64,000 nt of DNA from Haloarcula pelagica (GTDB lineage: Archaea > Halobacteriota > Halobacteria > Halobacteriales > Haloarculaceae), in NCBI RefSeq assembly GCF_030127105.1, contig NZ_CP126161.1, forward strand, positions 2,666,001 to 2,730,000, given 5' to 3'. Under the pieces are notes generated by a model. The model saw nothing but the letters and a program-made list of their open reading frames with translations. It was not told the origin of the DNA and did no database searches. Positions 1 through 64,000 of this stretch are shown piece after piece. The position numbers and the translations under genes were made by a program. Position 1 is the first letter of the stretch. Every line of letters begins with the position of its first letter.

Positions 1-477
1 CGGTCGCCAGCGGATCGCCGACCCGGAGACGACGCCGATCTCGCCCTCGCTGGCGTCGGTGTACCGGACGCTGTCGACAGTCCGTCCGTCTCTCGTGAGG
101 CGGAGTTGCTCGCCGCTGTTTGCCAGTTCCGGGTGGCCCGCGAGCCCGACGACGGGGTGGTCGACCAGCGGCCGGACGGCCTCGGGCGCGGCGGTCACCA
201 CGACCGTTCCGGTGACGGTTTCGTTCGGGAGCGTGGCCCTCGACTGGCCGTCAGAGAGCGTATACCGACCGAGAGCGGTCCCGTCGGACACGTCGAGGAC
301 GACGAACTCGCCGGTGTCGCCACTGGCGACGGGATTGGGGTAGACCGCGTGGATCGACGTACCGGGGGCGGTCGCGTCCGTGGTCGCCGGCGCCGTACGC
401 GCTCCGGCGACGCCCGGTCCACAGACGGCCGGCGTGACGAGCAGGCAGATCAACGCGAGGGTGACGAGCGACCGCAT
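1..477 (-). CDS. Secreted lamin-tail-domain-like protein, C-terminus cut by window edge
   Basis: The frame is open from an ATG at 477 to the window edge, giving 159 visible residues. The first 25 or so form a Sec-type signal peptide (MRSLVTLALICLLVTPAVCG) ending near an AxA-like site (GVAGA). The mature part starts with HAVYPNPVASGDTGEFVVL. That opening resembles the lamin-tail-like domain at the N-terminus of haloarchaeal extracellular phospholipase-D-like or nuclease proteins. Beta-strand-rich sequence follows, including SGEQLRL and DSVRYTDA. The catalytic part, if there is one, lies outside the window, so the enzyme class cannot be stated. The protein is probably exported. The family resemblance is from memory and moderate. 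Confidence 0.6.
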   Translation of the reverse strand, partial: MRSLVTLALICLLVTPAVCGPGVAGARTAPATTDATAPGTSIHAVYPNPVASGDTGEFVVLDVSDGTALGRYTLSDGQSRATLPNETVTGTVVVTAAPEAVRPLVDHPVVGLAGHPELANSGEQLRLTRDGRTVDSVRYTDASEGEIGVVSGSAIRWRP

Positions 478-537
478 CGGGGGGTCTGGTCGCCCCTCGG
501 TACAAAAGGGTTCGGCGCTCGGGGACGGGTGACCGGC

Positions 538-1845
538 TCAGGCGCTCGCGGCCTTCTCGGCCTCGGCCTGGACGAGGTACGCCCGGTCGTCGACGTACTG
601 GGCGGCCTCCTCCAGGGCGCGTTCGGTCCCGATCTGGCGCAGCGCCCACGCGGCCGACGCGCGGGCCTGGTCGCTGTCGTCGCTTTCGAGTACGTCGGCG
701 AGCGGTTCGACCGCGCGGGTGTCGCCCAGCAGTCCCAGCGTGCGGGCGGCCACCGAGCGGATGTCCTCGTTCTCCGCGTCGAGGCGGTTCGCGACCGGCT
801 GGACCGACTCGGGGCTGCCGATCGAACCGAGCGCCCGCAGAGTCACTTTCTGGAGCGCGGGGTCGCCGTCCCCGTCGATGAAGTCGTGGAGCGTCTCGCA
901 GGCGCGGTCGTCGCCGATCTTCCCGAGCACCTTGATCGGCCCCTTGTCCCGGCGCTGGGCCTTCTGGTGCATCGCGTCGAAGGCCTCCTGGGCGTCGCTG
1001 CCGAGATGGTAGAAGATGTCGACGATGTACTCCTCCATGAACTCCGAGCCCAGGGTGTCGAACGCGAACAGGACATCCTCGATGTTGCCCTCCTTCGCGT
1101 GGAGCTTCGCAGCGTTCCACTCGGGCGGGAAGTCCTTGCGGTTCTCGTTCGTGAGGATGTCGTAGAACCCGCGGGCGTCGAGCTGTTCCTGGACGGTGAG
1201 GTCGCTCCAGACCTCGGCTGCCTCCAGGTCGTCTTCGAGCGTCTCGGCGGCCTCCAGCAGGCCGGCGATGGTCTCGTCGTCCTCGTCGGCGTCCAGGCCG
1301 GCGTCACCGACCGCGTCGGCGACCATCCCCAGTGCCGAGGCGGCGCTTCCGAGGTCGGCGTCGGTCTCCGCGTCGTGGCTGACGTGTTCGCTCGCCGCGT
1401 CGAGGAACGACCGGACCGCGTCGAGGGCCTCCTCCTCGCCGTCTTCGGTCCACTCGCTGTCCTCGATCGTCGCCTGTGCGTCCTCGACGATCCCGACCAC
1501 GTCCTCGGCGTACGGGCCGCGCTGTTCTTCGAGGCCGTCCCGGAGGTCCGATAGCCGGGACTCCAGTTCCTCGCGCGGGTCCGCCGCGTCCTCGTCGTCC
1601 TCGTCCGGTTCCGGGAGGTCGGCCGACTCGATGTCGCTCTCGATGTCGTCGAGTGCCGCCTCGACCTCGTCTAAGTCGGCCTCTGTCTCGGCGGCGTCGA
1701 GGGCGCTCTCGGCCTCGTCGAGCCGCGAATCGAGCGTGTCGGCGCTCAGCTCCGTCCCGGCGGCGTCCTCGGCTGCCTCGGCCTCCTCGTCGGCGGCGTC
1801 GGCCCCGTCGTCGGGTGCCTCGGTCTCGTCGTCCCCGTTGCTCAT
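538..1845 (-). CDS. HEAT-repeat domain protein
   Basis: A 435-residue protein. The first 200 or so residues are extremely acidic and helical (runs of DEDDEDA, EAESALDAAETEADLDEVEAALDDIES style), suggesting coiled coil. The C-terminal half, from about residue 250, carries helical repeats of the PBS-lyase HEAT type, for example RALGSIGSPESVQPVANRL and RTLGLLGDTRAVEPLADVL, spaced about 33 residues apart. Such repeats usually mediate protein-protein contact; no enzyme motif is visible. The ATG at 1845 is preferred to an upstream one at 1872 because homologous-looking sequence starts with MSNGDD. It is divergent from purE. The partner is unknown. Confidence 0.85.
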   Translation of the reverse strand: MSNGDDETEAPDDGADAADEEAEAAEDAAGTELSADTLDSRLDEAESALDAAETEADLDEVEAALDDIESDIESADLPEPDEDDEDAADPREELESRLSDLRDGLEEQRGPYAEDVVGIVEDAQATIEDSEWTEDGEEEALDAVRSFLDAASEHVSHDAETDADLGSAASALGMVADAVGDAGLDADEDDETIAGLLEAAETLEDDLEAAEVWSDLTVQEQLDARGFYDILTNENRKDFPPEWNAAKLHAKEGNIEDVLFAFDTLGSEFMEEYIVDIFYHLGSDAQEAFDAMHQKAQRRDKGPIKVLGKIGDDRACETLHDFIDGDGDPALQKVTLRALGSIGSPESVQPVANRLDAENEDIRSVAARTLGLLGDTRAVEPLADVLESDDSDQARASAAWALRQIGTERALEEAAQYVDDRAYLVQAEAEKAASA

Positions 1846-1966
1846 GTACGACGGTGTGTCGGTACGGGCCAAAGGCGTTTCCTTTCCGAGTCACGCCGCG
1901 CTCGGAGCCGGACCGCCCGGGGGAGAAACCACATACGCTTAGGTCTCCCACTGTGCAGCCTTGGCT

Positions 1967-2617
1967 ATGACAGCCGACAGCGTGCAGTCGCTGATCGACC
2001 AACTCCACGAAGAGGCGTCGATGGATCGCCCGGACGAACTCACTCCCGACGTGGGTATCGTCATGGGGTCGGACTCGGACCTGGCGACGATGGCCGGCGG
2101 GAAAGGCAAACGACCCGGGGCGTACGCCGCGCTCGCGGACGAACTCGGGTTCGCAGAACAGACCGACTACGCCGACGCACCCGACGCCCGGTTCACGTTC
2201 GAGACGTTCGTCGTCTCCGCCCACCGGACGCCGGACCTGATGTACGCGTACGCGGAGACCGCCGCCGACCGCGGGGTCGACGTGATCATCGCCGGCGCGG
2301 GTGGCAAGTCCGCCGACCTACCCAACATGACCGCTTCGATCGCGTACCCGCTGCCGGTCATCGGCGTCCCGGTCCAGGAGAAGTCCGTCGACTCGGTCAT
2401 CGGGATGCCACAGGGGGCGCCGATCACGGCGGTCGACGCCGGCAAGTCGTTCAACGCCGCACTGACCGCGACGCAGATCCTCGCGCGCGAGCACGACGAC
2501 CTCCGTGAGCGACTCGTCGAGTACCACCAGGGCCTCCAGGAGGAGGTCGGGGAGGTCTCGCGCGACCTCCACGAACTGGGGACGCCCGGGTTCAAGGACG
2601 CGTACTGGGACGACTGA
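1967..2617 (+). CDS. purE: PurE, N5-carboxyaminoimidazole ribonucleotide mutase / AIR carboxylase
   Basis: A purine-biosynthesis enzyme making CAIR. It carries the PurE signatures GIVMGSDSDL near residue 30 and SAHRTPD near residue 85, followed by the IAGAGGKSADLPNMTAS substrate loop. About 30 extra residues separate the first two motifs (GGKGKRPGAYAALADELGF and on); such an insertion occurs in haloarchaeal PurE proteins as far as I recall. Total length is 216 residues against about 160 for bacterial class I PurE, the remainder being N- and C-terminal tails. The ATG at 1967 is chosen over the in-frame TTG at 1961. purK is not next to it in this window. Confidence 0.93.
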   Translation: MTADSVQSLIDQLHEEASMDRPDELTPDVGIVMGSDSDLATMAGGKGKRPGAYAALADELGFAEQTDYADAPDARFTFETFVVSAHRTPDLMYAYAETAADRGVDVIIAGAGGKSADLPNMTASIAYPLPVIGVPVQEKSVDSVIGMPQGAPITAVDAGKSFNAALTATQILAREHDDLRERLVEYHQGLQEEVGEVSRDLHELGTPGFKDAYWDD

Positions 2618-2730
2618 GCCGGCGCGCACCGGGAAAACGTGACGTATTCCGAACACTACACCGCCGGATCAGCCGGTTAGCCGACGCCCAGCCACGGACC
2701 GTGACCCACCAGAAACCCGAACAATGAACC

Positions 2731-2768
2731 CTTATATGCGAGTACTTCTAACCGGCGAACGATAGGAG
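2731..2768 (+). promoter_or_regulatory. Promoter and Shine-Dalgarno site of the nuo operon
   Basis: CTTATATGC at 2731-2739 is a good archaeal TATA box. Transcription would then start near 2760. A Shine-Dalgarno-like AGGAG at 2764-2768 lies 8 bases before the nuoA ATG at 2777. nuoA therefore probably has a short 5' leader, unlike many genes in this window that look leaderless. Confidence 0.55.
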
Positions 2769-2776
2769 ATTCCGGA

Positions 2777-3190
2777 ATGAGTAATGCATGGATCGCCATC
2801 GGTGCGCTCGCGCTGGTGGGGCTCGCCATCCCGCTCGGGATGATGGCAGCGTCGAGCCTCCTGCGGCCGAGCGTTCCCGAACAAGGCAAGAGTACCACCT
2901 ACGAGTCCGGTGAGGTGCCGACGGGGAGTAGCCGGCATATCCGCTTCAACATCCAATACTACATGGTCGCGCTGCTGTTCGTCATCTTCGACATCGAGAC
3001 GGTCCTCATCTTCCCGTGGACCCTCATCTACGGCGATGCGGTGTCGGCCGTCGGCCTCAGCAGGGTCCTCCTGCCGATGGTGGCGTTTATAACCATCCTC
3101 GTGGTTGGGCTCGCCTGGGCGTGGCGCAACGGCGCAGTCCAGTGGGTGCGCAACCCAGAGGTAACGAAGGGGGCAGATACATATGAGTAG
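2777..3190 (+). CDS. nuoA: NADH-quinone oxidoreductase-type subunit A
   Basis: A small membrane subunit of the complex-I-like proton-pumping oxidoreductase, 137 residues with three predicted transmembrane helices. Family hallmarks are the YESG loop motif and RFNIQYYMVALLFVIFDIE on the second helix, with acidic residues that contribute to the quinone/proton channel region. It is the first gene of an 11-gene operon. Its stop codon overlaps the start of nuoB by 8 bases, which suggests translational coupling. Confidence 0.95.
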   Translation: MSNAWIAIGALALVGLAIPLGMMAASSLLRPSVPEQGKSTTYESGEVPTGSSRHIRFNIQYYMVALLFVIFDIETVLIFPWTLIYGDAVSAVGLSRVLLPMVAFITILVVGLAWAWRNGAVQWVRNPEVTKGADTYE

Positions 3191-3869
3191 TGACCAGACA
3201 CCGCCGACCGAGGTATCGACACGAGAGGCCCGAATGGGCGACGGCGCCGACGACCGCTTCAACTCCAAGCTGCGCGAAGCGTTCGGCTCGACGCCGTTCA
3301 TCCTCACCAAGTTCGACCAGTTCATGAACTGGGTGCGTGGCTCCTCGATGTTCATGCTACAGTTCGGGATCGCCTGCTGTAGCATCGAGATGATCCACAC
3401 GTACGCGATCAAACACGACCTCGACCGCTTCGGCGCCGGGGTCCCACGTGCGTCGCCCCGCCAGGCCGACGTGATCATCGTCCCGGGGACCATCGTCTCG
3501 AAGTTCGCCCCGCGGATGAAGCGCGTGTACGACCAGATGCCCGAACCCAAGTTCGTCGTCTCGATGGGCTCGTGTACGGTCTCGGGCGGCCCGTTCCAGG
3601 AGGGGTACAACGTCGTCAAGGGCGCCGAGGAGGTCATCCCGGTCGACATCCACGTCCCCGGCTGTCCGCCCCGCCCGGAGGCGCTGATCTACGGCGTCGC
3701 GAAGCTCCAGGAACGCATCGCCAACGGCGAGTCCTCGCCGGTGACGGTCAAGCCCTACGAGCTCGAACAGTTCGGCGACCTCGAACAGGACGAACTCGTC
3801 CAGAAACTCGCCGACGAGATCGACGAGGACGACCTCGTGATGCGGTACAACTGGGACGACTCCCCCTGA
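3183..3869 (+). CDS. nuoB: NADH-quinone oxidoreductase-type subunit B (N2 cluster)
   Basis: The peripheral-arm subunit that binds the terminal [4Fe-4S] cluster N2 next to the quinone site. Visible ligand motifs are the paired cysteines in FGIACCSIEM, the cysteine in MGSCTVSGGPF, and VPGCPPRPEALI. An acidic N-terminal tail of about 35 residues and an acidic C-terminal tail are typical haloarchaeal additions. The gene overlaps nuoA by 8 bases and is followed within 6 bases by nuoCD. Confidence 0.96.
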   Translation: MSSDQTPPTEVSTREARMGDGADDRFNSKLREAFGSTPFILTKFDQFMNWVRGSSMFMLQFGIACCSIEMIHTYAIKHDLDRFGAGVPRASPRQADVIIVPGTIVSKFAPRMKRVYDQMPEPKFVVSMGSCTVSGGPFQEGYNVVKGAEEVIPVDIHVPGCPPRPEALIYGVAKLQERIANGESSPVTVKPYELEQFGDLEQDELVQKLADEIDEDDLVMRYNWDDSP

Positions 3870-3875
3870 CCACCA

Positions 3876-5558
3876 ATGAGTCTCGAAGAACCAACACCGG
3901 ACACGACGGTCGATGTCGGGGTGACCGACGACGGCCTCGACTACGACGCGCTGGCCGCCCTGCTCGACGGGCACGTCTTGGAGCGCGAACAGCACGTCAA
4001 CGCCGAGGGCTTCGTCATCCGCCCCGACGAGGTACAGGAGGTCCTCTCGACACTGCGGACCGAGGCCGGCTTCGACCACCTCTCCTGTGTCACCGGCCAG
4101 GAGTACGACGACCGCTACGAGTCGATCTACCACCTCAAGAAGTACGACGACCCGACACAGGAGCTGTCGGTCATCGTTCCCTCGCCCAAGGACGACCCCG
4201 GAAACGAGTCCGCGGCGCGGGTGTACTCGACGGCCGACTGGCACGAGCGCGAGGCCTACGACCTGGTCGGACTGGAGTACGACGACCACCCCGATCTGAA
4301 ACGGATCCTGCTGCCCGACACCTGGCAGGGGCACCCGCTCAGCCAGGACTACAACCAGGACCAGCCCCAGATCGTCACGCTGCGTGAGAACGCCAACCCG
4401 CTCCAGGAGGACCACCGCAGCGAGGACGACTCGGACACGATGTTCGTCAACATCGGTCCACACCACCCGGCGACCCACGGCGTGCTCCACGTCAAGACGG
4501 TGCTCGACGGCGAACAGATCGCCGACCTCGAATCCGACATCGGCTACCTCCACCGCTGTGAGGAGCAGATGTGCCAGAACGGCACTTACCGCCACCAGAT
4601 CATGCCCTACCCCGACCGGTGGGACTACATCTCGGCGGGCATCCTCAACGAGTGGGCCTACGCCCGCGCGGCCGAGGACCTCGCGGACATCGAGGTCCCC
4701 GAGTACGCACAGGTCATCCGCACCATGTCCGCGGAGATGTGCCGGATCGCCTCGCACATGCTCGCGCTGGCGACGTTCGCACTGGACGTGTTCGGCGACT
4801 TCACCGCCGTCTTCCAGTACGGCATCCGCGACCGCGAGATCGTCCAGAACCTGCTCGAGGACCTCACGGGCCAGCGGCTGATGTTCAACTACCTCCGACT
4901 CGGCGGGGTCGCCTGGGACCTGCCCGAGCCCCGCGAGGAGTACTTCGAGAAGGTCCGGGCGTTCCTCGACGGCCTCCCGGAGAAACTCGAGGAGTACCAC
5001 GACCTGGTCACCGGCAACGAGATCTTCCAGATGCGGTGTGTCGACACCGGTGTGCTCTCCCCGGATCAGGTCAAGCAGTACGGCGCCACCGGGCCGGTCG
5101 CGCGTGGGTCCGGCGTCGACTACGACCTCCGCCGGGACGACCCCTACGGCTACTACGACGAACTGGACTGGAACGTCGTCACCGAACAGGGCGGGGACAA
5201 CTTCAGCCGCGTCCTCGTCCGGATGCGCGAGGTCGAGGAGTCCGCGAAGATCATCGAGCAGTGTGTCGACCTGCTCGAACAGTGGCCCGAGGAGGACCGT
5301 GAGATCCAGGCCAACGTTCCGCGGACACTCCGCCCGGACCCCGACAAGGAGATCTACCGCGCGGTCGAGGGCGCCAAGGGCGAACTCGGTATCTACATCC
5401 GCTCGGACGGCACGGACAAGCCGGCACGGTTCAAGATCCGGAGCCCGTGCTTCTCGAACCTCCAGACGCTGCCGGAGATGTCCCAGGGTGAGTACATCCC
5501 GGACATGATCGCCTCGCTGGGCAGCCTCGACATCGTCCTCGGGGAGGTCGATCGCTGA
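3876..5558 (+). CDS. nuoCD: Fused NuoC/NuoD subunit
   Basis: A 560-residue fusion. Residues 1-180 or so match the 30-kDa NuoC subunit (SVIVPSPKDD, then STADWHEREAYDLVGLEY). Residues 190-560 match the 49-kDa NuoD subunit, with NIGPHHPATHGVLHV, HRCEEQMCQN, DRWDYIS and the C-terminal KIRSPCFSNLQTLPEM. NuoD lines the quinone cavity with NuoB. Fused CD genes also occur in enterobacteria. The stop codon TGA shares bases with the nuoH start (TGATG), so the two genes are tightly coupled. Confidence 0.95.
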   Translation: MSLEEPTPDTTVDVGVTDDGLDYDALAALLDGHVLEREQHVNAEGFVIRPDEVQEVLSTLRTEAGFDHLSCVTGQEYDDRYESIYHLKKYDDPTQELSVIVPSPKDDPGNESAARVYSTADWHEREAYDLVGLEYDDHPDLKRILLPDTWQGHPLSQDYNQDQPQIVTLRENANPLQEDHRSEDDSDTMFVNIGPHHPATHGVLHVKTVLDGEQIADLESDIGYLHRCEEQMCQNGTYRHQIMPYPDRWDYISAGILNEWAYARAAEDLADIEVPEYAQVIRTMSAEMCRIASHMLALATFALDVFGDFTAVFQYGIRDREIVQNLLEDLTGQRLMFNYLRLGGVAWDLPEPREEYFEKVRAFLDGLPEKLEEYHDLVTGNEIFQMRCVDTGVLSPDQVKQYGATGPVARGSGVDYDLRRDDPYGYYDELDWNVVTEQGGDNFSRVLVRMREVEESAKIIEQCVDLLEQWPEEDREIQANVPRTLRPDPDKEIYRAVEGAKGELGIYIRSDGTDKPARFKIRSPCFSNLQTLPEMSQGEYIPDMIASLGSLDIVLGEVDR

Positions 5559-6610
5559 TGCAGAGCGGCGGTGCACCGCTCCCCGAGATGCTCGCGCGCA
5601 TGCTCGGACTCGATCCCACGAACCCCGGCGTCATCCTGGTGATGGCGCTGATCGCCTCCGCGGCGGTCGGGTCGTTCGTCCTGACGAACACGGCAGTCGT
5701 CATCTGGGCGAAACGGAAGATCACGGCGGCGTTTACCGACCGGATCGCGATCAACCGGGTCGGCCCGCTTGGCCTCTTTATCATCGTGGCCGACGCGGTC
5801 CGGCTCCTCTCGAAGGAACTGATCGTCCCCGAAGAGGTCGACCGACCGGCCTGGGACCTCGCGCCGCTTGTGTTGTCCGGCTCGGCGCTCCTCGGATTCG
5901 CGGTCATCCCGATGGATATGCAGTACAACATCCAGATCGCCGACCCCGAGGTCGGACTGGCGTACGTGTTCGCGACGGCCTCGATCGCATCGGTCGGGCT
6001 GGTGATGGCGGGCTACGCCTCGAACAACAAGTACTCGTTCCTCGGCGGGCTGCGTGCGGTGGCACAGAACATCGCCTACGAGATCCCGCTCATCCTGACG
6101 GGCGCGTCGGTGGTCATCTTCGCCGGCTCGCTCCAGATGAGCGAGATCGTCATGGCCCAGCAGCAGTCCCTGATCGGCCCGCTGCCGGCCTGGTACGCGT
6201 TCGTCAACCCCTTCGCGTTCGTCCTGTTCATGATCGCGAACCTCGCGGAGGTCGGTCGGAACCCGTTCGACATCCCCGAGGCGCCGACCGAAATCGTCGC
6301 CGGGTACCAGACCGAGTACTCGTCGGTGTACTTCGTGTTGATGTATCTGGGCGAGTTTATCCACATCTTCCTCGGTGGCGCGATCGTCGCGACCATCTTC
6401 CTCGGCGGGCCGGCGGGGCCGGTGCTTCCCGGCATCGTCTGGTTCGTCATCAAGATGTGGGCCGTGTTCCTGTTCACCCAGTGGGCACGGTCGGCGGTTC
6501 CTCGTGTCCGGATCGACCAGCTCATCCAGATCGGCTGGAAGGGCATGCTCGTGCTCTCGCTGGCAAACCTCATGCTGACGGCCGCGATCGTCGGGGTGGT
6601 CAACGTATGA
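5558..6610 (+). CDS. nuoH: NADH-quinone oxidoreductase-type subunit H
   Basis: A membrane subunit at the junction of the peripheral and membrane arms, 350 residues with about eight transmembrane helices. Characteristic loops are KRKITAAFTDRIAINRVGP near residue 50, DAVRLLSKE, LRAVAQNIAYEIPL, and EVGRNPFDIPEAPTEIVAGY near residue 230, which forms part of the quinone site. It overlaps nuoCD at its start. Its stop codon is embedded in an ATGA that also opens a 13-codon mini-ORF leading to nuoI. Confidence 0.96.
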   Translation: MQSGGAPLPEMLARMLGLDPTNPGVILVMALIASAAVGSFVLTNTAVVIWAKRKITAAFTDRIAINRVGPLGLFIIVADAVRLLSKELIVPEEVDRPAWDLAPLVLSGSALLGFAVIPMDMQYNIQIADPEVGLAYVFATASIASVGLVMAGYASNNKYSFLGGLRAVAQNIAYEIPLILTGASVVIFAGSLQMSEIVMAQQQSLIGPLPAWYAFVNPFAFVLFMIANLAEVGRNPFDIPEAPTEIVAGYQTEYSSVYFVLMYLGEFIHIFLGGAIVATIFLGGPAGPVLPGIVWFVIKMWAVFLFTQWARSAVPRVRIDQLIQIGWKGMLVLSLANLMLTAAIVGVVNV

Positions 6611-6648
6611 GCACCACAGCGTTCGACAACGGCGGTGATTCACAATGA
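6607..6648 (+). other. 13-codon mini-ORF bridging nuoH and nuoI
   Basis: An ATG at 6607 overlaps the nuoH stop in ATGA (6607-6610). The frame reads MSTTAFDNGGDSQ and ends in a TGA that overlaps the nuoI ATG, again as ATGA (6645-6648). Both ends therefore show the classic 4-base stop/start overlap. It may be a translated coupling peptide that hands ribosomes from nuoH to nuoI, or it may be chance. No homology can be judged at this length. Confidence 0.35.
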
Positions 6649-7106
6649 TCGGAGTGCTGAAATCCATGGCGACGACGATGAAACACGCCCTCGACGGGCA
6701 GACGTTCACGGTCGAGTACCCTGACGTTGCCCCCGAGGTGAGCCCCCGCTTCCGCGGCGTCCACAAGTGGAGCCAGGAGCGGTGTATCTGGTGTCGGCAG
6801 TGTGAGAACGTCTGTCCGAACAACACCATCCAGATCGTGATGGACGACCAGCGAAACGGCGAGCAGTACAACCTCCACATCGGCCAGTGTATCTACTGCC
6901 GGCTGTGTGAGGAGGTCTGCCCGACCGACGCCATCCTGCTCACCCAGAACTTCGAGTTCACGGCGGACACGAAAGACGAGTTCGCCTACGACAAAGAGCA
7001 GCTGAAGAACGTCCCGTGGTACAAGGACATCGACCCGCTGGAGTCGCGCGAACCCGACCGGGGCGCCTGGATCGGGGAAGGCGAAGGCGAAGTCGACTAC
7101 CAGTAG
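6645..7106 (+). CDS. nuoI: NADH-quinone oxidoreductase-type subunit I (ferredoxin-like)
   Basis: A peripheral-arm subunit with two [4Fe-4S] clusters (N6a/N6b) passing electrons to NuoB. Both cysteine sets are complete: CIWCRQCENVCPNN and CIYCRLCEEVCPTD. At 153 residues it is the normal size for the family, and an N-terminal amphipathic segment (SMATTMKHALDG) probably lies on the membrane surface. It is the last gene before a 308-bp gap in the operon. There are no nuoE, nuoF or nuoG genes around it, so the electron donor to this subunit is not an obvious NADH module. Confidence 0.95.
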   Translation: MIGVLKSMATTMKHALDGQTFTVEYPDVAPEVSPRFRGVHKWSQERCIWCRQCENVCPNNTIQIVMDDQRNGEQYNLHIGQCIYCRLCEEVCPTDAILLTQNFEFTADTKDEFAYDKEQLKNVPWYKDIDPLESREPDRGAWIGEGEGEVDYQ

Positions 7107-7414
7107 TTCGGCGGGACTCGAACTGGCGTCCTTTTGACGTTCATATCACTTCAACAATAGCCTGTGGTGTAGCTGCCCGGTTCTGTCCACACCAGCGACG
7201 AAGGGCGACGCAGAAACAGAGGAACCAACGTATCAGTCGCAAAGCACACCGAGCCGGAGGCGCGATTTTCCCGGATGTGAGCACCGCGAGCATTCTGTCT
7301 TTCTCGCCCGCGTTTTTTGCCGCGAGTGGTGGCTGCAGGCCACCCGAGCGGCAAAACAGTGGCGAGGCGAAAGAGGAATCTTCAAAGGGGCGCCGGCAAG
7401 AGGTTCAAGATAAG
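7107..7414 (+). other. Non-coding interruption inside the nuo operon
   Basis: 308 bases without a credible gene separate nuoI from nuoJ1, although every other junction in this operon is 34 bases or less. The region is less GC-rich than its surroundings and has a T6 tract at 7313-7318. Near its end is a Shine-Dalgarno-like GAGGT at 7400-7404 before the nuoJ1 ATG. Possible explanations are transcription termination plus a second promoter, an internal regulatory element, or the residue of an inserted element. I see no transposase fragment and no flanking direct repeats. Confidence 0.6.
7319..7352 (+). other. Imperfect hairpin after a T6 tract in the nuoI-nuoJ1 gap
   Basis: GCCGC (7319-7323) pairs with GCGGC (7348-7352), and GGTGGC (7328-7333) pairs with GCCACC (7339-7344). 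An internal loop of 4 and 3 bases and a 5-base apical loop complete it. It directly follows TTTTTT at 7313-7318. The T tract could stop transcription from upstream, and the hairpin would then mark the 5' side of a new transcript or a processing site. Confidence 0.4.
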
Positions 7415-7684
7415 ATGGGACTGTACGAGTCAATCGCGTTCGCGCTGTTCGCCATCATAACGGTGGGCAGCGCGTCGGGCGTCGTGTTAGTGCGCGATGT
7501 CTGGCACTCGGCGTTGTTACTGGGTGTGTCACTGCTCAGCGTCGCCGTGTTCTACGTCATGAACCAGGCCGCATTCGTCGCAACGATGCAGATTCTGGTG
7601 TACGTCGGTGGCGTCCTCATCCTCATCACCTTCGCAGTGATGTTGACACGGGAGGACGAATCAGTCATCGAGGTGTCACCATGA
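7415..7684 (+). CDS. nuoJ1: NuoJ N-terminal half (split subunit J)
   Basis: 89 residues with three transmembrane helices, matching the first half of NuoJ. The conserved stretch SVAVFYVMNQAAFVATMQILVYVGGVLILITFAVML corresponds to the NuoJ helices with the pi-bulge helix (break the stretch at VATM for reading). The ATG at 7415 is chosen because it has an upstream GAGGT and the preceding in-frame sequence has no family resemblance. It overlaps nuoJ2 by four bases (ATGA), so the two halves are almost certainly co-translated. Haloarchaea commonly have J in two pieces. Confidence 0.9.
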   Translation: MGLYESIAFALFAIITVGSASGVVLVRDVWHSALLLGVSLLSVAVFYVMNQAAFVATMQILVYVGGVLILITFAVMLTREDESVIEVSP

Positions 7685-8085
7685 CGACGAAACCGGAACT
7701 CACGACCGAGGGGAACTTCACGGCCGGACTGGCTGCCGTCGCACTGTTTCTGGTGCTCGGCGGCGTGTTCCTCACGGCGTCGTTCCCGACGCCGGTCGGA
7801 TTCCCCGAGAGCGCGGCCGTCACGAAGAGTTTGGGGGCGGCGATGTTCGACATCGCACCGAGTGCGATCATGGGCGAGAACCAGGCCGCCGTCGACGGTG
7901 AGGGGTTCATCGTCGCATTCCTCGTGATCGGTGTCCTCCTCGACGCCGCGCTGGACGGTGCCGTGATGCTCGCAAAACGCGAGGACGAGGGCGAGAACGT
8001 CGGCGTCGGTGCCGGAACGGACGAACCAAACGCCGTCGCCGCTGACGGTGGGGAACGGTCCCCGTCGGGAGGTGACGCCGAATGA
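7681..8085 (+). CDS. nuoJ2: NuoJ C-terminal half (split subunit J)
   Basis: 134 residues with two clear transmembrane segments (LAAVALFLVLGGVFLTA and IVAFLVIGVLLDAALDGAV) and a hydrophilic, acidic C-terminal tail. Position and topology match the second half of NuoJ; sequence similarity alone would be weak, as is usual for this subunit. It is coupled to nuoJ1 upstream and nuoK downstream by ATGA overlaps at both ends. Together with nuoJ1 it supplies the helices normally contributed by one subunit. Confidence 0.85.
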   Translation: MTTKPELTTEGNFTAGLAAVALFLVLGGVFLTASFPTPVGFPESAAVTKSLGAAMFDIAPSAIMGENQAAVDGEGFIVAFLVIGVLLDAALDGAVMLAKREDEGENVGVGAGTDEPNAVAADGGERSPSGGDAE

Positions 8086-8384
8086 TCCCGGTCCAGGCGT
8101 ACCTCCTGCTGTCGGCGGCCGTGTTCTGTATCGGCCTGTTCGGTATCCTGACTCGGCGGAACGCGCTCGTCTTCCTGATGTCCGTGGAACTGATGCTGAA
8201 CGCGGCGAACATCAACTTCGTCGCGTTCTCGCTCCAGCACGGCAACATCTCGGGCCAGGTGTTCTCGCTGTTCACGATGGCGATCGCCGCGGCAGAGGTG
8301 GCTGTCGGAATCGGCATCATCCTCGTCCTGTACCGGAACTTCAGTGATATCGACGTGACGAAGGCGACGACGATGAGGTGGTAA
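8082..8384 (+). CDS. nuoK: NADH-quinone oxidoreductase-type subunit K
   Basis: A 100-residue membrane subunit with three transmembrane helices, homologous to MrpC. The second helix contains the conserved FLMSVELMLNAANINFVAF with the channel glutamate. The third, AAAEVAVGIGIILVLYR, carries the second conserved glutamate. Both glutamates are part of the central hydrophilic axis used in proton pumping. It overlaps nuoJ2 by four bases and is followed 2 bases later by nuoL. Confidence 0.95.
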   Translation: MIPVQAYLLLSAAVFCIGLFGILTRRNALVFLMSVELMLNAANINFVAFSLQHGNISGQVFSLFTMAIAAAEVAVGIGIILVLYRNFSDIDVTKATTMRW

Positions 8385-8386
8385 CA

Positions 8387-10492
8387 ATGGCTGCATTCAC
8401 ATACGCTCCGGCGATCGTCCTCCTGCCGTTCGTATCGTTCCTCGTCGCGCTGTTTGCCGGCGACCGGATGCCAAAGGGCGGCGCACTGGCTGGCATCACC
8501 GCGACGGGCGGATCGCTGCTGCTCTCGATCTGGGTGGCCCTGACCGTTGGGGGCTTCACCGGGAGTAGTACGTCCTACAACGAGTTCATCTACACGTGGG
8601 TCGCGGGCGTCGAGTCGATCCAGCTTCGCTTCGGACTGTTGATCGACCCGCTGTCCGCACTCATGCTGTTGATCGTCTGTCTGATCGCGTTCCTCGTCCA
8701 CATCTTCTCGCTCGGGTACATGAACGACGAGGGCGAGACGGGCCTGCCCCGCTACTACGCTGGCCTCGGACTGTTCACGGCGAGCATGCTCGGGTTCGTC
8801 GTCGCCAACAACCTGCTGATGGCGTTCATGTTCTTCGAACTGGTGGGCCTGTGTTCGTACCTGCTCATCGGCTTCTGGTTCCGCGAGGACGGCCCGCCGT
8901 CGGCCGCGAAGAAGGCGTTCCTGGTCACCCGCTTCGGTGACTACTTCTTCCTCATCGGTGTCGTCGGGATCTTCGCGACGTTCGGGACCGGCCTCTTCGC
9001 CCCGATTACCCAGAACGGCGAGATCGTGGCACAGAGCTTCCCGGCGCTGGCCGAACACGCCATCGTCGACGGCGAGACCGGCCCCATCTCGATGCTCGAC
9101 ACCGTCGGACTCGGCCCGCAGGCCTGGTTCACGGTGCTTGGCCTGCTCGTGCTGGGCGGTGTCATCGGGAAGTCCGCGCAGTTCCCGCTGCACACGTGGC
9201 TGCCCGACGCGATGGAAGGCCCGACCCCGGTTTCGGCGCTCATCCACGCGGCGACGATGGTCGCGGCCGGTGTCTACCTGGTCGCACGGATGTACGGCTT
9301 CTACGCTATCTCGCCGACGGCGCTCGCAGTCATCGCGCTGATCGGTGGCTTCACCGCGCTGTTCGCGGCGACGATGGGCCTCGTGAAACAGGAGATCAAG
9401 CAGGTCCTCGCGTACTCGACGATCTCACAGTACGGCTACATGATGCTCGCGCTGGGCTCCGGTGGGTACATCGCCGCCGTCTTCCACCTCACGACCCACG
9501 CCGTCTTCAAGGCCCTGCTGTTCCTGGGTGCCGGGTCGGTCATCATCGCCATGCACCACAACGAGAACATGTGGGACATGGGCGGCCTGAAAGACCGGAT
9601 GCCCGTGACCTACTGGACGTTCCTCTCGGGGTCGCTGGCGCTTGCCGGTATCGTCCCCTTCGCCGGCTTCTGGTCGAAAGACGAAGTGCTGTACGAGGCG
9701 CTCATCCACGGCTTCGGTAGTGAAGGCGGTCTCGGGACGGCCTACCTCCTCGCGTACGCGATGGGACTCCTGGCCGTCTTCTTCACCGGCTTCTACACCT
9801 TCCGGATGGTCTACCTGACCTTCCACGGGAACGCACGCAGCGACACCGCGCGTGACCCCGAACCGGTTCACTGGAACGTCAAAGGACCGCTGGCGGTGCT
9901 TGGCGTGCTGGCCGCGACGGTCGGGTTCATCAACATGAAGCCCGTCGCGGAGCTGACCGGCGCACACATCGACTTCCTGCACGCGTGGCTCCACGGCCCC
10001 GACGAGGGCGGCTGGCCGGCCCAACTCGGGACCGGACTGGTCCGCTACGAGGAACTGCTCCACGACATCGGCGGCGTCGCCGCCGGCTACCCGCTGGGCG
10101 AGACGCCGACGCTGCTCGCGTCGGCGGGCGTCTCGCTCGGCCTCGCGCTCGCCGGTGTCGGCGTCGCGACCGCGCTGTATCGCGGCCCGGACCCGGTCGA
10201 GCACACGGACAAACTGGGCGGTCTGAAGACGCTACTCATGCACAACTACTATCAGGACGAGTATCAGGTGTGGCTCGCGACCGGGTTCACCTACCCGCTG
10301 GCTCGCGCGATGGACAAGTTCGACCAGGGTGTCGTCGACGGCGTCGTCAACGGCATCTCCAGTGTCAGTCTCTTCTCTGGCAGCCGCATCCGTCGGATCC
10401 AGTCCGGCGTGGTCAGCAACTACGCCGCGCTCCTGACGCTGGGGCTCGTCCTCTTGCTTGGCTTCTTCGGCGTCGTGGGAGGGTGGTTCTGA
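8387..10492 (+). CDS. nuoL: NADH-quinone oxidoreductase-type subunit L
   Basis: The largest antiporter-like membrane subunit, 701 residues and about 16 transmembrane helices. Motifs include LMAFMFFELVGLCSYLLIGFW, KSAQFPLHTWLPDAMEGPTP, SALIHAATMVAAGVYL and KQEIKQVLAYSTISQYGYM, with the channel lysines and glutamate of the Mrp/Nuo family. A hydrophilic loop near residue 525-570 and a C-terminal lateral helix region follow the core. The ATG at 8387 is used; an in-frame GTG lies 9 bases upstream inside nuoK. Confidence 0.96.
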   Translation: MAAFTYAPAIVLLPFVSFLVALFAGDRMPKGGALAGITATGGSLLLSIWVALTVGGFTGSSTSYNEFIYTWVAGVESIQLRFGLLIDPLSALMLLIVCLIAFLVHIFSLGYMNDEGETGLPRYYAGLGLFTASMLGFVVANNLLMAFMFFELVGLCSYLLIGFWFREDGPPSAAKKAFLVTRFGDYFFLIGVVGIFATFGTGLFAPITQNGEIVAQSFPALAEHAIVDGETGPISMLDTVGLGPQAWFTVLGLLVLGGVIGKSAQFPLHTWLPDAMEGPTPVSALIHAATMVAAGVYLVARMYGFYAISPTALAVIALIGGFTALFAATMGLVKQEIKQVLAYSTISQYGYMMLALGSGGYIAAVFHLTTHAVFKALLFLGAGSVIIAMHHNENMWDMGGLKDRMPVTYWTFLSGSLALAGIVPFAGFWSKDEVLYEALIHGFGSEGGLGTAYLLAYAMGLLAVFFTGFYTFRMVYLTFHGNARSDTARDPEPVHWNVKGPLAVLGVLAATVGFINMKPVAELTGAHIDFLHAWLHGPDEGGWPAQLGTGLVRYEELLHDIGGVAAGYPLGETPTLLASAGVSLGLALAGVGVATALYRGPDPVEHTDKLGGLKTLLMHNYYQDEYQVWLATGFTYPLARAMDKFDQGVVDGVVNGISSVSLFSGSRIRRIQSGVVSNYAALLTLGLVLLLGFFGVVGGWF

Positions 10493-12022
10493 ATGTGGGT
10501 CGCTGCCCTGCTCGCGGTGACGCTGCTGGGAACCGGTCTGGTGCTCCTGTCGCCGGACCGGTACGCCGGCAAGCTCGCGGCCGGTATCAGTGTCGTCCCG
10601 GCCGCCGCGACGGTGTACATGTACTGGGTGTACCTGACCCAACACCAGGGCGCGGGCAACGCCTTGCTCTCGCCCGGTGACGTGGCCTTCAGCCAGCAGC
10701 TCCCGTGGATGGAGCTGGGCGGGTTCCAGATCGCGTACTACGTCGGGCTGGACGGCGTCAGTATGCCGTTGCTCACGCTGACGACCATCCTGACCACGCT
10801 CGCGATCGTCTCCGCGTGGACGCCCATCGACGAGCGCCAGTCGCAGTTCTACGGACTGATGCTCCTGATGGAGGCGAGCCTCATCGGCGTGTTCACGGCG
10901 CTCGACTTCTTCCTCTGGTTCGTCTTCTGGGAGGGCGTGCTCATCCCGATGTACCTGCTGATCGGCATCTGGGGCGGCCCCCGGCGCAAGTACGCCGCGA
11001 TCAAGTTCTTCGTCTACACGAACGTGGCCTCGCTGATCATGTTCACCGGGCTGTTCGCCCTGATCTTCAGCACTGATCTGACCTCGCTGGCCCTGCCGGC
11101 GATGGCCGAGGCCTTCCGGTCGGCGACGGGACTGCCCGAGATCGCCGGCGTCGGACTGGCGACGGTCTCTTTCGTCCTGATGTTCTTCGGCTTCGCGGTG
11201 AAGGTACCCGTCTTCCCGCTGCACACGTGGCTGCCCGACGCCCACGTCGAGGCACCGACGCCGGTGTCGGTGATGCTTGCCGGCGTCCTCCTGAAGATGG
11301 GGACCTACGCACTGCTGCGGTTCAACTTCACGATGCTCGCCGAGACCGCACGCGCGCTCGCGATCCCGCTCGCGATCGTCGGCGTCGTCAGCGTCATCTA
11401 CGGTGCGATGCTCGCGCTGGCACAGCGTGACCTCAAGCGGATCGTCGCGTACTCCTCGATCTCGTCGATGGGGTACGTCATCCTGGGACTCGTGGCCTTC
11501 ACCCCCCACGGGATGGGCGGGGCGACCTTCCAGATGGTCGCCCACGGGCTCATCTCCGGGCTGATGTTCATGTGTGTCGGCGTCATCTACAACACGACCC
11601 ACACGCGCATGGTCGGCGACATGTCCGGGCTGGCCGATCGGATGCCCCGGACGATCGCCGTCTTCGTGGCGGCCGCCTTCGGCTACATGGGGCTGCCGCT
11701 GATGGCCGGGTTCGCCGCCGAGTTCCTCATCTTCCAGGGCGCGTTCGACGCGCCGACCCTGGGCGGCGCGGCACCGATCCTGACCAGCGCGGCGATGTTC
11801 GGCATCGTCGTCGTCGCCGGCTACCTGCTGTGGGCGATGCAACGCACCCTGTTCGGTGAGTTCGAACTCGGCACCGACTACGAGGTGACGCCGGCGGCGT
11901 TCCACGACGTTGCGCCGCTCGTGGTGTTGCTCCTGTTGGTCATCGTGCTGGGTGTCGCCCCCGACCTCTCGTACCAGATGATCCAAAACTCCCTTGTCTC
12001 CCTCGTCGGAGGTGGTGCATAG
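10493..12022 (+). CDS. nuoM: NADH-quinone oxidoreductase-type subunit M
   Basis: An antiporter-like proton-pumping subunit, 509 residues and about 14 transmembrane helices. Recognisable sequences are FWEGVLIPMYLLIGIWGG with the key glutamate, KVPVFPLHTWLPDAHVEAPT, and AQRDLKRIVAYSSISSMGYV. It begins immediately after the nuoL stop codon (TGAATG), and the nuoN ATG again follows its stop codon directly. This is the usual order of the membrane module. Confidence 0.96.
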   Translation: MWVAALLAVTLLGTGLVLLSPDRYAGKLAAGISVVPAAATVYMYWVYLTQHQGAGNALLSPGDVAFSQQLPWMELGGFQIAYYVGLDGVSMPLLTLTTILTTLAIVSAWTPIDERQSQFYGLMLLMEASLIGVFTALDFFLWFVFWEGVLIPMYLLIGIWGGPRRKYAAIKFFVYTNVASLIMFTGLFALIFSTDLTSLALPAMAEAFRSATGLPEIAGVGLATVSFVLMFFGFAVKVPVFPLHTWLPDAHVEAPTPVSVMLAGVLLKMGTYALLRFNFTMLAETARALAIPLAIVGVVSVIYGAMLALAQRDLKRIVAYSSISSMGYVILGLVAFTPHGMGGATFQMVAHGLISGLMFMCVGVIYNTTHTRMVGDMSGLADRMPRTIAVFVAAAFGYMGLPLMAGFAAEFLIFQGAFDAPTLGGAAPILTSAAMFGIVVVAGYLLWAMQRTLFGEFELGTDYEVTPAAFHDVAPLVVLLLLVIVLGVAPDLSYQMIQNSLVSLVGGGA

Positions 12023-13591
12023 ATGGTCCACCAGCTACCCCCGTGGGCAGGCCTCGCGCCAGCGTTCGCACTCGGTGTTGCGGCACTACTGCTCTTCCTG
12101 GTCGACAGCGTCGACCCGGACACGACAAACACCGAGGTCCTCGGCGGGATCTCCGTCCTCGGCGGGCTGTCGTCGCTGGCACTGGCAGTCTGGTTCATCG
12201 TCGGCGGGACCGGCATCCCCGAGAGTCAGGGTGGTCAGGGGACGCCGGTCCTGTTCAACGGTCAGTTGGTCGTCGACCAGATGGCCCTGTTCTTCATGGT
12301 CATCGTCGCAAGCGTCACGGCACTCGTGGCGCTCGCGAGTTACGACTACGTCGCCGAGCACAGCTACCAGGCCGAGTTCTACGGGCTCGTCCTGCTTGCC
12401 GCGACCGGTATGTCGGTGCTGAGCGCGGCCAACAGTCTGGCGACGGCGTTCGTCGCGCTGGAACTCATCTCGCTGCCCTCGTACGCGCTCGTCGCGTTCC
12501 TCAAGAAGAACAAGGGCAGCGTCGAAGCGAGTCTGAAGTACTTCCTCATCGGCGCGGTCTCCTCGGCGGTGCTGGCGTACGGCATCTCCCTGGTCTACGC
12601 GGCGACGGGCGTGTTCCGCTTCGACGGCGTCGCGGCCGCGATCGAAAGCGGCGTCGTCCAGACCGTCGTCGAAGGGAGCGTCCAGGCACAGAGCGGGAGT
12701 CCCGAAGTCCCGATGTCGATCCTGGGCGTGGGCATCCTCCTGATCATCGGTGGGATCGCGTTCAAGACTGCCGCGGTGCCGTTCCACTTCTGGGCACCCG
12801 AGGCATACGAGGGCGCACCCGCCCCGGTCTCGGCGTTCCTCTCGTCGGCATCGAAGGCGGCCGGCTTCGTCCTGGCGTTCCGTGCCTTCGCCGTCGCCTT
12901 CCCGATCGAGTCGCTGATCGGGGGGTCGGTCCAGGCGCTCAACTGGGTCGTCGCCTTCCAGATCCTGGCGATCGCGACGATGTTCGTCGGGAACTTCGCC
13001 GCGGCAACCCAGGAGACGGTCAAGCGGATGATGGCCTACTCCAGTGTCGGCCACGCCGGCTACGTGCTGATCGGGCTGGCCGCGCTGTCTTCCACGGGTG
13101 AAGGGCTCTCGTTCAGTATGAGCGCGGGGATGGCCCACCTGCTCGTCTACGGCTTCATGAACACCGGCGCGTTCCTGTTCATCGCGCTGGCCGAGTACTG
13201 GGGCGTCGGCCGGCGCTTCGAGGACTACAACGGTCTCGGTCAGCAGGCACCGCTTGCCTGTGCGGCGATGACGGTGTTCCTGTTCAGCCTGGCCGGCCTG
13301 CCGATCGGCGGCGGGTTCTTCTCGAAGTTCTACCTGCTCGAAGCGACCGTCAACGTCGGTGCCTACTCGCTCGCGGCCGCGCTCATCATCAACAGCGCGC
13401 TGTCGCTGTTCTACTACTCGCGGGTGGTCAAGGCCATGTGGATCGAGGAACCGACCGGCGAGCGCACCATCGAGTCGTACCCGATGGGGCTGTACACCGC
13501 GATCATCGCCGCGGCCGTCGTGACGGTGTTGCTCGTGCCCGGCTTCACGGCCGTCTCGGACCTGGCCTCGCAGGCCGTCGCGTTCCTCTAA
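12023..13591 (+). CDS. nuoN: NADH-quinone oxidoreductase-type subunit N
   Basis: The third antiporter-like subunit, 522 residues. Family features are ALELISLPSYALVAFLKKN, FKTAAVPFHFWAPEAYEGAP, and KRMMAYSSVGHAGYVLIGL. It is the last gene of the operon. Its TAA stop overlaps the TAG stop of the convergent hydrolase gene by four bases (CTAA at 13588-13591), leaving no room for a conventional terminator between them. Confidence 0.96.
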   Translation: MVHQLPPWAGLAPAFALGVAALLLFLVDSVDPDTTNTEVLGGISVLGGLSSLALAVWFIVGGTGIPESQGGQGTPVLFNGQLVVDQMALFFMVIVASVTALVALASYDYVAEHSYQAEFYGLVLLAATGMSVLSAANSLATAFVALELISLPSYALVAFLKKNKGSVEASLKYFLIGAVSSAVLAYGISLVYAATGVFRFDGVAAAIESGVVQTVVEGSVQAQSGSPEVPMSILGVGILLIIGGIAFKTAAVPFHFWAPEAYEGAPAPVSAFLSSASKAAGFVLAFRAFAVAFPIESLIGGSVQALNWVVAFQILAIATMFVGNFAAATQETVKRMMAYSSVGHAGYVLIGLAALSSTGEGLSFSMSAGMAHLLVYGFMNTGAFLFIALAEYWGVGRRFEDYNGLGQQAPLACAAMTVFLFSLAGLPIGGGFFSKFYLLEATVNVGAYSLAAALIINSALSLFYYSRVVKAMWIEEPTGERTIESYPMGLYTAIIAAAVVTVLLVPGFTAVSDLASQAVAFL

Positions 13592-14541
13592 TCGCGGCGC
13601 TCGTAGACGAACACGCCGCCGTTCTCCCGTTTCTCGACGCGATCACGCGCTTCCAGTACGTCCAGATGGCCGACAGCCTCGCTCATCCCCGAGAAGTACT
13701 CCGTGGCCGGCAGGTCGCCGAACAGCGCCGTCATCACCTCGACGGGCGTCGTCACGCCTTCGTCGACGATCGCCGCGACTTCGTCGGTCCGCTGTTCGTG
13801 GGCGTCGAGAATCTCGTCGATCCGTTCTCTGGGAGCGTCGACCGGTTCCCGGTGGCCGGTGAGAAACCGGTCGTGGCCCTGCTCGCGGAGCCAGTGCAGC
13901 GAGTCGTTGAACGCCGGCAGCACACGCGGCCGTGACTCCCCTGGCTCCGTGGGGGGCTGCAGGAACGGGTTGGGCGTGATGTCCGCGAGCACGTTGTCGC
14001 CGACCAGCGCCTCGCGCCGGCCGTCGGTGTCGTACGAGAAGAGTATCTCGCCGACCGAGTGGCCGGCGACGGTATCGACCGTCAGCGGTTCGTCGTCGAC
14101 CGTGACGGTATCGCCCGCGGCCAGCGTCCGATCGGCCTCGACGCTCTGTGCGTAGGCCAGAAACGCCTCCGGGAGTTGTGTCACCGTCTCCGCGGTCTCC
14201 CGTGAGGTGCCACACCGCTCGAAGAAGTCGACGAAGTATGACTGCTCGTACTCTAGCCGAGCCGCGAACTCGGCCATGATCGGTTCCGCGTCGACGCTCG
14301 CGAGGACGTTCGCCCCCGCCGTCCGGAACCGCTTTGCGAGGCCGAAGTGATCCGGGTGTGGGTGTGTCACGAGGACCTGTTCGATGTCGCCCGGCGCGAG
14401 CCCGCGGGCCTCCAGCGCTTCGAGGAGCCGCGACCAGGCCTCTTCGCTGTCCGGCCCCGGATCGACGACGGTTCGCCCGGCGATGTAGGCGTTGACCGCG
14501 CCGATCTGGAACGGCGTCGGGATCGAGATACGCGTGAACAT
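13588..14541 (-). CDS. Metallo-beta-lactamase-fold hydrolase
   Basis: 317 residues. The metal-binding motif THPHPDH (HxHxDH type) is near residue 60, and GHSVGEILF and TGHREPV near residues 180 and 245 supply further ligands of the binuclear centre. The C-terminal 80 residues look like the winged-helix-type domain of the LACTB2/glyoxalase II-like subgroup (EVMTALFGDLP, GHLDVLEARDRVEKRENGG). The substrate cannot be inferred; thioesters, lactones or nucleic acids are all possible for the superfamily. It is transcribed towards nuoN. Confidence 0.88.
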   Translation of the reverse strand: MFTRISIPTPFQIGAVNAYIAGRTVVDPGPDSEEAWSRLLEALEARGLAPGDIEQVLVTHPHPDHFGLAKRFRTAGANVLASVDAEPIMAEFAARLEYEQSYFVDFFERCGTSRETAETVTQLPEAFLAYAQSVEADRTLAAGDTVTVDDEPLTVDTVAGHSVGEILFSYDTDGRREALVGDNVLADITPNPFLQPPTEPGESRPRVLPAFNDSLHWLREQGHDRFLTGHREPVDAPRERIDEILDAHEQRTDEVAAIVDEGVTTPVEVMTALFGDLPATEYFSGMSEAVGHLDVLEARDRVEKRENGGVFVYERRD

Positions 14542-14640
14542 ACTCCGCCCGTTGTGTACGCGGGTGGATAACGGTTCGTCCCCCGGAACCGCAAGCGCGT
14601 GGGCACAAAGGATTTATTCGTTGTCTCCGTAGGGACAGAT

Positions 14641-14910
14641 ATGAACAAGCACTTCGAAGACGCACGGTACTACCTCAAGCGCGCCGGCGAAACCGCGACC
14701 AGGGGCGTCAAGGAGGAGCTTGAACCGGTCGAAGAACGGTTCCGCGAGCTCACCGGCAACGAGAAAGAGCCCGAGCCCGGTCGGCTCGACAAGGTCAAAA
14801 CCGACCTGAAAGACCTCCAGCAGCGAGCAGAGGGCGACGCCGAGCAGGCGATCAAGGACGCCCGCGAGAAGATCGGCGACTACCGCCAGAGCGAGCAGTC
14901 CGAAGCCTGA
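14641..14910 (+). CDS. Small haloarchaeal coiled-coil protein (DUF7553-like)
   Basis: An 89-residue, charged, largely helical protein (RGVKEELEPVEERFRELTG, then DLKDLQQRAEGDAEQAIKDA). It matches my memory of a small, widely conserved haloarchaeal family of unknown function, listed as DUF7553. The ATG at 14641 lies 26 bases after a TTTATT box at 14613-14618, so the message is probably leaderless. No catalytic motif or membrane helix is visible. Confidence 0.75.
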   Translation: MNKHFEDARYYLKRAGETATRGVKEELEPVEERFRELTGNEKEPEPGRLDKVKTDLKDLQQRAEGDAEQAIKDAREKIGDYRQSEQSEA

Positions 14911-14963
14911 GCCGACCCGGAGAGATAACGCTTAAGTCCGGTCGTCAGGTAGCAGAAGCTACC

Positions 14964-15038
14964 GGGTTGGTGATCTAGTCCGGTTATGATACCTCCTTCA
15001 CACGGAGGATGTCGGCGGTTCGAATCCGCCCCAACCCA
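14964..15038 (+). tRNA. tRNA-Val (CAC)
   Basis: The acceptor stem GGGTTGG (14964-14970) pairs perfectly with CCAACCC (15031-15037), followed by discriminator A. The anticodon stem CCTCC/GGAGG encloses the loop TTCACAC, giving anticodon CAC for GUG valine codons. The T arm is GGCGG-TTCGAAT-CCGCC. CCA is not encoded. The length is 75 bases with no intron. The 3' half is repeated downstream (see the repeat entry), which marks this gene as a used integration target. Confidence 0.97.
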
Positions 15039-15247
15039 TCCTGCGACGAACGGACGTGAGGAGCGGATGGTTCACCAGGATTCGAACCATGGAAGGCGCG
15101 CACAGTGGAGCGAGCACGTCTTCCTTCGGTTCGAATCCGCCCCAACCCATTCTTGCGACGAACGAATGTGAGGAGCAGAATGGTCCGGTTGACTCTCCTG
15201 TGTGGACGACAGGGAGTCTTTCCTCGGTGAGAATCCACCCGAACTCG
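15016..15247 (+). repeat. Tandem degenerate copies of the tRNA-Val 3' end
   Basis: The last 23 bases of the tRNA plus one (15016-15039) recur exactly at 15127-15150. Similarity continues for about 33 bases past each copy (TGCGACGAACGGACGTGAGG against TGCGACGAACGAATGTGAGG), with roughly 27 matches. A third, weaker copy at 15225-15247 matches 17 of 23 bases. Spacings are 111 and 98 bases. Repeated tRNA 3' ends are the usual footprint of site-specific integration (attL/attR). Here no integrase or cargo lies between them, so they look like scars or an empty tandem att array. Confidence 0.75.
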
Positions 15248-15321
15248 TTTTCGCCCGACAGAGCCACCGCTCGTAGGCGACGGGCACAACGTGTAATCGA
15301 CTGGCGAACACCGAGTGTAGC

Positions 15322-15885
15322 ATGGCCGACGAGCCACTTCACGAGCGGATGGAACAGTACGAGCGGCTGGCGACGGAGGCGAACGAGCGGGCCCGCGAGC
15401 GCGATCGGGTCGCCACCGACGTGAGCGACCGGCTCGCGGCGGCCATCTCCACGGCCGCCGAGGAGACTGGCGTGACTATCGAACCGGGCACGCGTTCCGG
15501 GGACGGGCACCGATTCAACGTCACGGCCAGACTCGACAGTGCGGCACTCGTGGCGGCTGCGACACGAACGCTGCCCGACGGGTTCGTCGTCTCACACGTC
15601 AACGACGACGGCTCACTCGACGTGGAGTGGACGGGCACGCGCGAGACGCCGTCCAAACGGGAACACGGCGCGATCCTGAAAGCGATCGTGGCCGAGGAGA
15701 CGGTCCTCGACGAGGACGGCTTCGTCGAGAGTGTCCCGACACGCGCGCGGGTGACCGACCGGGCCGTGGAGTTGGGACTCGACCGGAGCGACGCCGACGA
15801 CCGCCTCGCGCGACTGGCGACGCTGGATGTCGTCGATCTGGCAGACGGCAGCGTCTACCCCGACGAGAACTTCTCGCGGTACTGA
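15322..15885 (+). CDS. Conserved haloarchaeal hypothetical protein
   Basis: A 187-residue acidic protein of unknown function. The first 45 residues are a predicted coiled coil (MEQYERLATEANERARERD). A compact alpha/beta segment follows at 50-105 (FNVTARLDSAALVAAATRTL). The C-terminal third (ILKAIVAEETVLDEDGFVES, then RLARLATLDVVDLADGSVYP) has the spacing of a small winged-helix-like or MCM-type domain, but this is weak. The ATG at 15322 is supported by codon bias of the frame. No operon partner is visible. Confidence 0.7.
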   Translation: MADEPLHERMEQYERLATEANERARERDRVATDVSDRLAAAISTAAEETGVTIEPGTRSGDGHRFNVTARLDSAALVAAATRTLPDGFVVSHVNDDGSLDVEWTGTRETPSKREHGAILKAIVAEETVLDEDGFVESVPTRARVTDRAVELGLDRSDADDRLARLATLDVVDLADGSVYPDENFSRY

Positions 15886-15936
15886 GGGGGGTGTCGCTGC
15901 TGTCGCCTTCAGCCCCCCAGTCGTTCGGTCCGAGAG

Positions 15937-16287
15937 TCACACCGACTCGACGAACATCGCGTCAGCGGAGGTCCCGCCCTCGTTGAACGACAGCACCTTC
16001 GCGCGGATCACGTCGCCGGTCGAGAGACCCGAGGGAACGTCTTCGACGAAGAGCACGAACCCCTCGACCTTCCCGACGGCGACCTGCTCGCCGGAGTGGT
16101 GTGTCGAGAACTCGGTCACGCCGAACTCGTAGGTCGAGCCGACCTCGACCGGCGGTTCGCGCTCCTGTGCGGCCTCGTGGGCTCGCTTCGACGACCGCCT
16201 GTCGGACGACCGATAGCGCAAGATCGCATACGTCCCGCCGAGGCCGGCGGCACCGCCAGCCACGGCGGCGAGGACGAGCAGTTCCAT
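15937..16287 (-). CDS. Membrane-anchored TRAM-domain protein
   Basis: 116 residues. The first 25 form one transmembrane helix (LLVLAAVAGGAAGLGGTYAI), followed by a basic linker. The C-terminal 65 residues fit a TRAM domain (VEVGSTYEFGVTEFSTHHSG, KVEGFVLFVEDVPSGLSTGD, VIRAKVLSFNEGGTSADAMF), a beta-barrel that binds RNA in tRNA-modifying enzymes and in small stand-alone archaeal proteins. Stand-alone TRAM proteins have been proposed as archaeal RNA chaperones. Membrane attachment is inferred from the hydrophobic N-terminus. Confidence 0.8.
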   Translation of the reverse strand: MELLVLAAVAGGAAGLGGTYAILRYRSSDRRSSKRAHEAAQEREPPVEVGSTYEFGVTEFSTHHSGEQVAVGKVEGFVLFVEDVPSGLSTGDVIRAKVLSFNEGGTSADAMFVESV

Positions 16288-16336
16288 AGCGGTGTCTCGG
16301 CGCCGAGCCCCTTAGGTCCGGGCACTCGACGCCCGG

Positions 16337-17059
16337 TCAGGTGTCGTCGGCTTCGCCGTCTTCCTCCTGCGTCTCGCTTCCGTCGTCCTCCTCGTACTTC
16401 TCCATGGCGGCGGCGAAGCTCTCGACGGCTAACTCGCGGGTTTCCCGCAGGTCCTCGATGGGGGTCGGCGTCGCGTCGACGCGCAGGTCCTCGTCGTAGG
16501 GCTCGTGGTCGCGGTCCTCGGTCGTGGCGACCTGGAGCGCCGCCGACTGGACTTCGAGGTCGGTGCGCTTGTCCCCGCCCTCGGCGTGGCCGGCCGCGAG
16601 CGCGTCGACGAGTCGCTTCGACAGCGGCTCCGAACGGTCGCTCTCGGCGTACGCCTCGATGGTCGCATCGAGGACGGCCGGCCCGGTCAGCAGGTTCCCG
16701 GCGACGGTCACCCCCTCCCGCTCGCGGTGGCCGAACCACTCGCCACAGTCCGCACCGGAGAACGTGAACTCCCCGTCGCTGTCGACGCCGTGGAGCTGTC
16801 TGACGGCGCTGTCCTCGTCGGCGGCGAGCAACGCTTCTAGGGCGTCCTCGACGGCGAGGCCGTCGGCGAGGTAGGCGACGCCCTTTCGCCCGAGGTCGAC
16901 GTTGACGCGGGCCTGTGTGGCGACCGCGCCGTGGTCGGTGGCGAACGGACACAGCGTCCCGACAGCGGCCAGGCGCGTGGTGACGGCGACGCCGTAGCGG
17001 GTCTGGTCGACGCCGTCCTCGTCCGCGTAGTGTTCGCGGACACAGATGCTGAAGGTCAC
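16337..17059 (-). CDS. DUF1028 family protein (Ntn-hydrolase-like)
   Basis: 240 residues. It opens with TFSICVREHY and continues with GVAVTTRLAAVGTLCPFATD, GAVATQARVNVDLGRKGVAYL and FGHREREGVTVAGNLLTGPA. That is the characteristic layout of DUF1028 proteins, which adopt an Ntn-hydrolase-like fold with an unassigned amide-hydrolysing activity. The C-terminal 50 residues are a haloarchaeal acidic tail. The lysine/aspartate-rich linker before it (GGDKRTDLEVQSAALQV) is also family-typical. Function in the cell is unknown. Confidence 0.85.
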   Translation of the reverse strand: MTFSICVREHYADEDGVDQTRYGVAVTTRLAAVGTLCPFATDHGAVATQARVNVDLGRKGVAYLADGLAVEDALEALLAADEDSAVRQLHGVDSDGEFTFSGADCGEWFGHREREGVTVAGNLLTGPAVLDATIEAYAESDRSEPLSKRLVDALAAGHAEGGDKRTDLEVQSAALQVATTEDRDHEPYDEDLRVDATPTPIEDLRETRELAVESFAAAMEKYEEDDGSETQEEDGEADDT

Positions 17060-17102
17060 ACCGGCGAGAGGGACCGGACGCTCGAAAACCCGGCGGTCAC
17101 GC

Positions 17103-18404
17103 TCACTCGGGCCGCGGCGTCGGGAGCGAGCGGTGGCGCCGCGGCGGGACGAGGAAGTACCCCCGCCGGCGGACGAAGATGTACTCCAGGATGCCGTTGT
17201 TGACTCGCTGGCGGACCGCCGGAGTCTCCGCCGGGATGTCGCTGCCGTTCATCGCCTCCCGGACGGCCTCGAAGTCGGAGATACGTTGCTGGAGGGTCGG
17301 GAAGTGGAGGCTCGCCACCTTCTGGTCGGAGCCGATGTCGTCGGTCGACTCGAAGTGCCGGCGGAGGAGTTTGACGTTGCCGTCCTCGTCGCGGTTGCCG
17401 CGGGCGGCCTTCTGTGCGTGGCCGACGCGGCCGTACTCCCGGGCCTGGTCGACGATGTCGTCGACGTACTGGTCGATCTCGCTGTTGGCCCCGAGATTGT
17501 CGCCGATCCCCTCGACGAGGTCGTTCTCCGCGTGGGCCGGCGAGAACATCTCCATGACCTGCTCGCGGCGGTCCTGTTCGCCGTACCAGTCGCCCAGGCG
17601 CTGACGGAGGTTCGCGACGGCCTTGGTCGTCCCGCCGGCGAACGGCCCCGAGTCCAGCGTGACGTAGTCCTCGGTCGCCTGGTTCCCGACGAAGCCGGCC
17701 TTGAACCCCATGAACAGCGGCGATTCCTCGGGAACGGGGTTCCCGTCGGGGATCCCCGCGGCGTCCTGGTGCTGTGCCGGGAGGCCGGCCCCGACGAACC
17801 CGGTCCGGCGGGAGTCGACGGTCACTACGTCGGTGAGCCGGGCGGTGACATCCTCGCCGTTGACGGTCGCGCGGTCGCCGGTCAGCCCTTCCTCGGCTTC
17901 GAGCACTACGTCGGGGTTGTCGCTGGCGAGGTGGACCACGGCGTCCTGGGTGTCGAAGGTTGGCGTCTCGAACCCCGAGAGCGCGCGCGGTTCGGGGAGG
18001 TCCAGATCCGCGGGGAGCGACTCGTCGAACCGGTCGAAGTACGACCGGGAGTACGCGACGCTGAACACCAGCCCATCGTTGCTCCACTCGTAGGCCCGGT
18101 CCAGCGTCGTCAGCGCGTCCGCGACGGTCGCCCGCGCGTCCTCGCCGGGCGGCCCGTCGGCGTCGAGGTCGACGTAGAGGAGGAGCTGGTGTTCCGGCAG
18201 CAGCGAGTTCCCGTGCTCGTCGTGACGGATGTGCTCGCGCCAGGCGTGTTGGCGGGCGGGTTTCGTGTCGGGATCGCCGGTCGGCACCGGCTCGTCCCGA
18301 AACCGGCCGAGACACGCCGAGAGCGCGCTCGCCCCACCGACGGCGACCGCGGCTTTGCAGAACTGACGGCGCGAGAGCCCGTCGTCCAGCGGCTGCATGG
18401 GCAT
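17103..18404 (-). CDS. Tat-exported Dyp-peroxidase-like protein (DUF7405-like)
   Basis: 433 residues. The twin-arginine signal SRRQFCKAAVAVGGASALSA is followed by a lipobox-like SACLG, so the protein is probably exported folded and lipid-anchored. The body resembles haloarchaeal proteins distantly related to dye-decolourising peroxidases: FMGFKAGFVGNQATEDYVTL, then GPFAGGTTKAVANLRQRLGDW and a C-terminal ILEYIFVRRRGYFLVPPRR. I do not see the standard GxxDG motif, so heme peroxidase activity is uncertain. An alternative ATG lies two codons inside (18398). Confidence 0.7.
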   Translation of the reverse strand: MPMQPLDDGLSRRQFCKAAVAVGGASALSACLGRFRDEPVPTGDPDTKPARQHAWREHIRHDEHGNSLLPEHQLLLYVDLDADGPPGEDARATVADALTTLDRAYEWSNDGLVFSVAYSRSYFDRFDESLPADLDLPEPRALSGFETPTFDTQDAVVHLASDNPDVVLEAEEGLTGDRATVNGEDVTARLTDVVTVDSRRTGFVGAGLPAQHQDAAGIPDGNPVPEESPLFMGFKAGFVGNQATEDYVTLDSGPFAGGTTKAVANLRQRLGDWYGEQDRREQVMEMFSPAHAENDLVEGIGDNLGANSEIDQYVDDIVDQAREYGRVGHAQKAARGNRDEDGNVKLLRRHFESTDDIGSDQKVASLHFPTLQQRISDFEAVREAMNGSDIPAETPAVRQRVNNGILEYIFVRRRGYFLVPPRRHRSLPTPRPE

Positions 18405-18440
18405 GGGTTGGTGGCGGGCGTGTAAGCGCGTTGCGGTCGG

Positions 18441-18821
18441 CTACAGCCCCAGGATGTCACGGAGGCCGCCACCGCCGCCGTCGGACGTGTCGGCTCCGGC
18501 CGCGCGGTCACCCGGTAGTTCCCGGGCGAGTTCGGCGACCTCCTGCTCGCCGAACCGGTCGTCCTCGCGTGCGTCCTCGATCCAGCCGGCCCACTCCTCG
18601 TCGGTCAACAGGCCCCGAGAGTCGGTTCCCCACTGGTCGACCAGCGCTTCGCGGTCCTGGAAGGGGATGTCCATCCCGCTGTCGCCCCAGTAGAGAGGGG
18701 AGAGCTCGAAGTCGTACTTCTCGTGGTCGAGCCAGACGAGCCGGTACGGATAGCCGTTGTAGAGGAAGACATCGTCGGGTCCGACGCGGTCGCCGGTCGG
18801 GAGTTCGAGCCACTTGGACAT
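18441..18821 (-). CDS. Conserved haloarchaeal hypothetical protein
   Basis: 126 residues starting MSKWLELPTGD. It is rich in aromatic residues (FLYNGYPYRLVWLDHEKYDF, LSPLYWGDSGMDIPFQDREA) and ends in an acidic, glycine-rich tail. I do not recognise a characterised domain. The GYPYRLVWLDHEKYDFELSP segment looks like a small folded beta domain. The ATG at 18821 is preferred to the longer frame, whose extra residues lack acidic haloarchaeal composition. Confidence 0.65.
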   Translation of the reverse strand: MSKWLELPTGDRVGPDDVFLYNGYPYRLVWLDHEKYDFELSPLYWGDSGMDIPFQDREALVDQWGTDSRGLLTDEEWAGWIEDAREDDRFGEQEVAELARELPGDRAAGADTSDGGGGGLRDILGL

Positions 18822-18906
18822 ACCGACGGGTAGGCGGGCGAGACAGTTCAGGGTTGTGTCCAGTCGAAAACGGGATGCGGGACGGGTCCACACTGGGACG
18901 CCGGCG

Positions 18907-19953
18907 TCAGTATTCGTGGAGTGGTCGCTTGCGGATCTTGGACCGCAACTCGGCCAGCGAGGGGTCGTCGTCGCCGACGAACTGCTGACAGACAGCGTGG
19001 ACTTCCTGGCGGGTGATCTTGACGTTGCCCTCCTCGATCACGTCCGCCGGTCGGTCACGGAGTTCACGGATCGTCCCGACGGCCAGCAAGAACGGGATCG
19101 CCCACGCGGAGAGGCGGTTCCCCCGCGTCTCGGGCATGGCGTCGAGCCAGTTCTGGGCGCCGTCGAGGTATCCCTCGGCGCGTTCGGTGACGGCTTCGAT
19201 GACCGGGACCAGCGCGGCGGTGTGACCCGTGTCGCCGACATCACCGTGGTCGAGGCCCTGTTCGTTCAGCAGTTCCAGCGGGAGGTAGACGTTGTTCTCT
19301 TCCTCCATGTCCGTCGCGGCGTCCTTGGCGACGTTGACCAACTGGAGCAACAGCGCGAAAGAGCGCGCGTTGGCCTCCATCTGTTCGACCTGTTCGTCGC
19401 TGGCTTCGTGTGAGACCAGGCCCGTCACGAGCGTCCCGACGGTACCGGCGGCGTACCAGCAGTACTCTTCGAGTTCTTCGAGGGTCTGGATACGGAGCCC
19501 GCCTTCCTCGGCGTAGCGGTCGACGAACATCGCCATCCCGTCGACGAGTTCCCGGACCGGCCCGCGGATCGTCTCCGGCGAGCGACCGTCGAGGCCTCTG
19601 AACACGTCGACCACCCGGCCGGCGTTGTCGACGACCCGCCAGTCGTCGTTTTTCGACTCCGGGATCCACTCGTCGACGGCCTCCCGAAAGGTCCGAATGG
19701 TCGTGTCGGTCTCGGGATCAAGGACGCGACTGTACGTCCGGAGGAGCTCGGCCTGCACGGCTGGGGGGACGTGACCGGCGTCCTCGATCGTGTCCGCGAC
19801 GCGGCAGAGGAGGTATCCGACACAGATATCGCGTGCCATCGGCTCTTCGAGTTCGGCGATCGTGAGACTGAACGTTCGCGATACCCGATGGACGGCGTCG
19901 TAACACCACTCGATGTCTTCCTGTGACGACCGGTCAGTGTGGTTCTGAGACAT
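18907..19953 (-). CDS. Squalene/phytoene synthase family protein, probably squalene synthase
   Basis: 348 residues of the trans-isoprenyl diphosphate head-to-head synthase family. The first aspartate-rich motif reads VADTIEDA near residue 55; DTxED is nearer squalene synthase than the DELVD of phytoene synthase. The second is NVAKDAATDMEEENNVYLP near residue 210. SRTFSLTI near residue 25 is the conserved substrate-binding helix. The haloarchaeal product would feed squalene and menaquinone-related membrane lipids. A TTTTTAT box on the minus strand (about 19983-19989) is 25-35 bases before ATGs at 19953 and 19962, so the transcript is nearly leaderless. Confidence 0.87.
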   Translation of the reverse strand: MSQNHTDRSSQEDIEWCYDAVHRVSRTFSLTIAELEEPMARDICVGYLLCRVADTIEDAGHVPPAVQAELLRTYSRVLDPETDTTIRTFREAVDEWIPESKNDDWRVVDNAGRVVDVFRGLDGRSPETIRGPVRELVDGMAMFVDRYAEEGGLRIQTLEELEEYCWYAAGTVGTLVTGLVSHEASDEQVEQMEANARSFALLLQLVNVAKDAATDMEEENNVYLPLELLNEQGLDHGDVGDTGHTAALVPVIEAVTERAEGYLDGAQNWLDAMPETRGNRLSAWAIPFLLAVGTIRELRDRPADVIEEGNVKITRQEVHAVCQQFVGDDDPSLAELRSKIRKRPLHEY

Positions 19954-20089
19954 TCCCGACATCCGCGGTAGGGCATACTGTGATAAAAATGGGGCGGCTA
20001 TCGATTCCGCTCGGGGCGGAGCGCCACGCATAAGCAGTGGTACTCCCTAGCGAGGGTATGCACACGGCCCACCGGCCGGTGACCGACCG

Positions 20090-20323
20090 ATGAACGAAAG
20101 CATCGCGCTCGGCGCGACCATCGCCGCCGTCATCATCGTCCCCGGACTGGCGAACGGCTTTCTCAGCACACTCGGGTATCCGGCTGTCGGGAGCCTCGTC
20201 TGGGCGCTCGGCTACGGCCTCGGCGTCGTCCTCATCTGGTACGAGTGGATCCGTCCGCTGGATATCACCGGCCCCGAGGGCGTCGGCCTCTCCGAAGAGG
20301 AATCGTCACGCGATCGGTCCTGA
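20090..20323 (+). CDS. Small two-helix membrane protein
   Basis: 77 residues with two transmembrane segments (IALGATIAAVIIVPGLANGF and VGSLVWALGYGLGVVLIWYE) and a short acidic C-terminal tail. It resembles small haloarchaeal membrane proteins of unknown function. An 11-codon frame starting at 20058 (MHTAHRPVTDR) ends in a TGA that overlaps this ATG by the ATGA pattern, which may couple translation. No neighbours on the same strand suggest a pathway. Confidence 0.65.
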   Translation: MNESIALGATIAAVIIVPGLANGFLSTLGYPAVGSLVWALGYGLGVVLIWYEWIRPLDITGPEGVGLSEEESSRDRS

Positions 20324-20340
20324 GCGAACAGAAACAAACA

Positions 20341-20356
20341 TACTACAGCAGTAGTA
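20341..20356 (+). promoter_or_regulatory. Inverted repeat upstream of the levansucrase gene
   Basis: TACTAC (20341-20346) and GTAGTA (20351-20356) are perfect inverted copies around AGCA. A TGTTAAC TATA-like box follows at about 20369-20375, 27 bases before the ATG. The repeat is in the position of an activator site just upstream of the core promoter. It is a candidate only; no identical copy is placed at another gene in this window. Confidence 0.35.
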
Positions 20357-20399
20357 GTCATCCAGAACTGTTAACCCGCTTGTCGAGACACACACGTGT

Positions 20400-21710
20400 A
20401 TGACAGATCAGTCGCTCGGCGAGGGCGCACCCGGATACGGGGCCCGCGCCGGCTGGAGCCGTGAGCAGGCGGCAGGGATCGAACGAACCCACGACACCGT
20501 CGCACCCATCGTCTACCCCCCCGAGGACGACCAGATCCCGGAGGTCCACATCTGGGACACGTGGTTCCTGCGCAACCGGGACGGCACCCTGGCCGAGGTC
20601 GAGGGCTACCGCGTCTGTTTCTCGCTGACCGCGCCCTCGGAGCTGCTGCCGGGCAAGCGCCACGACGTTGCGACGATCCGGTGTTTCTACTCCGCGGACG
20701 GGAAGCACTGGCACAACGCCGGCCCCGTCTTCGAGGACGCGCTGGGCCAGCGACAGTGGGCCGGTTCGGCGCTGTACGACGACGACGGCTCCGTCTATCT
20801 GTTCTACACCGCGGCCGGCGAGGAGGGCGCCGAGGATCTCACGTACGGCCAGCGCATCGTCGGCGCCGGCGGCGGCAGCATCCACACCGACGACGGGTTC
20901 GAACTCCGTGGCCCCTGGACCCATCACGAACTGCTCCGGCCCGACGGCGAGCGCTACGAGCGCGAGGATCAGTCCCGCGCGATGATCTACACGTTCCGCG
21001 ACCCGTGGTTCTTCGAGGACCCCGAGACGGGCGAGACGTGGCTCCTCTTCGAGGCCAACACGCCGGTCCCGGAGGGCAGCGACGCCTGCGGCGGCGACGC
21101 CGAACTCCAGGGGTTCAACGGCAGCGTCGGCATCGCCCGCTCGCCCACCGGCGACCCCCTGGAGTGGGAACTCGAAGACCCGCTGCTCGACGCCGTCGGG
21201 GTCAACCAGGAACTCGAACGGCCACACATCGTCTACCGTGACGGCCTGTACTACCTGTTTCTCTCCAGCCACCTCCACACGTTCGCGCCCGGACTCGACG
21301 GCTTCGACGCGCTGTATGGCTTCGTCGCCGAGGAACTGCGCGGCGACTACGTCCCGCTGAACGAGTCGGGGCTGGTCGTGACCAACCCCGCGAACGCCCC
21401 CTTCCAGTCGTACTCCTGGATGGCTTTCCCTCACGGCGACGAGGTGCTCGTCCAGAGCTTCTTCAACTACTACGAGTTCGCCGGCGAGACCCTGGACGAG
21501 ATCGCCCACCTCCCCGAATCCGAACAGATGCGCCGCTTCGGGGGGACGCTCGGCCCGACCGTCCGCCTGGATGTCGAGGGCACCAGGACCCGGATTCTCG
21601 GGGCGCTGGGGCACTGGCACGTCCCGATGGCCGGCGACGAACTGCCGCCGACCGACCGGGAACTGATCCGGCGCGGGCGGGCCGGCGAGGGCGGCGGCTA
21701 CGGACAGTAA
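20400..21710 (+). CDS. GH68 levansucrase-type fructosyltransferase
   Basis: 436 residues with the complete GH68 catalytic set. The nucleophile is Asp53 in HIWDTWFL, the transition-state stabiliser is Asp201 in FRDPWFF, and the acid/base is Glu273 in ELERPHIV. QWAGSA near residue 120 matches the family motif around the sucrose pocket. Such enzymes split sucrose and build fructan (levan or inulin) or release fructose. There is no hydrophobic signal peptide or Tat motif at the N-terminus (MTDQSLGEGAPGYGARAGWS), which is odd for an enzyme whose polymer is normally extracellular. A GH32 fructosidase lies 1 kb downstream on the other strand. Confidence 0.9.
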   Translation: MTDQSLGEGAPGYGARAGWSREQAAGIERTHDTVAPIVYPPEDDQIPEVHIWDTWFLRNRDGTLAEVEGYRVCFSLTAPSELLPGKRHDVATIRCFYSADGKHWHNAGPVFEDALGQRQWAGSALYDDDGSVYLFYTAAGEEGAEDLTYGQRIVGAGGGSIHTDDGFELRGPWTHHELLRPDGERYEREDQSRAMIYTFRDPWFFEDPETGETWLLFEANTPVPEGSDACGGDAELQGFNGSVGIARSPTGDPLEWELEDPLLDAVGVNQELERPHIVYRDGLYYLFLSSHLHTFAPGLDGFDALYGFVAEELRGDYVPLNESGLVVTNPANAPFQSYSWMAFPHGDEVLVQSFFNYYEFAGETLDEIAHLPESEQMRRFGGTLGPTVRLDVEGTRTRILGALGHWHVPMAGDELPPTDRELIRRGRAGEGGGYGQ

Positions 21711-21762
21711 CAGCGGCCGCAACGTTTTGTCGGTCCGGCGCCTCTCCCGAGCAGACACCGCT

Positions 21763-22671
21763 ATGCGCGGAGACGACACCACCGTTCCGGACCCCGAGCA
21801 CGCGCTCGCCGTCGTCGGACACGGCGGACTGGCGCGGTTGGGTCGCGGGCTGGGACGGGCCCCAGGTGTCGCATCGCTGTCCGAGCCACCGACCGCAGAC
21901 GGGGAGCGAGCGGCCGTCACGGTTTTGCTGACGGATTTCGCCGACGGAGCCGTGCCACCCGTCGAGTGGTTCGACCGGGTGACCGTCGGCGCGGGGCTCT
22001 ACCTGGCTGTCGTCGCCGCTCCCGCGTCGGCGGACGCGCTGGACCCGACCGTCGCCCGGGCGGTGAGACGGCTGCGTGGGGCGGTCGACGCGACGGTCGT
22101 CCTCCGACCCGGGCACCATCGCCGCGGCGTCCGTGCGACTGTGACGACTCTCGCGGACCTGCTCGCACGTCCGGGCGTCGTCAACCTCGACCCGGCCGAC
22201 GTTCGGACGGTGCTCCGGGCCGGTCCCACGGCGGCCGTCGCGACGGGTACCGGGACCGAGAACGGGGACGCTGCGAGCGACGCGGTGACGGCCGTCCAGA
22301 CGGCGCTGGACGCGCCACACGCCGACGTGGGGCCGCCCGAAGCCGTCCTCGTCAACCTCGTCGGCGGACCCGGACTGTCGCTCGCCGCGGCGGTCGACGC
22401 CGTCGACGGCATCCAGCAGGCGGTGCCCGACGACGCCGTGTTGATCTGGGGGGTCGCCGTCGAGCCCTCGCTGTCGACCGTCCACGCTCAGGTCGTCGCC
22501 AGCAGCGCCAGCGCCCCGCTCTTCGAGGTGGTGCTGTCCGACGCGCGCGAGCCGACACCGGGTGAGGCCTGTCCGCGGTGTGGCGGCCACGTCGCCGCCT
22601 ACACGCTGGGGGACAGCCGGACGGCCGCCTGCGAGGGCTGTGGCTACTCCGGGACGGCCAGGCGGCTCTGA
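21763..22671 (+). CDS. Degenerate FtsZ/tubulin-like protein with C-terminal zinc ribbon
   Basis: 302 residues. Residues 127-246 resemble the FtsZ T7 loop and C-terminal domain: PGVVNLDPADVRTVL matches the FtsZ synergy loop (both aspartates kept), then AVLVNLVGGPGLSLAAAV and DDAVLIWGVAVEPSL. The N-terminus ALAVVGHGGLARLGRGLG looks like a decayed first nucleotide loop. The tubulin signature GGGTGTG is missing: the chain goes straight from about residue 80 into the following strand (LYLAVVAAPASADAL). Residues 270-294 hold CPRCGG and CEGCGY, a zinc ribbon not normal for FtsZ or CetZ. Probably not a self-sufficient GTPase; possibly a regulator or partner of cytoskeletal filaments. The family match is by eye. 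Confidence 0.65.
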   Translation: MRGDDTTVPDPEHALAVVGHGGLARLGRGLGRAPGVASLSEPPTADGERAAVTVLLTDFADGAVPPVEWFDRVTVGAGLYLAVVAAPASADALDPTVARAVRRLRGAVDATVVLRPGHHRRGVRATVTTLADLLARPGVVNLDPADVRTVLRAGPTAAVATGTGTENGDAASDAVTAVQTALDAPHADVGPPEAVLVNLVGGPGLSLAAAVDAVDGIQQAVPDDAVLIWGVAVEPSLSTVHAQVVASSASAPLFEVVLSDAREPTPGEACPRCGGHVAAYTLGDSRTAACEGCGYSGTARRL

Positions 22672-22712
22672 GAAGGGTTCGTGACAGCGCTTCAGAACTG
22701 GGGGTGAGCCGA

Positions 22713-24860
22713 CTACTGTGGCGGTACGCGGTCGGCGTCGGCGCGGGGCCAGGCGCCGTCCAGTTCCCACACGTCGAGCGAGGCGACCGTCGCCCGGCCT
22801 CCCTCGGCCCGTAGCGAGATGCCCGTCGCGTCCTCGCGGGTCGGATAGACCCGGCTCGTCAGGCAGTGTCGTTCGTTGGCGAACACCTCGACGACGGAGC
22901 CGTCGACGAACACGCGCAGCGACAGCGGCGAGTCGTAGGGGGTAACCCGCATCCGCTGGGTGGCGCTGGTCGCTCGCTCGTCGAGGCTGGCCGTCGAGCG
23001 GTCGACGGTGATCTCGGAGTTCCGGGCGTAGCGGATCGGCGTGTACTCCTCGCGGTCTGGCGTCTCGAGGACCGACAGCGCCAGCGCGTCGGCGTCGTCG
23101 AGCCGGACCGTCGCACGCAGTTCGAACTGCTGGCTGTCGATGTCGAGCGGCCGGCGTTCGCCGTCCAGGCGGAGCACATCGTGGCCGAGGTTCTCGCCGC
23201 GTAACGCCCGGAGTTCCGGGGCCGGCCGCTGGCAGAGCCCGCCGTCGTCGGCCAGGGTCAGTTCCCGAGGCAGCGACATCGTCCCGGACCAGCCGGCGTC
23301 CCACTGCGCGCTCACGTCTCTGGCCTCCGGGAGCCACCCCCAGGTGAGGATGCGCCCGTCGTCGAGCCACATCGACTGCGGGGCGTAGAAGTCGCCGTGG
23401 TCGAGTTTGTCCCGGCGGTGGGGGTCGAACTGACCGTCCTCGTAGGTGCCGACGAAGTAGACGACATCCTCGTAGTTCGAGATGTGCAACAGCTGCTTCT
23501 CGCCGAAGTCCAGCAGTTCCGGACACTCCCAGACCGTGCCGGCCGTGTCCCGGTCACCGGTCAGGATCGGCCCGCGGTACTCCCAGTCACGCAGGTCGTC
23601 GGACTCGTACAGCAGCGCCGCGCCGCCCCCGTCCTCGATTCCGGCGCCGATGAGCTGGTACCAGGTCCCGTCCTCGCGCCAGACACAGTGGTCCCGGAAC
23701 TCCCCGTCCCAGTCCTCCGTCGAGAGGACCTGTGGCTCACGGGGCACCTCCTGGATGATCGGGTTCTCGGGGTCTTTGTCCCACGCCCGGAGGCTGTCGT
23801 CGGTAGCGGTCGCCATGCAGGGTAACTGGAGCGTCTCCCGGCCGCCCGTGTAGAGGATCGTCGGCGTGCCGTCGTCGTCGACCGCACAGCCCGACCAGCA
23901 GCCGTCCCGGTCCGGGCCGTCCGGAGAGGGCGTGAGCGCGACCGGTTCGTCCTCCCAGTGGACCAGGTCGTCGCTGACCGCGTGGCCCCAGTGGATCGTG
24001 TTGTGGAAGGGACCGGCGGGGTTGTACTGATAGAAGACGTGATACCGGCCGTTCCAGTGGATGAGGCCGTTGGGATCGTTCAGCCAGTTGGCCGGCGGCG
24101 TGAGGTGGTAGCTCGGGCGGTGTCGGTCGTCCGCGAGCCGCTCTCTGGCCAGGGTCAACGTCTCGGCGTCTTTCGGCCGGCCCAGCAGCGGCGACCGCTC
24201 ACCCTCTGCCAGATGCCGGAGGGCGTTGCCGACCAGCGTCTGTCTGTTCCGCCGGCAGATGTCGTGGGTCGGATGCAGGAAGGAGACGGCCGAGCCGATG
24301 CCGATGACCTGTCCGTCGCCCGGGTGCCAGGCGATCGTCGACAGTTCCGAGACGGCGTTCGTCTCGGCCCGCGCGGTGCTCGCGAGCACGTCGCCCTGGG
24401 CCGGAACCATCCCCTCGTATCGGGTGTACGGAACCGTCACGCCCGGGCCGCGGGTGTGAACGGTCAGCGTGTCGAACTCGTCGTGGACCGGGTGGTCCTC
24501 GTAGAGGGCCTTCCACAGCGGGCCGGTCGGCTCTGAGATCTCCTCCCAGCCGCTCTCGTCCGGTCGCACGTCTTCGAAGCCGAGCGGGACGACCGCGCCC
24601 ATCGCGCCCAGCGTGAGCAACAGACCGCCGCCCGATCTGACGAACGACCGCAGTGTCTCGACCGCGTCGGCCGGAAGCTCGTCGGGATCGAACTCGTCGT
24701 CGCGGTGCCACCAGAGGACATCGAACGCGTCGGGTTCGACAGTCGTGAGCGAACATCGCTTGGCCGTCCCGGCTGCCTCCGCACACCAGTCGTAGGCGGC
24801 GTCCTGCTCGCTGGAACAGGAACCGGCGTAGAGACAGCCGATCCGCAGCGATTCGACCAT
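22713..24860 (-). CDS. GH32 fructosidase fused to an amidotransferase-like N-terminal domain
   Basis: 715 residues. Residues 1-215 resemble a glutamine-amidotransferase/ThuA-like flavodoxin fold ([40 protein letters not shown]) without an obvious catalytic triad. Residues 250-560 form the GH32 five-bladed propeller: WLNDPNG with nucleophile Asp262, FRD at 388-390, and WECPEL with acid/base Glu445. The third motif reads FRDH rather than the usual FRDP. A C-terminal beta-sandwich follows ([13 protein letters not shown]). It should hydrolyse sucrose or beta-fructans. No signal peptide is visible, so it seems cytoplasmic. Confidence 0.88.
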
Positions 24861-24865
24861 TGAGG

Positions 24866-24892
24866 GAGAGTCACTCTCTCAAATATAAAAAC
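24866..24892 (-). promoter_or_regulatory. TATA box and overlapping palindrome of the GH32 gene
   Basis: Read on the minus strand, TTTTTATATTT (24881-24891) is a strong TATA box about 26 bases before the ATG at 24860, implying a leaderless message. The palindrome GAGAGT-C-ACTCTC (24866-24878) lies between the box and the start codon, covering the likely transcription start. That is the position of a repressor operator. Confidence 0.45.
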
Positions 24893-24938
24893 ATTCGGTA
24901 ATCGTTCGTGCTCACTTCTGCACGATTCGTCACTCGCA

Positions 24939-26378
24939 CTACTTCTCGACGGCGGACTGGGAACTCTCGCCGGCCGTGTGGGCCGTCGTCCCGTCGGTGG
25001 TGCCCTGGTCGGGACGGGGCTCGTCGGACGGACGCCGCTCCTCGCGGTCGTCCGCAGTCAGTTCCGTGCGTGCCCGCTTGATCCGGTCCTCGACGGCGTC
25101 CAGTTCCGTCTGGAGGTGCTCGACAGCGTCGGGGTAACAGTCGCGAGCGGTCGCCAGCGCGGCCTCGAACGCCTCGCGGGCCTCGTCGAACTCGTCGAGG
25201 GCCGCGTCGTACTGGCCGGCGGCGGCGTACCAGTCCCCGGCTTCGGTCGCGTCGCTGGCGATGGTCCGTCGGGTCGCAGTGAGGTTCCGGGCGACCTCTC
25301 CGAGTCGCTCGCGGATGGCCTCGTGATCGCCGGCGAACCGTCGCTCGTCGGCTCCCCAGTCGAGTCGCATGGCGGTCCGGTACCGTTCGAGGGCGGCCTC
25401 CCAGTGGGTCGCCGCCCGAGTCGGGTCGTCCGCTGCCGCCGCGTCTTCGGCGGCCCGGTCCGCGCTCTCGATCGGTGCGGCCGAGAGCCCTTCGATGACC
25501 GTCCGCAGTCGCTCACGCTCGGACTGGACGGCCGATACGTCCGGGACGCGTTCGTGTCGCCGGGAGAGGATCGTCTCGTACTCGTCGCGAGCCTTCTCGA
25601 ACGTATCGTAGGCGGCCTCGTACTCCTGAGTGCGCCACTGGTGTTCCCCCCGGTCGAGGAGTCGATGCGCGTGGCTGCGGCGGACTCGTGAATCGACCGC
25701 GACCGCCCGCTCGGACACCGTCTCGACGCGCTGGCTCATCGCCTCGGCGGCCCGCGCCGACGGGACGCCCGAAACCGTCGCCGCCGCGTCGTCGAGGCGG
25801 TCGAGCGCGGTCTGTGACGCGGCCCGTGCAGCGTCGAGGTCGCCGTCTTCCCTGTGAGAACTGGCTTCCACGAGCGCCTCTCGGACGGCCTCCAGAACCG
25901 TCTCGGCGTGGACCCAGGCCTGCGAGACAGCCTCCAGAAACGTCGTGACGGCTTCGAGTCCGTCTGTCCCGCAGTGCAGCGTCAGCGTCGCACCGCCGGT
26001 CCGCGTGATCGTCAACTGTCCGTGTCGGAACCGCGTCGTGGCGTCGACCTGCTCGATCTCTGCGTGTGGGACGGCGAACTCGTGGTCGCCCGTCCCGTCG
26101 ACGCCGCCGACGAGGACCAGCAGTCGGCGGTCGGTGACGATACCGATCGTCCGGTACCCCGTCCCCGGACGTATCTCGTCGAGTTGGGTCCCCGATTCGA
26201 AACTGACCCCGTACTTCCCGTTCGTGAGGACGAACTGCGGGTTCTCACCGTCGTCCAGCGCCGCGACCGCCGGCGCGTCCTGAAGCGTGCCCGGTGACAG
26301 GAACCCACCCTGTCCCGTGCTGGTGAGGACTGCCGGAAGCTCGTCCTCAGAATTATCTAAAATGATAATCTGACCCAT
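24939..26378 (-). CDS. PH-like domain plus helical-repeat protein
   Basis: 479 residues, cytoplasmic and acidic. Residues 30-150 look like a bacterial/archaeal PH-like domain: GIVTDRRLLVLVGG followed by EFAVPHAEIEQVDATTRFRH and GQLTITRTGGATLTLHCG, the pattern of bPH proteins. Residues 155-460 are all-helical with TPR-like or coiled-coil texture (EYEAAYDTFEKARDEYETIL, YDAALDEFDEAREAFEAALA). Such architecture suggests a scaffold. A CATATAC box 25 bases upstream of the ATG (around 26399-26405, minus strand) suggests a leaderless transcript. Its gene is 0.4 kb from the actin-like gene, on the same strand. Confidence 0.7.
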   Translation of the reverse strand: MGQIIILDNSEDELPAVLTSTGQGGFLSPGTLQDAPAVAALDDGENPQFVLTNGKYGVSFESGTQLDEIRPGTGYRTIGIVTDRRLLVLVGGVDGTGDHEFAVPHAEIEQVDATTRFRHGQLTITRTGGATLTLHCGTDGLEAVTTFLEAVSQAWVHAETVLEAVREALVEASSHREDGDLDAARAASQTALDRLDDAAATVSGVPSARAAEAMSQRVETVSERAVAVDSRVRRSHAHRLLDRGEHQWRTQEYEAAYDTFEKARDEYETILSRRHERVPDVSAVQSERERLRTVIEGLSAAPIESADRAAEDAAAADDPTRAATHWEAALERYRTAMRLDWGADERRFAGDHEAIRERLGEVARNLTATRRTIASDATEAGDWYAAAGQYDAALDEFDEAREAFEAALATARDCYPDAVEHLQTELDAVEDRIKRARTELTADDREERRPSDEPRPDQGTTDGTTAHTAGESSQSAVEK

Positions 26379-26569
26379 CGAACGTCTCTACTGGCTCTGT
26401 GTATATGATCTTCTCTTATCTATCCTGATACTCGATGGTGGTGTTTTTCGGTCAACAGCAAAAATACTACGCTGGGGGTCGTGGAATATTTCCGCGGACG
26501 GCGTCGTCGGCTCTTCGGCTGACACCTGTCTGACTGCCATTTAGGTGCCACGTTGGCGTACTACGGGGT

Positions 26570-26752
26570 ATGTCTCGGCGAGTGGAGCGGGCCGACGACC
26601 GGTCCGGAGACCGAACTGCGCCGGCGCGCGACGAGCCGTTCGTCCGTCTCGACGTAGCCGTGTTCGAGTCGATCACCGACACGAGCGGACTCGCACAGTG
26701 TGGACAACGACCGCGTATCGAGCGCTGGCTCGACTGCTGGAGCGGCCCGTGA
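26570..26752 (+). CDS. Possible small protein of unknown function
   Basis: 60 codons from an ATG at 26570. A TTTAGG box at 26541-26546 sits about 27 bases upstream, consistent with a leaderless gene. The residues (DEPFVRLDVAVFESITDTSG) are reasonably acidic for a haloarchaeal protein, but the N-terminal third is arginine-rich, as seen in shadow frames. It ends 2 bases before the stop of the convergent actin-like gene. The opposite-strand frame looks worse. Confidence 0.35.
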   Translation: MSRRVERADDRSGDRTAPARDEPFVRLDVAVFESITDTSGLAQCGQRPRIERWLDCWSGP

Positions 26753-26754
26753 CT

Positions 26755-27837
26755 TCAGCTGTTCTCGACTAACCGCTCCGCGATCCGCTGGGCGCCGACC
26801 GTCGCCGCGTCTGCCGGCTGCTCGGCCGCCGTCGCCTCGATCTCGCGGTCGAGTTCCTCGCTGAGCCGCGCCTCGAACTCGTCGACGATCCCGGGGATGC
26901 AGGCCATCCCGCCGGTGAGGACGACGGGCTGGTCGAGGGCGAGCTTGTACACCTTCATGTAGTCGTTCGCCAGTTCGGGGAGGAAGGTGTTCGCGAGTTC
27001 GTCGACGGCCTCGTCTAAGTACTCGTTGACGGCGTCCATCACCGACCGCTCGATCGTGAACTCGTGTGAGCCGCCGCCGGGCTGTTGGATGATGTCGGTA
27101 AAGGGCTCGAAGTCGACGAAGTCGGCGTGCTCTTCCTTGTACTCACGGGCGGTCTGTGTGTCGATGTTGACCCGGCCCTGAGTCTCCTCCTCGACGTAGT
27201 TGGCGATCATCCGGTCGACCTCGTTGCCGGTGACCGCGCCGGTCGTGAAGGGGGCGAGCTGTTCGCCCCGCCGGTAGGCGGAGGCTTCGAGGTTCGTCGA
27301 CCCCATGTTGACCGCGACGAAGATCTCGTCGATCGCTTCCAGCGCCTCGCCGAACGCGGGGATCGACCCACACAGCGACTCGGGATAGCTCTCGACCAGT
27401 TCCGTCCCGATCGAGGAGTCCTCGATGACCGATCGGAGGTTGTCCAGCCCCGCCGGGTTGTCGATCGTCGGGATCGCGTAGACGACGCCGCTGTCCTCGG
27501 GGATGTCGTTCTCCTCGATGACTGCCTCGAAGAACGTCTTGGTCATCTCGGCACGGTCGGCGTCTTCCGGGAGCCCCGACCGGAGCATGTACTGGACGCG
27601 ATCGGGGTACTCGCGGGCGGCCTCCTCGCCGTAGAGGATCTTCTCCTCGCCGGTGAGCGCGTCCTCGTAGGTCGCCATGCAGGTCAGCGTCTTGACGATC
27701 CGGTTCCCGCCGTCCCCGTCGGGGAGCGCGATGACCGTCCGCGTACTGCCGAGTTTGACCCCGACTGGCACCGTTCCGCCGTCCGCCAGGCTCTCGAACT
27801 CCGCGTCGTCCCCCGCTTCTGCGTCGTCCTCACTCAT
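26755..27837 (-). CDS. Actin/MreB-family ATPase, salactin-like
   Basis: 360 residues with the actin/Hsp70 nucleotide-binding loops: phosphate 1 GVKLGSTRTVIALP near residue 25, phosphate 2 VAVNMGSTNLEASAYRRG near residue 180, and adenosine motif VVLTGGMACIPGI near residue 310. The size fits a filament-forming actin rather than Hsp70, because no peptide-binding domain follows. It resembles the haloarchaeal actin homologue described as salactin, which forms polar filaments in Halobacterium; that assignment is from memory. A GGTTATATACC box (27864-27874, minus strand) lies about 32 bases upstream. The acidic N-terminal 20 residues are probably disordered. Confidence 0.78.
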   Translation of the reverse strand: MSEDDAEAGDDAEFESLADGGTVPVGVKLGSTRTVIALPDGDGGNRIVKTLTCMATYEDALTGEEKILYGEEAAREYPDRVQYMLRSGLPEDADRAEMTKTFFEAVIEENDIPEDSGVVYAIPTIDNPAGLDNLRSVIEDSSIGTELVESYPESLCGSIPAFGEALEAIDEIFVAVNMGSTNLEASAYRRGEQLAPFTTGAVTGNEVDRMIANYVEEETQGRVNIDTQTAREYKEEHADFVDFEPFTDIIQQPGGGSHEFTIERSVMDAVNEYLDEAVDELANTFLPELANDYMKVYKLALDQPVVLTGGMACIPGIVDEFEARLSEELDREIEATAAEQPADAATVGAQRIAERLVENS

Positions 27838-27903
27838 GGTCGATAGGCAGTTCTCTCCCGTCCGGTATATAACCTCACCTCAAGAATCAGACCTGATATC
27901 GGC

Positions 27904-28401
27904 TCAGGTCATCGCGGTCAGCTTCGCGATGTACACCAGACTCAGCATGTGGTCGTCGACATCCAGGTCGCCGTCCTCGGTGGCCGCCGACTCCTCGATC
28001 CCCAGCAGGTAATCCGAGAGGTCACTCGCCACGTCGTCGGTGATCCAGTCGACCGACTCGTAGTACGACAGCGCGCTGTCCGTGCCCTGATAGCCGGCGT
28101 GCAGCAACAGGAACTCCAGCCACTCGAACACGACGAACTCCGCCGCGTACGTCTCCGGGAGCGATTCGAGATACGGCTTCTCCAGCTCGTCGCCACCGAG
28201 AAACGGGAGTAGCTCCCGGTAGAGGCCCGACCGGAACGAGTCGCCGGTGACACTCTCGCCGTCGCCCTCGTCGAGGCCGATGTCGGCCAGCGTCGACGGG
28301 TCCGGAACCTCCTCGTCACCGATCCCGCCGTCCTGATCGCCGCGCTTGCGGGCCAACTCCCGCAGTTCGTCCAGATCGTAGTCGCGCGGATTGATGGTCA
28401 T
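27904..28401 (-). CDS. FlaD/FlaE-like archaellum accessory protein
   Basis: 165 residues. The C-terminal 100 match the FlaD/E-type domain: YLESLPETYAAEFVVFEWLE, then FLLLHAGYQGTDSALSYYES, VDWITDDVASDLSDYLLGI. In known archaella this domain belongs to a cytoplasmic accessory that links the motor to chemotaxis. The N-terminal 55 residues are short and acidic (NPRDYDLDELRELARKRG). It is divergent from parA with a 171-bp intergenic region. A CTTTTATGT box 29 bases before the ATG indicates a leaderless message. No archaellin genes are present in this window, so this is an orphan paralogue here. Confidence 0.72.
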   Translation of the reverse strand: MTINPRDYDLDELRELARKRGDQDGGIGDEEVPDPSTLADIGLDEGDGESVTGDSFRSGLYRELLPFLGGDELEKPYLESLPETYAAEFVVFEWLEFLLLHAGYQGTDSALSYYESVDWITDDVASDLSDYLLGIEESAATEDGDLDVDDHMLSLVYIAKLTAMT

Positions 28402-28443
28402 TGGACACACGTTTCAGCTACTGAGACATAAAAGTTCCACCCT

Positions 28444-28461
28444 GTCTGACTGCCGTCAGAC
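28444..28461 (+). promoter_or_regulatory. Perfect inverted repeat between the FlaD-like gene and parA
   Basis: GTCTGAC (28444-28450), TGCC, GTCAGAC (28455-28461): two perfect 7-base arms. It lies about 10 bases upstream of the FlaD-like gene's TATA box (28426-28434, minus strand) and about 70 bases upstream of the parA TATA box (TTTTTATAG, 28533-28541). A dimeric regulator could control one or both divergent genes from here. Confidence 0.45.
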
Positions 28462-28572
28462 GCCGTTTCGGACCTGCTACGCCGGAAATACGCCGTCGTC
28501 CCCGAGTTCCGCCGTTGATAATCGGGGGCGTATTTTTATAGTGGCCCGGCGACGAGTTCCCGCCACTTCGAG

Positions 28573-29466
28573 ATGACGAGAGCAGCAGCGGACGGCCCGG
28601 CGCGTGTCTGCGTGACCAACGCCAAAGGCGGGACCGGCAAGACGACCATCGCGATCAACGTCGCCGGAGCCCTGAACGACAGGGGTCGGGATGTCCTGTT
28701 CGTGGACCTCGATCCACAGGGCAACGCCACGGAGGGGCTCGGCCTGGTCGACGAGTACGACGCCGAGCCGCCCACACTGTTCGACGCGCTCACCGACGAC
28801 CCGTCGCTGCTGTCGGACCTGATCGTCGAACACGAGGAGATGGACGTGGTGCCGTCGAGTATCGACATGCTCCAGGCCGAGCACGAACTCACCATCGCCG
28901 ACCTGATCGCGCGGGTCCGGACGCAGGGCCGGAGCGTCGACCCGGAGACGCTGGCCTCCTTCGCGATCAACGTCTCGCCGTCGATGGTCACGGGGAGTCA
29001 CGCCCTGGACACGCTCGATCGTGCGCTGGCGACGGTCTCCGACTACGACTACGTCGTCATCGACTCCCCGCCCTTCTACGGGAAACTGACAGACACCGGG
29101 GTCTTCGCCGCACAGCACATCCTCGTTCCGGCGCTGACCGAGGCCACTTCCGAGCGCGCCATCGAACTGCTGATGGACCAGATGGCGGCGATGGAACGCC
29201 AGACCGGCATCGCCGTCGAGATGCTCGGCGTCGTCGCCAACCGGGTCGAGACGACCGCCGAGGACGAGACGATGCTGGAGTGGTTCAACATGGCCTTCCC
29301 GGACAGCCCCGTCTGGGAGGTCCGGAAACGGGTGGCGCTCCAGCGGGCGTTCAGCGCCGGCCGATCGGTGTTCACGGCCGAGGAGAGCTGTGACATGGCG
29401 GCGGTGTTCGAGGAGGTCGCCGCCGAACTCGACAGGACGTTCGGATACACAGAGGTGACAGCATGA
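28573..29466 (+). CDS. parA: ParA/MinD-family ATPase
   Basis: 297 residues with the deviant Walker A KGGTGKTT near residue 17, the Walker A' stretch VLFVDLDPQGNATEGLG, and Walker B-like VVIDSPP near residue 160. These ATPases position DNA, chemoreceptor arrays or motors. The two downstream bases of its stop codon overlap the cheW start (ATGA), so a partner role in placing chemotaxis or motility proteins is more likely than chromosome or plasmid segregation; no parB or parS is visible next to it. The TATA box at 28533-28541 gives a leader of about 10 bases. Confidence 0.85.
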   Translation: MTRAAADGPARVCVTNAKGGTGKTTIAINVAGALNDRGRDVLFVDLDPQGNATEGLGLVDEYDAEPPTLFDALTDDPSLLSDLIVEHEEMDVVPSSIDMLQAEHELTIADLIARVRTQGRSVDPETLASFAINVSPSMVTGSHALDTLDRALATVSDYDYVVIDSPPFYGKLTDTGVFAAQHILVPALTEATSERAIELLMDQMAAMERQTGIAVEMLGVVANRVETTAEDETMLEWFNMAFPDSPVWEVRKRVALQRAFSAGRSVFTAEESCDMAAVFEEVAAELDRTFGYTEVTA

Positions 29467-30449
29467 GTGACGACGACCGCATGGACCGCGCCGAACGCAT
29501 CCGGAAGATGCGCGAAGGGGACCGGGAGACAGACACCGACGACGGGACCGAGTCGAAGACGACCACCGAGTCGACGACGGACACCTCGTCGGAGGGCGAC
29601 ACGGCGGAGCCGACAGACGAAGCCGACGTGACAATGCCGGACGAACCGGCGTCGACGGGTGCCGAGCCGACGACCGACTCCGAGGCGTGGTTCGACGAGG
29701 AGTCGGGGACCGGCGACGACGGGGAGACAGCGGACACTGATACCGACGGCTCTCAGTCCGCCGAGGACGCGCTCTCGGCCGCCGAACGGGCCGCACAGTC
29801 GGCGGCACAGCTCTCGGGCGGGGACGCGGCCACGCCTGGGGGCGACCAGCCCGGCGATATCTCCGCGACGGCGACGGCGATGCAGGGGCCGACCGGCGTC
29901 GAACTGCCCGACCAGCAACTGCTGGAGGAGGCCATGACCGGCACCGGCACGTCCAGGGCCGAGGGCGGCGCGCGGGCCGCCGCCGTCGGTGAGGAGACGA
30001 GCCAGAGCGAAGAACTGGTCCGGGTGCTGGAGTTCGCCCTCTCGGGGGAACACTACTGCCTGGACATCGAGTACGTCGAGGAGATCGTCAAGCGGGACAC
30101 GATCACCCGGGTCCCGAACACGCCCGACTACGTCGAGGGCGTGGTCGACCTCCGCGGGCAGATCACGACGATCCTCGACCCGACGGCGATGATGGATGTC
30201 GACGACGCGGGGTCACAGGACCTCATCGTCGTCTTCGACCCCGACATGTCCGAGGATCAGGGCGCGATCGGCTGGGTCGTCGACGAGGTCCGCCAGGTCG
30301 CGCCGATCACCGAGGACCAGATCAACGACCCACCGGTCGACGCCGAGTACATCAACGGCGTCGTCGACCGTGAGGATCAGGACCAGTTCGTCATCTGGAT
30401 CGAACCCGACGACGCGCTCGAACAGGCCACCCTCGACGACGGGGACTGA
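29463..30449 (+). CDS. cheW: CheW-domain protein with long acidic N-terminus
   Basis: 328 residues. The C-terminal 145 form a CheW domain (LEFALSGEHYCLDIEYVEEI, RVPNTPDYVEGVVDLRGQIT, AEYINGVVDREDQDQFVIWI), the adaptor between receptors and the CheA kinase. The first 180 residues are low-complexity and strongly acidic, about twice the length of an ordinary CheW in total, and are probably disordered. It is translationally coupled to parA. No cheA, cheY or receptor gene lies nearby, so this adaptor works with proteins encoded elsewhere. Confidence 0.85.
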   Translation: MSDDDRMDRAERIRKMREGDRETDTDDGTESKTTTESTTDTSSEGDTAEPTDEADVTMPDEPASTGAEPTTDSEAWFDEESGTGDDGETADTDTDGSQSAEDALSAAERAAQSAAQLSGGDAATPGGDQPGDISATATAMQGPTGVELPDQQLLEEAMTGTGTSRAEGGARAAAVGEETSQSEELVRVLEFALSGEHYCLDIEYVEEIVKRDTITRVPNTPDYVEGVVDLRGQITTILDPTAMMDVDDAGSQDLIVVFDPDMSEDQGAIGWVVDEVRQVAPITEDQINDPPVDAEYINGVVDREDQDQFVIWIEPDDALEQATLDDGD

Positions 30450-30455
30450 GCCGCC

Positions 30456-31625
30456 TCACTCCTCGTCGAGCACCGCGTCGTCCAGTTCGCTCTCCGCGAC
30501 CGCCACGTCGAGTTCTTCTCGAACGAGGTCGACGGCGTTCTCGACGGCCCCGACACTCCCCAGGTAGCCGGCGCCGACGGTCGTCTTCAGCGCCAGCGCC
30601 GGGCGGCCGGTCAGCACCGTCGGACCGACCTTCGCGACAGCGTCGTCGCCGACCGACACGAGCCATCCGGGTACGTCGAACGAGTAACGGGTGAGTCGCG
30701 GTTCGAACCCGCCGCGGCCGTCACGCAGGTGATCGACCAGCGCCGCGATGTTGCTCCCGGCGACGCGGGCTTCACGGATCGCGGCGCTCGCACTGGCCGG
30801 CACTGCCTCGCCGTCGCTGTCGACGACGCGGGCGGCGTCGCCGACGGCGAAGGTCCGCTCCCCCAGTCGGAGGTCCGCCCTGACGACCGGGCGCTCGTCG
30901 CGCATCGCCTCGGTCCCGGTGATCCCGCCGGTCCAGACGAGCTGGTCGTAGGCGATCGTCTCGCCGCTCGCGAGCGTCAGTGTGTCCTCGTCGGCCTGTC
31001 TCACCGAGTCGCCCGTCCGGACGGTCACGCCGGCGTCGAGGAGCGCCTCGTGGACGGCGCTCTGGAACGACTCGGGGAACGTCGGCGCGACCTCGGACTC
31101 CTGTTCCAGCAGGAGTACCTCGGTGTCCGCGTCCTCCTCGTCGCGGAGCGCGGCCAGTTCGCCGGCCACCTGGATCCCCGAGAGGCCAGCGCCGCCGACG
31201 ACGACCCGGCCCCCAGACAGCGCCAGGAACGCCTCGCGGACCTCGCGGGCGTGGTCGAGTCGCTTCAGCGGCGTCGCGTGGGCACGGACCCCCGGGAGGT
31301 CGTAGAAGGCCGTGCGGGCGCCCAGACACACCGCGCCCACGTCGTAGGACAGCGTCTCCTCGCCGTCCAGCGTCGCCGTCCCGGCGTCGGGATCGACCGC
31401 GGTGACCGACGCCTGACGGACCGCACAGTCCAGCACCGCGTCGAGGTCGACCGAGATCTCGTCGGCCAGCGACGGTCGCCGAACGACCCGGTGGAGTTCG
31501 TGCTGGACGACGTGACTGTCGCTCTCGTCGACGACCACCAACTCGGCGTCGTCTGGGAGGGTCCGTTCGAGTTTCCGGGCGAGTGTCAGGCCGGCGTAAC
31601 CAGCGCCGAGTACGGCGACGCGCAT
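30456..31625 (-). CDS. Type II NADH-dehydrogenase-like flavoprotein
   Basis: 389 residues of the two-Rossmann-domain FAD/NAD(P) oxidoreductase fold. The FAD dinucleotide motif is VAVLGAGYAGLTLARKL at the N-terminus, the NAD motif is GRVVVGGAGLSGIQVAGELA near residue 150, and TFAVGDAARVVD near residue 270 is the second FAD contact. This matches NDH-2-type NADH:quinone oxidoreductases, which transfer electrons without pumping protons. Related sulfide:quinone reductases are less likely because the catalytic cysteines are not obvious. It lies 37 bases downstream of mvaD on the same strand. Confidence 0.82.
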   Translation of the reverse strand: MRVAVLGAGYAGLTLARKLERTLPDDAELVVVDESDSHVVQHELHRVVRRPSLADEISVDLDAVLDCAVRQASVTAVDPDAGTATLDGEETLSYDVGAVCLGARTAFYDLPGVRAHATPLKRLDHAREVREAFLALSGGRVVVGGAGLSGIQVAGELAALRDEEDADTEVLLLEQESEVAPTFPESFQSAVHEALLDAGVTVRTGDSVRQADEDTLTLASGETIAYDQLVWTGGITGTEAMRDERPVVRADLRLGERTFAVGDAARVVDSDGEAVPASASAAIREARVAGSNIAALVDHLRDGRGGFEPRLTRYSFDVPGWLVSVGDDAVAKVGPTVLTGRPALALKTTVGAGYLGSVGAVENAVDLVREELDVAVAESELDDAVLDEE

Positions 31626-31662
31626 GGGCGGCGGTTGGGGCCCGACGCCCATAACCCCTCGC

Positions 31663-32637
31663 TCAGAACAGCGCGGCGTCGGAATCCAGCACTCGGGCAG
31701 GGCCGCCCACGTCCCAGACGCGCGTGTCGACGCCACAGTCCGCGACGGCGGCCTCGACCTCGTCGACGTACTCGGCGGTGGTGTTGACGTAGACGCTCGC
31801 GCCGGTGTCGACCGAGAAGTAGACGGGAAGGTCCCGTTCGGCGCGCAGTTCCCGGACGGTGTTGAAGATCTCGATGGTCCGGGGCTGCCAGTACACCCAG
31901 CCCGCCGGCCCGGTCATCGTCGTCGCCGCCAGCGACAGCGAGTCGTGTTCGGCCAGTTCGAACGCCCGGCCGAAGTCGGCGTCGTAGAGCGCGTCACGCA
32001 TGTCCGAGATCTGGCTGTGGATGTGGGCCATCCGCCCCTCGAACATGTGGCTCTCGGCGGCCTCCCGGTGGGCGGCCTCGGTCTCCTTGTAGGAGGGGAC
32101 CATCCCGGCGACGATCCGGAGGTCGTCCGCCAGATCGGTATCGATGCGTTCGCTCCGGCAGTCCTGGTCGTTCATCCCCGTCCGCAGGTGCGAGAACGCG
32201 CCCGTGACCGCCCGGGCGGCCGAAGAGGAGCCCCGCCGGGCGACCGTCGAGATCTCGGGGCGAGTCATGTCGAGGCCGGCGGCCTCGACCAGTGCCGTCG
32301 CCGCCGCGGCGAACCCCGACGACGAGGAGCCAAAGCCGATGTTCGTCGGGAAGTTGTTCGCCGACTCGAAGCGGACGCCGTGGTCGATGCCCGCGAGCTC
32401 GCGGACGTGGTCGACGACGGCGTCGATCCGCTCGGCGCCCCGGCCCTCGACCGGTTCGCCGTCGATGACGTAGCTGTCCTCGCTCCGGTCGGGGTCGAAC
32501 TCGGCGGTCGTCTTCGAGTGACTGGGCGCCGTACAGACGGAGATGCTGTCGTGATAGGGGAGCCGAAGCTCCTCGTCGCGCATCCCGTGGTACTTGACCA
32601 GCCCCTGGATCGGATGGGCCTTCGCGGTCGCTTTCAT
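31663..32637 (-). CDS. mvaD: Phosphomevalonate/diphosphomevalonate decarboxylase
   Basis: 324 residues of the GHMP-kinase-fold decarboxylase family. Evidence includes the N-terminal KATAKAHPIQGLVKYHGMRD, the phosphate-binding loop NFPTNIGFGSSSSGFAAAAT near residue 95, RRGSSSAARAVTGAF near residue 135, and the C-terminal FSVDTGASVYV. Haloarchaeal members have been shown to act on phosphomevalonate, giving isopentenyl phosphate for isopentenyl phosphate kinase; this copy is assigned by similarity. It supplies C5 units for archaeal lipids and for the squalene/phytoene synthase also encoded here. Confidence 0.9.
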   Translation of the reverse strand: MKATAKAHPIQGLVKYHGMRDEELRLPYHDSISVCTAPSHSKTTAEFDPDRSEDSYVIDGEPVEGRGAERIDAVVDHVRELAGIDHGVRFESANNFPTNIGFGSSSSGFAAAATALVEAAGLDMTRPEISTVARRGSSSAARAVTGAFSHLRTGMNDQDCRSERIDTDLADDLRIVAGMVPSYKETEAAHREAAESHMFEGRMAHIHSQISDMRDALYDADFGRAFELAEHDSLSLAATTMTGPAGWVYWQPRTIEIFNTVRELRAERDLPVYFSVDTGASVYVNTTAEYVDEVEAAVADCGVDTRVWDVGGPARVLDSDAALF

Positions 32638-32685
32638 ACCTCACCCTTCCGGGCCGGTCACTTTGCTATTGCGAACCGTTTCCGG

Positions 32686-32868
32686 TCAGTCCAGTTCCTC
32701 GATCTCCGCGTCGGGCGCGTTCGTCTTCACGCTCCGAATCCCCTGTTTGGCCTTGTCCTTGCTGGCGTAGCCCTCGCCGCTGTCGGCGATGATGTTTCCG
32801 TTGTCGTGTCGGAGCCGCCACCGCCAGTCGTCGGCCGAGTCGACGTAGAGTTCGAAGGTCGCTCCCAT
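32686..32868 (-). CDS. HVO_2922/YegP-like small protein
   Basis: 60 residues: MGATFELYVDSADDWRWRLR, then HDNGNIIADSGEGYASKDKA and a KQGIRSVKTNAPDAEIEELD end. This is the single-repeat YegP/DUF1508 fold, a small beta-beta-beta-alpha dimer found in bacteria and haloarchaea. The ATG at 32868 gives the normal family length. Function is not established. The phrase GNIIADSGEGYASK is the conserved hairpin. Confidence 0.88.
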   Translation of the reverse strand: MGATFELYVDSADDWRWRLRHDNGNIIADSGEGYASKDKAKQGIRSVKTNAPDAEIEELD

Positions 32869-32998
32869 CGATACCGAGTGACACACTCCGTGGGCACGTG
32901 AAACTGTGGGCCACGGCGCCCCGCTCGGAGCCGAAGCCACGAGCTAACGTGACCGTTAGACGGGCGATAACGATTACCTCACTATCGGTACGGGCAGT

Positions 32999-33112
32999 AT
33001 GCGTTGTCACCGGTGTGGCGTCGATACCACCGTCGAGAAACACACGGTCGACGGGTTCGAAGGGTATCTCTGTCCGGAGTGTCTGATCGCCTGGGAACGG
33101 CTCGTCGACTGA
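32999..33112 (+). CDS. 37-residue zinc-finger micro-protein
   Basis: The frame is MRCHRCGVDTTVEKHTVDGF, then EGYLCPECLIAWERLVD. Two CxxC knuckles (CHRC and CPEC) 22 residues apart would bind one zinc ion. It is shorter than the usual gene-finding cutoff but has clean haloarchaeal codon use, its own upstream region, and ends 2 bases before the stop of the convergent cobalamin adenosyltransferase. Small two-CxxC proteins are abundant in haloarchaea. Confidence 0.7.
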   Translation: MRCHRCGVDTTVEKHTVDGFEGYLCPECLIAWERLVD

Positions 33113-33114
33113 GT

Positions 33115-33651
33115 TCAGTACTCGGGGTTCTCCTCCCGGACACCCTCGCGCTTGTTGACCAGGCGCGCGAGGGTAAACAGCGCGTCAGAGAGCCGGTTGA
33201 GGTAGACGATGGCCGTCTCGTTGACGCCGGCCTCCTCCGCGGCCAGCGAGACGGACCGGCGCTCGGCACGACGACAGACCGCCCGCGCGTGGTGGAGTTT
33301 CGCCCCCGGTTCCGATCCCGACGGGAGGATGAACGACTCCAGGGGATCCAGTTCGTCGTTGGCCTCGTCGATGATCGCCTCGATCTCGTCGACGTGGCTC
33401 TGGACGAGTCGCGGGTCGCCCTCCTCCGGTTTGGGGTTCGCGAAGTCGGCCTGGACGATGTGGAGGTGGTTCTGGACCGCTCGGAGCTTCGCGTCGATGT
33501 CGTCGTAGCCGGTCGGTCGGACGACGCCGACCAGCGCGTTCACCTCGTCGACGGTGCCGTAGGCCTCGATGCGGCGGCTGTCCTTCGAGACACGCTCCAT
33601 GTTCCGGAGGTCGGTCTGGCCCTGGTCGCCGCGCCCGGTGTAGATCGTCAT
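33115..33651 (-). CDS. PduO-type cob(I)alamin adenosyltransferase
   Basis: 178 residues. It attaches the adenosyl group of ATP to reduced cobalamin. Family motifs are YTGRGDQGQTDLR at the N-terminus (ATP-binding P-loop-like), RRIEAYGTVDEVNALVG near residue 30, and VCRRAERRSVSLAAEE near residue 130. The ATG at 33651 (MTIYTGRGD) gives the usual start. It is 42 bases downstream of msrA on the same strand, possibly in one transcript. Confidence 0.92.
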   Translation of the reverse strand: MTIYTGRGDQGQTDLRNMERVSKDSRRIEAYGTVDEVNALVGVVRPTGYDDIDAKLRAVQNHLHIVQADFANPKPEEGDPRLVQSHVDEIEAIIDEANDELDPLESFILPSGSEPGAKLHHARAVCRRAERRSVSLAAEEAGVNETAIVYLNRLSDALFTLARLVNKREGVREENPEY

Positions 33652-33693
33652 AGTCGGGACTGAGGAGGCCACGGTCTTATAGGCGCGGTCGCT

Positions 33694-34341
33694 TCACAGC
33701 CGCCGCTCGACCTCCGCGAGGACAGACGGCGGGAGGTCGAGTCCCGCGAGGAACGCCTCGCGCTGGTCCGGATCGCCGTGGCCCGCGACGAACCCGTTGA
33801 GGCGGGCGGCGACTGTCGAGTCGACCAGCGCCTCGCCGTAGTGGTCGAGGAGTTCGTCGCCCAGGACCGGCGTCGACCGGAGCTCGTACTTCTGGTGGGA
33901 GTCCTCGGCCAGTGTGAACTCGCCGAGTGTTTCGATGGGTGTCTGGACGGACTTGCCGGTCCGGTCGGCCAGCGCGTCCCGGGACCGTTCGGCGGCCGCC
34001 AGCTGGTCGTCGTCGTGGACGAGGATCACGCCGCGGTACTGGCGCTTGTGGGCCGCCGAGAACGGGTCGTGACTGCGCCAACACACCTCCAGTAGGTCCG
34101 TGTAGTCGAGATCGGCAGGGGCGTACTCCACCTGGACGACCTCCGTGTGGTCGCCAAGCGAGTAGTAGGTCGGGTCGGCCGCGGTGCCGCCGGCGTAGCC
34201 GACGCGGGTCCGGACGACGCCCGTCATCGAGCCAAAGCGGGCGTCGGGGCCCCAGAAACAGCCCAGCCCGAACGTCGCCGTCCGGGTTTCGCTGGGTGGG
34301 GGTGCCGTCCGGTCCGGCGTCAGCCGGTCCGTCGCTTCCAT
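33694..34341 (-). CDS. msrA: Peptide methionine sulfoxide reductase A
   Basis: 215 residues. It reduces methionine-S-sulfoxide in oxidised proteins. The catalytic motif GCFWGPDARFG (normally GCFWG-E) lies near residue 27, followed by VGYAGGTAADPTYYSLGDHT and VCWRSHDPF. The Asp in place of the usual Glu two residues after GCFWG is a small variation. The ATG at 34341 leaves about 20 residues before the core. No fused MsrB is present. Confidence 0.92.
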   Translation of the reverse strand: MEATDRLTPDRTAPPPSETRTATFGLGCFWGPDARFGSMTGVVRTRVGYAGGTAADPTYYSLGDHTEVVQVEYAPADLDYTDLLEVCWRSHDPFSAAHKRQYRGVILVHDDDQLAAAERSRDALADRTGKSVQTPIETLGEFTLAEDSHQKYELRSTPVLGDELLDHYGEALVDSTVAARLNGFVAGHGDPDQREAFLAGLDLPPSVLAEVERRL

Positions 34342-34426
34342 AGTCGTCCTATGGTCCCCGACGCGGTTCCGTCCTTCGGCTTCCGAAACCGGGAGCTTCA
34401 ATTGCTCCGGCGCGCAAGCCCCTGTC

Positions 34427-34597
34427 ATGAGCCTGGAACTCGAACACTACTGTCCGACGTGTGACCAGTACCGCGACTTCTGGAAGGTCGCCAGCACGAG
34501 GATGCACCTCGGCACGAAGGTCAAGTGGCACTGTCCGGAGTGTGACTACGGCTTCGTCCGCATCGACGGCGAGGTCGACACCGCCCAGGTCGCGTAG
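34427..34597 (+). CDS. 56-residue zinc beta-ribbon protein (DUF7838-like)
   Basis: The frame MSLELEHYCPTCDQYRDFWK continues with HLGTKVKWHCPECDYGFVRI. Two CPxC pairs (CPTC and CPEC) form a zinc beta-ribbon. The sequence matches a small conserved haloarchaeal family I know as DUF7838. Its ATG is 86 bases from the divergent msrA ATG. Function is unknown; such ribbons often bind nucleic acid or protein. Confidence 0.8.
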   Translation: MSLELEHYCPTCDQYRDFWKVASTRMHLGTKVKWHCPECDYGFVRIDGEVDTAQVA

Positions 34598-34666
34598 CTC
34601 TCTGTACTGCTATTGAGCCCTCTTAGCAGCGGTTTTACTCGCCCTGTTCGACGGCTCAGTCGAGCC

Positions 34667-34870
34667 ATGCACTCAGAGCCCGACTGGGTGGCCGACGAGA
34701 CCCGACAGCCCGAGACGCCGGCCGTGGAACTGCAGTCGACGGTCGTCCGCTACAGCGACGGGGCGGATCGCTGTACGGTGTATCCGCCGGACTGTCCCGA
34801 GACGGCCCGGCTCACCACGTGGCTCAGTGCCGACCGAGCCGTGTTCGTCGACCGGGACGCCATGCGGTGA
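34667..34870 (+). CDS. Small haloarchaeal DUF7511-like protein
   Basis: 67 residues. The core VELQSTVVRYSDGADRCTVY, then TTWLSADRAVFVDRDAMR, fits a very common haloarchaeal small-protein family (DUF7511) of unknown function. The ATG at 34667 follows a TTTTACT box around 34633 by about 30 bases. Conserved WLSA and MR at the C-terminus support a real gene. It is followed 37 bases later by the response regulator. Confidence 0.8.
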   Translation: MHSEPDWVADETRQPETPAVELQSTVVRYSDGADRCTVYPPDCPETARLTTWLSADRAVFVDRDAMR

Positions 34871-34876
34871 CCGGGA

Positions 34877-34884
34877 TTTTATAT
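34877..34884 (+). promoter_or_regulatory. TATA box of the response-regulator gene
   Basis: TTTTATAT is centred 27 bases before the ATG at 34908. This predicts a leaderless transcript for the response regulator, separate from the small gene just upstream. Confidence 0.6.
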
Positions 34885-34907
34885 TCGACGGCGACGAGGT
34901 ACGGACA

Positions 34908-35276
34908 ATGAGTATCGACGTGCTATTGGTCGACGAAGACCGTGACGTACTCGAAATCGTCGAGACGTTTCTGGGGCAGGAAGACGGGTTCGTGGTGACC
35001 GGCGAGACCGATCCCGAAACGGCGCTCGGACGGATCGCCGACGGGGGGTACGACGCGGTCGTCAGCGACTACAAGATGCCGAAACTGGACGGGCTGGAGC
35101 TCTGTTCGGCGTTGCGAGACCGCGGGAACGACGTGCCGTTTCTCCTGTTTACGGCCCGTGAACTCGAAGACCTGGAGGGCGCGGCGGACGACGCGGGCGT
35201 CACGAACATCGTCCAGAAGGGGACCGGAACCGAACAGTACAGCGTCCTGGCAGATCACATCCGTGACGTAGTCTAA
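34908..35276 (+). CDS. Single-domain response regulator (receiver)
   Basis: 122 residues, one CheY-like receiver. The acidic pocket is DEDRD near residue 10, the phospho-acceptor Asp is in AVVSDYKMPKLDGLEL near residue 53, the switch Thr is in LLFTARE, and the lysine is in IVQKGTG near residue 104. There is no output domain. It converges with the large histidine kinase gene, sharing 4 bases at the stops, so the two probably form a phosphorelay although they are on opposite strands. Confidence 0.92.
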   Translation: MSIDVLLVDEDRDVLEIVETFLGQEDGFVVTGETDPETALGRIADGGYDAVVSDYKMPKLDGLELCSALRDRGNDVPFLLFTARELEDLEGAADDAGVTNIVQKGTGTEQYSVLADHIRDVV

Positions 35277-38200
35277 TCGCCGGTCCGCGGGATGTGGAGC
35301 CGGACGACCGTCCCGTCGTCGTCCGACTCGAACGACACCGAGCCGCCGTAGGAGTTCGTCACCCAGATGACGAGCCACAGCCCCAGCCCGCTGCCGTGGG
35401 TCAACTGGGTGATCGGCTCGTCGCCGGTGAGCACGTCCAGTTCGTGCTCGGGGATTCCCGGACCGTCGTCCGCGACGGTCACGGTGACGGTCTCGCTGCC
35501 GGCCGAGACGGTCAACCGGACCGACGGGTCGTCGCCGCCGTGTTCGACAGCGTTTTCGAGGAGTTCCTCGACGACCCGCTGGAAGCGCCCGTCGGCGGCG
35601 ACCGCCTGCTGGTCGGGGAGGGAAGTGTCGATGTCGACCCCGTACTGCTGGGACACGGTGTCGGCCAGCGACGCCACGACGGACGGTACGTCGACAGGCT
35701 GGTTGCCCGCGTCCTCGCGGCGGACCGACCGCTCGATCTGGCGTGCACGGTCACTGAGCGACGCCACTTCCTCGGCCTTGCGCTGGAGTCGCTCCAGCAG
35801 CGACGCCAGTTGCTCGTCTTCGATCCGTTCGTGTACCTCGTCGGCCAGGCCCAACACGACTGTCAGGTCGTTCCGGAGGTTGTGCCGCAACACCCTGTTG
35901 AGCACTTCGAGACGGCGTTCGCGCTCACGCTGGTCCGTGATATCGGTGTAGATCCCGAACCCGGCGACGGTGTCCCCGTCGTCCTGGCTGTAGGGGACGC
36001 CGCGAAACAGGAAGTCCCGGGCGCCGTGTACCGTCTGTCGCCGGACCTCCGCCTGGACTGTCTCGCCGGCCTGGCCGAGTTCGTCGAGGTGGACGGCCTC
36101 CTCGTGGACGTTCTCACCCGGCGGCAGGATGAAGTCGTTGAGGTTGGCACCGATCACCTCGTTGCGGTCGAAGCCGAACACGTCAGAGAACGCGGCGTTG
36201 AGCGACTTGACGACCGGCTCCCCGTCGACGAACTCGCTCTCGACGACGGCGTCCGGGAGGTTGTCGAACAGATAGGTAAAGCGGTCTTGCTCCTCCTGGA
36301 GCTGCTCGCGGGCCTGCTTGAGGTCGGTGAGGTCACGCACGACGCCGATCGAGCCGCGGAAACTCTCGCCGTCGACGAGCGACACCTCGACCTCGGCCGG
36401 GCGGTGGTCGCCGCGGGCCGTCGTCAGCGCCGTCTCGACTTTGACCCCGTCCGCGTCGCTCTCCCGGAGATCACGGATCGCCTGCTCGAAGGCCGCGACC
36501 TCCCGGTCGTCGAGCAGCCGGCTCGGGCGCTCGCCCAGCATCTCCCCGGGCTCGAACCCGAGCCACTCCGCGAGCGGATCGGTCACGAGCTGGAACCGCC
36601 CCTCGGTGTCCAGGACGTACACCATGTCCCGGACGTTCTCGACGACGGTCTGGTAGCGCAACAGGTCCTGTTCGCGGGCGACACGGTCCAGCGCGGCGGC
36701 CGCGTTCGAGGCGAGGATCTCCGCGACCGAGGCGTCGGTGTCGTCGAACCCCTCGGGGTCGTCGGTCCCGATGCTCATGACGCCGTGGTCGCCCATCGGG
36801 ACGTACATCGCGCCGGCGACGGGGATCTCGCCGTCGACGAGGTCGCTGTCGGCGAACTCGTCGAAGTCGTCGACCCTGATCGTCTCCCCGCGCTGGAACG
36901 CCCGCCCGGGGATTCCCTCGTCGGCGTCGTACTGTGGCCGGTAGGGCGACTTGTCGGTCGCGGTGACGACATCCAGCGTCTCCCTGTCCTCGTCGTACAG
37001 GCGGACCAGGTTCATCTCGAACCCGAGATCACGTTTCGCCGCACTGACGACGGTCTCGGCGACCTCCTCGGGTCTGTGGGCCTGCATCAGTGCCCGGGTC
37101 GTATCCAGCAGCCCCGAGAGCGCCTCGTCCCGGCGGCGCTGTTCCGTGATGTCGTGGAAGTACACCGAGAGCCCGTTCTCCGAGGGGTAGGCGGTGACCT
37201 GGAACCACCTGTCGATGGGCGGGTAGAACGCCTCGAAGGTCGTCTGCTCCTGTGTCTCCATGGCGTCGTGATACTGGCGGTAGAACTTCGAGTCGACCGC
37301 GTCGGGGAACATCTCCCAGAGGTTCTCGCCTAACACCGTCTCGGCGTCCTTCCCGAGTACCTCCTCGGCGCGGCTGTTGAAGAAGGTCAGCTCCCAGCTG
37401 TCGTCGACCGCGAAGAAGGCGTCACCCACCCGGCGGAGGATCTGTTCGGTCCGCTCGCGGGCCAGTTCGAGCTCCCGTTCGCGCTCCTTTCGCTCGGTGA
37501 TGTCGCGGATGACGCCGGCGGTCCCGACGAACTCCTCGTCGTCCCACAGGAGCGTCATGTGGTCTTCCGCGGGGAAGCTGTCGCCGTCGGCCCGCTGGAG
37601 CGCGAGGTCGAAGGTAGCCTCGTCGTCGAGATTCCCGAACAGCATCTCCCGGACGACCATCTCCGCTCGTTCGACGACCTCGTCGGTCTTGACGACGCTC
37701 GTATGCGAGCCCAGCAGCGCCTCCTCGGAGTAGCCCGTCAGATCGAGCATCGCCTCGTTGACGAACTCGAAAGAGCCCTCGTCGTCGAGGGCGTAGACGC
37801 CGTCGTCGACGGCTTCGATGATGTCCTCGTACCGTTCGAGTTCGTCCTCGCGCTGGCGGCGCTCGACCTCGCGGCTCACCCACTGGATGAGCACCTCGAT
37901 GAACGTCTGTTCCGCGTCCGAGAAGGGGTCGTCACGGGGTTCGTCGTCGGCGAAACACAGCGTCCCGTAGAGTTCGCCGTCGACGTGGATCGCCCCGCCC
38001 ATGTAGCAGGCGATCCCGCCGGCCTTGTAGGGGACGCTGTCCCCCCACCCCTCCTCGGCAGCGTCCCGAATCCCGAGGGTCTCGCCGTCCTCGACGACGC
38101 GCCGACAATACGTGTGATCGAGGTCGACGGTGACGCCCTCCCGGACGACCTCGTGGTCCCCGACCAGCGTCTGGATCTCGTAGTCGGACCCGTCGATGCG

Positions 38201-39463
38201 GCTCAGATACCCCAGCGACAGGCCGAGCCGGTCGGCGCCGAGTTCCAGGACACGCTCGATCGTCTCCCGCTGTGTGAGCGTGTCGTTCGCCGCCAGCCGC
38301 GCGAGTTGCTGGAGCGACTCGTTGTTCGCTCTGAGTGCCGCCTGGCGCTCTCGCTGATCCGTGATATCGGTCGCGATGGCGACCAGGCGCGGCGCTTCTG
38401 CGTCACGGTCCTCGATGACGCCGTTCGTGTGGAGCCACCGGACCTCGTCGTCGACGAGCACGCGGAACTCGGACTCGAACTGCTCGCCGTCCCCGCGTGC
38501 CGCCTGGAACTCGTCGAACACCACGGACCGGTCCTCGGGATGGACGTACTGATAGAACTCCTCCAGCGTGCCGCCGAACGCTTCTGGTGTCGTGTCGAAC
38601 AGCGCCGCGGTGGCGTCGTCCCACACGACCTCGCCGGTCTCCAGGTTCAGTTCGTAGACCCCCGTGTCCGTGCCATCGAGTGCCAGATCGAGCCGTCTGT
38701 TGGTCGCTTCGAGGCGCTCCTCGCGGTCCTTCCGATCCGAGATGTCACGGACGACGCCGGTGCAGTACCAGTCCCCGTCGTGCTCGAAGTCCCCGAAGGA
38801 GACGGCGACCGTCAGTTCGTCCCCCGAGGCGGTGAGCAGCGGAAGCTCCAGGTAGTCCCAGTCGATCGCCCGCTCTCTGTTCTCGACGTACGCTTTGAGC
38901 CCCTCTTCGTGGGCCTGTTCGAGGTGGTCGGGGACGAGTTTTACGAACGGGTCGCCGACCAGTTCGTCGCGGTCGTAGCCCGTCAACTCGGTCAGGGGAT
39001 CGTTCGCGTAGACGATCCGACTCTCGGCGTCGATCGTGACGACGGCGTCGTTGATGCTGCCGGCGACGGCTTCGAACGAGGAATCGAACGCCGTCGGCAG
39101 GGTCCGAGGCGCGTCCGTGCGCGGTCGGTACGCCTCGACCCGTTCGGCGAGGTCTGCCTCGTCGAGGGGCACGTACTCGGTCGCCCCGAGCCGTGTCGCC
39201 TCGGCGGCGAGACGGCCGTCCGGACTGTCTGTACAGTAGAGGACGGGAACCGTCTCGTCGATCCTTCGGACGGCTTCGACCACGTCCAGTCCGGTCTCCG
39301 GTCCATCGAGTGTGTGTTCACAAACGATCACGTCGGGGATGCTGTCGGCCAGTGTTTCGACTACTGCCTCCGACGACGAAACTGTCAGCACCCCATCGAC
39401 TGCGAGTGTTGGTGGCCCCCCGTCCGACCGACGGACGTACAGGACATCGACTTCCTCCGACAT
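35273..39463 (-). CDS. Large multi-PAS/GAF sensor histidine kinase
   Basis: 1396 residues, without transmembrane helices. In order: a receiver-like domain (about 1-115), two PAS domains (about 140-380), GAF (about 385-560), PAS, PAS (about 570-815), GAF (about 820-980), PAS, PAS (about 985-1180), a dimerisation helix with phospho-acceptor His in RVLRHNLRNDL near 1190, and an HATPase with ELLENAVEHGG, DDGPGIPEHE and GSGLGLWLV. The receiver lacks a clearly placed kinase partner, so the protein may be a hybrid sensor of cytoplasmic signals such as light, redox or oxygen. A TATATG box about 33 bases upstream supports the ATG at 39463. Confidence 0.92.
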   Translation of the reverse strand: MSEEVDVLYVRRSDGGPPTLAVDGVLTVSSSEAVVETLADSIPDVIVCEHTLDGPETGLDVVEAVRRIDETVPVLYCTDSPDGRLAAEATRLGATEYVPLDEADLAERVEAYRPRTDAPRTLPTAFDSSFEAVAGSINDAVVTIDAESRIVYANDPLTELTGYDRDELVGDPFVKLVPDHLEQAHEEGLKAYVENRERAIDWDYLELPLLTASGDELTVAVSFGDFEHDGDWYCTGVVRDISDRKDREERLEATNRRLDLALDGTDTGVYELNLETGEVVWDDATAALFDTTPEAFGGTLEEFYQYVHPEDRSVVFDEFQAARGDGEQFESEFRVLVDDEVRWLHTNGVIEDRDAEAPRLVAIATDITDQRERQAALRANNESLQQLARLAANDTLTQRETIERVLELGADRLGLSLGYLSRIDGSDYEIQTLVGDHEVVREGVTVDLDHTYCRRVVEDGETLGIRDAAEEGWGDSVPYKAGGIACYMGGAIHVDGELYGTLCFADDEPRDDPFSDAEQTFIEVLIQWVSREVERRQREDELERYEDIIEAVDDGVYALDDEGSFEFVNEAMLDLTGYSEEALLGSHTSVVKTDEVVERAEMVVREMLFGNLDDEATFDLALQRADGDSFPAEDHMTLLWDDEEFVGTAGVIRDITERKERERELELARERTEQILRRVGDAFFAVDDSWELTFFNSRAEEVLGKDAETVLGENLWEMFPDAVDSKFYRQYHDAMETQEQTTFEAFYPPIDRWFQVTAYPSENGLSVYFHDITEQRRRDEALSGLLDTTRALMQAHRPEEVAETVVSAAKRDLGFEMNLVRLYDEDRETLDVVTATDKSPYRPQYDADEGIPGRAFQRGETIRVDDFDEFADSDLVDGEIPVAGAMYVPMGDHGVMSIGTDDPEGFDDTDASVAEILASNAAAALDRVAREQDLLRYQTVVENVRDMVYVLDTEGRFQLVTDPLAEWLGFEPGEMLGERPSRLLDDREVAAFEQAIRDLRESDADGVKVETALTTARGDHRPAEVEVSLVDGESFRGSIGVVRDLTDLKQAREQLQEEQDRFTYLFDNLPDAVVESEFVDGEPVVKSLNAAFSDVFGFDRNEVIGANLNDFILPPGENVHEEAVHLDELGQAGETVQAEVRRQTVHGARDFLFRGVPYSQDDGDTVAGFGIYTDITDQRERERRLEVLNRVLRHNLRNDLTVVLGLADEVHERIEDEQLASLLERLQRKAEEVASLSDRARQIERSVRREDAGNQPVDVPSVVASLADTVSQQYGVDIDTSLPDQQAVAADGRFQRVVEELLENAVEHGGDDPSVRLTVSAGSETVTVTVADDGPGIPEHELDVLTGDEPITQLTHGSGLGLWLVIWVTNSYGGSVSFESDDDGTVVRLHIPRTGD

Positions 39464-39679
39464 GCTGCGATTACGGCTACAAACAGGGGGAGACACATAT
39501 ACTCCTCGCCGCCGTTATCAGCGGCGAAAGCCGGCCCACAGTATTGTGCGTCGAGAGTCTCGTCGGACGGGAGCTCTCGACGGCTCGATCAGCCATAAAT
39601 GCTATGCTGCGATAGAAAATACGGTTCCACGGTCCGAACCAACACACGCTTTACTGCTATCGAGCCGAAACAGTCGGAC
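39464..39679. promoter_or_regulatory. Divergent intergenic region of the kinase and beta-helix genes
   Basis: No gene is visible in these 216 bases. Reading minus, GTATATGTG at about 39494-39502 is the kinase TATA box. CGCCGC (39507-39512) and GCGGCG (39521-39526) form an inverted repeat around an 8-base loop directly upstream of that box. Reading plus, AT-rich sequence near 39594-39630 probably holds the promoter of the beta-helix gene. Confidence 0.4.
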
Positions 39680-40744
39680 ATGTCCCTGCAGCAACTCGCG
39701 ATCGGTGTGATCCTCGTCCTCTCGCTTGGAGCCGCTACCGGTCCCGTGACAGCACAGACAGCCACTGCCGACACGCACGTCGTCGCCGCCGACGGGAGCG
39801 GTGAGTTCCGGACGATCGACGCTGCGCTCGCGGCCGCCGACGACGGCGACACCGTCGAGGTCAGGCCCGGCGTCTACCGCGAGCGGGTGACCGTCGACGA
39901 CAACGTCACGCTCGTGGCGCCCCACGGCGCCGTTCTCGACGGCGGACAGTTCACCGACAGCGCCGCCCTGTCCCTGGGTCGCGACACCGCGGCGACGATC
40001 CGGGGGTTCACGATCCGGTACTACACGGTCGGGGTCTGGGCCAACGGAACCACCGGTGACTGGACCGTCACGAACACCTCGGTGATCGGCGGGACCGTCG
40101 GGATCGAGGCCAGCAACACGGCAGGCGACTGGACGGTCGCGAGCACGACGGTCGCCGCCACGAGCGACGACGCGCTGTACGCGCCCCGGGCGAGCGGCGC
40201 GTGGACGATCGCCGACAGCCGGTTCGACTCGCCGGGCGGCGACGGGATCGATGCGGCCCGGACGACGGGCGAGTGGCGCGTCAGGGACGTGGTCGTCACA
40301 CGACCCGCGACGGACGGGATCGACGCGACCGGGTCGACGGGTGACTGGCGCGTCACGGACGCGCGAGTCAGCGACGCCGAACGCGGGCTCAAGGCGATCC
40401 GAGCGGACGGCGACTGGCGGGCGATGGGAGTGACGGTTCGGGACAGCCCGGTCGGGATCACCGCTCCGCGCGCGACGGGCGCGTGGACAGTCACGGACGC
40501 CGACGTGCGCGCCAGCGGCGTCGCGGCCTTCGTCGGCCGGACGACAGGCGCCTGGACGATCGCCGACAGCCGTCTCGACGGGGGCGTCCGCGGGGTCTAC
40601 GCCTTCGGGACGCGGGGTCCCTGGACCATCCGGAACACGGTGATCACGACGGACGATACATCAGCGGCCGTGGGTGTCGACACCCGCGAAGCGAGCGGTG
40701 ACTGGCGGACACAGAACGTCTCCGTCCGCGTCGCCACCCCGTAG
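39680..40744 (+). CDS. Secreted right-handed beta-helix protein
   Basis: 354 residues. A Sec signal peptide (QQLAIGVILVLSLGAATGPV) ends near TAQTA. Residues 35-105 have the pectin-lyase-like entry DGSGEFRTIDAALAAADDGD and VRPGVYRERVTVDD. From about residue 120 on, 9 or more turns repeat every 23-24 residues around a G-x-W-x-[VI] core, such as TGAWTVTDADV, TGAWTIADSRL and TGDWRVTDARV. That is a regular parallel beta-helix. The fold suggests binding or cleavage of a surface polysaccharide, but catalytic residues of pectate lyases or methylesterases are not evident. Confidence 0.82.
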   Translation: MSLQQLAIGVILVLSLGAATGPVTAQTATADTHVVAADGSGEFRTIDAALAAADDGDTVEVRPGVYRERVTVDDNVTLVAPHGAVLDGGQFTDSAALSLGRDTAATIRGFTIRYYTVGVWANGTTGDWTVTNTSVIGGTVGIEASNTAGDWTVASTTVAATSDDALYAPRASGAWTIADSRFDSPGGDGIDAARTTGEWRVRDVVVTRPATDGIDATGSTGDWRVTDARVSDAERGLKAIRADGDWRAMGVTVRDSPVGITAPRATGAWTVTDADVRASGVAAFVGRTTGAWTIADSRLDGGVRGVYAFGTRGPWTIRNTVITTDDTSAAVGVDTREASGDWRTQNVSVRVATP

Positions 40745-40988
40745 CCGAGCGGACAGCGAACCGCAGTCCCGTTCTCGCTCGCCGAGACAGTGGAGCACCG
40801 GATCTGAGCGCGTCGTGACCGCGACGCGAGTCAGAGGGGCAGTGACCGTTGCCGACTGACCGACGGGCAAGACCCACCTCGCGCAGTTCCCGGTGTCCCG
40901 CCTCAGTCGATTTTCTATCGCGAATATTGGTTTATGCGCGGCGGTGCGAAACAGCACATTGAAACCGGCCCACCCGGGAGAGAGCCGT

Positions 40989-41450
40989 ATGAGACTGTTG
41001 CGACGACTGCGTCCGACGGGCGACGACCGGACACGGGTCGGGCTGTTCGTCGACGGGCCGAACATCCTCAGATCGGAGTTCGATGTCGACCTGGACGATG
41101 TCCGGCTCATAGCGGAGTCGTACGGGCCGCTCTCGACGACGCGGCTCTACCTCGACGAGAACGCCTCCCCGGGGCTCATCCAGGCCGGCGAAGCCCGGGG
41201 GTTCGAGGTGGTCACGACCAGTGGCGACGTGGACGTACGGCTGGCGGTCGACGCGACCGCGGCCGTCGTCGACGATCGGATCGACGTGTTGGTGATCGCT
41301 TCCCGGGACACGGATTTCAAGCCCGCCCTGGAGGTCGCGGCACGGGAGGGCGTGCAGACGGTCGCCGTCGCCCCGGGCGAACACGGTCGGTCGGACGCGC
41401 TCCGGAACGCCGCCCAGGACGCCCTCTCGCTGGACGGGGATGTCGAATAG
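40989..41450 (+). CDS. NYN-domain (PIN-like) protein
   Basis: 153 residues of the NYN/PIN-like nuclease fold. Conserved acidic residues are seen in VGLFVDGPNILRSEF near residue 20, TTSGDVDVRLAVDA near residue 75, and VLVIASRDTDFKPAL near residue 100, which together would bind a metal ion. It resembles the archaeal TIGR00288-type family, presumed RNA-processing nucleases. The ATG at 40989 is chosen because the preceding 32 residues of the frame lack similarity. The TatD-like gene follows 30 bases downstream on the same strand. Confidence 0.85.
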   Translation: MRLLRRLRPTGDDRTRVGLFVDGPNILRSEFDVDLDDVRLIAESYGPLSTTRLYLDENASPGLIQAGEARGFEVVTTSGDVDVRLAVDATAAVVDDRIDVLVIASRDTDFKPALEVAAREGVQTVAVAPGEHGRSDALRNAAQDALSLDGDVE

Positions 41451-41480
41451 GTTTTGTCAGGGGCGTGCCGACGCCGGGGT

Positions 41481-42326
41481 ATGGAGATCGACGAGACGCC
41501 CGTCTTGGACAACCACCTACACCTCGACCCGGTCCAGGGACGCAACACCGAGGCAGTCACGGAGTTCGCCGATCACGGCGGGACCCACCTGCTCGTCCTG
41601 AACAAGCCGTCCTGGCACCTGGTCGAGGCCGCGACCGACGAGGCGACCTTCCGCGAGGCGTTCGACCTGACCGTCCAGGCCGTCGAGGACGCGACCGACG
41701 TGCTCCCGGGCCGTGCCTGGCCGGTACTGGGGGTTCACCCGGCGCTGCTCTCGCGGCTCGTCGACGAGGGATACACCCCACAAGAAGCCCGGGACATCAT
41801 GCAGACCGGGCTCGACATCGCCGCCGAGTACGTCACCGACGGTCCGGCGCTGGCGATCAAGTCCGGCCGGCCCCACTACGATGTCGACGACGACGTGTGG
41901 GCGGCTTCGAACGAGGTGATGCGCCACGGCTTCGCGCTCGCGGCCGAGGGCGCCTTCGCGATCCAACTGCACACCGAGGGCGGCGAGGACTTCGAGGAGG
42001 TGGCCCAGTGGGCCGAAGCCGAGGGGATGGACCGCCGGCAGGTCGTCAAACACTATTCGGGCGGTCGGCTCCGCGGGCCGACGAAGTCCGTGCTCGCGGA
42101 CAAAGACGAGATCGAGGTCGCCATCGAGGAGGACGAACCGTTCCTGCTGGAGACCGACTACATCGACGATCCGGAGCGACCCGGTGCGGTGCTGGGACCG
42201 AAGACAGTCCCCCGACGGGTGCGGTGGCTCCTGGAGAACGGGCACGACGACGCGGTCAGAACAGCCTGCGTCGAGACGCCGAAGGCGGTCTACGGCATCG
42301 ACACGGAGGCGACGCTCGCGGACTGA
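41481..42326 (+). CDS. TatD-like metal-dependent hydrolase
   Basis: 281 residues of the amidohydrolase TIM-barrel superfamily. Metal ligands are visible in LDNHLHLDP at the N-terminus, VLGVHPALLS near residue 85, IQLHTEGGEDFEEV near residue 165, VKHYSGGRL near residue 190, and LLETDYIDD near residue 225. TatD enzymes act as DNases or on related phosphodiesters; this archaeal branch has not, to my knowledge, been assigned. Probably in one transcript with the NYN gene. Confidence 0.85.
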   Translation: MEIDETPVLDNHLHLDPVQGRNTEAVTEFADHGGTHLLVLNKPSWHLVEAATDEATFREAFDLTVQAVEDATDVLPGRAWPVLGVHPALLSRLVDEGYTPQEARDIMQTGLDIAAEYVTDGPALAIKSGRPHYDVDDDVWAASNEVMRHGFALAAEGAFAIQLHTEGGEDFEEVAQWAEAEGMDRRQVVKHYSGGRLRGPTKSVLADKDEIEVAIEEDEPFLLETDYIDDPERPGAVLGPKTVPRRVRWLLENGHDDAVRTACVETPKAVYGIDTEATLAD

Positions 42327-42334
42327 GTCCTGAC

Positions 42335-43204
42335 TTATCCGAACTTCCCGGTGATGTAGTCCTCGACGCGCTGGCTCTCGGGGTTCTCGAAGATCTTGTC
42401 GGTGTCGTCGAACTCCACGAGTTCGCCGCCGGTGAGGAAGACGGCCGTCTTATCGGAGATCCGGGCCGCCTGCTGCATGTTGTGGGTGACGATGACGACG
42501 GTGTACTCCGTCGCCAACTCCTCGATGAGGTCCTCGATCTGTGAGGTGGCGATCGGGTCCAGCGCCGAGGCGGGTTCGTCCATGAGGACGACCTCGGGGT
42601 CGACCGCGATGGCGCGAGCGATACAGAGGCGCTGTTGTTGGCCCCCCGAGAGATCAAGCGCCGAGTCGTCAAGCCGGTCTTTGACCTCGTCCCACAGCGC
42701 GGCCTTCTTCAGGGATTCCTCGACGACCGCGTCGATGTCGTCGGTCTTGTCCTGGATGCGCAGGCCGTAGGCGACGTTGTCGTAGATGCTCTTGGGGAAG
42801 GGGTTGGGATGCTGGAACACCATCCCGATCCGGCGGCGCAGCGCCACGGGGTCGACATCGCCGTCGTAGACGTTCTTGCCTTTGAACGTGAGCTCCCCCT
42901 CGACGCGCGCGATGTCGATGAGATCGTTCATACGGTTGATACACCGCAGGAACGTCGATTTCCCACAGCCCGAGGGACCGATCATCGCGGTGACCTGGTT
43001 CTCGGGGATCGCCAGATCGATCTCCTGGAGCGCCCGTGTCTCGCCGTAGAAGACATCCAGGTCCCGGGACTCGATGACCGTCGCGGTCGAGGCTGGCTGG
43101 CTCCGGGAGGCCTCGTCGAGGCCGCCCGCGCCGGGCTGGGTTTCGACGACGCTGCCGTCGTCTGACTCTACGTCCGTGTCGCTTGCCATGTCCTGTCGTG
43201 TCAT
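42335..43204 (-). CDS. pstB: Phosphate ABC transporter ATP-binding protein
   Basis: 289 residues. Walker [20 protein letters not shown], signature [14 protein letters not shown], Walker [21 protein letters not shown], and the final H-loop [11 protein letters not shown] are complete. The NRMND extension after Walker A is typical of PstB. The start overlaps the pstA stop codon as TAATG. An alternative ATG lies 5 codons inside. It powers high-affinity phosphate import with PstC and PstA. Confidence 0.97.
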
Positions 43205-44850
43205 TAGTTCGCCTCCTGTTGATATTTGTTGCGTACGAGGATCGCGACGGAGTTCATCGTCAGCAGGACGATCAAGAGCGTCACGACCCCGGCCGCGACG
43301 ACCCCGTACCGGAAGTCAGCAGAGGGCTGGAACGCCCAGGCGTAGATCTGCATCGGCATCGCGGTGAGCTTCCCGAACAGGCCCGACGGGGGCGTGAACT
43401 TCGTCGTCGCCACCCCGACCATGATCAGCGGGGCGGTCTCCCCGATCGCCCGGCCCAGGGCCAGGATCGTCCCGGTCAGGATGCCGGGCAGCGATCGCGG
43501 CAGGACGACGTTGCGAATCGTCTGCCAGCGGGTCGCGCCCATCCCGTAGGAAGCCTGCCGGAGCGAGTCCGGAACCGACCGGATCGCCTCCTGTGCCGAG
43601 ATGACGACGATCGGGAGGATGAGCAGGGAGATCGTCATCGACGCGGTCAGCACCGTCCCGACGCCGAACCCGGCGTAGGTCACCGGACCCAGTTGGGCGT
43701 TGATGTTGACGAACACGCCCAGGCCGAGCAGGCCGTAGACGACCGAGGGGACGCCCGCCAGATTCGAGATGTTGACGTTGACCATCCGGGTCGTCGCCCC
43801 CAGGATACCGTTCGACGGCGCGTACTCTTCGAGGTAGATCGCCGTCCCGACCCCGAAGACGAACGTGAACACGCTGACGAGCGCGATCAGGAACACCGAC
43901 CCGATGATCGCCGGGTAGAGCCCGGCTTCGGCAGCACTCGTGATCGCCGGGGGACTGGTGACGAACTGCCAGTCGAGCCAGGGCGAGGGCTGGGTCGCGC
44001 CGATAGCGCCGACGACCGTCTCGCCCAGTAGGAACCCGACGACCGCGACGACCGGTAGCGCGAATGCCGCCCATCGCTCGCGCTGACGGACGGTGTTCGC
44101 GACCGCGAAGCCGACCGGGAGACCGAACATCACGAGGGCGACGAGCCAGACCGAACGGGAGACGACCGGAACCGTGTCGACGACCGGGACCGCGCCGATC
44201 GCCAGCACGGGCAGTGTCGCCCCCGCGAGGAGGCTTCGACGACGCCCGACGCCGAGGCGGTCCTCCGCCAGGAAGGCGACGACTCCCGACGCCGGCAGCA
44301 CGAGCGAGAGGAAGTAGACGCCCGGGCCGCCCAGCATCGCGCCAAGACCCGCCAGCGGGCCCAGCGCCAGGGTGCCGACCACCGGACCGAGGACGACCGC
44401 GCCGAGCATCCCCAGGCCGACCCAGGTCGCCCCGCGGTCGTACTGACCGTAGACGAAGAGTCCGAGCGTCGGGCCGACGACGGTCAGGAAGTACGCGAAC
44501 CAGATCGCCGGCGAGGCGATGATATCGAGGACGATGACGGCCGCGACTGTCAGCATGAGTCCGCCCAGGGTGAGGCTGAACAGTTCGAACGCGCCGGCCG
44601 CGACGGCCGGTCGTGCTCTGGCGTACAGTCCGAACCCGAGCAGTGGTATCAAAAGCGTCGCGGTGTAGGTGAGATACCAGCCGACACCGGCGCTGTCCAG
44701 TCCCATCGCGTCCCAGAAGACGTACGCGAGCAGAGCGCCCAGCGCGACGATCCCGACGATCGACGCGACGAACGCCACGGTCTTGAAGACGATTCCCTTG
44801 ATCCGGCTGACCTCGCCGAACTCCGTCGATGTCTGTGTCCCTGTAGCCAT
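43204..44850 (-). CDS. pstA: Phosphate ABC transporter permease PstA with N-terminal membrane extension
   Basis: 548 residues, roughly twice the length of a usual PstA. The C-terminal 260 residues are the permease, with the EAA-type loop [20 protein letters not shown] and the flanking [16 protein letters not shown]. The N-terminal 280 residues add about eight hydrophobic helices (for example [20 protein letters not shown]) with no recognisable domain. The gene overlaps pstC and pstB by one base at each side (TAATG). The role of the extension is not known to me. Confidence 0.93.
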
Positions 44851-45860
44851 TACTCGTAGACCTCCCGGTAGCGACTGGCGACGAGGTTACTGACGACGTT
44901 CATCGCCAGGGTGATGACAAACAGCGTGATGCCGATGGCAAACAGCGACTGGTAGGCCGTCGAGCCGCCGGTGATGTCGCCGCCGGCGATCTGGACCATC
45001 GAGGCGGTCATCGTCGCCGAACTCTCGGCGTACAGCCCCAGGATGTCGCCGGGCGCCATGTACGGAACGCCGAACGCGGACTTGACCGGGGGGATGTCCG
45101 GCGGCTGGGAGCCCGCGGCGACGACGACGGCCATCGTCTCGCCGATCGCCCGCGAGACCGCGAGGATGAACGAGGAAGCGATGCCGGAGACGGCCGCGGG
45201 CACGACGATGGTGACCGAGACGTTGAACTTCGTCGCACCCAGCCCGTAGCCGGCCTCCCGCAGCGAGTCGGGGACGGAACTCATGGCGTCCTCGCTGATC
45301 GAGGAGACCATCGGGATGATCATGATACCGACCACGATCGAGGCAGACAGCGCGTTGAACAGCCCGAGCGTCGGCAGGCCCAGTCCGAGCGTGCCGTTTA
45401 CGGCGTTGATGAGGACGTTCAGCGCCGGGGTGATGTAGACGAGCGCGAAGTAGCCGTAGACGACCGTCGGGACGCCTGCGAGGACTTCGAGCATCGGTTT
45501 GAGGATCGATCGGGTCCGCTCGCTGGCGTATTCGCTGATGTAGATTGCCGTCAACAGACCGATCGGCAGGGCGAGGACCGCCGCCCCGACGGTGATGAGC
45601 ATTGTCCCCAGGATCAGCGGGAGGACCCCGAACGCGACCGGCTCCAGGTTCGGCTGGAACGTCGTCCCCGTCAGGAACTCCACGATCGGGTAGGCCGCGA
45701 AAAACTCCGTCGCGTCGAGCAACAGGACGGCGATGATGCTCACCGTCGTCAGAATAGATAGCACGGCACAGCCCGCCAGGGCGTATTTATAAGCCGACTC
45801 CCGGACCGTCCTGAATCCCCGGTCGCCCGACAGGTCCGGGGTCTGTCCCTCGTTGCTCAT
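44850..45860 (-). CDS. pstC: Phosphate ABC transporter permease PstC
   Basis: 336 residues with six transmembrane helices and the binding-protein-dependent permease loop [20 protein letters not shown]. The central segment [20 protein letters not shown] is typical of PstC. The gene ends in a TAA that overlaps the pstA ATG. A 109-base gap with a run of A residues at its upstream side separates it from pstS. Confidence 0.95.
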
Positions 45861-45969
45861 CGTGCTCGTTGGCCCCTATATCGGGTCGTGGCAAAAAGGA
45901 CTCGAAGTGTATCCATAGTTCTATTGTGTCTGTATAGCTGGCTATGATGTTCCGACCGCGGAGGCGGGG

Positions 45970-46986
45970 CTACTGGACCTCGTCGATGACGCTGTTGAGC
46001 GCGTCGAGTTCGGACTGCATCGCCTCCTGTGTCTTCGGGACGTAGCCGATCTCGTCGGCGATCAGCGAGGAGTTGGCGCTCTGTTCGACGTAGTAGCGAG
46101 CGAACTCGGCGACGTGTTCCTCCGCCAGCGCGCTCTTTCTCGGGTAGGTAAACAGCGGCCGGGAGAGAGGCTGGTAGGACCCCTCCTTGGCGGTTTCGAG
46201 CGAGGGCACCACACAGCCGTCCCCGTTGTCGATGCCGAGGGCTTTGACGGCGTCCGTGTTACCCTGGTAGTAGGCGAACCCGAAGTAGCCGATGCCGTAC
46301 TGGTCCTGCTGGACGCCCTGGAGAATGATGTTGTCCTGCTCGGTGGCCTCGTAGTCGCTGGTGTGGTTGACTTCCTCGCCGAGGATTGCCTCGTTGAAGT
46401 AGTCGAAAGTGCCGGAGGTGTCGGCCGCGCCGAACCGGTTGATCGGCTGGTCGGGCCAGTCGCCGTTCACGTCCGACCACTGCGAGGCGCCGTCGGCCCG
46501 CCAGATCTGTCTGAGCTGGTCGGGGGTCATGCAGTCGACCCAGTCGTTCTCGTTGTTGACGATGACCGTCAGCGCGTCGGTCGCGACGTTGATCTCGTGG
46601 TACTCGATCCCGTTCTCAGAGCAGAGGTCCTCCTCTTCGCCCTTGATCGGCCGTGAGGCGTTGTTGAAATCCGAGTTCCCCACACAGAAGTGGTTGCTGA
46701 AGCCACCACCGGAGCCGGTCGGCGAGACGCTGATGTCGACGCCGCTGTGTTCTTGCTGGAACCGGTTGGCGACGGCGACGGCCACCGGGTACACCGTGCT
46801 GCTTCCGGTGATCGTGATTTCGCCCGAGAGCCCGCTCGATCCGGACCCCGAACTCCCACCGTCGCTGCCGCCGTCACCGCTGCCCGAAGGGCCTTCCGTA
46901 CATCCGGCCAGCGCGAGGGCGCCGGCGGCGCCAGTACTTGTCAGGAAGCCACGACGCGAGATTCCGCGGGTCGGTGAGTCCGTCAT
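45970..46986 (-). CDS. pstS: Phosphate-binding lipoprotein PstS (Tat substrate)
   Basis: 338 residues. The Tat signal SRRGFLTSTGAAGALALAGC ends in a lipobox cysteine, so the protein is exported folded and lipid-anchored outside. A serine/glycine-rich linker follows. The mature domain carries ITITGSSTVYPVAVAVANRF, SPTGSGGGFSNHFCVG and FGAADTSGTFDYFNEAIL, the phosphate-contacting loops of the family. An ATG at 46986 is used in preference to an in-frame GTG at 46992. Confidence 0.96.
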   Translation of the reverse strand: MTDSPTRGISRRGFLTSTGAAGALALAGCTEGPSGSGDGGSDGGSSGSGSSGLSGEITITGSSTVYPVAVAVANRFQQEHSGVDISVSPTGSGGGFSNHFCVGNSDFNNASRPIKGEEEDLCSENGIEYHEINVATDALTVIVNNENDWVDCMTPDQLRQIWRADGASQWSDVNGDWPDQPINRFGAADTSGTFDYFNEAILGEEVNHTSDYEATEQDNIILQGVQQDQYGIGYFGFAYYQGNTDAVKALGIDNGDGCVVPSLETAKEGSYQPLSRPLFTYPRKSALAEEHVAEFARYYVEQSANSSLIADEIGYVPKTQEAMQSELDALNSVIDEVQ

Positions 46987-47303
46987 CACCACTACGGAGA
47001 CTATGGGTGAGTAAGTACGCTACTATGATTACTATACTTCGGTACCCACTCTATATATTACTAAATAGGAAAAATTCTCGTATGTACCACTAATTCCTCG
47101 CTCATACTCCGTTTCCGAGTGAATCACCGCCTTACAGTGGGTTTTGGGCGTCGGTCCCAGATCGACCCGCTCTCAGGGTGCGAAAACGGCTAATAACGTC
47201 GGATACGGAACTCTCGGGCGTCAAATCGGACTATTTACCCGACAAAGATGTAGTATATAGATTGGGATGGGTTTATGGTCCCTTAGTGTCGATACCGAGG
47301 TAC
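46987..47303. promoter_or_regulatory. AT-rich divergent regulatory region of pst and phoU
   Basis: These 317 bases hold no gene and are the most AT-rich stretch of the pst locus. Towards pstS there is a direct repeat TACTATGAT-TACTAT (47021-47035), and a box AATATATAG on the minus strand near 47050-47060. Towards phoU, GTTTATGG at 47271-47278 lies about 30 bases before the ATG. A regulated phosphate-starvation promoter is expected here; the repeat is a candidate binding site. The exact start sites are not resolved. Confidence 0.5.
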
Positions 47304-48302
47304 ATGGAGACACGCAAGGTGCAGGTGACCGGCGGTTCGACGTACACCGTCTCGCTTCCGAAAGACTGGGCGACCGACAACGGCGTCAGCGCGGGCAGCG
47401 TCGTCGAGTTCCACGCCGAGGACGACTTGCTGTTGCTGGCACCACAGCGTGACGACGACCGCGTCGAGGGCTCGCTCGATGTCAGCGGTCTGGACAACCG
47501 TCACGAACTCACCCGGGCGGTGATGACGATGTACGTCAGCGGCTTCGACGTAATCAGACTGGAGGCAAACCGGATCACGGCCGACCAGCGCCGGATCGTC
47601 CGGGACGCGACACAGGGGCTCGTGGGCCTGGAAGTGATCGAGGAGACGACCGACCGGGTCGTCCTCCAGGACCTCCTCGATTCCTCGGAGCTGTCGGTCC
47701 ACAACGCGATCACGCGGATGCGCCTGGTCTCGCTGACGATGCTGTCCGACGCCGTCGAGGCACTCATCGAGGACGACGACGACCTCGCACAGGACATCAT
47801 CCAGCGCGACGACGATGTCGACCGGCTCTGGTATATGGTCTCACGCGTGTTCCGGACCGTCCTGCGGAACCCCACGGCGGCAAACGAGATCGGCTTCCCG
47901 CGCGAGACGGTGTTCGACTACCAGTCGAGCGCCCGCCAGCTAGAGCGCATCGCCGACCACGCCACGAAGATCGCCGGCCTCTCACGGGAGATCGGCGAGG
48001 TCACCGGCGAGACGGCCGACCTGCTCCGGGAACTGGAGGCGGAGGCGACGAAAGTCTCCGAGACGGCGATGGACGCGCTCTTGACCGACGACGGCGACGA
48101 AGCCGTCGAACTGGCGAACGACGCCCGCGCTCGCATCCCCGATGTCGACGAGACCGCCCGGGAGGTCGACAGCCAGGTCAGGGAACTGGACCCACAGAGC
48201 GCACAGATCCTCGGCCGGGTCGTCGACTCGCTGTCACGCACCGCCGACTACGGCGGCAACATCGCCGAGAGCGCCCTGCAGAAGGCCGCGCCGCGCCCCT
48301 AG
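47304..48302 (+). CDS. phoU: PhoU-domain regulator with AbrB/SpoVT-type N-terminus
   Basis: 332 residues. Residues 1-45 look like an AbrB-type DNA-binding swapped hairpin: METRKVQVTGGSTYTVSLPK DWATDN is the typical start (split for reading). The remainder contains two PhoU-like three-helix repeats, around 105-205 (LLDSSELSVHNAITRMRLVS) and 205-320 (FDYQSSARQLERIADHATKI), with the E/D-rich metal-binding patches of PhoU. Such fusions can act as a transcription factor sensing the Pst system. It is divergent from pstS, as expected for a local regulator. The ATG at 47304 follows its TATA box by 30 bases. Confidence 0.9.
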   Translation: METRKVQVTGGSTYTVSLPKDWATDNGVSAGSVVEFHAEDDLLLLAPQRDDDRVEGSLDVSGLDNRHELTRAVMTMYVSGFDVIRLEANRITADQRRIVRDATQGLVGLEVIEETTDRVVLQDLLDSSELSVHNAITRMRLVSLTMLSDAVEALIEDDDDLAQDIIQRDDDVDRLWYMVSRVFRTVLRNPTAANEIGFPRETVFDYQSSARQLERIADHATKIAGLSREIGEVTGETADLLRELEAEATKVSETAMDALLTDDGDEAVELANDARARIPDVDETAREVDSQVRELDPQSAQILGRVVDSLSRTADYGGNIAESALQKAAPRP

Positions 48303-50707
48303 TCGTAGAACCGTTCGAGCGCGTCGACCGCGCCCGCCTCGCTCTCGTAGTACCGGCGATCCCCGTCGGGTGTCCGGACCGCGTACGCGTACGTGTCGCT
48401 GTCGGGGCGGTACCAGCGGTCCGCGTGTCTGTCCAAGGCTCGTTGACCACCGTCCGCGGCGGAGGGCATGTCGGTACGGGACGGGAGCGTCTCGCCGTCG
48501 ACGAGCAGGTCGCCCTCGACTGGGTAATCGCTGGGGATCCCGGTCGTTACGTCGTCGTTCCGGGTTGCTTTCAGCGCCTCGCGCATCAGGATCGCCTGCG
48601 TGTTGACGACCGGTTCGCCGTCGTCGGGGTACTGCTGGTCGTAGCTCCCATCGGCGTTCATCGTCCAGCGCTTGCGGTTGTCCGAGAGCAACAGTTCGAG
48701 GACGAACTTCAACTGTCGCCGGAGCACCGGGTCCTCGACCGGCGTGACCGCTTCGACCCGGTTGTCGAGGTTGCGGCTCATCCAGTCGGCGCTGCCGACG
48801 TAGTACTCCGGCGTGCCGCCGCCCGTGATCGACTCACCGGGTGGGGCCGCCCCGTTCCGGAAGTAGAAGATCCGGGAGTGTTCGAGGAAGCGACCGACGA
48901 CAGAGTGGACGGTGACGTTCTCGCTGACAGCGAGTCCCGGCCGGAGTCGACAGATGTCCCGCACGATCAGGTCGATGTCGACGCCGGCCATCGACGCGCG
49001 GTAGAGTTCTTCGACCATCTTCGGGTCCTCTAACCCGTTGACCTTGACGACGATCCGTGCCGGGCGGCCGGCCTGTGCATGCCGGGCCTCCCGGCGGATA
49101 CATCGGGTGAACTCCCGGCGCATCGTGACCGGCGCGACAAGCAGTTTCCGGAACTCTTCGTCGAGCCCGGGACCGGTAAAGGAGTTGAACAGCGTCACGA
49201 GGTCCTGACCGATGTCGCGGTCGGCGGTCAGCAGTCCCAGATCGACGTACCCTTTCGCCGTCTCGGAGTGGTAGTTACCGGTGCCGACGTGGGAGTACAG
49301 TTCGACGCTGTCGCCCTCCTCGCGGACGACCAGGGCCGTCTTGGTGTGAGTCTTCAGCCCGATGGTCCCGTAGGCGACGTGGATGCCGTTCTCCTCCAGG
49401 CGGCGGACCCACTCGAGGTTGTTCTGCTCGTCGAAGCGGGCCTTCAGTTCGACCATCACCGCCACCTGCTTGCCGTTCTCGGCGGCGTCGATCAGCGACT
49501 GGATAACCTGGGAGTCGCTCGCGGTCCGGTAGATGGCCGCCTTCACCGCGAGCACGTCGGGGTCGCTGGCGGCCTCCGAGAGGAACCGCTGGACGGTGGT
49601 CCCGAAGTCGTGATAGGGGTGGTGCAGGAGGATGTCGCCGCCGTCGATGTGCTCGAAGATGTGGTCCTCGGTGTCGTCCCGGTCGAACGTCGATCCCCCC
49701 GGATCGTCCAGCCGTGGATGGGGCTGTGGCGTCCAGGCGTCGAGCTGTAACTCCTCGCGGTCGAGGTCGGTCAGCGCCATGAACTCACGGTAGTCAAGCG
49801 GGCCGGCGAGGTCGTAGATCTCCCGCTCGTCGAGGTCGAGTTGTTGCGTGAGCGTCCGCCGGATCCGCGGGTGGGCGTCCTGTGCGATCTCCATGCGCAC
49901 GACCGTCGCGAACCGGCGCTGTTCGAGGACCTCCTCGATCATCTCGATGAGGTCCTCGGCGACCTCCTCGTCCCGGCGGACCTCGGCGTTGCGGGTCAAC
50001 CGGAACAGCGCCGCGTCGACGATGTCGACGTTCGGCAACAACAGGTCGAGGTTCCGTTCGATGATCTCCTCGACGAGGACGTACCGGCTGTCGTCGCCGA
50101 CCTGGACCAGCCGCGGCCGGTTGGGCGGGATCTTCACCCGGGTGAACGTCGGCTCATCGGTGTCGGGCGAGCGAGTCAACACGGCCAGCGACAGCGACCG
50201 GTTCGAGATGAACGGGAACGGGTGGGCGGGGTCGAACGACAGGGGTGTCAGCGTCGGCAACACCGACTCCTCGAAGTACTCCCGCATCCGGGCCTGCTCG
50301 TCGGCGGTCAGCTCGTCGTAGTCGTGGATGTGGATGCCGGCGTCGGCCAGTGCCGGCCGGAGCATCGACTGGTAGCAGTCGGCCTGTTTCGCCAGCATCG
50401 GGCCGAGCGTCTCGTGGACCTCGGCCCACTGTTCCCGTGGCGTGCGGCCGTCGGCCGTCGCCTCGGTGACGCCGGCTTCGATCTGCTGTTTCAGCCCGCC
50501 GACCCGTTTCATCACGAACTCGTCTATGTTCCGGGTGACGATCGAGAGAAAGCGAACCCGCTCCAGCAGCGGGTTCCGGTCGTCCAGCGCCTCGTGCATG
50601 ACCCGCCGCTGGAAGGAGAGTTCGCTCAGCTCTCGGTTCAGGTACAGCGAGGGGTCCCGGAGGTCCACGTCCCGGTCGGGCTCGTACGGCGGTGGTAGCT
50701 CGGTCAT
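48299..50707 (-). CDS. ppk: Polyphosphate kinase (PPK1)
   Basis: 802 residues, longer than bacterial PPK1 (about 690) by an acidic C-terminal region of about 100. It makes polyphosphate from ATP, reversibly. YLNRELSELSFQRRVMHEAL opens the N domain. The active-site histidines are seen in VELYSHVGTGNYHSETAKGY (autophosphorylated His region) and RFLEHSRIFYF. The start ATG shares a base with the upstream stop (TGATG), so it is coupled to the phosphatase gene. Its stop overlaps phoU by CTAG. Placement beside pst suggests joint phosphate storage and uptake. Confidence 0.95.
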   Translation of the reverse strand: MTELPPPYEPDRDVDLRDPSLYLNRELSELSFQRRVMHEALDDRNPLLERVRFLSIVTRNIDEFVMKRVGGLKQQIEAGVTEATADGRTPREQWAEVHETLGPMLAKQADCYQSMLRPALADAGIHIHDYDELTADEQARMREYFEESVLPTLTPLSFDPAHPFPFISNRSLSLAVLTRSPDTDEPTFTRVKIPPNRPRLVQVGDDSRYVLVEEIIERNLDLLLPNVDIVDAALFRLTRNAEVRRDEEVAEDLIEMIEEVLEQRRFATVVRMEIAQDAHPRIRRTLTQQLDLDEREIYDLAGPLDYREFMALTDLDREELQLDAWTPQPHPRLDDPGGSTFDRDDTEDHIFEHIDGGDILLHHPYHDFGTTVQRFLSEAASDPDVLAVKAAIYRTASDSQVIQSLIDAAENGKQVAVMVELKARFDEQNNLEWVRRLEENGIHVAYGTIGLKTHTKTALVVREEGDSVELYSHVGTGNYHSETAKGYVDLGLLTADRDIGQDLVTLFNSFTGPGLDEEFRKLLVAPVTMRREFTRCIRREARHAQAGRPARIVVKVNGLEDPKMVEELYRASMAGVDIDLIVRDICRLRPGLAVSENVTVHSVVGRFLEHSRIFYFRNGAAPPGESITGGGTPEYYVGSADWMSRNLDNRVEAVTPVEDPVLRRQLKFVLELLLSDNRKRWTMNADGSYDQQYPDDGEPVVNTQAILMREALKATRNDDVTTGIPSDYPVEGDLLVDGETLPSRTDMPSAADGGQRALDRHADRWYRPDSDTYAYAVRTPDGDRRYYESEAGAVDALERFYD

Positions 50708-51414
50708 CACTGGGGGGCCGGATGGAGCCGTGGCTCGACGATACTGTCGCTGGACCGCTCCTCGTAGGTCTCCGGCGGGTCGACGGCGATCAGTTCGTCG
50801 GCGGCGGTGTCGTAGGCGGTCAACTGGCCGCCGTAGACACAGCCGGTGTCGAGCCCGACTGCCCAGTCGGTGACGAACGGTTCGGCGAGCACGGTGTGGC
50901 CGAAGAAGACTCGGGGGGCCTCGCGGCGCGTCTCGAACCAGTACGGCCGGTCGTAGCTCCCGTCGGGGACGAGCGACCGGTTGTTCAGCAGTTCCGTGAG
51001 GCTGTGGTCGGTGACCGGCTTTCGGTGGTCGATCCCGCCGTGGACGACGACGGTGTCGTCCCAGGAGAGCATCACGGGCAGGGACTCGACGGAGGCCAGG
51101 TCGCCCTCGGTGAGCGCGTCGATGGACTTGCGGCCGTCGATCAGCTTCTGTTCGTTGTTCCCGCGGACGCTCACGAGGGTGTCGCGCTCGCGGACCAGAT
51201 CGAGGACGCCCTTGCTGTCGGGACCTTTCCTGACCAGGTCGCCGACGAAGACGACGAGTTCGTCGGCCGCCGGATCGAGCTCGTCCAGCAGTCGTTCGAG
51301 GGTCGCCCGACAGCCGTGCACGTCACCCACGACGTAGATGTTCGCCCACTGCGTGCTGTCGATGCGCCTGTGCTGTGCGTCGATCGCCGGATCGAGTGTC
51401 GGAGTCGAGACCAT
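50707..51414 (-). CDS. Calcineurin-like metallophosphoesterase (PPP-type phosphatase)
   Basis: 235 residues. All metallophosphatase motifs are present: YVVGDVHGCRATLERLL, VVFVGDLVRKGPDS, VSVRGNNEQKL, VVVHGGIDH and FFGHTVL. This is the ser/thr protein phosphatase or diadenosine-tetraphosphatase type; the arrangement does not decide between them. It is the first gene of a two-gene unit with ppk. A minus-strand box ATTATAAA about 60 bases upstream (51471-51480) may be its promoter. Confidence 0.85.
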   Translation of the reverse strand: MVSTPTLDPAIDAQHRRIDSTQWANIYVVGDVHGCRATLERLLDELDPAADELVVFVGDLVRKGPDSKGVLDLVRERDTLVSVRGNNEQKLIDGRKSIDALTEGDLASVESLPVMLSWDDTVVVHGGIDHRKPVTDHSLTELLNNRSLVPDGSYDRPYWFETRREAPRVFFGHTVLAEPFVTDWAVGLDTGCVYGGQLTAYDTAADELIAVDPPETYEERSSDSIVEPRLHPAPQ

Positions 51415-51559
51415 GTGCGAACGTCGCCCGAGGGGGCGCTTGGCCGTAGTTTGCCGGACCGGGCTTAACGGGTTTATAATAGTGATCTATACGGATATAT
51501 ACGGCTACGTTGGGGTCCAGTGGCTACCCGATCGTGAGGACGGTGGAAAACCCGCGGCG

Positions 51560-51931
51560 TTACTCGACGGCGACGGCGTTGACCTGCCCGTCCTGACCGG
51601 GGCGGGAGGTGACACGCGCCTGGCCTTCCGAGGTGTCGATGATGGCGCCCTTGGTGATGATGTTCCGGCGGGCGTAGTTGGGGTTCGAAGGGTTCTCGAC
51701 GACGTTCTCGATGGTCGCCTCGTGGGTCGTCGCCCCGTCGGCGACGCTCGCGATGTCGGTGGTGACAGCGCGGATCTTCTGGGTGTTGCCCCGGGAGTCG
51801 ACGACCTTCAGTTTCGGCTCGCCGACCTGGGTCTCGGTGGACTCCGTGCCCAGTTCGTGTTTCTTCTTCTTGTGGTTGGGCCGCCGTCGGCCGCCCGTCC
51901 GCTTGCGTGGGGAGCGTCCCTGGTCTTTCAT
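51560..51931 (-). CDS. rps8e: 30S ribosomal protein S8e
   Basis: 123 residues. Starts KDQGRSPRKRTGGRRRPNHK and continues with the conserved KKKHELG, NPSNPNYARRNIITKGAIID and RVTSRPGQDGQVNAVAV. An archaeal/eukaryotic-specific small-subunit protein. The length is normal for archaea. It is monocistronic here. It is less acidic and more basic than its neighbours, as expected for a ribosomal protein. Confidence 0.97.
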   Translation of the reverse strand: MKDQGRSPRKRTGGRRRPNHKKKKHELGTESTETQVGEPKLKVVDSRGNTQKIRAVTTDIASVADGATTHEATIENVVENPSNPNYARRNIITKGAIIDTSEGQARVTSRPGQDGQVNAVAVE

Positions 51932-52021
51932 ACCTCAGAGATAACCCAGGGTGCACTTGAACCGTTCGATGCCGACTCGGGACCGTAACGGTTAGGCCCG
52001 GGCCGGTCCCCGGAGGGAACG

Positions 52022-52462
52022 ATGAGTCTGAAGACGGCCGTCGCCGCCCCGTTCCGACAGCGGGGCACCGACCGGATGGGCGAAAGCGAGTTCGTCGTCG
52101 CCCTCTCGCTGGACCGGGACTGGTTCTCGCCGGACCAGGCCAAGACGCTGGTCGACGTGGCCGAGGGCGAGGGGTTCGTCGCCCGGGACGGCGACGACCT
52201 CGTCGTCGGGTTCGATCCGGGCGATGTCGACATCCCGGACGGGTTCGTCCCCTCCGAGGACGTGCTCCAGTCCCGGTCGACGTTCGAGCGGTTGCTCGAT
52301 GCGGTCGTCTCGACGGGTGTCGAGAAGCGGATGGCCGTCGGCGAGATCAACGCGCTCCAGTCCGAGATCGGCGTGACCCTGGAGACGGCGGCGGTCCTGT
52401 ACGCCCGCCGCGAGGGGATCGATGTCACCGAACTGGCGACACGGGTCCGGGAGGACCTCTGA
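52022..52462 (+). CDS. DUF2240 family protein
   Basis: 146 residues. SLKTAVAAPFRQRGTDRMGE, then FVVALSLDRDWFSPDQAKTL and DVAEGEGFVARDGDDLVVGF, matches the archaeal DUF2240 family, of unknown function. The middle resembles a winged helix (SPDQAKTLVDVAEGEGFV), so nucleic-acid binding is possible. The C-terminal helix (LETAAVLYARREGIDVTELA) is conserved too. It is coupled to the next gene by a one-base overlap (TGATG). Confidence 0.82.
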   Translation: MSLKTAVAAPFRQRGTDRMGESEFVVALSLDRDWFSPDQAKTLVDVAEGEGFVARDGDDLVVGFDPGDVDIPDGFVPSEDVLQSRSTFERLLDAVVSTGVEKRMAVGEINALQSEIGVTLETAAVLYARREGIDVTELATRVREDL

Positions 52463-52824
52463 TGGTCGAGGATCGCGTCACCGACGGCAAGCGGATCGGA
52501 CAGCTCCTGGCCTCGGAACTCACTGGCCTCGACCGTGGGCCGCTGGGCTCGGTGTCGGTCGTCGACGCCGACCCCGATGTCGAACCGACACCCGAGGGTG
52601 CGCTCGCCTACCGGCTCACCGCCGGCGAGGCGTCCGTCGGGACGGTCAGTGTGACACCCTCGACGGCGCGCCTGGAGCTTGTGACGACGGTCGACCCGGA
52701 ACTGCCCGACTACGCCGCCGTCACGGTCGAACAGACCGATTCCGGCACCGTCCTGATCGCACACAGCGGCGCCGCTGTCAAGCAGCTGGTCGACGTGATC
52801 GCGGCGACACTGAGGTCCGATTAG
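52462..52824 (+). CDS. Conserved haloarchaeal hypothetical protein
   Basis: 120 residues, cytoplasmic and acidic. It begins RVTDGKRIGQLLASELTGLD and ends VLIAHSGAAVKQLVDVIAAT. The predicted fold is a small alpha/beta domain with repeated strands (LELVTTVDPELPDYAAVTVE). I do not recognise the family. Translational coupling to the DUF2240 gene suggests a shared process. Its stop overlaps the stop of the convergent membrane-protein gene by four bases (TTAG). Confidence 0.65.
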   Translation: MVEDRVTDGKRIGQLLASELTGLDRGPLGSVSVVDADPDVEPTPEGALAYRLTAGEASVGTVSVTPSTARLELVTTVDPELPDYAAVTVEQTDSGTVLIAHSGAAVKQLVDVIAATLRSD

Positions 52825-53300
52825 GCACGCCCCGGCTCGGCGAGCACCTGTGAGGTCCAGGCGACGAAGCCGGTCAGCACGAGCGCGGAGCCGACGAACG
52901 CGAGTCCGGCCGCCGCGAGGACGACCGGCAGCGCGAACCCGATCGGTTGCCCGAGCGCCATCACGATCGGGGCGACGACGATACAGAGCGCACCGGCGGC
53001 GACCGCCTGTCGCTGTCTGCGTGTGAGATCGATCCCGAACTGGAACCGACTTCCGGTCGGTTCCGGTGCCGCCAGTCCCAGGCAAAACAGCGGCACGGCG
53101 ACGAACACGAGCGTCGCAGCGACGGCGTTGGCCCACAGCGCCAGGCGACCGGCCGTCGGCGCTACCGAGAGTCCGGCACCGAGACACAGCAGTACGAAAC
53201 CGCCCACGAGCCCGACCGGGCGGAGCCGCGGGTTCTCGATCGCCTCCCCGAGATCCGGGAGCGTGTCGGCAACGTGGCCGATGTCCAGAGGACGGTTCAT
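52821..53300 (-). CDS. Four-helix integral membrane protein
   Basis: 159 residues with four hydrophobic segments (LVGGFVLLCLGAGLSVAPTA, ANAVAATLVFVAVPLFCLGL, AGALCIVVAPIVMALGQP, VVLAAAGLAFVGSALVLTGF). A short cytoplasmic N-terminus starts MNRPLDIGHVADTLPDLGEA. The connecting loop is basic (RFQFGIDLTRRQRQ). No family was recognised. It is divergent from pyrF. Confidence 0.65.
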   Translation of the reverse strand: MNRPLDIGHVADTLPDLGEAIENPRLRPVGLVGGFVLLCLGAGLSVAPTAGRLALWANAVAATLVFVAVPLFCLGLAAPEPTGSRFQFGIDLTRRQRQAVAAGALCIVVAPIVMALGQPIGFALPVVLAAAGLAFVGSALVLTGFVAWTSQVLAEPGRA

Positions 53301-53407
53301 GGGTAAGCTGTTCAGGCAATCTCACATATAGCCGCCCCTCTAGTTATCAGTGTTGATAGCGGCCGGAGAGGGAAACGTTTGTACCCCCACCTCGCGCGAG
53401 CGTAGGT

Positions 53408-54235
53408 ATGCAGTTCTTCGACCGCCTCGCCGACCGCATCGACGCCGTCGACAGCGTGGTGTCGGTGGGACTGGACCCCGACCCGGACCGACTCCCCGAC
53501 GCCGTCGCCGACGCGGACCTCCCGCGGTTCCAGTTCAACCGCCGGATCATCGACGCCACCCACGAACACGCAGCCTGTTACAAACCCAACGCCGCCTTCT
53601 ACGAGGACGCAGACGGCTGGCGCGCGCTCCGGGAGACCATCGCCTACGCACACGGCAAGGACGTGCCGGTCCTGCTGGACGCCAAACGGGGCGATATCGG
53701 CAACACCGCCCGCCAGTACGCCCGTATTCTGGACGACGACGAGGGGCCTGCCGCCGACGCCATCACTGTCAACCCGTTCCTCGGACGGGACTCCCTGGAG
53801 CCGTTCCTCCAGCGCGAGGACAAGGGCGTGTTCGTCCTCGGTCGGACCTCAAACCCCGGCGGCGCGGACCTCCAGAACCTCGAACTGGCGTCGGGGGAAC
53901 CGCTGTACGAACGGGTCGTCCACCTGGCGGACCTCTGGAACGACAACGGCAACGTCGGCCTCGTCGTGGGCGCGACCGCGCCCGAAGAACTGGAGTCGAT
54001 CCGCGAACTCGTCCCGGACATCCCGTTTCTCGTCCCTGGCGTCGGCGCGCAGGGCGGCGACGCCGAGGCGGCCGTCGAACACGGACTGGCCGACGGCGTC
54101 GGCCTCGTCAACTCCTCGCGGGGGATCATCTTCGCCGGCGAGGAGGCCGCCGACCGCGGGAACGAGGCGGCGTTCTTCGACGCGGCCGGACAGGCGGCGA
54201 AGCGACTCAGCGGCCGACTGAACCAGTACCGCTAG
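53408..54235 (+). CDS. pyrF: Orotidine-5'-phosphate decarboxylase
   Basis: 275 residues. It converts OMP to UMP, the last step of pyrimidine ribonucleotide synthesis. Signatures are VSVGLDPDPDRLP at the N-terminus, the catalytic LLDAKRGDIGNTAR near residue 85, and GVGAQGGDAEAAVEHG near residue 215. This is the longer group III type seen in many archaea and actinobacteria. The stop overlaps that of the convergent zinc-finger gene (CTAG). Confidence 0.95.
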   Translation: MQFFDRLADRIDAVDSVVSVGLDPDPDRLPDAVADADLPRFQFNRRIIDATHEHAACYKPNAAFYEDADGWRALRETIAYAHGKDVPVLLDAKRGDIGNTARQYARILDDDEGPAADAITVNPFLGRDSLEPFLQREDKGVFVLGRTSNPGGADLQNLELASGEPLYERVVHLADLWNDNGNVGLVVGATAPEELESIRELVPDIPFLVPGVGAQGGDAEAAVEHGLADGVGLVNSSRGIIFAGEEAADRGNEAAFFDAAGQAAKRLSGRLNQYR

Positions 54236-54432
54236 AACCGGTAGGTGTCGACGCCGTCGGGCATGTTCTCGGGGTCGACCCGATCGCCGGGACCGCCGAC
54301 CTCGCCAGCACACTCGACACACAGCCCCGTCTCGCGGTCCCAGTGGCGATCACAGACGAGTCGGCCACAGCGATCACAGATGTGCTCGACGTTCGGTCGC
54401 TCGCAGAGCTCGCAGAGACCGGCGACGCTCAT
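54232..54432 (-). CDS. 66-residue multi-cysteine zinc-finger protein
   Basis: The sequence MSVAGLCELCERPNVEHICD continues with RCGRLVCDRHWDRETGLCVE and CAGEVGG. Eight cysteine/histidine ligands (CELC, CDRC, CDRH, CVEC) would bind two zinc ions in a cross-brace, like B-box or HIT-type fingers. Proteins of this kind occur across haloarchaea without assigned roles. The ATG at 54432 is 88 bases from the divergent DnaJ-like start. Confidence 0.8.
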   Translation of the reverse strand: MSVAGLCELCERPNVEHICDRCGRLVCDRHWDRETGLCVECAGEVGGPGDRVDPENMPDGVDTYRF

Positions 54433-54519
54433 GCGAAGGTGTAGCACGCCGAGGGGCTTGAACCCTCTGGCGAGTCGACAGGCGAGACGCTTACGGTGCT
54501 CTGGACCGAACGCCCACGC

Positions 54520-55107
54520 GTGCAGTACGACCGGCTTATCACGGGTGTCGCTGCGGTGTTCGCCGTCCTGACTGGCGTGCTCACGGTGGTAGGGGTCCTC
54601 GTGAATCCGGCGGTGCTCTTCCTGGCGCTGATGTTCGGCGCGTCGACGTACTTCATGTACTACCACGCCAGCGGCAAACTGGCCGCCGGCGTCTACGAGC
54701 GCGTCGAACGGCGGGCCGCCGACGGCGGCCGGCGAAACGGCGCCCGACGGGGCGGCTTCGGCGCCGAACCCCGCGAGGAGTGGACCGGGCCGCGGGAGGG
54801 ACGGAGCGTCCGCGATGTCGCCCAGGAAGCCCGGCGCCGGGCCAGGAACGGGGGTCGGCGACAGCGCCGGCAGCGACAGCAACAGGCCGGTCGACAGCGA
54901 CAACGTGCACGGCGGGCCCGTCAGACCGACGGCCCCAGTGTCGCGGAGGCGTACAAGCGACTGGACCTCGAACAGGGCGCCGACGAGAGCGCGGTCAAGG
55001 CGGCCTACCGCGAGAAGGTCAAGGAGGTCCACCCGGACACCGACTCCGGCACCGAGCGGGAGTTCAAACAGGTCAAGGCGGCCTACGAGCGGCTGACCGA
55101 CGACTGA
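54520..55107 (+). CDS. Membrane-anchored J-domain protein
   Basis: 195 residues from a GTG at 54520. Two transmembrane helices (LITGVAAVFAVLTGVLTVVG and VLFLALMFGASTYFMYYH) are followed by a 75-residue arginine/glutamine-rich linker (RRQRRQRQQQAGRQRQRAR), unusually basic for a haloarchaeon. The C-terminal 60 residues are a J domain with the HPD signature in VKEVHPDTDSG, which stimulates Hsp70 ATPase. It would recruit DnaK to the membrane. An alternative GTG lies at 54496. Confidence 0.82.
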   Translation: MQYDRLITGVAAVFAVLTGVLTVVGVLVNPAVLFLALMFGASTYFMYYHASGKLAAGVYERVERRAADGGRRNGARRGGFGAEPREEWTGPREGRSVRDVAQEARRRARNGGRRQRRQRQQQAGRQRQRARRARQTDGPSVAEAYKRLDLEQGADESAVKAAYREKVKEVHPDTDSGTEREFKQVKAAYERLTDD

Positions 55108-55147
55108 CATCGCAACGGGGAAACCCGTCCACTACGGAGGGGGAGCC

Positions 55148-55831
55148 ATGTCGTCCGAGACGCCGCCGCTTGCGGTCGATATCGACGGGACGCTGACCGA
55201 CGACCAGCGCGCGCTCGATCCGCGGGTGATCCCGGTGCTCCGGCACTGGCCCGAGCGAGTCGTCGTCGCCACCGGCAAGGCGATGCCGTTCCCGATCGCA
55301 CTGTGTGAGTTCCTGGGGATCGGACGGACCGTGATCGCCGAGAACGGCGGCGTGGTCTTCGTCGAGGCGACCGATTCGCTGGAACTGGTCGGCGACAAGG
55401 ACGCAGCCGACGCCGTGGCGGCCGCCTACCGCGACCGGGGGTACGACCTCGGGTTCGGCGCGGTCGACCTCGCCAACCGCTGGCGCGAGACCGAGGTCGT
55501 CGTCCAGATCGACCAGCCCGTCGCGCCCCTGGAGGCGCTGGCCGAGGAACACGGCCTAGTCGTCCTCGATACCGGCTACGCCTACCACGTCACCGATCCC
55601 AGCGCGGACAAGGGGACCGGGCTCGACGCGGTCTGTGCACACCTGGACCGCGAGCCCAGCGAATTCCTGGCCGTCGGCGACTCGGAGAACGACGCCCAAC
55701 TGTTCGACGTTGCCGGGGAGTCCGTCGCAGTGTCGAACGCCGACGCGACAGCCCGCGAACGGGCCGACCGGATCACCGAGGCGAGCTACGCCGACGGCTT
55801 CCTCGAGGCGGTCGCGCCCTATCGGGAGTAA
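55148..55831 (+). CDS. Archaeal phosphoglycolate phosphatase (HAD/Cof type)
   Basis: 227 residues. HAD motifs are AVDIDGTLTDD at the N-terminus, VVATGK near residue 40, DKGTGLDAV near residue 155, and VGDSENDAQLF near residue 180. The small C2-type cap and overall size match the archaeal phosphoglycolate phosphatase family (TIGR01487), which recycles the 2-phosphoglycolate formed during DNA repair. Specificity within the Cof group cannot be proven by sequence alone. Confidence 0.88.
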   Translation: MSSETPPLAVDIDGTLTDDQRALDPRVIPVLRHWPERVVVATGKAMPFPIALCEFLGIGRTVIAENGGVVFVEATDSLELVGDKDAADAVAAAYRDRGYDLGFGAVDLANRWRETEVVVQIDQPVAPLEALAEEHGLVVLDTGYAYHVTDPSADKGTGLDAVCAHLDREPSEFLAVGDSENDAQLFDVAGESVAVSNADATARERADRITEASYADGFLEAVAPYRE

Positions 55832-55962
55832 GCCCCTGTCGGCGGGCCACGTGGCGGTTCCGGGCTAGCCGATCGGCGAGGCGGCGTGAGCTTCAATGAC
55901 CTAGTATTCTCCTGTCGGAATTAGAACAACCCTCTTATAGGCCGACCGACTCCGCCTCGGTA

Positions 55963-56091
55963 ATGGCTATCAACCAGTCCACGACCGCCGACGCGTACCG
56001 CTGTCCCGATTGCCACGGCGAGATCACGTTCGCCGACGGCACGTGGGGCTGTACCGACTGCACCTACGTTCCGCGACACAGCGCCGACTGA
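55963..56091 (+). CDS. 42-residue zinc-ribbon micro-protein
   Basis: MAINQSTTADAYRCPDCHGE continues with ITFADGTWGCTDCTYVPRHS and ends AD. CPDC and CTDC 16 residues apart make a minimal zinc ribbon. A CTTATAG TATA box at 55934-55940 is centred 26 bases before the ATG, giving a leaderless transcript. The 42-residue length is below common annotation cut-offs, but promoter position and codon use support a real gene. Confidence 0.75.
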   Translation: MAINQSTTADAYRCPDCHGEITFADGTWGCTDCTYVPRHSAD

Positions 56092-56205
56092 CCGAACTGT
56101 CGGACGAGCTACTGTGCGTGTTAGACCCATCCCCACCGCTCAATAGCAGGTAGCGGCTCCAAAACCCGGGGAAGGCTTTTATCTCGCCCCCCGCTACGAT
56201 CGCGC

Positions 56206-57852
56206 ATGAGCCCCGACCGGGCCGTCCTCGAACGCGCGCTTGACCGCGGCGAGGAGGAGGGCGGCAGCGTCGAGTTCAAGGAGCGGCTCACGGAGAATCT
56301 CCACCTCTCGGAGGGACGCCTGGAGTCGCTGGCCGCCCAGTTGCGACACCGCGTCCTCTCGGGTGACGGCGAGGCGACCTACGTCGTCGGCGTCACGGAC
56401 GACGGCGGCCTCGCCGGGATCTCACCGACCGAGTTCTCCGAGTCCATGGACGTGTTGAGTCTGCTGGCCGAGGAGGCCGGCGCCCACATCGAGGAGGTCC
56501 AGACGTGGGGTGTCGACGGCGTCGCCGAGGAGACGCCAGCGGCGACCGACGACGCGGACGCTCCCGATGGGATCGTCGGCGTCGCCACTATCCGCGAGGG
56601 CGCAGTCCTCGAAGACGACGACCACATCGTCGTCGGTACCGCGGGCCACGTCGACCACGGCAAGTCCACGCTCGTCGGGTCGCTGGTCACGGGCGAAGCC
56701 GACGACGGCGAGGGGACGACCCGCGGGTTCCTCGATGTCCAGCCCCACGAGGTCGAGCGGGGTCTCTCCGCGGACCTCTCGTACGGCGTCTACGGCTTCG
56801 ACGACGACGGGCCGGTCCGGATGGACAACCCCCACCGGAAGACCGACCGGGCCCGCGTCGTCGAGGAGTCGGACCGGCTGGTGAGCTTCGTCGACACCGT
56901 CGGCCACGAGCCCTGGCTCCGGACGACGATCCGCGGACTGGTCGGCCAGAAACTCGACTACGGCCTGCTGACGGTCGCGGCCGACGACGGCGTGACCGAC
57001 ACGACTCGCGAGCATCTGGGTATCCTGCTGGCGACGGATCTCCCGACAATCGTCGCGATCACGAAGGCCGACATCGTCACCGAGGAGCGCGCCGCCGAGG
57101 TCGAACGCGAGGTCGAACGGGCGCTGCGGGAGGTCGACAAGACGCCCCTTCGGGTCGACCGCCACGGCGTCCGGGCGGCGATCGAGGAGATCTCCGAGAC
57201 CGTCGTCCCGGTCCTGACGACCAGCGCGGTCACCCAGGCGGGGTTGGACGACCTCGACGCGATGTTCGAGGCGCTCCCGAAGACCACCGGCGAGGTCGGC
57301 GAGTTCCGGATGTACATCGACCGGACCTACAACGTCCAGGGCGTCGGCGCGGTCGCCTCGGGCACGATCAAGGCCGGCGAGGTCGAGGCCGGCGACGAAC
57401 TCCTCTTGGGCCCGATGCAGGACGGGGCCTTCCGCGAGGTCGAAGTCCGCTCGATCGAGATGCACTACCACCGCGTCGACGAGGCCAAGGCCGGCCGCAT
57501 CGTCGGCATCGCGCTGAAAGGCGTCCGCGAAGCCGACATCGAGCGCGGGATGGTCCTCCTGCCCCGCGACGCCGACCCGACACCGGTCCGGGAGTTCGAG
57601 GCCGAGGTGATGGTGTTGAACCACCCGACCCGGATCGGCGACGGCTACGAGCCGGTGATCCACCTCGAAACGATCAGCGAGGCCGGCGTCTTCCACCCCG
57701 AGGGCGGCCAGTTGCTCCCCGGCGACGCCGGCCAGACGCGCGTCCGGTTCAAGTTCCGTTCGTATCTGGTCGAGGAGGGCCAGAAGTTCGTCTTCCGCGA
57801 GGGCCGCTCGAAGGGCGTCGGGACCGTCACGGACGTGACGCCGGCGGAGTAG
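56206..57852 (+). CDS. GTPBP1-like translational GTPase
   Basis: 548 residues. The N-terminal 130 form a family-specific domain (GGSVEFKERLTENLHLSEGR, ATYVVGVTDDGGLAGISPTE). The GTPase follows: G1 GTAGHVDHGKSTLVG near residue 148, G3 DTVGHE near residue 228, G4 TKAD near residue 286. Domains II and III are EF-Tu-like (MYIDRTYNVQGVGAVASGTI, RVRFKFRSYLVEEGQ). Archaeal and eukaryotic GTPBP1 proteins are EF1A relatives linked to ribosome quality control and mRNA turnover. The TATA box CTTTTATC at 56176-56183 is 27 bases before the ATG. Confidence 0.92.
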   Translation: MSPDRAVLERALDRGEEEGGSVEFKERLTENLHLSEGRLESLAAQLRHRVLSGDGEATYVVGVTDDGGLAGISPTEFSESMDVLSLLAEEAGAHIEEVQTWGVDGVAEETPAATDDADAPDGIVGVATIREGAVLEDDDHIVVGTAGHVDHGKSTLVGSLVTGEADDGEGTTRGFLDVQPHEVERGLSADLSYGVYGFDDDGPVRMDNPHRKTDRARVVEESDRLVSFVDTVGHEPWLRTTIRGLVGQKLDYGLLTVAADDGVTDTTREHLGILLATDLPTIVAITKADIVTEERAAEVEREVERALREVDKTPLRVDRHGVRAAIEEISETVVPVLTTSAVTQAGLDDLDAMFEALPKTTGEVGEFRMYIDRTYNVQGVGAVASGTIKAGEVEAGDELLLGPMQDGAFREVEVRSIEMHYHRVDEAKAGRIVGIALKGVREADIERGMVLLPRDADPTPVREFEAEVMVLNHPTRIGDGYEPVIHLETISEAGVFHPEGGQLLPGDAGQTRVRFKFRSYLVEEGQKFVFREGRSKGVGTVTDVTPAE

Positions 57853-58514
57853 TCAGCCGTCAAAGAGCGCGTGGAGGACGCGCGATTCGGCCTTCCGGAG
57901 GTGTTCTGCGGCCGTACTCGGTGCACAGTCGAGCGCGTCGGCGACGGCCTCGTGGGTCGCCGTCCGCGGGATGTCGTAGTACCCCAGCGACAGCGCCGCC
58001 TCGACGGCCTCGCGCTGGCGGTCGCTGAGGCGCGTCTCGACGGTCGCCGCCAGCCGATCGAGCCCCCCCGATCTGCTCGATCGTCACGTCGATCGGGTCC
58101 GGGACGGTGTCGACGGCGGCCTGGAGCGCCTCGTCGGGGCCGAACAGCGAGAACGCCACCGTCCCGTCGGGGTCGTACTCGACAGGGGGGGACGGCGACC
58201 AGCGGGCTGGCGGTCACCGGGCCGAACAGGTCCCGCAGCGACTCCGTCGTCGCGTCCTGAACGTAGGCGTAGAACGCATCCTCGTCCGCTCGGACGGTCT
58301 CGAAGTCGACGACCTGTGGAACTTCGTCGACCCGGGACACGAACGCGTCGTGGTCGCCGACGACGTAGTGGAGGATGCCGAAGGCTTCGCCCGTGAAGTT
58401 CCACTGCAGCGCCGTCGCCCGCTCGACGAACGGGGCGTTCGTCAGCAGGTCGTACATCGGGTGGACGGCGGCTTCGTCGCCGGCCGCGGTGATCCGGACC
58501 CGGACGTGTCGCAT
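57853..58514 (-). pseudogene. Bat-type HTH regulator broken by two homopolymer frameshifts
   Basis: The full reading would be about 220 residues, from MRHVRVRITAAGDEAAVHPM to the bat-type HTH10 end with RQREAVEAALSLGYYDIPRT and STAAEHLRKAESRVLHAL. Two +1 shifts break it: at G7 on the plus strand (58185-58191) after ASPLVAVPP, and at C7 (58063-58069) after VTIEQIGG. Removing one base from each run restores one continuous frame (SPLVAVPPVEYDPDG and IEQIGGLDRLAATV). It is either a recent pseudogene, a phase-variable gene, or two sequencing errors. Its stop is directly next to that of the GTPBP1-like gene. Confidence 0.82.
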
Positions 58515-58598
58515 GGTCGCGTGTCTCGGACTGTCGGTATAAACCCACCAGACGACTCCGGCAGTACCGACTGATGAGTGCCGGGCGAACGGTCTGGT

Positions 58599-59582
58599 AT
58601 GCGCGTGTTCGTCACCGGCAGCACCGGCGTGATCGGTCACCGACTCGTGGAGACGCTAGCCGCCCGGGGCCACGACCCCGTCGGACTCGTCCGTGACGAC
58701 ACTGGCGCAGCGACGGTCCGTGAGGCTGGTGGGCGTCCGGTTCGGGGCGACGTGTTGGACGAACCGACGCTCCGGACGGCGATGCCCGACACCGTCGACG
58801 CCGCCGTCCACGCGGCGACGAAGCTCCCGACCGACCCGCGCCCGAGTGACGCGGACTGGGCCCTGAACGACCGGGTTCGCCGCGAGGGCGCCCGGAACCT
58901 GGTCGCTGCGGCGACCGACGCCGGCGTCGAGCAGGTGCTGTTTCCCAGCGTCGTCTGGCTCGCTCGCCAACCCGACGGGTCGGCGTTCGACGCCACCGAC
59001 GAGCGCCACCCGACACGGCCCACCCAGTCGGCGGCCGATGTCGAGGACTTCCTGGCCGAAGCGAGCACGGCCCGGGGGTTCGACGCCACGGTCCTCCGTC
59101 TCGGGTATCTCTACGCCCACGACTCGGCACACCTCCGTCAGTTCGCCGACGGCCTCCTCGACGGGGACGTACCGATCGTCGGCCGGGGGCTGCTCGGCCG
59201 CCGTGACGCACGCCTCTCGATGCTCCACGCTGCCGACGCGGCGACCGCGTTCACGGCGGCCATCGAGAGCGCGCTCGCCGGTACGTACCACGTCGTCGAC
59301 GACGAACCGGTCACGCTCGCAGCCGTTCTCCGGGCGCTGGCCGAGCGGCTGGACGCTTCGGAACCGGGACGGGTCCCGGCGTGGCTCGCTCGCTGGATCG
59401 TCGGTACGGAGACGGTCCGGCTGCTGTCCCGGCCGATGCCGACGACCGCTTCCCGGTTCCGTGACGCGACCGACTGGGCGCCCCGGTATCCGACGTATCG
59501 GGCGGGGCTCGACCAGGTCGTCGCGGAGTGGGAGACACAGCAGCAGTTCGGGACGGCCGCCCGGGCCGGAACCGCGGACTGA
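58599..59582 (+). CDS. NAD-dependent epimerase/dehydratase-like protein
   Basis: 327 residues of the extended SDR fold. The cofactor motif is VFVTGSTGVIGHRLVETLAARG at the N-terminus (GxxGxxG). AVHAATKLP near residue 70 is the cofactor-contact strand. Instead of the standard YxxxK, the region around residue 130 has VVWLARQP, so catalytic function as a true epimerase is doubtful; this may be an atypical SDR acting as reductase or NADP sensor. It is divergent from the broken bat-type regulator, which might have controlled it. Confidence 0.8.
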   Translation: MRVFVTGSTGVIGHRLVETLAARGHDPVGLVRDDTGAATVREAGGRPVRGDVLDEPTLRTAMPDTVDAAVHAATKLPTDPRPSDADWALNDRVRREGARNLVAAATDAGVEQVLFPSVVWLARQPDGSAFDATDERHPTRPTQSAADVEDFLAEASTARGFDATVLRLGYLYAHDSAHLRQFADGLLDGDVPIVGRGLLGRRDARLSMLHAADAATAFTAAIESALAGTYHVVDDEPVTLAAVLRALAERLDASEPGRVPAWLARWIVGTETVRLLSRPMPTTASRFRDATDWAPRYPTYRAGLDQVVAEWETQQQFGTAARAGTAD

Positions 59583-59718
59583 ACCGTGAGCCATCCTCCC
59601 GGCGAATCGTCGCCGTCAGCACTGGAAACCCGGTCGTGTGGCCCGTTCGCAGCAGCCACCCGTGCTCAGTTAGGTATCGGCTATTTTACCGTCGCTACCG
59701 AATCGTCGGCCGACTAGC

Positions 59719-60333
59719 ATGGATATTCTCCTCTTCGGGGCCACGGGCCGGGCCGGGAGCCGCTTTCTCGAACGCGCCCTGGCTGACGAACACCGCGTGA
59801 CCGCTTTCGTCCGGGATTCGTCCGGTCTCCCGACCGGTGTGTCCACCATCGAGGGCGATGTCACGGACCCGGAGGCCGTCGCTGCCACAGTCCCCGGCCA
59901 CGACGCTGTCGTCAGTGCCGTCGGGCCGGCCGACAGCGACGACACCGCCGTTCTGACCGAGGGTGTCGCGAACATCGTCGACGCCATGGAAACGACCGGG
60001 GTCGACAGGCTCGTCGCCGTCGGCGCCGCCGGAATCCTCCAGGCGACGCCACAGCATCTCCGACTCGACACGCCGGAGTTTCCGATCCGGTTCCGGGATG
60101 TCGCAGCCGCCCACCGGTCCGCCTACGGAACGATCCGGGCCTCCGGGCTGAACTGGACGCTGGTCTGTCCGCCGGTCATGCCCGACGGCGGGCCCACGAA
60201 CTACTACCGGACGACGACGGCGTACCTGCCCGACGGCGGGCAGTCGGTGTCGTCGGGCGACGTGGCCGCGTGTGTCTACGACGTGCTGGCCGAGGACAGC
60301 CACCACGGTGAGCGGGTCGGAATCGCCTACTGA
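59719..60333 (+). CDS. Atypical SDR NAD(P)H-binding protein
   Basis: 204 residues. The N-terminus DILLFGATGRAGSRFLERAL carries the GATGxxG dinucleotide motif of NmrA/HSCARG-type atypical SDR proteins. AVVSAVGPAD and VDRLVAVGAAGILQ are the next strands. ASGLNWTLVCPPVMPDGG near residue 150 is typical of biliverdin-reductase-B-like members. A reductase or redox sensor role is plausible. Its 3' end overlaps the convergent mch gene by seven bases. Confidence 0.82.
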   Translation: MDILLFGATGRAGSRFLERALADEHRVTAFVRDSSGLPTGVSTIEGDVTDPEAVAATVPGHDAVVSAVGPADSDDTAVLTEGVANIVDAMETTGVDRLVAVGAAGILQATPQHLRLDTPEFPIRFRDVAAAHRSAYGTIRASGLNWTLVCPPVMPDGGPTNYYRTTTAYLPDGGQSVSSGDVAACVYDVLAEDSHHGERVGIAY

Positions 60334-61268
60334 GTGGCGATACCGAAACTCTCGGCGAGGACGGACTCGCTCGTCGTCCCCACTACGTGCGTGTCGCCGC
60401 CGACCACGTCGATCGTCACCTGTGCGGGAGCGAACACCCCGACGGGCAACTCGGTGAAGTCCCAGTCGACAGCCTCGAACACGCCGCCCAGCGGGCGACC
60501 GTACTCGCCGGCGGCGACGGAAGCGACCTCGTCGAACCGGTCGAACGACTCGTCGACCGTCAGATGGACTTTTGCGCCGTAGGCCAGCGCGTCGGTCGTC
60601 CGGGCCATCGCCGTCTCCTCGTCACCGGCGACCGGCGCCACCGGTGCGCTCGCGTTCGCCGACAGCACGGAGACGGGATCGAAGCCCAGTTCCGAGAGCC
60701 GGAACACGGCGAGTTCGGCCGCTCGGGCGGCCGCGACGACGCTCCCCGTGACACTCGCGGTCGCGAACGTCGGCAGGAAGACGGCCGTCTCGGGGACGCC
60801 GGTCCGCTCGGCGACGGCCTCGGCGACGCTCTCGTCGGGCAGTTCGTCGGCCTCGACGGCCAGCACGGCGAAGTCGGCCGCCTCGCGATACCCCACCCGT
60901 TCGAAGATGTCCTCCTCGGCGACCAGCGCGCGGGCCGGACCGCTGCCCAGCCCCTCGAACTCCGCCGTCGAGAGCTCCCAGCCGCCCTTCTGTGCACACA
61001 AAAGCGCCAGTGCCGGATGGTCCGTCGACAGCTCGACGTGTGTCAGGGGCGCGTCGGCGACGGTCCCCATGGTCGACTGGACCGTCGCCAGGCCCGCGGT
61101 CTGAATCTCCGCCAGCAAGAGCCCGGCCTCGACGGCACCGGGCACCTCGACACCGAAGTCCAGTACTGCGGCGTCGCCCTCCAAGGCGTGTACGTCGATC
61201 GTCAGCTCCTCGGCGAAGTCGATGGCCTCGTCGATGAGTTCGGTGGCCATCCGGTTGAGACTCTCCAT
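60327..61268 (-). CDS. mch: Methenyltetrahydromethanopterin cyclohydrolase
   Basis: 313 residues. It interconverts methenyl- and formyl-tetrahydropterin in one-carbon metabolism. The start MESLNRMATELIDEAIDFAE and the motifs GLLLAEIQTAGLATVQSTMG, AQKGGWELSTAEFEGLGSGP and FLPTFATASVTGSVVAAARA match Mch. Haloarchaea are not methanogens but keep this enzyme for folate-type C1 transfer. The ATG at 61268 is the first with family similarity. Confidence 0.93.
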   Translation of the reverse strand: MESLNRMATELIDEAIDFAEELTIDVHALEGDAAVLDFGVEVPGAVEAGLLLAEIQTAGLATVQSTMGTVADAPLTHVELSTDHPALALLCAQKGGWELSTAEFEGLGSGPARALVAEEDIFERVGYREAADFAVLAVEADELPDESVAEAVAERTGVPETAVFLPTFATASVTGSVVAAARAAELAVFRLSELGFDPVSVLSANASAPVAPVAGDEETAMARTTDALAYGAKVHLTVDESFDRFDEVASVAAGEYGRPLGGVFEAVDWDFTELPVGVFAPAQVTIDVVGGDTHVVGTTSESVLAESFGIATQ

Positions 61269-61317
61269 GCCGCCAGCCTCGCGGGGGACGGGTAAACAGC
61301 TTCCCCTCTCGACGCCG

Positions 61318-61446
61318 TCAGTCGGCGACGACAAGCTCCGCGGGGCGTTCCTCGACGGGGACGATCTCGCCGTCGGTGGCACCGACGGGAACGATTTCGC
61401 TTCCGGGTGCAGGTCGGAGTTGCGGTTTCAGGTCTGTGTCGGTCAT
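61318..61446 (-). CDS. Possible 42-residue protein
   Basis: MTDTDLKPQLRPAPGSEIVP leads to VGATDGEIVPVEERPAELVV and ends AD. Two near-identical units SEIVPVG and GEIVPVE are visible. The composition fits a haloarchaeal protein better than a shadow frame. A weak GGTTTACC box lies about 33 bases upstream. A longer frame starting at 61503 is possible. It is between mch and the thiamine-binding-type gene, all on the minus strand. Confidence 0.4.
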   Translation of the reverse strand: MTDTDLKPQLRPAPGSEIVPVGATDGEIVPVEERPAELVVAD

Positions 61447-61522
61447 CGTCTCCCACGCGGAGAGACGCCGCCGCTCGGGGTAAACCCCGACAACCGTTCT
61501 CATGCCCCGGGAACGGCGACCG

Positions 61523-61846
61523 TCACTCCTCGCTGTCGCTCCGGGCTTCGCGGCCCAACTCCTGTTCGACGGCGTCGACCTTCTCGCTTGCCCGCTGGTC
61601 GACGCCCCGCTTGTCGTCGATCTTCAGGAACGTCTCGACGCGGTCGGACTGTGCGCCGACGGCCTCGTGGGCGGCGTGTGCGGCCGCGAACAGCTCCGCG
61701 CTGTCGTCGGCCTCGATGATCGTCCCCATCGGCGTCGTCTCGTAGGTCACGTCGAAGTCGTCCAACGCCGCGACGGCGTCGGCGACGTACGGCGCCATGC
61801 TCTCTTCGACGACCGGTGCGACCGAGAGGAACCCGATGCAGGTCAT
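61523..61846 (-). CDS. MTH1187/YkoF-type thiamine-binding family protein
   Basis: 107 residues. CIGFLSVAPVVEESMAPYVA, then TYETTPMGTIIEADDSAELF and AAAHAAHEAVGAQSDRVETF, matches the MTH1187 (YqgV) family. It has a ferredoxin-like fold, forms tetramers, and is suggested to bind thiamine or related ligands. No thiamine genes or riboswitch are seen next to it, so the ligand is open. The acidic C-terminal tail is a haloarchaeal addition. Confidence 0.88.
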   Translation of the reverse strand: MTCIGFLSVAPVVEESMAPYVADAVAALDDFDVTYETTPMGTIIEADDSAELFAAAHAAHEAVGAQSDRVETFLKIDDKRGVDQRASEKVDAVEQELGREARSDSEE

Positions 61847-61887
61847 ATCGGCGAGTCGGGCGCCGTCGGCCTAACGCTGTTGTTCCG

Positions 61888-62262
61888 TCACTTGGGTCGC
61901 TCGACGCCGAGATACGTCTCGTGGGCCTTCCGGACCCGTGCCGGCGAGCGGTACCCCCACCACTCGGCGAACAGCGTCGCGCCGATGAACAGCGCGACGA
62001 ACACCGCTGCGACCCCCGTCGAGTCCGTCGCGTCGAGCGTATCGAGCGTGCGATGGAACCAGAACAGGTCCACCCAGGGCGATGTCCCGTGGAGCTCTCT
62101 GAGTTGCTCGGTCGCGACGGGACTGATCCAGTGGAGGTCCGGGAGCATCGCCCACCCACCGCCGACGAGTGTCAGCGTCCGCGGATACCACGAGGCCGGG
62201 ACCAACAGCGCGACCACGAGCGTGGTCGCCGCGGCCCCGAACGCGAAGTGGGCGATAGCCAT
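61888..62262 (-). CDS. Small membrane protein of the YbcI/DUF457-like type
   Basis: 124 residues with about four hydrophobic segments. MAIAHFAFGAAATTLVVALL starts with the conserved histidine, and WAMLPDLHWI and LFWFHRTLDTLDA supply further His/Asp residues of membrane-bound metal-dependent hydrolase-like proteins. It is shorter than full-length members. The ATG at 62262 is chosen over one two codons earlier because the family begins at the His-containing helix. Confidence 0.7.
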   Translation of the reverse strand: MAIAHFAFGAAATTLVVALLVPASWYPRTLTLVGGGWAMLPDLHWISPVATEQLRELHGTSPWVDLFWFHRTLDTLDATDSTGVAAVFVALFIGATLFAEWWGYRSPARVRKAHETYLGVERPK

Positions 62263-62351
62263 GGACATACAGCGTCGTATGCTCGGCGCGGAGATAAGGG
62301 TTCAGACGACCGACGCGACTCGCTGTGCTCGTCGGTTGGCGTCGACAGAAA

Positions 62352-62422
62352 TGCGCTGGCTGGGATTTGAACCCAGGTTGTGACCATGGCAAGGTCACGT
62401 GATACCACTACACTACCAGCGC
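62352..62422 (-). tRNA. tRNA-Gly (GCC)
   Basis: Read on the minus strand, acceptor GCGCTGG (62422-62416) pairs with CCAGCGC (62359-62353), with discriminator A at 62352. The anticodon stem GTGACC/GGTCAC surrounds TTGCCAT, anticodon GCC. The T arm has TTCAAAT. The length is 71 bases without intron or encoded CCA. A CTTTTTACTATC box about 40 bases upstream is its likely promoter. Confidence 0.97.
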
Positions 62423-62720
62423 GCACTGCGCCTCTCTGCATCCCAATCTGGCGAGGGTGATAGTAAAAAGCCTTCCGTTTCGCGGGGGAAATCGTGGGGA
62501 GTGAGGACATTCGTCTCTCCCTGTGCCGTCCGGATCGTGCGGGTCGATCACGCAGATCGGACTTTCGGAAGCGGCAAGCAACGTGACACCAATTCGTGAG
62601 CAAACGGCGTCGATGGACCATGTGAACGCGTCTCAACGCGCGCGTGAAGCGGGGTCTTTTTAAGCCCGGGAAGGAGACGTATCGGCACAGTCTAGTGGCG
62701 CGACGTGGAAGCGTCACGGC
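62423..62720. promoter_or_regulatory. Intergenic region: tRNA-Gly promoter and ribosomal-operon leader
   Basis: 298 bases without a credible gene. On the minus strand CTTTTTACTATC (about 62459-62470) serves the tRNA. On the plus strand CTTTTTAAG (about 62651-62659, after GGGGT) is the likely TATA box of the SPOUT-rpl3 operon. That gives a 5' leader of about 35 bases with a possible SD-like GGAAGG region upstream of it. Confidence 0.5.
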
Positions 62721-63566
62721 ATGACGACCAGCGTGCTCGTGCCGTCTTCGCTCACACGCGAAGCCGAGGACAAACGCGAGGCGACTCGCAAGCTCGGATA
62801 CGTGGCCCGCGCGGCCACGGTCTTCCGGGTCGATCGGCTGACCGTCTTCCCCGACCCCGACGGGGCGGGGAAGTTCGAAGACGGGTTCGTCGAAACCGTG
62901 TTGCGGTACGCCGCGACGCCGCCACACCTCCGAAAGGAGATGTGGGGCAAGCGGGGCGAACTGGAGTACGTCGGCGTCCTGCCGCCGCTCCGCGTGCGTT
63001 CACAGACCGGCTCCGGATCCGAGGGTTCGGGGTCGTTAAGACAGGGAATCGTGACCGAGGTCGGAGCTGATGGGCGCGTACGGGTCAATTGCGGACTGCA
63101 ACACCCGATCTCCCTCCCCGTTCCAGACGGACTGGACGTGGGCAAGGGGGAGCGCGTGACCGTCAGGGTCTCTTCGCGACGGCCGGTCCGGGCGAAACTC
63201 GTCGACGCCCCCACCACAGGGTTCGATGTCGTTTCCGCGGACCTCGATACGGCACTCTCGCGTGACGACGCCGGGCTCACCATCGCGTCATCGCGATACG
63301 GTGAGCCGGTCTCGACGGCGCGGCTCGGCCAGGTGGTCGAGCGCCGCGACGCCGCGGGCGGCATGACAGTCGCCTTCGGCGCACCCGAGCGCGGGTTACC
63401 GTCGATACTCGACGTGGACCCGGACGCCGCCGGGAGAGACCAGCGAGACGACGACCCAACAGGGTTCGACCTCTGGCTGAATACGGTTCCGAACCAGGGC
63501 AGCGAGGTCGTGCGAACGGAAGAAGCACTGTTCGCCTCCCTCGCCTGTCTAACCCTCACGGAGTAA
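62721..63566 (+). CDS. SPOUT-type RNA methyltransferase (DUF171 / SPOUT1-like)
   Basis: 281 residues. The N-terminal half has the SPOUT1-like sequence VFRVDRLTVFPDPDGAGKFE and AATPPHLRKEMWGKRGELEY. A central OB-fold-like insert (RQGIVTEVGADGRVRVNCGL) follows. The C-terminal knot has MTVAFGAPERGLPSILDVDP and FDLWLNTVPNQGSEVVRTEE, the AdoMet-binding loops. The family methylates RNA, proposed N3 of uridine. It is always found directly upstream of rpl3 in haloarchaea as far as I recall. It is separated from rpl3 by 4 bases. Confidence 0.88.
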   Translation: MTTSVLVPSSLTREAEDKREATRKLGYVARAATVFRVDRLTVFPDPDGAGKFEDGFVETVLRYAATPPHLRKEMWGKRGELEYVGVLPPLRVRSQTGSGSEGSGSLRQGIVTEVGADGRVRVNCGLQHPISLPVPDGLDVGKGERVTVRVSSRRPVRAKLVDAPTTGFDVVSADLDTALSRDDAGLTIASSRYGEPVSTARLGQVVERRDAAGGMTVAFGAPERGLPSILDVDPDAAGRDQRDDDPTGFDLWLNTVPNQGSEVVRTEEALFASLACLTLTE

Positions 63567-63570
63567 ACGA

Positions 63571-64000
63571 ATGCCACAACCAAGCAGACCACGCAAGGGC
63601 TCGATGGGCTTTGGCCCGCGCAAGCGCTCGACGAGCGAGACGCCTCGCTTCAACAGCTGGCCCGACGACGACGGCCAGCCGGGCGTCCAGGGGTTCGCCG
63701 GCTACAAGGCGGGCATGACACACGTCGTGCTCGTCAACGACGAACCCAACTCCCCCCGCGAGGGGATGGAGGAGACCGTCCCGGTGACGGTCGTCGAGAC
63801 GCCGCCGATGCGCGCTGTCGCCCTGCGAGCCTACGAAGACACGCCGTACGGGAAGCGTCCGCTGACGGAGGTCTGGACGGATGAGTTCCACGGGGAACTC
63901 GACCGCACACTGGACCTGCCGGAGGACCACGACCCGGACGCTGCAGAGGAACAGGTACGAGACGCACTCGAGGCCGGTGACCTGGGCGATATCCGACTGA
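63571..64000 (+). CDS. rpl3: 50S ribosomal protein L3, C-terminus cut by window edge
   Basis: 143 residues are visible. The N-terminal PQPSRPRKGSMGFGPRKRST and GVQGFAGYKAGMTHVVLVND are highly conserved in archaeal L3. The remaining two thirds, including the peptidyl-transferase-centre loop, lie beyond the window. It is the second gene of the large ribosomal operon, following the SPOUT methyltransferase by 4 bases (TAAACGAATG). Confidence 0.97.
   Translation, partial: MPQPSRPRKGSMGFGPRKRSTSETPRFNSWPDDDGQPGVQGFAGYKAGMTHVVLVNDEPNSPREGMEETVPVTVVETPPMRAVALRAYEDTPYGKRPLTEVWTDEFHGELDRTLDLPEDHDPDAAEEQVRDALEAGDLGDIRL

Follow-up and report, generated by a model that had tools for sequence, protein, structure and literature searches.

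ARC3 of plants is an FtsZ-derived protein that keeps the N-terminal FtsZ-like part and carries MORN repeats. In chloroplast division it binds FtsZ and inhibits its assembly (PMC5471200). SulA and MciZ, which are not FtsZ homologues, attach to FtsZ at its bottom, the T7 side. Divergent members of the FtsZ superfamily also occur in archaea or bacteria. FtsZl1, FtsZl2 and Tubulin_2 keep T1 and T4, are either much longer or extended in other ways, and lack the FtsZ_C domain; FtsZl1 has no confident T6-H7 (Makarova and Koonin 2010). The haloarchaeal tubulin-superfamily paralogues CetZ and Halo.Tub have a full Tubulin (PF00091) domain without FtsZ_C (PMC9871819). In S. aureus FtsZ, N208, D210 and D213 of the upper subunit contact D46, Q48, T3 and the gamma-phosphate region of the lower neighbour, N208L, D210N and D213N each abolish assembly, and an exposed T7 is thought to receive the GTP-bound top surface of incoming monomers (PMC8936486).

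The gene analysed here lies in a window of 64,000 nucleotides from Haloarcula pelagica (contig NZ_CP126161.1). An earlier note described its 302-aa product as an FtsZ-type protein that lacks a nucleotide pocket, retains T7 and has acquired a zinc ribbon. HMMs, structure prediction and 35 homologues back this description, and the motifs quoted for it (PGVVNLDPADVRTVL, LVNLVGGPGLSLAAAV, VLIWGVAVEPSL, CPRCGG and CEGCGY) were all found in the ORF. The ATG at 21763 agrees with the starts of homologues, TTG at 21727 being a possible alternative start. The gene is organized as follows:

21763..22671, plus strand: ORF of 302 aa (P0001) with ATG start, putative FtsZ1-derived pseudo-GTPase with C-terminal zinc ribbon
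21763..22017, plus strand: shortened N-terminal GTPase-like domain, residues 1-85, with S1/T1 remnant VVGHGG (residues 17-22), without T3 and T4 (GGGTGTG); PF00091 is blind to this domain
22018..22167, plus strand: S5-H5-S6 remnant and helix H7, residues 86-135; T6 Asn lost
22174..22212, plus strand: T7 loop and start of H8, GVVNLDPADVRTV, residues 138-150, with family-invariant Asn141, Asp143, Asp146 and Thr149
22228..22506, plus strand: FtsZ C-terminal domain, about residues 156-248, with LVNLVGGPG and VLIWG (PF12327 162-246, TIGR00065 124-250)
22570..22644, plus strand: predicted zinc ribbon CPRC-x16-CEGCG, residues 270-294; ribbon cysteines invariant across the family

Similarity to FtsZ is detected by profile, sequence and fold. 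HMM search with TIGR00065 (ftsZ) matches residues 124-250 (E-value 4.6e-14); FtsZ_C (PF12327) matches the window protein with 35.2 bits (cut-off 27, E-value 1.5e-8) and was found in all 14 family members checked. Since the TIGR00065 score of 52.5 bits is below the 295-bit equivalog cut-off, the protein does not rank as an FtsZ equivalog. FtsZ chains in the PDB were matched by phmmer down to 1e-14. These alignments begin already at residue ~91, so the resemblance to FtsZ stands as noted earlier, but not its supposed start at the T7 loop. PF00091 (Tubulin) gave no match to the protein in Pfam search, and PF13809 (Tubulin_2) gave none at E-values up to 10 for the window protein or up to 1 for 14 members. 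Beyond FtsZ, HMM and PDB sequence searches returned weak matches of the protein tail to zinc ribbons. The AlphaFold2 model of the window protein (pLDDT 84.9, pTM 0.81) predicts an FtsZ-like fold, and its top Foldseek matches in the PDB are all FtsZ (E-value 8e-16, TM 0.62). For a divergent Natronomonas member (pTM 0.70), the Foldseek PDB matches listed are likewise FtsZ (4e-13). TM-scores of about 0.5-0.6 are consistent with a shortened N-domain. The earlier note had left room for a fold unlike tubulin or a closer resemblance to some other family; an FtsZ-like fold was predicted and FtsZ is the best match. Lacking PF00091 and possessing FtsZ_C, the protein does not class as CetZ, and the family differs from FtsZl1, FtsZl2 and Tubulin_2 by having FtsZ_C and lacking T4. 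As judged from FtsZ_C, predicted fold and the T7 NxDxxD motif, the 302-aa protein and its relatives are members of the FtsZ/tubulin superfamily by descent. We regard its identity as an FtsZ relative with a decayed GTPase domain as virtually certain.

Alignment of the family with FtsZ1 and FtsZ2 reveals the extent of this decay. T1 persists as a remnant (VVGHGG in the window protein, VVGCGALG in some relatives), T2-T6 are erased, with T3 and T4 either deleted or substituted by other sequence. The glycine-rich nucleotide loop was rightly noted as absent, T4 being gone in 35/35 members; as the tubulin signature GGGTGTG (T4) and the T1 glycines are missing or decayed throughout, none has the hallmarks of an FtsZ GTPase. 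T6 Asn is lost in 34/35 members, the exception being L059 with VRNE. Because phmmer alignments start at ~91 and an S1/T1 remnant (V17, G19) is left, the domain is to be seen as decayed and shortened, not wholly absent. Compared with haloarchaeal and euryarchaeal FtsZ1, the C-terminal domain, T7 loop and IWG strand are homologous, whereas the N-domain is short, T2-T6 are missing, T1 is only a remnant and the tail is replaced by the ribbon. The family also differs from FtsZ1 in being accessory and not universal.

Conservation was gauged by the 121 columns at which 36 FtsZ1 sequences show no variation, and a column was counted as retained if preserved in 95% or more of the family. Ten of the 121 are retained: 4/9 in T7/H8, 2/81 in the rest of the N-domain and 4/31 elsewhere in the C-domain. 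T7/H8 retains a larger share of its columns than the N-domain outside it (Fisher p 0.0007); its excess over the remaining C-domain is marginal (p 0.06). The four retained T7/H8 columns are Asn, Asp, Asp and a nearby Thr. Both T7 aspartates are thus kept, as proposed, N-x-D-x-x-D occurring in 35/35 members; the Asn/Asp/Asp residues correspond to N208/D210/D213 of SaFtsZ (numbering from PMC8936486). The Phe/Tyr of the FtsZ T7 is replaced by Pro or Leu.

The appended ribbon, too, is a family trait: CxxC-x16-CxxC is found at the C-terminal end of 35/35 members. Two CxxC knuckles at fixed spacing identify it as a predicted zinc ribbon. All 35 members share C-P-R-C...C-x-x-C-G within it, and the invariance of these Cys, Pro, Arg and Gly residues equals that of T7. 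Pfam recognizes the ribbon of the window protein weakly (PF12760, 0.0023, under the cut-off), and HMM searches reveal resemblance to TFIIB, IS1595 and FPG/IleRS ribbons. The same genome also encodes a 126-aa protein (L004, G000:C1 about 3073300-3073660, minus strand) whose ribbon (CPRCG...CGSC) is nearly identical and which has a long acidic tail. The two ribbons share 51% identity over 35 aa. Since this second small ribbon protein exists in the same genome, the ribbon is a shared module, of which L004 is a possible source.

Relatives were searched for at two levels, with 392 genomes sampled from the order and 391 from the class. Full-length relatives occur in about 30/391 haloarchaeal genomes sampled, and after duplicate removal at least 35 distinct members were obtained, all haloarchaeal and of the same layout. 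Carriers span Haloarcula s.l., Natronomonas, Halorubrum, Halobellus and others, including Haloarcula rara, Halomicroarcula sp. SYNS111, several Halorubrum, Halobellus captivus and Natronomonas MAGs; Haloferax volcanii does not figure among the named carriers. In a 393-genome phylum sample no relative was found outside class Halobacteria, viral contigs yielded none, and plasmid records only an ordinary FtsZ. The plasmid NZ_CP031306.1 of Natronorubrum bangense, an 828-kb replicon, bears an annotated ftsZ gene at 161789-162118. In a tree of the family, FtsZ1 and FtsZ2, the family forms a single clade (support 100/99) that falls with FtsZ1, apart from FtsZ2 (split supported at 100/100); no CetZ affinity was found, the tree comprising only these three groups. 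Since the family stem is long (1.7-1.9 changes per site), the tree gives the FtsZ1 side and not the branching point within FtsZ1. Close family pairs display dN/dS of 0.12-0.49, that is, purifying selection. Core division genes are expected to evolve more slowly than these values suggest; the gene is maintained by selection and evolves faster than expected of such a gene. Open papers were searched for this layout and none was found, in keeping with the earlier remark that no protein of this kind was known to have been described. The proteins constitute a previously undescribed family, restricted to haloarchaea, of FtsZ paralogues that group with FtsZ1.

The Haloarcula locus places the gene between GH68 levansucrase and GH32 genes, some 4 kb from a salactin/ParA/CheW block:

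20400-21707, plus strand: GH68 levansucrase
22716-24860, minus strand: GH32 with N-terminal DUF4960 match
24942-26378, minus strand: 479-aa helical, TPR-like protein adjoining salactin
26758-27837, minus strand: salactin (PF25229, 1.2e-186)
27907-28410 (minus), 28573-29463 (plus) and 29463-30446 (plus): block members beside salactin; the block includes an Arch_fla_DE-domain protein, ParA and CheW

The two glycosidase genes face each other and are likely a fructan pair. Many Haloarcula are cleanly devoid of the gene, and its distribution is patchy. In these non-carriers the flanks are the same, with both glycosidase genes 2-43 bases apart, which indicates a cleanly gained or lost accessory gene. 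It is independent of fructan use, since one carrier (G363) keeps it without the glycosidase genes. Neighbourhoods were compared using ORFs that passed a coding-score filter. In Halorubrum and Natronomonas the gene is located elsewhere and neighbours differ between genera, so context names no function for it. Across the genera compared, the gene is not consistently linked to ftsZ1, ftsZ2 or sepF. One Natronomonas-like genome (L068, G289:C1 2341000-2360500) has it about 5 kb from ftsZ1, an arrangement not seen in the others. A functional link to the salactin/ParA/CheW or fructan genes was considered and rejected, because these blocks are intact in Haloarcula without the gene and other neighbours are found in Halorubrum and Natronomonas.

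The actin gene nearby is salactin by Pfam and not volactin, as was also considered. Salactin is reported to show poor synteny within Halobacterium (PMC10746226). The block of salactin, Arch_fla_DE-domain protein, ParA and CheW is, in contrast, conserved across the Haloarcula genomes examined, and this pairing may hint at a role. The adjoining TPR-like protein evolves fast within the genus (about 50% identity versus 75-90% for neighbours).

Since the conserved T7 residues act across the subunit interface, the earlier suggestion that T7 might cap or activate a true FtsZ is sound. Candidate partners are encoded in the same genome, namely ordinary FtsZ1, FtsZ2 and two CetZ-type proteins; the Pfam Tubulin model detects these four and not the 302-aa protein. 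We give about even chances to a pseudo-GTPase that descends from FtsZ1 and uses T7 in trans to contact the GTP face of real FtsZ. Such a protein would be unable to bind GTP or to receive a subunit on its own top face, and so would presumably form no filament by itself. With its T7 (bottom) face it would dock onto a real FtsZ, FtsZ1 being the most likely, at the top face that carries GTP. The simplest picture would be a one-sided subunit, which sits on the GTP face of FtsZ and has nothing sitting on top. Docking could block the top face, so that GTP-FtsZ monomers would be sequestered or the nucleotide-exposing filament end capped. Alternatively, it could complete a composite active site and trigger hydrolysis in the manner of a GAP, an activation conceivable because both catalytic Asp are retained. 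The ribbon may recruit a second partner, be it protein or nucleic acid, or be the point of regulation. Overall, the protein would modulate Z-ring dynamics as an accessory factor, probably in a negative sense. The narrower version, in which a T7-only pseudo-subunit donates two catalytic aspartates in trans to FtsZ1 as a ribbon-gated, GTPase-activating cap, is possible though doubtful. If true, an activating cap would derive from the filament protein itself, a mirror image of plant ARC3.

FtsZ-derived control (ARC3) and interface blockers (SulA, MciZ) are precedents, but for the opposite part or face. Like ARC3, which is an FtsZ regulator, the family is FtsZ-derived, fused to another domain and a proposed regulator; it keeps the T7/C-domain half and adds a ribbon, and common origin is not implied. 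Like SulA and MciZ, it would act at the longitudinal interface as cap or sequestering factor, but would bind the opposite, nucleotide face with its own T7.

Other readings have to be weighed against this one-sided subunit. The Pro or Leu in place of the T7 Phe/Tyr, the long family stem and neighbourhoods without a stable tie to ftsZ1, ftsZ2 or sepF also count against it. The C-domain and T7 might merely dock on FtsZ while the ribbon does the work by binding DNA or another protein, thereby coupling the site of the Z-ring to either the nucleoid or a regulator, as a nucleoid-occlusion factor would. Ribbon residues that equal T7 in invariance, and a module shared with L004 and akin to TFIIB, IS1595 and FPG/IleRS ribbons, speak for such an adaptor. 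Ribbons of this kind bind proteins as often as nucleic acid, and no basic patch is prominent beyond the invariant Arg. Docking alone, moreover, would not need both catalytic Asp conserved, and we hold the adaptor somewhat unlikely.

T7 conservation could also be partly structural, because its Asn/Asp residues shape the loop itself (K+ site, start of H8): N208 of SaFtsZ additionally coordinates K+ inside the T7 loop (PMC8936486). The merely marginal excess of T7 over the remaining C-domain likewise weakens the in-trans reading. Taken to its end, this means that the K+ site and H7-H8 link account for T7 and that the fold is reused for something unrelated to FtsZ filaments. W229, G230 and V197, in core strands, are equally invariant, and neighbourhoods lack any pointer to division. 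In FtsZ, however, D210 and D213 keep the catalytic water in place at the GTP of the neighbouring subunit, and both are conserved where 79/81 N-domain invariants have decayed; such reuse is unlikely. Long branches and clean absence from many Haloarcula would fit a decaying pseudogene or remnant of ftsZ duplication, but an open reading frame in 35 divergent members, the purifying selection, the invariant T7 and ribbon residues and a GC3 of 0.86, normal among genes of the same genome, make this extremely improbable.

The one-sided subunit reading makes this degenerate FtsZ paralogue a likely regulator, with a layout not described in the open papers searched. A broad superfamily survey used the N-terminal Tubulin model as search profile (PMC9871819), and it has a blind spot here, since that model misses this family of FtsZ relatives. 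Few archaeal FtsZ regulators are known (SepF and some others), and control of the two haloarchaeal FtsZs is an open question. With only one of the two filament faces left, the family would represent a natural separation-of-function mutant, and would make it directly testable in vivo which FtsZ face sets filament turnover.
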